DNA of 22,342 nt from positions 1-22,342 of the IMG/VR virus record IMGVR_UViG_3300024265_000217, one strand, 5' to 3'. This DNA is from a virus. Below the pieces are notes generated by a model, which saw only the letters and a program-made list of their open reading frames with translations, was not told the DNA's origin and made no database searches. This document shows, one piece after another, positions 1 to 22,342 of the stretch (the stretch's first letter is position 1; every line of letters starts with the position of its first letter). Both the position numbers and the translations under genes were made by a program.

Positions 1-219
1 CACTTTCACAAATTTGATTTTAGTTACCCGAGAGAGATACACATGATACAGGGTGGTTGCACCGAAGATCAAACCCCCTTCATGCGGAAGAGGAAATTGC
101 AAGCCATGATAGGTGGCGTTATCCTCTGGGTGAAGCAAGCGGAGAACGGTGTCATCCGTAGCGTTAAAGTCGAATGGATGCCGTACTACGATAAAAAATT
201 CTATGCTTATAGGTGGTGA
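1..219 (+). CDS. Hypothetical protein, C-terminal part (cut by window edge)
   Basis: Frame 1 is open from the first base to a TGA at 217-219, giving up to 72 residues. The stop lies inside the ribosome-binding site (AGGTGGTGA) of the next gene, the same tight coupling seen through the rest of this operon, which supports a real gene. The tail is rich in aromatic and basic residues and ends KKFYAYRW; a hydrophobic stretch (IGGVILWV) sits near its middle. I do not recognise the family. The start is uncertain: the gene may enter from the left, or begin at ATG 43 behind a weak GAGAGAG, or at ATG 106. A competing frame opening at 149 belongs to the next gene, whose better start is 224. Confidence 0.55.
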   Translation, partial: HFHKFDFSYPREIHMIQGGCTEDQTPFMRKRKLQAMIGGVILWVKQAENGVIRSVKVEWMPYYDKKFYAYRW

Positions 220-223
220 CAAG

Positions 224-541
224 ATGCGTTTAGTAATCGTTGAATGGGAGGATATCGTGGGCGCTGTCCATGAAGCAATTCCCCACCATGAACATGATCT
301 AAAAAAGTACGAACTGATCAAGCAGACAACCGGGTTCCTGGTTGAGTTTGCCAAGCACTATGTTGTAGTGACGGACTACGATGTGACCCACGCTGGGGAT
401 GGGTACTGTCATAATGACTTTACGATCATACCCAAGGGAGCGGTTCGTAGTGTACATGACTTGTACACGGCAGACAAGATGGAAGATAGACCCCTGTATG
501 ATAGGGACTTACCAACCGATGACACGGTGGCGCGGGACTGA
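224..541 (+). CDS. Hypothetical phage protein, small beta-rich fold
   Basis: The gene encodes 105 residues. ATG 224 is chosen because AGGTGG (211-216) sits 7 bases upstream; the frame stays open back to 149, but that would overlap the preceding gene by 70 bases and has no clear ribosome site. The middle of the protein alternates hydrophobic strands (GFLVEF, HYVVVTDYDV, DFTIIPKGAV). This resembles the small all-beta, SH3-like hypothetical proteins common in phages, in which a 'change of context' strand pair ends in an I-P-K/R-G motif; that link is an inference from layout, not a recognised family. The C-terminal 30 residues are acidic and probably disordered. The stop overlaps the next start by one base (TGATG). 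Confidence 0.75.
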   Translation: MRLVIVEWEDIVGAVHEAIPHHEHDLKKYELIKQTTGFLVEFAKHYVVVTDYDVTHAGDGYCHNDFTIIPKGAVRSVHDLYTADKMEDRPLYDRDLPTDDTVARD

Positions 542-795
542 TGACACTAAACAAGACACTGCAAAGAGAGAATGACCGGCTCAAAAAGGACTTGGAAGAC
601 ATGCGAGATAGCGATATCTTGACGTTCTTGTGGAGCTGGGATATGTTCCAAGAGAACCGGCTCCTATGGGAGCTTATCGAGGGAATGATCTGTTCGGTCA
701 ATACCAAGGGGTGGCCAAAGAAAGACTTGAAAGATTTCCCAATCAACAGAATGGATGGTTTACCATCCGCAGACGATGGCTGGCCGGAGGGATGA
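541..795 (+). CDS. Hypothetical protein with N-terminal coiled coil
   Basis: 84 residues. The start overlaps the upstream stop by one base (TGATG), so translation is probably coupled. Residues 1-25 are strongly charged and heptad-like (KTLQRENDRLKKDLEDM), suggesting a short coiled coil. The middle is Trp-rich (FLWSWDMF, NRLLWELI), and the tail is polar with two more Trp. There is no signal peptide or membrane segment. No family is recognised; small helical proteins of this kind are frequent in phage early operons. The stop lies within the start region of the SLOG-like gene that follows. Confidence 0.65.
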   Translation: MTLNKTLQRENDRLKKDLEDMRDSDILTFLWSWDMFQENRLLWELIEGMICSVNTKGWPKKDLKDFPINRMDGLPSADDGWPEG

Positions 796-797
796 GC

Positions 798-1175
798 ATG
801 AAACCAGTAAAATCATACCGTCTAGCAGTAGTAGGCAGTCGGTCGTTCCACGACTATGAGTTGATGGAATATGAGATCGACCGCATCGTCAAGCGGGAAC
901 ATAAGCCCGGGACAATTTTCACTATAGTCTCCGGTGGAGCGCGGGGCGCTGACAAGTTGGCGAAAGACTATGCCGAGTGGCACCCGGTTGCTTACAAGGA
1001 GTTCAAGCCTGACTGGAAGACCCACGGCAAGAAGGCCGGGATACTGCGGAACATTGTGGTCGTGGAGTACAGTAATGCGGTGCTCTCTTTCTGGAACGGG
1101 AAGTCAAAGGGCACCAAGCATACGATGGGCTACGCTCAGTACAAGAAAAAATGGTTAAGGGTGGTGAGGTTCTAA
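798..1175 (+). CDS. SLOG-family (DUF2493/YspA-like) protein
   Basis: A 125-residue Rossmann-like protein. It begins with a beta strand and glycine turn (RLAVVGSRSF, residues 8-17), followed by a second strand with SGGARGAD (45-52), the typical nucleotide-binding motif of DUF2493 and related SLOG proteins. Then come DWKTHGKKAGILRN (72-85) and a strand into FWNGKSKGT (99-107). SLOG domains bind nucleotides or nucleotide-derived ligands and are found in cytokinin-activating LOG enzymes, DprA and some defence proteins; what this phage copy binds is not known. ATG 798 is preferred over ATG 792 because GGAGG (786-790) is 7 bases from it and only 1 from 792. The length is normal for stand-alone phage members. 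Confidence 0.85.
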   Translation: MKPVKSYRLAVVGSRSFHDYELMEYEIDRIVKREHKPGTIFTIVSGGARGADKLAKDYAEWHPVAYKEFKPDWKTHGKKAGILRNIVVVEYSNAVLSFWNGKSKGTKHTMGYAQYKKKWLRVVRF

Positions 1176-1471
1176 TGGTAGATCAGAAAACACCACGCCA
1201 CATTTATGATGAGGCGATAGAGCAAGCGTTCCGGCGGGTACCGCAATCGAAGTGGCCCGCTCTTCTAAAGATCACCGAGAAGGCAAAGGAAGAGCTGGAC
1301 GTGGCGGAGGAAGAGATACGGGCAAACAGCTTTGAGCTGGGCCGAAGTGCTGGTTATGAGACCGGGTACGAGCACGGCTACAAGGACGGACATACCGACC
1401 GGCTCACTGCCGAGCAGTGGGAAGCCGACCCGCGGAGTGACAAAATCAAATTGGAGGAGTTGACAGAGTGA
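1175..1471 (+). CDS. Hypothetical helical protein with GY-repeat
   Basis: 98 residues starting at ATG 1175, which overlaps the stop of the SLOG gene (TAATG) and follows a GGTGAGG ribosome site. Residues about 10-60 are helical and highly charged (ITEKAKEELDVAEEEI). A glycine-tyrosine spaced stretch follows at about 63-80 (GRSAGYETGYEHGYKDGH), where G and Y recur every four residues. The C-terminus is acidic. No family is recognised. The GYxxGYxxGY pattern is seen at low complexity in several phage and plasmid proteins and may form a flexible or amphipathic helical segment. It is coupled to the next gene through a TGATG overlap. Confidence 0.7.
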   Translation: MVDQKTPRHIYDEAIEQAFRRVPQSKWPALLKITEKAKEELDVAEEEIRANSFELGRSAGYETGYEHGYKDGHTDRLTAEQWEADPRSDKIKLEELTE

Positions 1472-1827
1472 TGTTTGGACTCAGGAAAAAAGTAACTAAA
1501 ATAGATAAAATAGAAATGAAGTTTGAACACAAAATCAGTATGCAGGAGCGGACGATAGCGGCAGAGCAAGCTTATGCTGTACGAACCACTGAGCGAGTAA
1601 AGCAATTGGAGCACCAGGTAGTCGAGCTGGTACAGGCGCTCGAATGGCATGTAGGCTCCAATCTGGAGATCATAGTCGCCGAAGAGAAGATCATTAAACT
1701 CAAATTGGCGGAACGCAGACAGAGACTTGCTGAGAATGGCGAAGCCGGGACAGTACAAGAACAGATGGAAGGAATGGTTGTGCATGGCGAAGAACCAGAA
1801 GATGTACGAGACAAAGGTTGCAGTTAA
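1471..1827 (+). CDS. Hypothetical coiled-coil protein
   Basis: 118 residues from ATG 1471 (a GTG one codon earlier at 1468 is the alternative; GGAGGAG lies at 1453-1459). Nearly the whole chain to about residue 92 is predicted-looking helix with heptad spacing (RTIAAEQAYAVRTTERVKQL, then HQVVELVQALEWHV), giving a long coiled coil. The final 25 residues are Glu/Gly-rich and look disordered. No enzymatic motif, signal or membrane segment. The last 44 bases overlap the next gene in another frame, so the exact end of functional sequence is less secure. Its job may be oligomerisation or scaffolding, but this is not shown by the sequence. Confidence 0.65.
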   Translation: MFGLRKKVTKIDKIEMKFEHKISMQERTIAAEQAYAVRTTERVKQLEHQVVELVQALEWHVGSNLEIIVAEEKIIKLKLAERRQRLAENGEAGTVQEQMEGMVVHGEEPEDVRDKGCS

Positions 1828-1963
1828 GAGGTGCCACTGCTCGCATAGGGGTCAAGACAAGATGTACGGCAAGGGTCGGCGGCTCCACAACCGCACCAAC
1901 CAGAATGCCGCTAGCCACCTACGCGGCTGGCGTTGTACCATCTGTGGAGAGGAGAAGAGCTGA
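1784..1963 (+). CDS. Small Cys-rich, zinc-ribbon-like protein
   Basis: 59 residues if translation starts at ATG 1784, which has GGAAGGA (1767-1773) 10 bases upstream. The frame is open further back, with possible starts at 1727 (TTG) and 1736 (ATG), but these lack a good ribosome site and increase the overlap with the preceding gene. The protein is very basic. It carries a CxC pair with a nearby His (RCHCSH) and, about 30 residues later, CTICGEE, a CxxCG knuckle, so it could hold one zinc ion. No specific family is recognised. It is the first of four consecutive tiny Cys-rich proteins and overlaps the next start by one base. Confidence 0.6.
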   Translation: MAKNQKMYETKVAVKRCHCSHRGQDKMYGKGRRLHNRTNQNAASHLRGWRCTICGEEKS

Positions 1964-2199
1964 TGTTTCGGAAACAGGAGAGAGAAGTTACCGAAGGTAT
2001 GTTACTAAGGGATACCCTCCGGCACAAGGACACCACCATCACGGTGCAAAGTCCAACTGGTCGGCGCTGGACATTCTGTAATGACACGGCAGCTGAGTGT
2101 GCGGTACAGATACAGAGTATCAGTGTTACCGAAAGCAAGGACAAGCGGGACATCCTGACCAGATTTGCGGTCAGGGCGACCAATGGGAGGACAGGATGA
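1963..2199 (+). CDS. Hypothetical protein
   Basis: 78 residues from ATG 1963, coupled to the upstream stop (TGATG) and preceded by GGAGAGGAGAAG. The chain is polar and alternating, with likely beta strands (TTITVQSP, AVQIQSISV, TRFAVRAT). It has two Cys residues (near 49 and 56) but no paired metal-binding knuckle. No family is recognised, and no signal or membrane segment is present. A small beta-sheet domain is the best guess. The start codon of the following gene lies within its last codons (ATGA overlap). Confidence 0.65.
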   Translation: MFRKQEREVTEGMLLRDTLRHKDTTITVQSPTGRRWTFCNDTAAECAVQIQSISVTESKDKRDILTRFAVRATNGRTG

Positions 2200-2366
2200 G
2201 CGAGCAAACGTTTAGCAATAAGCCCCCTCGCCCGCCGAAGGGTAGCTGGAAGAAAGGCATCCCCTTCTGCACCAAGCGAGGGCACCATGACTACAAAGAT
2301 GTGGGCGTGAATAAGGTCTGTAAGGACTGTGGATTCACGGTCAAAGGAAAGGAGATCAAGGAATGA
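2196..2366 (+). CDS. Small Cys/His zinc-finger-like protein
   Basis: 56 residues from ATG 2196, with GGGAGG at 2185-2190 five bases upstream and an ATGA overlap with the previous gene. The N-terminal 25 residues are Pro/Lys-rich (NKPPRPPKGSWKKG). The rest holds a Cys followed by two His (FCTKRGHHDY) and then a CxxCG knuckle (VCKDCGFTVKG), a pattern that fits a single treble-clef or zinc-ribbon unit. Such proteins in phages are usually of unknown function and may bind nucleic acid or a host protein. It is longer in the N-terminus than needed for the finger alone. Confidence 0.65.
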   Translation: MSEQTFSNKPPRPPKGSWKKGIPFCTKRGHHDYKDVGVNKVCKDCGFTVKGKEIKE

Positions 2367-2542
2367 GGGTACTATGTGACCAATATAACTGCCATTGGCA
2401 CCTGGATGGCGTTTGTCAAGCCGATGAGGTTGAGTTGGTAGAGGCACCTGGCGGTTTCTGGATGAGTTGCAGAACCAAGATGGGTATTCGCTGGGAGGCG
2501 AGTGACGGTGAAGGCATGGATAAGACGGCTACTGGGCATTAA
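2363..2542 (+). CDS. Small Cys-rich protein, DUF1540-like
   Basis: 59 residues: ATG 2363 overlaps the previous stop (ATGA) and follows AAAGGAG at 2348-2354. The N-terminal half has four Cys spaced C5-x4-C10-x7-C18-x17-C36 (starting LCDQYNCHWHLDGVC), with a hydrophobic strand (EVELVE) before the last Cys. This spacing and the N-C-x-x-x-x-D-G-x-C core resemble DUF1540 proteins, small presumed metal-binding proteins of Firmicutes and their phages; the assignment is by eye. The C-terminal 20 residues overlap the next gene and may be unstructured. Tight coupling on both sides supports it being real although it is short. Confidence 0.6.
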   Translation: MRVLCDQYNCHWHLDGVCQADEVELVEAPGGFWMSCRTKMGIRWEASDGEGMDKTATGH

Positions 2543-2738
2543 AACGTCCACCGAGATTATCATGGAAATGGACATGGGCAAGGTCATGGCCGACGCCATG
2601 GATAGGGCTTGGCGAGGGACAAAGGAAATCAGTCCGCCCAAGCATGTTTGTGGTAAGCAAGGATTCGGTATTGGCCCCGATGGTTGGAAAGATATCTGCC
2701 TTGCTTGTGAAGATGATAAGAAAGAGAGGGGTTTCTAA
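2508..2738 (+). CDS. Small protein with C-terminal Cys motif
   Basis: 76 residues if GTG 2508 is used, which lies 9 bases after GGGAGG (2493-2498); GTG 2502 is the in-frame alternative but is only 3 bases from the ribosome site. It overlaps the preceding gene by 35 bases. The N-terminus is basic (KAWIRRLLGIK), the middle is an amphipathic helix with many Met (EIIMEMDMGKVMADAMDRAW), and the C-terminus has HVCGKQ followed 15 residues later by CLACEDD. Three Cys and one His could bind one zinc. No family is recognised. Confidence 0.6.
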   Translation: MKAWIRRLLGIKTSTEIIMEMDMGKVMADAMDRAWRGTKEISPPKHVCGKQGFGIGPDGWKDICLACEDDKKERGF

Positions 2739-2739
2739 G

Positions 2740-3162
2740 ATGGGGAAAAGAAATAAGCAGGGCATGACCAGAGGAGCGCAAAATAAAGCAGCGGGGAACA
2801 GAGCGGAACGGGTTGCTTGTCGCTGGGCACTCAAGTATACAAGCGGACTCCATGATGCCGTCAAAGATATAGCCACCCCCACGGGGCGCGTCGGTAACTA
2901 CGCCAACTTGGAGATCGACGGTGTGTTCAAAGAATACAGCTTAGAGTCCAAATCGCACAAAAGACTCCCTGAATGGCTACGCTATGGTATCGTAGAACAA
3001 GCTGTGGCAGCGTCTAAGAGGTTTAAGAACCACCCCCTGGTGGTGCTGTACTCCAAAACGCTCCCAGTGGACTACAGGGTGTGGCACATGATTACGCCGG
3101 AGCGCCACGCGGAGCTTTTGAAGTGTGAAAAATACTGCAAACAACAGGGGATAATAAAATGA
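2740..3162 (+). CDS. Probable PD-(D/E)XK superfamily nuclease (resolvase-like)
   Basis: 140 residues from ATG 2740, just after the previous stop, with GAGAGGG as ribosome site. The core fits the PD-(D/E)XK fold: a helix with a conserved-looking Glu (GNRAERVAC, E23), then a strand with LEID (D60), a strand with SLESKSH (E69-x-K71), and a helix with Q87 (VEQAVAAS), followed by a strand LVVLYS (100-105). In this superfamily the D, E and K residues bind metal and cut DNA or RNA, and the spacing is close to that of Holliday-junction-resolvase-type members. The N-terminus is basic. It may act in phage DNA processing, but the substrate is not shown. The ATG of a 12-codon frame overlaps its stop. Confidence 0.6.
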   Translation: MGKRNKQGMTRGAQNKAAGNRAERVACRWALKYTSGLHDAVKDIATPTGRVGNYANLEIDGVFKEYSLESKSHKRLPEWLRYGIVEQAVAASKRFKNHPLVVLYSKTLPVDYRVWHMITPERHAELLKCEKYCKQQGIIK

Positions 3163-3189
3163 ACGCTCTGATTCATAAGTTGGGAATGG

Positions 3190-3588
3190 ATGATTGACAT
3201 GTCAACTCACCACTATATATCGCTGATCAAACTAAGGGGAAGAGACAATGGCCTCTCCCTCTATTTTGAGGAGGTAATGATTGACCTTCGAGTAATCCCG
3301 TACCGAACGGCGGAAGACATGGAAAATCCGCCCCGCGGTATGTTTCTCCACGGCCCCCAGCTGGGAGAGTGGAACGGTACCTTGGTAGTCCCCAATGGTG
3401 CTTATTTGCACAAGCACTTAGATCGCTACTTCTTAGAGACCGATCTCCACTATGGGGATATCTGTTTGGAGAAGGCAGAGATTGAGGAGGTCACTACCAA
3501 GCTCTGGTTCACTGGCTTAGGAGACCTTGCCTCGGTCGAGCTTGAAAAAGGGCTTAAGGAAGCGTTAGAACCCCATGGTATGTGGTAG
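3190..3588 (+). CDS. Hypothetical protein, last gene of plus-strand operon
   Basis: 132 residues from ATG 3190 (GGGA four bases upstream; ATG 3199 is an alternative). The sequence has mixed alpha/beta character: strands near the N-terminus (HYISLIKLRG, LSLYFEEVMIDLRVI), a Gly/Pro/Asn-rich centre (FLHGPQLGEWNGTLVVPNGA) and a charged helical C-terminus (VELEKGLKEALE). No signal peptide, membrane segment or known catalytic motif is visible and no family is recognised. It ends two bases before the stop codon of the convergent minus-strand block, so it closes the left operon. Confidence 0.65.
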   Translation: MIDMSTHHYISLIKLRGRDNGLSLYFEEVMIDLRVIPYRTAEDMENPPRGMFLHGPQLGEWNGTLVVPNGAYLHKHLDRYFLETDLHYGDICLEKAEIEEVTTKLWFTGLGDLASVELEKGLKEALEPHGMW

Positions 3589-3590
3589 GG

Positions 3591-3782
3591 TTAGTTAAGT
3601 GGGCGGTCGTCAATAAGTTCAGGGTCAACCTCATCTTCTCCCCCGTCAAGCATAAGATCAAGCATACAGAGGGCAACCATTTCAGTGAGGGTACTATCGA
3701 ACTTCTTCCGAGCAATATTACACGGCTGAGCAGCCGCATACATATCGAGCAATTTACTTCTAAGTTCCATAGACTTTGCCAT
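3591..3782 (-). CDS. Hypothetical protein, last gene of late operon
   Basis: 63 residues starting at 3782 with a good GAGGTGA ribosome site. The first 30 residues are basic and helical (MAKSMELRSKLLDMYAAAQP); a second hydrophobic helix follows (TEMVALCMLDLMLDG), and the C-terminus is acidic (GGEDEVDPELIDD). The hydrophobic helix is too Met/Asp-interrupted for a clear membrane segment. No family is recognised. It sits four bases downstream of the XhlA-like gene and might belong to the lysis module, or might be a small regulator; position alone cannot decide. Confidence 0.65.
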   Translation of the reverse strand: MAKSMELRSKLLDMYAAAQPCNIARKKFDSTLTEMVALCMLDLMLDGGEDEVDPELIDDRPLN

Positions 3783-3786
3783 AAGA

Positions 3787-3981
3787 TCACCTCAAGAAGT
3801 TTTGAATCAATATAGCCAGGGAGGTAAAAAGTGCTCCCATTATCCAGTTGCGTAAACCGTCCACCTTTTGTTCGATGTGAGGTAGGTGATTAGTTTTTAT
3901 CTCTTGGAGATCGCGCTCAACCGTCTTTTGAATTGCTTCAAGAGCAGCCACGCGCTCCTCAGTTGATATACCAGCCATCAT
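3787..3981 (-). CDS. XhlA-like membrane protein (holin-associated)
   Basis: 64 residues. Residues 6-43 form a charged heptad-type coiled coil (RVAALEAIQKTVERDLQEIK), and residues about 45-60 form one transmembrane helix (NWIMGALFTSLAILIQ) near the C-terminus, ending Asn-Phe-Leu-Arg. This layout, length and position just downstream of the tail fibre match the haemolysin XhlA family, which works with a holin to let endolysin through the membrane in Bacillus-type phages and prophages such as PBSX. Start codons at 3981 and 3978 are adjacent; GGGGTG lies just upstream. A possible promoter (3995-4024) precedes it. No endolysin is found next to it. Confidence 0.75.
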   Translation of the reverse strand: MMAGISTEERVAALEAIQKTVERDLQEIKTNHLPHIEQKVDGLRNWIMGALFTSLAILIQNFLR

Positions 3982-3994
3982 TTATCACCCCTAT

Positions 3995-4024
3995 ATTATA
4001 CACTATTATGCAGTCCTTTTCCAA
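3995..4024 (-). promoter_or_regulatory. Possible sigma-70-type promoter for the lysis genes
   Basis: On the minus strand, TTGGAA (4019-4024, four of six bases of the -35 consensus) and TATAAT (3995-4000, perfect -10) are separated by 18 bases. The -10 lies in the short gap between the fibre stop and the XhlA-like start and the -35 is inside the end of the fibre gene. The predicted start of transcription, about 3988, leaves room for the GGGGTG ribosome site. A perfect -10 in AT-rich sequence is common by chance, so this is only a candidate. Confidence 0.3.
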
Positions 4025-7000
4025 ATACTTACCGCTACCCACGGCTGGACATTCGCATGTCCCACATCACTACCTCCGAGCGGATGGTTGTGGGAACTCT
4101 CAGCGTTGTTGGTTGCTGTTTGAGCTACGTTGAACGCTGTTTGGGCTACGTTGCCAGCTGTCCGTCCGCCGACTGCCGCACATGTTTGGTAGTTGGTTTT
4201 ACACTCGTTAGCGCCGGTACCAGTGGTACCAAATGACAGATTGTAATGACTACTGCCACCATTCAGGACTAGGTACTTACCGTTTGGACTATAGATAAGC
4301 GCGGCATGTTGGTGAGTACCTTGCGGGTGGTCGTGGCTATTTTGTGCGTGGGTGTGACTGCTCTGGGTGTGGTTATGAGCATTTTGGCTATGGTTATGTG
4401 ACGAACCGCTCCCAGTGTTGCTCGATGGCAGATTGGTTATACCAAGTGTAACAGTCTCCGCACCGCCGGTATCTCCAAGGTCACCAAAGCTGCCACCATC
4501 AGGACAAACAAGCACTCGACCCTGCCCAAATAGTGCCCACGTCCCGAAGCCAAGCAGTGAGTTCGGGTTGCTTGTTGTATCAGCATTGAAATATAGTGAG
4601 CCAATCGGGTAAGCTGCCTCTGTCTTGTACTGCGGGTGGTCGTCGGGGTCGTTGAGATCGGCAAGCTCGCCGTGGTCGATCTGCGAACCGGCCCCGCCCG
4701 TATGTGCATGTTGTATCCAATCATAGAGCGACAGGCTCCAAGGGGTGACCACGCCGTCTTCATGGAGCATTGGGGCATCCATCCAGAACTCACCGGATGT
4801 GGTTTGGCCGGGTTTTCCTACATGCACTTCTATTATAACGGAGGTACAGTCATCAGTATTAAATGTGCCCGAAACGCCCCGCATCCATATTTGAGAGGTG
4901 CCGATGATCGGGCCGACAGTTGCCAGCAAAGCGCCGCCGTTGTCTTCTGGTTTGTAAACCTGTATGAGTGCGCCATATGCCGATAGTGCTTGTGCTTCAT
5001 AATATAGAGACAGAGAGTAATTGGTATTGGGCTTGACAAAAACTTCCTGATGTGCTTTGGCATCGGTAGCTCCCCCAGAGTTGTCACAATAGAATGACTT
5101 GGTGCCAAACTTATAGGTCGCCGAAGAGGATACTATATTGGCGCTGCCGGAACCACCAACCACCCAGTCACTTATGATCGGGGTACCCTCCGATTGGTAG
5201 CCCAGATTGAAACCTACCAGGGTGGGATTAGCAAAGCCATCATAGCTGGTCAGGTTCTCTCGTACCTGTATGTATCGGCGCAAGGGAACAACCTCAAAGT
5301 TGGTTGTCCAAGGAGACCAACTGCCTGTGCCGGTTGTAGAGCTACGGAATGTGGAAATTATTCCTGTCTCGCCTGGTTGAATAGTATTGTGCCTAAATGT
5401 CCAGTCATCCGGCGTAGCAGTCAAATCATTCTGCATAGTGATATAGCCCTCGCCGGACACCAGTAAGCGGTCGAGCATTATGACAGACTGCTCTGGGTTA
5501 GAAGTCGATGGGTCTACCCAGTAGTCTTGTTGTAACCTCAAAGTGTGGGACGTGAGAGGGTCTAGCCCTTTGATATGCTTAACGGTCTCTTGGTAATCAT
5601 CCGCCGACTCATAAAGGTTGATTGGTGACCCAACAACATCCTCGCCGTCCAGTATAACGTGTATGTTCCCTTGGTTCGGGCCTTTCTTTGTAATGATATC
5701 AACGCCGCGTCGTCCGGCTGGTATTGTGTAGTCAACATAGGGCTGGGTCTGGCCATAGGCGGAAACAACCGAAAAAGCATCCATAAGTAGCTGGCGACCA
5801 TTGAATGCGTTACCAAAGAAGCCTGCTTTTCCAGTTCGATCACCAACACCAGGGACAATAATAGACAAGCGTTTCGTCCAGTTGGCAGCATCAGTTGATG
5901 TGTAAGCAGTCACTAAATGGTGGTCATATTGTAGGCGCATGTAGTACCAGGTATTGTTGGAGAGTGAAAGATCGCCCGTTGCTTTGATGCTTTGGTTGCC
6001 ATTATTGAGAGTCATCGTTCCGTCGCCTACCCAGAAGCTTGTCGTCCAGTAGCTACCATCTTGGTTAGCATACCGGCGACCGATACCAAATGCGGTATTC
6101 GCCCAGTCGTTCGATCTGAACCGAGTAATCACAGCGCTCGAATCAAGCTCCGCAGAAGTGAACAAGCGATTGTACATGGCTCCAAAAACAATGCTAGACC
6201 CGGTATCACTTCTCACGTAGTTGTTATATATGCTGCACCGGTTCTTGGGCCAGGTTGGTAACCAGTTTAGCCAACTGCTCCCCAAGGGGCCGTTGCTACG
6301 GGAGAAATTGTCGGCTGCTCTCATTGCTATTGCTCGCTCAGCTTTCCGAGCAGAACCGCCCCAGTGACTTCCGTGGCTGTCCAAGCTCCAGCTCCCGACA
6401 TAGTTGAGATCACCGTCCTCGTTGTCCTGCACATCAATGGCGGTCGGTGGGTTGGTCAGCTGCACATCTTCACCGATCACTGAGCAGTTGGACAAGGCCA
6501 CTCGTTTCGGTTGTGGGTCACTTACATCATTCCACTCGGCGGCGGTGTCTGGTATCCAGTCGGTTGGTGGGACAACACCTTCCGTTTTCTCAAACGATGA
6601 ATTGACGATGGGGTTGATCGCGCCGGGCAAAACACCTCTGACTATGCCATCAGCTGATATACCGTCCGTGTCGATAAGAACTGACTCGTCGCCATCCTCA
6701 ATATAGATGGCCCCCTTACGGAATATGGCTATCCGTTGGTTCTCCTCGTTGGCGTTGAACTCCATATTGATTGCGGGGTCGGAGCTGTTTATGATCTTCA
6801 ACCCATCCTTGTCCAGTCGGACGTTATTGTCCTTGGTGGCAATTATGATCTCGTCGGCGTTAATCGTTCCAGTGCGTAGCTTGTCACCAGACAGGTCTTC
6901 GATCATTTCATTGGTGATCGAGGTATTGGCGATATAGTTACCCCCTTGTATCAGAGGTGGTGGTTGGTTCACTATTCCTACTATTCGGAGTTCGTCCGGC

Positions 7001-7050
7001 CCCCCGCTAACAGGTACGGGAATGCCATAGTCGCCAGGTCTTTCAACCAT
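4006..7050 (-). CDS. Tail fibre / receptor-binding protein with collar-type tip
   Basis: 1014 residues. The N-terminal 150 carry a tail-attachment-like segment with TGTINADEI (60-68), a phrase common in phage fibre and J-like proteins. Residues about 247-435 look like a concanavalin/LamG-type sandwich (FSRSNG to MDAFSV). Residues about 640-790 look like a CBM4_9-type carbohydrate-binding module (GTKSFY, FWMDAPMLHEDG). From 814 a collar/short-fibre-like region begins (YPIGSLYFNAD, GFGTWALFGQGRVLV), followed by a His-rich HxH stretch (884-914) and the ending VQPWVAVSIWKRTA, typical of phage baseplate and fibre tips. It should be the trimeric adhesin of the virion. It starts behind a GGGGGG-type ribosome site and is preceded by the GH26-like gene. 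Confidence 0.88.
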   Translation of the reverse strand: MVERPGDYGIPVPVSGGPDELRIVGIVNQPPPLIQGGNYIANTSITNEMIEDLSGDKLRTGTINADEIIIATKDNNVRLDKDGLKIINSSDPAINMEFNANEENQRIAIFRKGAIYIEDGDESVLIDTDGISADGIVRGVLPGAINPIVNSSFEKTEGVVPPTDWIPDTAAEWNDVSDPQPKRVALSNCSVIGEDVQLTNPPTAIDVQDNEDGDLNYVGSWSLDSHGSHWGGSARKAERAIAMRAADNFSRSNGPLGSSWLNWLPTWPKNRCSIYNNYVRSDTGSSIVFGAMYNRLFTSAELDSSAVITRFRSNDWANTAFGIGRRYANQDGSYWTTSFWVGDGTMTLNNGNQSIKATGDLSLSNNTWYYMRLQYDHHLVTAYTSTDAANWTKRLSIIVPGVGDRTGKAGFFGNAFNGRQLLMDAFSVVSAYGQTQPYVDYTIPAGRRGVDIITKKGPNQGNIHVILDGEDVVGSPINLYESADDYQETVKHIKGLDPLTSHTLRLQQDYWVDPSTSNPEQSVIMLDRLLVSGEGYITMQNDLTATPDDWTFRHNTIQPGETGIISTFRSSTTGTGSWSPWTTNFEVVPLRRYIQVRENLTSYDGFANPTLVGFNLGYQSEGTPIISDWVVGGSGSANIVSSSATYKFGTKSFYCDNSGGATDAKAHQEVFVKPNTNYSLSLYYEAQALSAYGALIQVYKPEDNGGALLATVGPIIGTSQIWMRGVSGTFNTDDCTSVIIEVHVGKPGQTTSGEFWMDAPMLHEDGVVTPWSLSLYDWIQHAHTGGAGSQIDHGELADLNDPDDHPQYKTEAAYPIGSLYFNADTTSNPNSLLGFGTWALFGQGRVLVCPDGGSFGDLGDTGGAETVTLGITNLPSSNTGSGSSHNHSQNAHNHTQSSHTHAQNSHDHPQGTHQHAALIYSPNGKYLVLNGGSSHYNLSFGTTGTGANECKTNYQTCAAVGGRTAGNVAQTAFNVAQTATNNAESSHNHPLGGSDVGHANVQPWVAVSIWKRTA
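4115..4156 (-). repeat. 21-bp tandem duplication in fibre tip coding sequence
   Basis: Two adjacent 21-base copies differ at four positions and encode the repeated peptide NVAQTA-F/T (about residues 965-980 of the fibre). The copies lie in the Asn/Ala-rich linker between the HxH stretch and the final SSHNHPLGG segment. Such in-frame duplications let fibre tips change length; whether this one is recent is not clear. Confidence 0.7.
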
Positions 7051-7063
7051 TATCTATCCCCCC

Positions 7064-8575
7064 TTACCATATGCTGTAGTCTTTTCCGCCACCCATAATG
7101 TCCCCACCCATTGGGCCACTAACACCCATAGGCATTTCAACCAAGTTATAGGTTAGTATGTCCCCCTCAAAGAGGTCTCTGCTCTGGGTGACCTTTGGTA
7201 GTGCAACAAATACCCATACGTTATCTTCTACGTAGCTCCTGTCCTCGAAGTACATCCACAAGTTGCCATCTATCGGTACGTTGGTCAGTATGTCACCGTC
7301 CAGTGAGATGGTTCCTTTCTTCTCTTCTATTGGTTTCGGCGTGGTAGGATTGTTCCCCAGACCAAGTATTTCAGAGTTGTTCGCGTGAGCTACCCGGTGC
7401 ATACAGCTGGAGGTACCGCACCATTGGCAGTTCCGTCTAAAGAAGGCACCTGCTTTGTATGCCCGAGTGGTATACGGGGATTCGTTGAACATATAATTGA
7501 TAGTGTCGTCGCTTGGTTCCTTCATGTTGAACCAGGATGCTCCGACAAACCTGTTATAACTGCCACTTTGTAGCCAGTACCAAGCGTCCTCTATCCATAA
7601 GGGTTTGTTACCGCCGGTCGAGTTGCAACCTATTTCACAGATGAACAAGTCTTTGGCCGATTGCTCCGTGAACTCATTATAGCCATAGGAAAAAATCTCC
7701 TCGAAGCTCCGCCAGAAGCTCCAGGTAACCGCTCCGAAGTTGTAGCCGTTCATGCCTATGATGTCCACGTAGGCATCCCCGGGGTAGTAGTCTGTCCAGC
7801 AACTTGCAGCGTCCGTGCTGCTCAGTGGTGCCACCGGGCACCATATCCACTTGAGATAGTCATTAGCTCCCCCTGCTTCCATCCTGCCCCAGAGGTGTTG
7901 CCAAGCTGCTCGATAATTAGCCGGGGTATTGCCTGCATACACACCGGCACCCCAGGTTGTCCAGTCGCCGTTCATTTCGCTCATCGGTCGAATGTAGATC
8001 ACGTAGTCATTGGCCGAGCAGAAGGCCACTATACTAGCAGCCCATCGGTCGAAGTCCGCGTCATGGGAGCCGCCAACATAAGTATTGAGCGCCCACTCCG
8101 CTTGATCGTCGAAGTCTTTGGCTGGGTTCTTTGGCTCGAAGGCAAGCTGGAGCCACATCCCTCGCTCGTAGAGCCAGTCGTACCATGGATAGGATGACAT
8201 GCCTGTTTCAGTAGCCGCTTGGTAATTGGTGACACTGTATATCGGGTTTTCAGGGCCGACCATAGCGTTGAGCTGGGGAATATTGATTCGCGGGTCTACC
8301 CCGTCGCCGCAGTAGAAACCTATCTGAAAGTCGGCCTTAGCACCTCGCTTGATGTTATCAAAAGCGATACTTCCGAAATCGGTGGAAATGTCCGCGTACT
8401 CCATCTTTTCGGTGTTGTTGATCTTTATGTATCCCAGGTTGGGCGAAAAGGCAATCGTGTCATCGACGTTAGTTAGGTCGGCACCATCGACAGGCCACAG
8501 TCTGGTTATGTTAGCGTTTAGCTGAGTCCTTGGGGACTCAGTTGTTACATTCATCAGATGGGCGGTATCAGACAT
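7064..8575 (-). CDS. Tail-associated GH26-like glycoside hydrolase
   Basis: 503 residues with a TIM-barrel-like core from about 84 to 375. It opens with a strand (FQIGFYCG), and has YIRPMSEMNGDW (194-205), where E200 fits the acid/base of GH26 (family pattern R-P-x-H-E-x-N-G); the usual His before the Glu is Ser199 here. DIIGMNGYN (271-279) follows, then LFICEIGC (310-317), where E314 fits the nucleophile, and RFVGASWFN (342-350). GH26 enzymes are beta-mannanases and related endo-glycanases. A CxxC-x4-C cluster (383-391) and a C-terminal beta domain (about 415-503) follow. The position between hub and fibre indicates a virion enzyme cutting host surface glycan; the true substrate is unknown. 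It starts 2 bases after the hub stop (GGAGAGG ribosome site). Confidence 0.78.
   Translation of the reverse strand: MSDTAHLMNVTTESPRTQLNANITRLWPVDGADLTNVDDTIAFSPNLGYIKINNTEKMEYADISTDFGSIAFDNIKRGAKADFQIGFYCGDGVDPRINIPQLNAMVGPENPIYSVTNYQAATETGMSSYPWYDWLYERGMWLQLAFEPKNPAKDFDDQAEWALNTYVGGSHDADFDRWAASIVAFCSANDYVIYIRPMSEMNGDWTTWGAGVYAGNTPANYRAAWQHLWGRMEAGGANDYLKWIWCPVAPLSSTDAASCWTDYYPGDAYVDIIGMNGYNFGAVTWSFWRSFEEIFSYGYNEFTEQSAKDLFICEIGCNSTGGNKPLWIEDAWYWLQSGSYNRFVGASWFNMKEPSDDTINYMFNESPYTTRAYKAGAFFRRNCQWCGTSSCMHRVAHANNSEILGLGNNPTTPKPIEEKKGTISLDGDILTNVPIDGNLWMYFEDRSYVEDNVWVFVALPKVTQSRDLFEGDILTYNLVEMPMGVSGPMGGDIMGGGKDYSIW
8522..8541 (-). other. Perfect 8-bp inverted repeat near start of GH26-like gene
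   Basis: Two 8-base arms (CTGAGTCC and GGACTCAG) flank a 4-base loop, lying 34-53 bases into the coding sequence of the GH26-like gene. In the mRNA the loop would be CCAA. It is G/C-balanced and stable enough to form, but lacks a U-run, so it is not an intrinsic terminator. It may affect translation of this gene or be chance. Confidence 0.5.
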
Positions 8576-8576
8576 G

Positions 8577-9785
8577 TTAGCCTCTCCTTTTCAGTTTGAA
8601 CGAGAACGGATAGTCCCTATTTATGGTCATCGGTGTCTTGAAGTCCAGCGGTATGGTCACTTTGCCTACCTTGAACACACTGACCGAGCCACCATTGGGG
8701 TAACCAGGCATCCCATACTTTATAGGGTCTCTAACCCTTACTGTATCATACTCTTCTATATGTGGCAAAACCAGGCAGGTAGCTCCTACCGAATAAGCCG
8801 TCCTTTGTCGGTCACGTAGCCTGTTCTTGGCAATGGACAGCGCCACATCATACCGCTTAACGTTAGAGTTTGACATGACCTCGACCTTCCATTGCTTAAT
8901 ATACATCTGATCGAGCGGGTTGCTTTGGTCACGTGCTACAGCCCGTACTCCCGAAGCCCCCAAGAAGACGACCACGTTTATAACACTTGTGAAGTCAAAT
9001 TTACGATTGGGCCATTCAACCAATAGGTCTCCATCTATCTCAAAGTTCACTGCGCTGGAGTTCCGGCGTAGGCGCACGTCACCATACCCGTCATAGTACA
9101 GAGTCATATTGGCAGCTTGCGCGATCTTCTGACAGACGGCCCACGGTACATCGTTCCAGCGGATGAGTAGGTCATTCGGTAGTCGGTTGCCGTAGCCCGG
9201 AATGCGGTACATCTGCTCGCCGTGTGTTCCAAGTATATAGCGGATGGCATCTGTTACCCGCAGTCCCTTCCAGAGCTGCTTGTTTGACCCAAGAGTGGGT
9301 GACCACATGCACGGCTCAAGGTACCGAGCGTCTTTGCTCAGTGCAGACAGGGTAACGATGTCCCTGGTTTTTTCTACAGTGGCCAAGTGCCCGCTAAATA
9401 TGGGGCATTCCATCCAGCCGCCATTCGAGGGGTACCCTGGTACGTGTGTACGATACCAAATCTTGACCATCTTCTCTGGCGATAGCCATCTTTTTCCATA
9501 GTATCCGAGGTCATACTCATTTTTGGCATCCACAAAGCTCAAGTCCAGCTGCCGGGTTGGGGCGGTCTGGGTAGACTCTATGGATACCTGGCCTTCCACC
9601 ACGTTTGCTTGGTCTACGTTGAGGCTCTTAACAACATCCTCTCTGATCGACGGATTGACCCAGTTCCATGGGTCTGCCCACACGGGCTGTAAGAACTCAA
9701 TACGGAAGGCTACCCGGGCATTGTTTTCTAAGGCTGACTGCATCAGCACTCTATGGGCGTGTGAATACCAAAGTGGATAAGACAT
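8577..9785 (-). CDS. Baseplate hub / tail-associated protein (gp27-like)
   Basis: 402 residues from ATG 9785, which overlaps the stop of the upstream gene (TAATG); the frame is open 18 codons further upstream, but there is no reason to use that start. The central part follows the pattern of phage tail hubs: strands with a HLATVEKTRDIVTLSALSKDAR segment (133-154), then AIRYILGTHG (180-189) and WAVCQKIAQAANMTLYYDGY (215-234) followed by GDVRLRR. This matches hub proteins in which two split beta-barrel domains flank a helical insertion. The protein would cap the tail tube and hold the fibre and enzyme. It sits between the Dit-like protein and the GH26-like enzyme, the expected place for a Tal/hub. 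Confidence 0.75.
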   Translation of the reverse strand: MSYPLWYSHAHRVLMQSALENNARVAFRIEFLQPVWADPWNWVNPSIREDVVKSLNVDQANVVEGQVSIESTQTAPTRQLDLSFVDAKNEYDLGYYGKRWLSPEKMVKIWYRTHVPGYPSNGGWMECPIFSGHLATVEKTRDIVTLSALSKDARYLEPCMWSPTLGSNKQLWKGLRVTDAIRYILGTHGEQMYRIPGYGNRLPNDLLIRWNDVPWAVCQKIAQAANMTLYYDGYGDVRLRRNSSAVNFEIDGDLLVEWPNRKFDFTSVINVVVFLGASGVRAVARDQSNPLDQMYIKQWKVEVMSNSNVKRYDVALSIAKNRLRDRQRTAYSVGATCLVLPHIEEYDTVRVRDPIKYGMPGYPNGGSVSVFKVGKVTIPLDFKTPMTINRDYPFSFKLKRRG

Positions 9786-11041
9786 TAGCTTGGCACCGTC
9801 AACATTTCTGGGATTGTCCATTCCCCGACTTGGTAGCAATCAATCGAAACCTCATACCAGTGGGACTTGACAGGTCTGAGCCGGAGGTTACTTATTATGA
9901 CCGGGAAGGACATGCCTTGCCCGATAAACATAATCTTAACCTCACCAGTGTAGCCATACAGGATTTCCAAACGCCTACGGTACTCGTCGCCGCTGAGTCC
10001 TGCAAAGTCACGGATATGACCCTCAATCGTGAACTCATATCCTGGCGGAGCCGTGGACTTCACTATGGGTTCTCGCCTACCAATGGGCCGCAGTATCTCC
10101 ATGTGTTCTGGCGTTTTGAACTCGATCAGGCTATCCGTCGATGTTCGGATACAAGTCGCCAGACTCTCGCTTGTTGGGCTGAATCGGTTCCCGAAGCTCC
10201 GACGTGTCGGTATCAACCACACTCCGCGGATGTGATACATAACATAGCCCGACTTGTACCAGAGGGTTTGCCCTTTGTTGCCATACGGGTAGACCCAGTA
10301 CGTGAGTTGGCCGCTCCCGGGGGCGTAGTGATCGACAAACGCCCAGACCCCCGAGTTGACGCGGAAGACCATTGACCAACCGGGGTTTTTCCACCAACCG
10401 GCACCGTATCCGCCGCCGCCATCCCAGTAGTAGACAGCATTGCCCCATGGGTAGGGGTTTCGACTGTCCATCGGAGTGCCGAACGCATAGCGGCTGTGTT
10501 CCTGACTGGTTGCCAGCATAGTGAGCCTGTACTTACCAGTTGCAACACATCTATAGTTTGGTGTTTCACTCACCCAAGCAAAGCTTGTTGAGCCGCAAAG
10601 CTTTCTCTCGCTCTGCCAGACTAGAACACCGCTCGGATTCCATATCTGAAAGCGCAGGGTCTTGTTCGACCGTCCTGCCGGTGTCTTAACCTGGAAGGAA
10701 AAGTCGCGGATGATCTGGCCATAGTTACATGGGACTGTCTGCCCACGCTGCCGTATCGAATAGGTTCCAAAGATTTGGTTGCTGTCATTATAGTTTGCTT
10801 GGATGTACCGCGGAACAAAGCCGGGCACGTAGTCCCACTGGGTTCCGCCGTAGGATAGGGAGCTGGTACGCCGCAACATGGTATCGCCAGTCTGTCCACT
10901 CCAGTGTCGGTTGATCTGGAAGCCGTGAGTATAGTTCATCTGGTATTGGCTCATCGACCAAGCAATGAGCATTCCCGGGCGACCTTTCATCGTCCCGTGG
11001 TAGCGTGGTATTACTGTTATGGGGCCAGCGTAAGAAGCCAT
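9785..11041 (-). CDS. Dit-like distal tail protein with beta-sandwich region
   Basis: 418 residues starting at 11041, overlapping the previous stop by one base (TAATG). The C-terminal part (about 305-418) has the features of a distal tail domain: strands EFTIEGHIRDFAGL, a short helix DEYRRRLEILYG, strands VKIMFIGQG, VIISNLRLRPV and HWYEVSIDC. The larger N-terminal half (about 60-290) is Trp/Tyr/Gly-rich and beta-like (FQIWNPSGVLVWQSE, YRLTMLATS), similar in style to the glycan-binding domains carried by 'evolved' Dit proteins. It should form the ring linking tail tube to tip. The assignment rests on pattern and position; a general minor tail protein is the alternative. Confidence 0.6.
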   Translation of the reverse strand: MASYAGPITVIPRYHGTMKGRPGMLIAWSMSQYQMNYTHGFQINRHWSGQTGDTMLRRTSSLSYGGTQWDYVPGFVPRYIQANYNDSNQIFGTYSIRQRGQTVPCNYGQIIRDFSFQVKTPAGRSNKTLRFQIWNPSGVLVWQSERKLCGSTSFAWVSETPNYRCVATGKYRLTMLATSQEHSRYAFGTPMDSRNPYPWGNAVYYWDGGGGYGAGWWKNPGWSMVFRVNSGVWAFVDHYAPGSGQLTYWVYPYGNKGQTLWYKSGYVMYHIRGVWLIPTRRSFGNRFSPTSESLATCIRTSTDSLIEFKTPEHMEILRPIGRREPIVKSTAPPGYEFTIEGHIRDFAGLSGDEYRRRLEILYGYTGEVKIMFIGQGMSFPVIISNLRLRPVKSHWYEVSIDCYQVGEWTIPEMLTVPS

Positions 11042-13716
11042 TAGATATCATCCCTATAGTAGTCATATGAGTCATCGTCTAGTAAGTCCATTTCTATCTC
11101 TTCTATGTCAGTTGCCGGGAAGGGTACGTTCGGCCCCCAGACATCGAAAGCATCCATGTCGATCACGTAGTCCGAGGAGCCAGCGTTTTTGGTGTGCGTA
11201 CATACCACCTTGATGGTGTGGGTCTTTACCACTCCGACAGACTCTTCCTCTTGCAGGCCGTCGATTGCAAACAGCTCTTGCTGCCACAGTTCGCCACCAG
11301 CGTTGTAGCAGTCAACCGTCCCCTGGCTCACCCCGTCTATAAAGACCTCGGCGATACCATGGTCGTCGTCCTTGGCACCAATCCACTTGACTTCGGTGCC
11401 CTCGAAGGTGTATTCCACATAGGCATCCAACTCGTCTGTGTCGCTGTACAACCCGTTGCTAGCTCTGTCGATCTCGGCTTCCATGCCGTTCCAAGTCCCT
11501 GAGAAGGTCAGATCGCTCCAGTGCTCTTCGTACCTAACCCAGCCGGTAGTCTCATCGAATTGCAGGCCGGTGTCACTCCCGTCCCAGTGTACTTCAAACT
11601 CCATTTCGTCTTCCCCATAAACGGGCGCATTTTCAATAGCCTCCCGGGGGAGATCGCCGTCTTGAGCCTTGACGACTATCTTATAATCGCCGTCATCCTT
11701 AATAGCCCCCATGGCTACCTGGTGAGTCAGAACGGCGCTTGGTGTCAAACTGTGCAGTCCGATCTGTTCCCAGAGTGTGGTGACCGTATTATATTTCCAA
11801 AGTTCCCGGGCAACATAGGCTTGGTTGCCGTTACCGCCGGGCGTGAACGTATGGGTGATCTCGGGGAGCCTACTGGACACAGCTTTATTAACCCCTAACC
11901 AATCAAACTCTACACCGTGAACGATGTCCGTTGCCAAACCACCCATGTCGCATATCACCCGTATCGGTACCGTTTCGGTCATGTCTATCTGGTACTCAAA
12001 TTCGTAGTACTCCGCGTCCTCGTCTATTTCCTCACTCTCACTAAGATATTCCGTCCAGGGAGCCTCCGCTCGTATGACCCTGAACCGAAGTGTCGGGTCG
12101 GTAAGGCTCGCCGTTCTCAGCTTGGCACGGAAGATCAGCATGTCCCCGTCGGTTACTGAGCCAGCATCTTTGTATAAGCTGATGTCGGTCAACGTGCTGG
12201 CACCGTTGTAGATGGTTACCCCACAAGTCATCTCTTCCTCTTCCTCACCGTAGAGGCTCGTCTTGATCGCCGCCGAGCCGGGCAGATGCCAGGCTGTTCC
12301 CGGCGAAGCCCCTTGCTCCAGCTGTAGCCTATCGGCATAGAAGGTGCAACCTTGCTGGATGTCGGTAACCACTCGTATCCGCGCCTTAACGCCGGTTGCT
12401 CCAAACGCTCGGCTTACGGAGTACCGAGCAAAGTCGTCCGGCGGGGTCGGGTCGAGGTCAACTGCTTGCTGAGTGGTGCCGATCAGTCCGTCCCCGGCAT
12501 TGTACTCACTTATTTCCAACCAGACAGTAGCGTCCCCGATCAGTTCAACGCTTGCCGTGTGGGTCTCACTGGGCGCAACGTCTATCGAGGGAATTTCAAA
12601 GCCCTCGTCTGCCGCCGAGTCGTCGGTGACTGTCTTCAAACTGTATGTGCCCTCGGCTGCTTCCGTGTCGCTCCGTGATATAGTTGAGCCTAGCAGGGTA
12701 AAGCCGGTGGTATCGGTCTCAACGCTTGCCTGGTTCTCGGTTACGACATTGGTGTCCGTGGCATCAAGCGTCCAATCTGCAACTCCAGATGCAAAATCAT
12801 GGTTGGTGGGCATACGGGTATTGGCGTTGGCCGGGACAGTGATCGCCACCGTTGGCAATGCCAACGTGGTGAAACTGCCCGGGTCACTCCAGGGTGACCA
12901 CACGCCATAGCTGTCCCCAAGCCGGATGCGCCAGAAGTATTCGGTACCGACGACCAACACCGGGTTTGGTTCGATCATGTAGGATGATTTGTTGGTGGTG
13001 ATAGTCCCCGAGTCATAGTCTGGTGCCGAGAAGTCATTGGAGTCATGCAACTGAATTTGCAACTTTGCACAGAAGTCCTCTGGGTCATCCTCCACAAACA
13101 ACGCGCTTAAAACGGGTGTGAGCGTCCCGATAATGGTTCCCATCGGGCGCAAGTCCTCGGGTTGGCGAGGTGGTACGGAATATTTGAGTTCGATATATGG
13201 TCTGATGTTGGGAACTGAATTATGCCAGGAAGCAAAGATACACTCCGAGTCCTTATTAACCGTTATCTCGAAACCAAACCAAATAAACCCGTCGGTTTCC
13301 CGGTTGTCTGCTACAGTCTGAATCATGTCCTTGATATCTATTTGAATGTAGGTACCGGCCACCGCGGAGGTGAGCAGTGTTGCCTTGTTGGTTTCGGTTA
13401 CAGCTGGTTCGTCATTATAGGTAACTCCATTGAAATCCCAGTCCTCGGTAATCCGCCTAACGGACACGGTTGTATCGACTGGCAGGTTTTGAGCCACGTA
13501 CAGGTTGAGTACCGCCTGGCTGATAAACAGGTTCTCGTTGAGGGGGATGACACCACCCTTGGCCTCAGTAACCGGCGTGAACATATAAATAGATTTGTCG
13601 TTACCACCACCGCCGGTCGTCATTTTAGCGTACAAGCTGTCCTTACCATAGTAATTGGTATCAGGCCAGTCAACGTGTGTATATGCTGAGAATCCCCGTT
13701 CTAAATTAACAATCAT
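11041..13716 (-). CDS. Large multi-domain tail protein rich in carbohydrate-binding modules
   Basis: 891 residues. Residues 1-182 look like a DNRLRE/CBM96-type domain (AVLNLYVAQ, VSVRRITEDWDFNGVTYND). Residues 184-285 look like an FN3-type domain ending FWRIRLGDSYGVWSPWSD. Residues about 303-480 resemble CBM4_9 (NHDFASGVADW, FYADRLQLEQGASPGTAW), and a second similar sandwich lies near 490-640. The C-terminal part (about 765-870) has YTFEGTEVKWIGAKDDDHG and AEVFIDGVSQGTVDCY, a galactose-binding-like fold. The extreme C-terminus is very acidic (DLLDDDSYDYYRDD). No catalytic motif is visible. It begins directly after the tape-measure stop (TAAATG). Its likely role is binding surface polysaccharide at the tail tip. 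Confidence 0.7.
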   Translation of the reverse strand: MIVNLERGFSAYTHVDWPDTNYYGKDSLYAKMTTGGGGNDKSIYMFTPVTEAKGGVIPLNENLFISQAVLNLYVAQNLPVDTTVSVRRITEDWDFNGVTYNDEPAVTETNKATLLTSAVAGTYIQIDIKDMIQTVADNRETDGFIWFGFEITVNKDSECIFASWHNSVPNIRPYIELKYSVPPRQPEDLRPMGTIIGTLTPVLSALFVEDDPEDFCAKLQIQLHDSNDFSAPDYDSGTITTNKSSYMIEPNPVLVVGTEYFWRIRLGDSYGVWSPWSDPGSFTTLALPTVAITVPANANTRMPTNHDFASGVADWTLDATDTNVVTENQASVETDTTGFTLLGSTISRSDTEAAEGTYSLKTVTDDSAADEGFEIPSIDVAPSETHTASVELIGDATVWLEISEYNAGDGLIGTTQQAVDLDPTPPDDFARYSVSRAFGATGVKARIRVVTDIQQGCTFYADRLQLEQGASPGTAWHLPGSAAIKTSLYGEEEEEMTCGVTIYNGASTLTDISLYKDAGSVTDGDMLIFRAKLRTASLTDPTLRFRVIRAEAPWTEYLSESEEIDEDAEYYEFEYQIDMTETVPIRVICDMGGLATDIVHGVEFDWLGVNKAVSSRLPEITHTFTPGGNGNQAYVARELWKYNTVTTLWEQIGLHSLTPSAVLTHQVAMGAIKDDGDYKIVVKAQDGDLPREAIENAPVYGEDEMEFEVHWDGSDTGLQFDETTGWVRYEEHWSDLTFSGTWNGMEAEIDRASNGLYSDTDELDAYVEYTFEGTEVKWIGAKDDDHGIAEVFIDGVSQGTVDCYNAGGELWQQELFAIDGLQEEESVGVVKTHTIKVVCTHTKNAGSSDYVIDMDAFDVWGPNVPFPATDIEEIEMDLLDDDSYDYYRDDI

Positions 13717-16700
13717 TTATCTGTATCTACTCCTCAAATCCCGGCGCTTGGTCTGGTCATAGTAGTCAACGCCTTCACCAACTGTCTCGATCATGCCTTC
13801 CCGTAGGTTGATAATCTTGAACTTGGTGCCTGTGGGAATGGTCGCTGTTACATCTACCTTATTATATATCGAACCGGCTCCAGCGGCAACCTTGGCAAGC
13901 GGTTGGGCCAGATCGCTGAACCAACGATTTTGTTGCAGGGTCAAGACGCGCTCGCCAGCATGGAGAGTCGCCGACACTTGACCGCCACCCTTATACCAGT
14001 TCTGCCTGTCGTGGGCAGCAAGCGCGTTTGTCGCGTTGCCATACTTGCCTGTGATGTAACTAAACCCAGCTGCTATTTGCTCACCAAGCGTACTGTTCAT
14101 ACCCTTGGGCAGTAACCCGCCCGGCCTTGCATGGAGGTTCAGCATGAACTGGAACAAGCCCCAAGCGTCCGAGGTCGGGTTGTCTGCTTGCGGATTCATA
14201 CCTGACTCTCGCATAAGTAGTTCATGGAGTGCCGGGTTGTGAGCGCCTTGTCCTCTTTCTGAGAAGTAAGAAGCAACCTGGCTCCAAACGTCACCACCAG
14301 CACCGGGAGCCGGAGCCTTGGGAGCCGCCAGGTTCCTCAGAAAATCAGAGATCGCAAGGATAGCGAAGTGAACGTGGTCGAAGTGGTTGCCTCCGATCAT
14401 GGACTTCCAGATTAACTCGCCAAACTGGTTGTCAACAATGCCACCGGCAAAGCCCGCAGGCCCACCGATCAGCTGTGAAGCGAGACCGGCGATCTGGTCA
14501 CTACCAGGCGCTATATCAATAGCAAAACCGCTACCGTGGTGGCCGGGGTCACCTGGACGATAGCCGGAGGTGATTGAGTGCCCGCCGCCGACCTTAGCCA
14601 TCAACCAATTGAAAATGGCCTGCATCAATGCTTGACCAGGAACCAATGGTACACCGGCAAGCTCACCAGTACCGCCACCCTCTGGTGCCCCTGGTTTCGG
14701 TGCCAGGAAATTTCCTAGAGCGTTATATAGTTCCTCGGAGTTGGGTATTTGTAGGTACTCATTCAGGAAGTCCCAGCCCTTGTGCTTATTCATAAAATCG
14801 AAGAGGTGTTGGGCGAAGCCACGTATGCCTCCGAAGTTCTTGGTCATAATGGCCATGACCTGCTCAAAGTTCATACCCTTGATTAGGCCCATAATCATCT
14901 GGCTACCAATGTTCTGGAACTCCCTCGATGGTGATGCAATACCCAAGCGCTTTTTAACAGCGTCGATCAGTCTGCTAGCCAGTACTCGACCGGCTTCCGC
15001 CATGTAGGGTGCATTCAACTTGAGGAGGTTGCTGGCATGTTTTGGCCAACCTTTCAACCACTTGCCAAATTTTATCATTAAGTTGGTTGCATTCTTAACC
15101 ATCTTTTTATACATCGGTACTAACGCTTGCTGGATGTGCTGTGCCTTACGGGACAGCATAGCCTTCCGTTGCATCCGCGGAACTCTCGCTAGCCACCTGT
15201 TAAACGCCTTGAAGATTTTGACGATACGCCGGGGGAGTACCTTGACTATCTTGGTATCCTCATTGACCATAGCCTTGAAGTGGCGGCGCATGATTGCCCG
15301 CATTCGCCTCATATTGATACCTGACAGAAAGCCCCTCCGCACGTTCGCACCCATGGCCTTAAACTCAGTCGATGGTGACTTGATGCCGAGCCGTTTTCTG
15401 ATGGCACCAACGATGCTGTTACCAAAGTCATAGCCACTCTTCCTTGCACCCTTCTTAAGCCCCTGCTTGAAGCCTCTCTGAGCGGACTTACCGGCTTGCC
15501 TACCAGACTTTTTCAGTCCCTTGGAACCCTTCTTGTATCCTTGGTCGGTCTTCTTACCGGCATCTTCCCCCGCCTGTTTGCTGCCCTCTCTGCCACGGCT
15601 GATAAAGCCCTGTATCATATTCTCAGCAAGCTTCCGCCCAGTTTCCCACATTTCACGGACATTCTTGAGGATAGTATTCTTGAACCAGCGCGGTATGTGG
15701 GCCAGGTAGTTGTCGCTAAATACTGTTATGATATTTTTGAAACGAGTGACCGCTCCGGTGACCGGCGTGACGAACATAGTGACAATGAAGTTACCCCCGG
15801 CAGCAACCGTATTTGCGAAATGCTCCGGCAGTCCACCCAGCCATCTGGCAAGTGCCAACATTATATTTTGGGTGCTAACCACCATGCCAGTGAGGGCAGG
15901 TACCAGGGCAGTGGTCAATGGCGCGGAGTTGTTCCGCATGGCGAACGCCTGCTTTGCCGGGACACCAGCTAGCCAACCGATCAGCCCACCTTGGATGCTT
16001 TGGATGACTGAGGTTTGTTGGTTATGTCCCCTCGCTACCTCTTGTGTATGGTTGGCGTGTGACCGGCGGAGTATCATGCCGATCAAGCCACCGTGGGCAC
16101 GTTGGTTCGATGCTTCCTTATTCCGCTCGACCTGCCTAATGTTCCCCATCAAGCGTTGGTGATCTTTTTCCTCTTTTATCTCTCGCTTGTGTTGCTGTCT
16201 GCGGCCCTTATCGAAGAGCGCTCGGGCCATGCCCTTACGCAAGACCTCCGCTTCCCAACTCTCGGTGTATGCCTTACCAGCCTCTTTACCCCCCTTACGT
16301 TCCTGTTCTATATTTCTGCGGTTGCGATCATCGAACATTCTATAGCGCTTTTTGCTGCCCTTCTTATGCTCGTCCTCGCTTGAATCCTCAAACGCTCTGG
16401 CGGATGCTTCACCCCCCTTAGCACTCTTCTTCTCGCCCTCGTTCATAAACTCTTCCATCATGGCCATGGTGCCCTCTGCTACAGCTTTCTGAACCGCTAT
16501 GATCTGCTTACCGCTGTCTAGTACCATGTCTTTCATAGCGCCACCGATCTCATTGGCACCATCTGTCATGTTCCTGACTCCCTCTGCCATTAGGGAACGG
16601 TTGCCAGTGAAGAAACCGCGCAGGATTTGAGAGACACCATAGATGATCTTCCCGAGACCGATGAAGCCCTTGATTATTGCAGTGATGATATTGATAAGGA

Positions 16701-18228
16701 TTATCAGGATGATTGCCAACCCACCGAATGCTCCCAGGAGAACTATACCGACAATGATCGCTAGCTTCTTAAGTGCCGGGAGGAGCATTGGTTTTAGGAT
16801 AGCCCACAACTCGCCAAAGGTTTTTTTCAGTGTCTTCCACAGCTCATTAAGCGACCCCATCACTGGTTGGAACACTTTTGCGAACTTGTCCCAGTTCTTG
16901 ATGACAACGTAGATAGCGGCAGCTACCGCCAAGATGATTAGCAAGATGACCCCGAAGGCTACCCCCATGCTTATTCCCGCGGCGTAAGCCAAGGCAGCGG
17001 TTTTCAAGAAGACAAACTCATATATCCCCGCTATCCCAGCGGCTACTGAGGCATATTTCAGTATGGCAAATTTACCCAGCCAGCCGAGTATCAGCATTAG
17101 TGGCCCAACCAGGGCGATCAAGGTCAGCATTGTGCCTATGGCCGCTAGGATAGGGCGTGGTACCTTGTCCATCGAGTCGGCCCATTTATCGGTATAGTTA
17201 GCCGCCCGTTCCAACACGGGAAGAATGATGTCCTCGAATGCGTAAATGAATATCTTGCCTATCGGCTCGAAGAGACCAAGTATCTTCTTGCCCAGCATCT
17301 TCATCCGATCACTGAGCTGCATGGTCGCGTCTGCGGTTTTCTTGACAGTGCCTTGTGATTGCTCAAGCTTCTCTGTCCATTTGTCTATATTGAACGTGCC
17401 CTGTCGGATAGCGGCAGCTATCTTCGGCCCAGCCAAGCGACCAAAGATGTCAATGGCGATTGCCGTGGCCTTCATGTCGTTAGGCGCTTTTTTGATCTCA
17501 TTTATAAATGACCGCAGACCCTCTTCCCCAGTTTTGAACCCTTCTTGAGCGGCAGAGGCGGTTGCCATACGCAGAGCGTGTGACATATTCTCTACCCCTA
17601 AGCCCGCCTTCTCAAAGGAGGCAAATAGAGCGATCTGTTCCTTGTAGTTAAAGCCCAGTTTTATCATCATTTGGCTCTGAGCGTTTAGGTTAGTTAGAAG
17701 CAAGTCTAGTGGGACACCCGTTCTTTGGGCAGCAAGGGCTATCATATCCATAGCTTTCGCTTGTTTCTTGCCCCTGATCTCATTTTGTTGGAACCACATA
17801 CCCAAGTCACGGCTTGCTGTTACTGGGTCTGCCCCGAGGATACGGGCAAAGTCAAGCACCTTCTTGGTCATTCGGTCAGCGGCCTTACCCGTCTGGTCGA
17901 AACGTTGTTCAACGTTGATTAGGACACCGGCCACAATCTCGGAGTCTTCTGGCACGTCACGCCAGACCTTACGGAAGCGCACCATTAACTTATCAAGCGC
18001 TTTGCCTGTGTACCCGAGCTGGCGAGCGACAAGCATATAGCCCTTGCCGATCTCTGCCGCGGCCTTATAGCCGATGGCACCCATGGCGGCAATGGGGAGG
18101 GTCACGTTTTTGGTAAGCATAAGCCCAAGACCAGACATTTTGTTACCGATCTTGGCTATCTGATGGAGGAATGTGCTGTCCCTCGCTATGATGTCAACCC
18201 ATAGGGTTCCTAAATGTGCATCAGGCAC
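13717..18228 (-). CDS. Tape measure protein with M15-like peptidase and SLT lysozyme domains
   Basis: 1503 residues, by far the longest gene, as expected of the tape measure. GTG 18228 is the start, with GGAGGAGG 9 bases upstream, overlapping the GT stop. Hydrophobic, membrane-spanning-like segments lie at about 357-385, 413-440 and 486-520, for the DNA-entry channel. A motif KSPS/ASPS-x-x-F-x-x-x-G occurs at about 948 and 1098, a known tape-measure repeat. Residues 1217-1290 look like an M15-type zinc peptidase (SGYRPGDPGHHGSGFAIDI and HFDHVHF). Residues about 1320-1420 look like an SLT transglycosylase (LLMRESGMNP, E1341; DAWGLFQF). Near the C-terminus is HAGERVLT. Both enzymes would cut peptidoglycan during infection. 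Confidence 0.93.
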   Translation of the reverse strand: MPDAHLGTLWVDIIARDSTFLHQIAKIGNKMSGLGLMLTKNVTLPIAAMGAIGYKAAAEIGKGYMLVARQLGYTGKALDKLMVRFRKVWRDVPEDSEIVAGVLINVEQRFDQTGKAADRMTKKVLDFARILGADPVTASRDLGMWFQQNEIRGKKQAKAMDMIALAAQRTGVPLDLLLTNLNAQSQMMIKLGFNYKEQIALFASFEKAGLGVENMSHALRMATASAAQEGFKTGEEGLRSFINEIKKAPNDMKATAIAIDIFGRLAGPKIAAAIRQGTFNIDKWTEKLEQSQGTVKKTADATMQLSDRMKMLGKKILGLFEPIGKIFIYAFEDIILPVLERAANYTDKWADSMDKVPRPILAAIGTMLTLIALVGPLMLILGWLGKFAILKYASVAAGIAGIYEFVFLKTAALAYAAGISMGVAFGVILLIILAVAAAIYVVIKNWDKFAKVFQPVMGSLNELWKTLKKTFGELWAILKPMLLPALKKLAIIVGIVLLGAFGGLAIILIILINIITAIIKGFIGLGKIIYGVSQILRGFFTGNRSLMAEGVRNMTDGANEIGGAMKDMVLDSGKQIIAVQKAVAEGTMAMMEEFMNEGEKKSAKGGEASARAFEDSSEDEHKKGSKKRYRMFDDRNRRNIEQERKGGKEAGKAYTESWEAEVLRKGMARALFDKGRRQQHKREIKEEKDHQRLMGNIRQVERNKEASNQRAHGGLIGMILRRSHANHTQEVARGHNQQTSVIQSIQGGLIGWLAGVPAKQAFAMRNNSAPLTTALVPALTGMVVSTQNIMLALARWLGGLPEHFANTVAAGGNFIVTMFVTPVTGAVTRFKNIITVFSDNYLAHIPRWFKNTILKNVREMWETGRKLAENMIQGFISRGREGSKQAGEDAGKKTDQGYKKGSKGLKKSGRQAGKSAQRGFKQGLKKGARKSGYDFGNSIVGAIRKRLGIKSPSTEFKAMGANVRRGFLSGINMRRMRAIMRRHFKAMVNEDTKIVKVLPRRIVKIFKAFNRWLARVPRMQRKAMLSRKAQHIQQALVPMYKKMVKNATNLMIKFGKWLKGWPKHASNLLKLNAPYMAEAGRVLASRLIDAVKKRLGIASPSREFQNIGSQMIMGLIKGMNFEQVMAIMTKNFGGIRGFAQHLFDFMNKHKGWDFLNEYLQIPNSEELYNALGNFLAPKPGAPEGGGTGELAGVPLVPGQALMQAIFNWLMAKVGGGHSITSGYRPGDPGHHGSGFAIDIAPGSDQIAGLASQLIGGPAGFAGGIVDNQFGELIWKSMIGGNHFDHVHFAILAISDFLRNLAAPKAPAPGAGGDVWSQVASYFSERGQGAHNPALHELLMRESGMNPQADNPTSDAWGLFQFMLNLHARPGGLLPKGMNSTLGEQIAAGFSYITGKYGNATNALAAHDRQNWYKGGGQVSATLHAGERVLTLQQNRWFSDLAQPLAKVAAGAGSIYNKVDVTATIPTGTKFKIINLREGMIETVGEGVDYYDQTKRRDLRSRYR

Positions 18229-18960
18229 CCTTTTCCGCCTCCTCCTTTTTCGCTGCTTCTTCTCTTGCTAACTTGGCTTTGCGCTGATTGTGAAACTCAG
18301 CAAGCTTACCAACCTCTGTCATCATTTCCGACTGAGACATTGGCCCGCCAGCACCCTTTGTTTTGCCCATAAGCTTGTCAATGTCCAGCAAGGATTTTTC
18401 CTGCCGTTGCTGAACAGCCACCCAAGTCGCAAGTATAGCGAGCAAGGGCAGCGTATGTTCTTGTTCAAACTTCATGGCAGCGGTAAGGGCAACGTCCACC
18501 TCTCGGTAGGTTGCCTCCCAAAAATCCTGGTCTGTCTTCTGACAGAGTATCAGGTAGTTGTGTCTGATATACGCCCAGTTTATTTCTTTGTCTTGGGTCG
18601 CGGGTGGTCTTTGGGAGTCCCCGAGTTTTTTGCTTGAGCCACGGCTTCATCGGGCATAGCAGCGTCCATTGCTTTCCCAATAGCATCCTGAAACTCACCC
18701 AGGTTATCAACGGTAAACATTCCGCCTACCTCATCCTCGGTGATCTCAGCATGGTTGGCTTTCAACCCAACGAACAGTACCTTACGGAGTTTTCCGATTG
18801 CCCCTTCTGGGTTCTCCTCGAAGTTGAAGGCTGCTTCAATGTTGCCATAAGCGTCCTCCAATTTACAAAGGGCATTCAGGTCGTACCGTAGGTAATACAC
18901 AGTGTCATCGACCGTAATCTCGACACTTTTCTTCCGCAGTTTTCCAAGCTTGTCTGCCAT
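18221..18960 (-). CDS. Tail assembly chaperone GT (-1 frameshift fusion)
   Basis: Ribosomes starting at 18960 that slip back one base at the A AAA AAC site (18625-18631) read on to the TGA at 18221, giving about 246 residues: 112 from G and 134 from the T frame. The T frame opens at a TGA near 18650 and is continuous protein-like sequence (EINWAYIRHNYLILC, QDFWEATYREVDVALTAAM). It has no convincing start; the first usable codon, a GTG at 18499, cuts off conserved-looking sequence. In lambda and many siphophages gpGT binds the tape measure while its G part recruits major tail protein. The gene ends eight bases into the tape measure gene, in the expected place. Confidence 0.82.
18580..18960 (-). 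CDS. Tail assembly chaperone G
   Basis: 126 residues from ATG 18960, with AAGGAGA upstream. The N-terminus has short strands (SVEITVDDTVYYLRYDLNAL) and then helices with acidic character (EDAYGNIEAAF, EFQDAIGKAMDAAM), the usual look of phage tail assembly chaperones located between major tail protein and tape measure. It is the unslipped product: ribosomes that do not shift end at the TAA at 18580. The last 14 residues are Pro/Lys-rich (TPKDHPRPKTKK). G proteins help assemble the tail shaft and are absent from the finished virion. Confidence 0.85.
   Translation of the reverse strand: MADKLGKLRKKSVEITVDDTVYYLRYDLNALCKLEDAYGNIEAAFNFEENPEGAIGKLRKVLFVGLKANHAEITEDEVGGMFTVDNLGEFQDAIGKAMDAAMPDEAVAQAKNSGTPKDHPRPKTKK
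18625..18631 (-). promoter_or_regulatory. Programmed -1 ribosomal frameshift site (A AAA AAC)
   Basis: In the G reading frame the codons read gcA AAA AAC, an exact X-XXY-YYZ slippery heptamer. Slipping back one base moves the ribosome into the open T frame, which extends 134 codons. The site is 14 codons before the G stop, in the position used for G/GT frameshifting in other long-tailed phages. Confidence 0.88.
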
Positions 18961-18991
18961 GATATTCTCCTTTTCCTATTTAGCTGTCAAA

Positions 18992-19393
18992 TTAAGATGC
19001 CGGTTCGTCGAACGTTAGCTCGCCGCTGATCTTCAAGGTAAAGCTGACCTCTGCTTTGTCGTCAAAGGGCAGAGACACCTTAAAGGCGGTAAGCATCCCG
19101 CTACCAGAGAAACCGTAACCGTTCGGGGCCACAACTGCAAAGTTGACCAGCGTGGTATCCAACGATATCGCGTCGATGACTTCCTTCATACCAAGGTCGT
19201 TCGGTACATAGTTGCCTTCACAGTCGATCTCTCCTGCTTCGATCAAGCCCGGCAGGAACTCTTTCCAATAACTTGAGTCGTGTGAGGTCACGTCGATGTC
19301 GTCCCGCTTACAAGCAGGGCCGTCAATCTTGGTAAGCTCAGCAACCGGCTGAGAGTTAATCGAAAAGGTTGTTCCTATCGCTACGAATGCCAT
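18992..19393 (-). CDS. Major tail (tube) protein
   Basis: 133 residues from ATG 19393, which has AAGGA 9 bases upstream; an ATG three codons earlier (19402) abuts that ribosome site and is less likely. The sequence has the usual tail tube protein phrases: AFVAIGTTFSI, PVAELTKIDGP, DIDVTSHDSSYWKEFLPGL and AGEIDCEGNYVP, then VSLPFDDKAEVSFTLKISGE. Copies stack as hexameric rings around the tape measure. The length fits a tube protein without an added C-terminal Ig domain. It follows the largest gap in the late operon (73 bases to the terminator gene), which holds a candidate promoter. Confidence 0.93.
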   Translation of the reverse strand: MAFVAIGTTFSINSQPVAELTKIDGPACKRDDIDVTSHDSSYWKEFLPGLIEAGEIDCEGNYVPNDLGMKEVIDAISLDTTLVNFAVVAPNGYGFSGSGMLTAFKVSLPFDDKAEVSFTLKISGELTFDEPAS

Positions 19394-19433
19394 ATTTACC
19401 ATTCCTTTCTTTCAATTGCTCGTTCACTTGCTA

Positions 19434-19463
19434 AGTATACTATAAACAGGGGGTCGAAGTCTA
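19434..19463 (-). promoter_or_regulatory. Possible promoter ahead of the major tail protein gene
   Basis: The minus strand has TAGACT (19458-19463, four of six -35 bases), an 18-base spacer and TATACT (19434-19439, five of six -10 bases) in the otherwise unusual intergenic gap. Major tail protein is needed in many copies, so an extra promoter would make sense, but the -35 match is weak. Confidence 0.3.
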
Positions 19464-19466
19464 TAC

Positions 19467-19883
19467 CTACTCTTGGAGCATTATTTTGTAGTCGGCACTT
19501 AAGCCGACAACCTCTTCCCCTTCTTGGAAGGGGAGCTTGCTAATGCCGCGTATTCGCAACACGACCAGGTTGGTATAATTGGTGATCGGGAATGTCTGCC
19601 GGTGGAGCAAGTTGTCTAGGACACTGTAGATATCATAGGCCGTGGACATCTTGATCGCGTGGACGTTTATCTGGTAGATGGCGTTGTCTTGTCGGGTATC
19701 ATGGGTGTCATCGGGCTTGATATTCAGGGAGTAAAAGCATATATACGGAGGGGTTGCTCCCGCCGGAGCCACGTAGTTGAATATCGCCGGTTTGCTTTCA
19801 TAGACCCCCAACAAGGTACTAAGTGGAGCGTCCGCTGCTAGGTAGGCTTCCAGCCCCCACTCGATCTGTTTGAAATCACTCAT
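19467..19883 (-). CDS. DUF3168-type tail terminator/completion protein
   Basis: 138 residues from ATG 19883 with a strong GGAGGAGAGGG site; the start overlaps the preceding stop by eight bases. The pattern is that of DUF3168 tail completion proteins: an N-terminal helix (KQIEWGLEAYLAAD), a strand ICFYSLNIKPDD, AIYQINVHAI with a following helix (AYDIYSVLDNLLHRQ), and C-terminal strands (LVVLRIRG, LSADYKIML). It caps the tail tube and joins it to the head. Gene order between the gp10-like and major tail genes agrees. Confidence 0.85.
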   Translation of the reverse strand: MSDFKQIEWGLEAYLAADAPLSTLLGVYESKPAIFNYVAPAGATPPYICFYSLNIKPDDTHDTRQDNAIYQINVHAIKMSTAYDIYSVLDNLLHRQTFPITNYTNLVVLRIRGISKLPFQEGEEVVGLSADYKIMLQE

Positions 19884-20280
19884 TTCCCTCTCCTCCTGCC
19901 ATTATCCCCCAAAGCTGGCTCTGAATCTTGTCTATTGTGACCCGCAAAAACGGGCGTGGTGCCATCTTGCTTGTGCCATATTCGAGCAGTATTGCATAGA
20001 GCACGTTGGTGCCGACTATCGCTTGGAGAAAATGCCCTGTTCGTACAAGTTGATGGGTAATACTCCCCCGCAACTGCCCCGTCCATACGGTTGGCGGTTG
20101 CCCGGGAGCCGAAGACCGGTGGCTACCATACAGGTGCCCGCCCCCTGGTTGGCTAAGTGCCATCTTCACCGCAGTCTCGGCATATGTAGCTGCTTTCTCC
20201 AGTCGGTCTTCCAGTTCCTTTTCCATCTTTGCTCGGAACCCGGCCATTGCTACATAATTATAGTGCCAGTTGCCAGCCAT
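19876..20280 (-). CDS. HK97 gp10-like neck/tail-joining protein
   Basis: 134 residues starting at 20280 (TAATG overlap with the upstream gene). A long helix (FRAKMEKELEDRLEKAATYA) is followed by SSAPGQPPTVWTGQLRGSI, then VLYAILLEYGTSKMAPRPFL, the signature of the HK97 gp10 family (proline-rich turn and Y-G-T/S-x-x-M-x-x-R-P-F). These proteins act at the head-tail junction. Length and position are standard for the family. Confidence 0.9.
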   Translation of the reverse strand: MAGNWHYNYVAMAGFRAKMEKELEDRLEKAATYAETAVKMALSQPGGGHLYGSHRSSAPGQPPTVWTGQLRGSITHQLVRTGHFLQAIVGTNVLYAILLEYGTSKMAPRPFLRVTIDKIQSQLWGIMAGGEGNE

Positions 20281-20612
20281 TAGCTTACCTCCGCATCGAA
20301 GGCTTCTATAATCTCGGTCTCATAGATGGGTCGGGCCGAATTGCCCCTCCGTGGCATCGGGGTGTACAGCAAGCGATAGAACACCCCCTCGAAATAAAGC
20401 ACGTCCCGAGCTGCCAAAGCAATTGGGGAATACTCAAAATTTATCTTGGCCCGCCGAATCTCCTTTTTCCTGTCGGCGCTCATCTGCTCGTTGCCTGTGA
20501 ACTTAAGGTGGCAATAGAAGTCAGCAACCTCCTCGTATGGTTCGGTTGAGACCTCACCGTGCTCAAAGGTACTGACAGCTTGGTATATGGCCACTTTGTC
20601 GTTATATAGCAT
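20280..20612 (-). CDS. Head closure / head-tail adaptor protein
   Basis: 110 residues from ATG 20612, 12 bases after the connector stop. Alternating strands (KVAIYQ, EVADFYCHLKFTG, DVLYFEGVFYRLLYTPM) and the position between connector and gp10-like genes fit a stopper/head closure protein of the SPP1 gp16 or HK97 type. These form a ring that seals the packaged head. The sequence match is weaker than for its neighbours, so the call leans on gene order. Confidence 0.75.
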   Translation of the reverse strand: MLYNDKVAIYQAVSTFEHGEVSTEPYEEVADFYCHLKFTGNEQMSADRKKEIRRAKINFEYSPIALAARDVLYFEGVFYRLLYTPMPRRGNSARPIYETEIIEAFDAEVS

Positions 20613-20624
20613 CTATCTCATCCC

Positions 20625-21503
20625 TTAAAAATCCGAGTAGACATCCAGCAACCCCTGGAGGAGGGTGCGGACGTTATCCGGTAAGTCTTTCGTCATGGCA
20701 TACACTTGGGTTACCTCGTCGATGGTCTCCTTCTTGGTGGACGCTCCACGGTTGTAGAAGAGATCGGTCATCCAGGTCATTTCGGCTAGCTTTATTCGCT
20801 TAACCAACTCGGCGTAGTCGTCGCGGAGCGACAACCCGCTGGTGTAGGTAACCAACCACCGTTTCTTCCCCTCTGGCCATAGCTTGGCTTCATTATTGTA
20901 GAAGATTTGGCCCGTGGTGGGGATGAGCCGGTACATGCCGTCGGCCTCGTCAAGGTCAACGTCCCAGATGTCATCATGGACAGTGATCTCCTCGCCCTCG
21001 GCTACACTCACCGGGATGCGGGGTATCTGCAAAGTCTCGTACCCGCCATCCAAATAGATGCTTGCCTCCTGAGCCACTATGTACCCGCTCAGGTTCTCCT
21101 TGATAGTTGCCTCAATCCCACTGAGCATGGCGTGGAGCAAAGCGTCTTGGTCGGTATCCGACTGAGCTATACGGAGGAAGTCCTTGGCCTCTGCCAGTTC
21201 AACGAGCGGCGCGATTGCCAACGCGGTGACAACGAGGAACGTGTCCTCGATTGAGTTCTCAATTGTGCCTCCGGCCATGAACTGGTAGGAGTACGTGCCA
21301 GGTGCCGCCAGGCTAACGTCAACATAATATAGCCCGGTGCCGTTTGTCTGTAACTCTATGTCCTCCCCGAATGTGTATGTGATCTTGCTCCCTTGATCTA
21401 CCCGAAAGCTGAAAGTTAGGGTGGTAGGGTCAGTCAGCACTTCCGCGTTGTTGCGAAACTCTGCCGAAATTCTTAGCACTTGTCCTGTAAAGTAAGTATC
21501 CAT
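20625..21503 (-). CDS. Head-tail connector with N-terminal Ig-like domain
   Basis: 292 residues from ATG 21503, which has GGAGG five bases upstream; an ATG at 21515 overlaps that site and is rejected. Residues 1-95 form an all-beta, Ig-like unit (QVLRISAEFRNNAEVLTD, TYSYQFMAGG). The rest has the gp6-type connector pattern: a helix-loop start LVELAEAKDFLRIAQSDTDQ (about 100-119), DALLHAMLSGIEATIKENLS, and a C-terminal helical bundle ending in LLQGLLDVYSDF. Stand-alone connectors are usually about 100-200 residues, so the N-terminal domain is an addition that could be displayed near the neck. Confidence 0.78.
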   Translation of the reverse strand: MDTYFTGQVLRISAEFRNNAEVLTDPTTLTFSFRVDQGSKITYTFGEDIELQTNGTGLYYVDVSLAAPGTYSYQFMAGGTIENSIEDTFLVVTALAIAPLVELAEAKDFLRIAQSDTDQDALLHAMLSGIEATIKENLSGYIVAQEASIYLDGGYETLQIPRIPVSVAEGEEITVHDDIWDVDLDEADGMYRLIPTTGQIFYNNEAKLWPEGKKRWLVTYTSGLSLRDDYAELVKRIKLAEMTWMTDLFYNRGASTKKETIDEVTQVYAMTKDLPDNVRTLLQGLLDVYSDF

Positions 21504-21550
21504 CGTATCCTCCATTATAGCTTTATTCTACCCCTATGTCTATCGCTCCC

Positions 21551-22342
21551 TTAGTGTTCGCAGTCTGAGTTGGCTGGTGGACGGCTTTGTGTAACCGTCC
21601 CACCACCTACCACACTCCTGCCGGTGGTAACGTATCCGAGCTGGCGTTGCCTCAACTCGATCAAGCTTGCACTCGCTGAGGAGGTACTGTTTATAGCCAT
21701 TGTGAATATTGACCCCACCTTGATATTGAGCGCGGGGACATTGCCCGCTCCAGCTGTCGCTCCGCTGAACTTTGCGGGGGACAGGAAGAAGGGTGCTGCC
21801 GTTGTGCTGGTTCCTGTCGTTATCCCGGCAATCCCCCTGATCGGTCGGAACGTGGAGGTAGTTGTGGAAATACCGGCGGAGGCTCCACTGATCTTACGGG
21901 TTGCCTTGGGCAGGGCGCTAACCATTGCTGTTCCCGCGCTTGCGCCACCCACTTCTCTTATAGGTCTGACTGTTGCGGCTACAGCGGCGATACCGTCCGC
22001 ACTGCCAGCCAGCTCCATGTTCAACTTGAAGCTCGCTCCCACTGCCACCTGTCCGTTGGACGTGCCGCTGTAGGTTGCCAGGTTCTTTATACTCGCCTGG
22101 GCTGTCGAGCTGCCCGCTGAGCTGCCGCCCAGATAGGTGGCGGACTCAAATAGTGCGCTTACTGCGGAGGTGCCGTCTGCTTGACCGGCCAGCTTCATGG
22201 TGAGCTTGAAGCTTGCGGCTACGGAGGCTATGCCATTCGCTTGTCCACCGAGCCTGGTTCTTGACTGCCAGTTGGCTCCGGCGGTACTACCCCCGGTAGC
22301 TGTTCCAGCTAGCACCATTATAGCGGTGAAGGCTGGAACAGC
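21551..22342 (-). CDS. Repeat-rich structural protein (partial, N-terminus beyond window)
   Basis: The frame stays open to the right edge, so at least 263 residues of a longer protein are visible; the ATG at 22318 is internal because the repeats continue before it. About ten 20-residue repeats are rich in Ala, Gly, Ser and Thr, with hydrophobic-x-Gly-x-x-x-Gly at the start of each (LAGQADG, LGGSSAG, VGGASAG, ISGASAG, FSGATAG). A 55-residue non-repeat tail follows (SIFTMAINSTSSASAS and a Gly-rich end). No catalytic motif, Cys pairs or membrane helix is seen. It lies between the expected capsid genes and the connector, so a head decoration or fibre-like structural role is plausible but not shown. 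Confidence 0.65.
   Translation of the reverse strand, partial: AVPAFTAIMVLAGTATGGSTAGANWQSRTRLGGQANGIASVAASFKLTMKLAGQADGTSAVSALFESATYLGGSSAGSSTAQASIKNLATYSGTSNGQVAVGASFKLNMELAGSADGIAAVAATVRPIREVGGASAGTAMVSALPKATRKISGASAGISTTTSTFRPIRGIAGITTGTSTTAAPFFLSPAKFSGATAGAGNVPALNIKVGSIFTMAINSTSSASASLIELRQRQLGYVTTGRSVVGGGTVTQSRPPANSDCEH
21710..22342 (-). repeat. 60-bp (20-codon) degenerate tandem repeats
   Basis: About ten copies encode 20-residue units; eight in a row are exactly 20 residues and one is 21. The DNA copies are strongly diverged, but the Gly at unit positions 3 and 7 is almost fixed. Two units three copies apart share the phrase SFKLxM and a related DNA stretch, hinting at block duplication. 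Confidence 0.8.

Follow-up and report, generated by a model that had tools for sequence, protein, structure and literature searches.

A GH26 enzyme encoded in a siphophage tail module is sister to Thermoleophilia enzymes and is a candidate coat depolymerase

The mechanism with one acid/base and one nucleophile Glu is established for glycoside hydrolase clan GH-A. In the β-mannanase branches A and B of family GH26, the residue before the acid/base Glu is a −1-subsite His (His-200 in BoMan26B), conserved at 97% or more, whereas neither the xylanase branch of GH26 nor another branch, whose function is unknown, conserves the His of this "HE motif" (PMC6556568). In Xyl88, an active β-1,3-xylanase of GH26, Tyr142 precedes the proton donor Glu143 (PMC7563424). 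GH26 genes are already known in phages: a GH26 mannanase is among the auxiliary CAZymes reported for mangrove soil viruses, with Actinobacteria as the predicted hosts (PMC6460857). Among cellular bacteria, a GH26 protein (WpsE) was described within a Wzx/Wzy exopolysaccharide cluster of Actinoplanes, and its authors were aware of no earlier characterised case (PMC13390465). In a limited literature search, we found no report of a GH26 enzyme acting as a phage tail enzyme.

The window, that is, the whole stretch of DNA that was analysed, is a virus record of 22,342 bases with a GC content of about 51%. Its minus strand reads, in order, a head–tail adaptor (phrog_442), a tail completion protein (phrog_5), a tail terminator, the major tail protein, a phrog_2115/Phage_TAC_11 protein, the tape measure protein, an 891-aa protein carrying CBM96/DNRLRE and Ig domains, a 418-aa protein that had no matches, a tail protein (phrog_1887), the GH26 enzyme and a 1014-aa Gp10_C protein. 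The genes that frame the enzyme are as follows.

13717..18228, minus strand: tape measure protein of 1503 aa; a stretch near its C terminus weakly resembles transglycosylases (SLT)
11041..13716, minus strand: tail/virion protein, 891 aa, with CBM96/DNRLRE and Ig_Rha78A domains
8577..9839, minus strand: tail protein (phrog_1887), directly upstream of the GH26 gene
8581..8590, minus strand: Shine–Dalgarno sequence of the GH26 gene, AAAGGAGAGG, within the 3' end of the upstream tail gene
7064..8575, minus strand: GH26 gene, 503 aa, an intact ORF with its ATG at 8575 and TAA at 7064–7066
4006..7050, minus strand: tail fibre/baseplate-like protein, 1014 aa, with a C-terminal Gp10_C domain, directly downstream of the GH26 gene

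The run of genes on one strand, from the head–tail adaptor through the tape measure to the fibre-like Gp10_C protein, bears out the tail location given in the preliminary description and places the GH26 gene in the tail-tip/fibre stretch of a siphophage tail module. Only 1 nt separates the stop of the upstream gene from the GH26 start, and the strong Shine–Dalgarno sequence lies 5 nt ahead of the ATG. When both 420-aa tail proteins were searched against the PDB, no convincing match was obtained, and a viral scan with the 8577–9839 protein found none. The 891-aa protein (window 11041–13716) had a weak match to a phage head spike fibre and is a second carbohydrate-related part of the tail. When the tape measure was searched for traces of the host, only short, local Thermoleophilia matches appeared, near its C-terminal end; the stretch at about 1328–1419, which has the weak SLT match, was 39–44% identical to proteins in three Thermoleophilia genomes. 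It is a possible muralytic domain of the tail and gives a faint hint of the host.

The enzyme itself was divided into the following parts.

8333..8575, minus strand: N-terminal region, residues 1–81, low-confidence model, no detected homologue
7418..8326, minus strand: GH26 (β/α)8 catalytic domain, residues 84–386, from the AF2 model and its Foldseek match to 2V3G
7979..7981, minus strand: Ser199, at the position of the −1-subsite His of GH26 mannanases
7976..7978, minus strand: Glu200, the predicted acid/base, opposite E109 of CtLic26A in the alignment
7958..7960, minus strand: Thr206, at the position of a −1-subsite Phe in mannanases and a Tyr in CtLic26A, covarying with position 199
7634..7636, minus strand: Glu314, the predicted nucleophile, opposite E222 of CtLic26A in the alignment
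7067..7417, minus strand: C-terminal region, residues 387–503, low-confidence model, no detected homologue

The protein belongs to GH26, as shown by its Pfam score, its sequence matches in the PDB and its predicted fold. It matched PF02156 (Glyco_hydro_26) with E=3.1e-11 and 43.6 bits, against a gathering cut-off of 20.2, and its top sequence match in the PDB was CtLic26A, the Clostridium thermocellum lichenase (2BV9, E=8.6e-24). The AF2 model contained a (β/α)8 barrel over residues 84–386, with strands 1–4 at 84–88, 128–131, 141–146 and 193–197 and strands 5–8 at 241–245, 272–279, 310–317 and 343–349; pLDDT was mostly >85 for residues 170 to 350 and low for residues 84–140 and both termini. 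With Foldseek, the best match was the GH26 lichenase 2V3G (E=1.5e-22, TM(target) 0.84), and ranks 1–7 among PDB entries were all chains of GH26 lichenase. A fold search of BFVD gave no close GH26, with a best TM(target) of 0.54, and the gene was not recognised by PHROGs or NCBIfam. Neither the N-terminal nor the C-terminal region had a convincing PDB match, nor did either contain a recognisable virion-attachment domain.

CtLic26A is thus the closest solved relative by both sequence and fold. In the alignment, E200 and E314 correspond to its E109 and E222 (numbers counted along the chain as printed), which we take to be its catalytic residues (Taylor et al. 2005), and Ser199 corresponds to His108. 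In the model, E200 lies directly past strand 4 and E314 within strand 7. The gene coordinates, the RPMSEMNGDW and FICEIGC motifs and the numbering of S199, E200 and E314 in the preliminary description, which named no strand, were correct, and the barrel fold and the predicted active-site placement of both glutamates agree with its assignment of a GH26-like enzyme. Neither outcome that it listed as refuting, a fold other than a TIM barrel or an alignment with E200 and E314 outside the active site, was seen. The two proteins also have in common the NGDW, YPGD and GYN motifs, at about 26% identity, and differ in that CtLic26A is a cellular enzyme with His108 and a Tyr where the phage-encoded enzyme has Ser199 and Thr206. 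Both catalytic Glu residues were invariant across 14 relatives; across 32 relatives, E200 was invariant and E314 was conserved in at least 90%. R196, N202, W205, W208 and Y278 are retained as well. The mannanases BoMan26A, BoMan26B and CjMan26A (branches A and B) have in common with the window enzyme the fold, the Glu pair, the Arg before the motif, the Trp after it and the Tyr on strand 6, but they match it with a TM(target) of only about 0.45–0.6, and their conserved −1-subsite His and Phe (H200 and F207 in BoMan26B) are both missing, replaced by S199 and T206.

The enzyme therefore lacks the HE motif, with Ser in the usual place of the His, as had been noted. Since that motif is not conserved in every GH26 branch, its absence is no ground for placing the enzyme outside the family. 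Of the 146 rows of related domains that we gathered, His preceded the acid/base Glu in 23 of the 64 from bacteria and 37 of the 82 from viruses. These tallies are biased: the window protein itself, or a profile centred on it, served to collect the rows, the genomes sampled were all from the phylum of L004, and the viral rows include some near-duplicate contigs and MT836699 (L003), which looks bacterial rather than phage. At this position, the bacterial rows had H, P, W, Q, C, A, S, G, N or T and the viral rows had H, W, Q, S, F, N, R, L, C, P or D. On a tree of 111 domains, parsimony required 24 switches between His and non-His, of which at least 11 were forced by well-supported branches. Ser arose separately in two tail GH26s (L133 and L136) and in one bacterial protein (L144). 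Scans of viral contigs with Ser patterns yielded no further GH26, the matches being mostly short chance frames.

In the same tree, in which the bootstrap was not fully settled, the window enzyme was sister to ten GH26s of Thermoleophilia (Actinomycetota; L004, L040–L043 and L137–L141) with support of 99/96. CtLic26A, represented by a fragment, fell in a different clade. The branch leading to the window enzyme was long, at 1.45 changes per column, with at most 37% identity to any relative in the tree alignment; local identity to the sister clade reached 45%. The motif RPM[SCNPG]EMNG[DN]W[TV] is common to the clade and the window enzyme, and the sister-clade residue at position 199 is Cys, Ser, Asn, Gly or Pro, with His in none of the ten. 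One of them, L004, carries an identical RPMSEMNGDW. Because Ser is shared with L004, and the whole sister clade is without His, Ser199 is ordinary within its clade and probably not a phage invention. The earlier suggestion that the enzyme is unusual on account of Ser199 alone is not supported, given that His is found in under half of the 146 rows, that Xyl88 has a Tyr at this place and that the sister clade lacks His altogether.

The position of BoMan26B Phe-207, which also lines the −1 subsite, is Thr or Val in the whole sister clade. Among rows with a readable motif, His at 199 was paired with an aromatic residue at 206 in 47 of 50, while a small residue at 199 was paired with a non-aromatic one in 21 of 29. 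The Fisher p-value for this coupling (8e-10) ignores shared ancestry, and we relied on the tree instead, where the small, non-aromatic state required six changes, at least four of them forced. Judging from these repeated changes of both residues together, the −1 pocket seems to have been remodelled as a whole on more than one occasion.

The sister-clade proteins are cellular, some with LGFP or Ig domains, and their genes lie in exopolysaccharide and cell-surface clusters, unlike the tail-encoded window enzyme. In five of the ten loci (G447, G240, G357, G312 and G463), the GH26 gene is beside a UDP-GlcNAc 2-epimerase and DUF2334::GT2, a fusion of a DUF2334 polysaccharide deacetylase and a family-2 glycosyltransferase. 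A polysaccharide deacetylase occurs in six of the ten, with one locus in both sets. None of these three genes was found at the 18 GH26 loci of other clades. When 399 genomes of the class were searched, DUF2334::GT2 adjoined GH26 in seven (G240, G283, G312, G357, G414, G447 and G463); G414 and G283, which are beyond the five sister-clade genomes, had long DUF2334::GT2 matches by the GH26 gene. The synteny is partly inherited, because the sigma-70, TPR and redoxin neighbours are likewise conserved. The GH26 gene of L004 sits among secreted LGFP-repeat cell-surface enzymes, including an amidase, a SpoIID-like protein and a glucosaminidase-like protein. From these neighbourhoods, we read the sister-clade enzymes as envelope or exopolysaccharide hydrolases acting on an amino-sugar polymer. 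The GC content of the window (51%) is below that of the sister-clade loci (54–61%).

In the locus with GH26, the epimerase and the DUF2334::GT2 fusion (L163:7624–15208, L166, L167, L168 and L169), the epimerase of L163 had a weak GGDEF match; the Thermoleophilia locus is possibly a c-di-GMP-linked exopolysaccharide locus, of which we found no description. Several Thermoleophilia genomes (G646:C83, G660:C37, G727:C269 and G728:C175) have clusters of two to three or more GH26 genes, and Trp precedes the acid/base Glu in the ones that were inspected.

Taken together, these observations suggest that the protein is a retaining endo-β-glycanase from the lichenase-like (CtLic26A-like) side of GH26 and serves as a tail-borne depolymerase of the siphophage against an amino-sugar coat of an actinobacterial host, a reading that we consider fairly likely and that agrees with the depolymerase role proposed from the outset. 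Associated with the tail tip or a tail fibre, the protein would act before or during adsorption. By alignment and fold, E200 would donate a proton to the leaving oxygen and E314 would attack the anomeric carbon, and the exchange of the −1 His for a small residue and of the aromatic for Thr or Val would widen the −1 sugar pocket. The most likely substrate would be a β-linked envelope or exopolysaccharide containing amino sugars of the GlcNAc/ManNAc type, because the sister-clade genes sit in exopolysaccharide loci with an epimerase and a deacetylase/glycosyltransferase. By cutting such a coat, which the enzyme probably helps the phage to do, the particle would reach the cell surface. An unusual substrate had been proposed on the ground of Ser199; that ground alone is not supported, while the proposal remains plausible through the coupling with residue 206 and the exopolysaccharide genes of the relatives. 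The substrate may also have drifted from that of the sister clade, since the window enzyme is on a long branch. Further points against this reading are the GC content of the window below that of the sister-clade loci, the short and local tape measure matches, the inherited share of the synteny and the lack of a recognised attachment domain in either terminus. We infer the activity, the substrate, the presence in the virion and the host of this phage. The N terminus (residues 1–81) is possibly the part that attaches to the virion, and our preferred reading carries a tension of its own.

GH26 is not known to act on amino-sugar substrates, which also counts against it. A more far-reaching reading, which we regard as tentative and unlikely, is that the Thermoleophilia enzymes and the phage enzyme form a clade whose −1 subsite was rebuilt for 2-acetamido or 2-amino sugars and which cleaves the exopolysaccharide made by the epimerase/deacetylase::GT2 locus, the phage version being a tail depolymerase taken from, or co-ancestral with, a host exopolysaccharide hydrolase.

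The gene might instead be an auxiliary metabolic gene, made during infection or simply carried along, whose product breaks down plant glucan or mannan from the environment on the host's behalf. The mangrove soil virus mannanase was interpreted in this way, the two GH26 genes of phage GX15bay lie among glycosyltransferases outside the tail module, and the nearest solved enzyme is a lichenase. We consider this unlikely for the window gene, which is tightly packed between two tail genes. No signal-peptide-like stretch was present at its N terminus (maximum 15-residue Kyte–Doolittle value 0.25), unlike in a secreted host enzyme, which counts for a tail role, and other viral GH26 genes adjoin tape measure genes.

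An equally unlikely alternative is that the protein is a GH26-derived receptor-binding module that holds the host glycan and hardly cuts it, the loss of the −1 His and aromatic residue reflecting relaxed catalysis. The alteration of two mannanase-conserved −1-subsite residues (S199 and T206) and the long branch would fit this, but both catalytic Glu residues and R196, N202, W205, W208 and Y278 are retained, the same substitutions are seen in secreted bacterial enzymes with both Glu residues intact, and Xyl88 is an active GH26 without the His. Still less probable, and in our view very doubtful, is that Ser199 is a rare substitution that alone sets a new specificity: the position belongs to the −1 subsite and holds a nearly invariant His in the mannanase branches, yet outside the mannanases it is highly variable in bacteria and viruses alike, and Ser has arisen there independently of the window enzyme in L133, L136 and L144. 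A tail depolymerase against an amino-sugar coat remains our preferred reading. If correct, GH26, mainly known for plant mannan and glucan, would also provide phages with a means of attacking bacterial coats, and one bacterial clade of the family would act on a new class of substrate, linked to a biosynthetic locus that can be identified; the Thermoleophilia locus offers a concrete substrate to test. The comparison also cautions against classing GH26 genes of viruses as auxiliary metabolic genes without regard to gene context and against judging GH26 members by the HE motif.

A short Cys cluster, CQWCGTSSC (window 7403–7429, residues 383–391), lies at the end of the GH26 barrel and is possibly a metal or disulfide knot joining the catalytic domain to the C-terminal region.

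A profile scan of viral contigs detected 69 loci with GH26-like genes, while a single-sequence scan of IMG/VR returned no close relatives of the window protein. A tape measure gene was within a few genes of GH26 in six or more further viral contigs (L079, L084, L094, L110, L134 and L136), and the GH26 of L133 is probably near one as well. The contigs L127, L133, L134 and L136 encode, at about 9.0–12.0 kb, large tail proteins that contain a GH26-like domain and an FH[SN]EMN/ECN motif. Like the window enzyme, these tail GH26s are encoded a few genes past the tape measure and have Ser or Asn before the Glu; unlike it, they lie inside proteins of 790–1000 aa, form a separate clade with an FH[SN]E motif, and represent a separate origin of Ser/Asn at this position. 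The GH26s of GX15bay and the mangrove soil virus are likewise from tailed phages, but they keep the His, lie among glycosyltransferases and are interpreted as auxiliary metabolic genes. In GX15bay (L002:8441–10888), the two adjacent GH26 genes near a run of glycosyltransferases resemble a small glycan locus. Lastly, a GH26 with a lipoprotein-like signal start (L014:7199–8182) was found in a phage head gene cluster, not in a tail module; its contig has terminase-, portal-, protease- and capsid-like ORFs, and the repeat protein and adaptor that follow the GH26 resemble those at 21551–22342 and 20625–21515 of the window.
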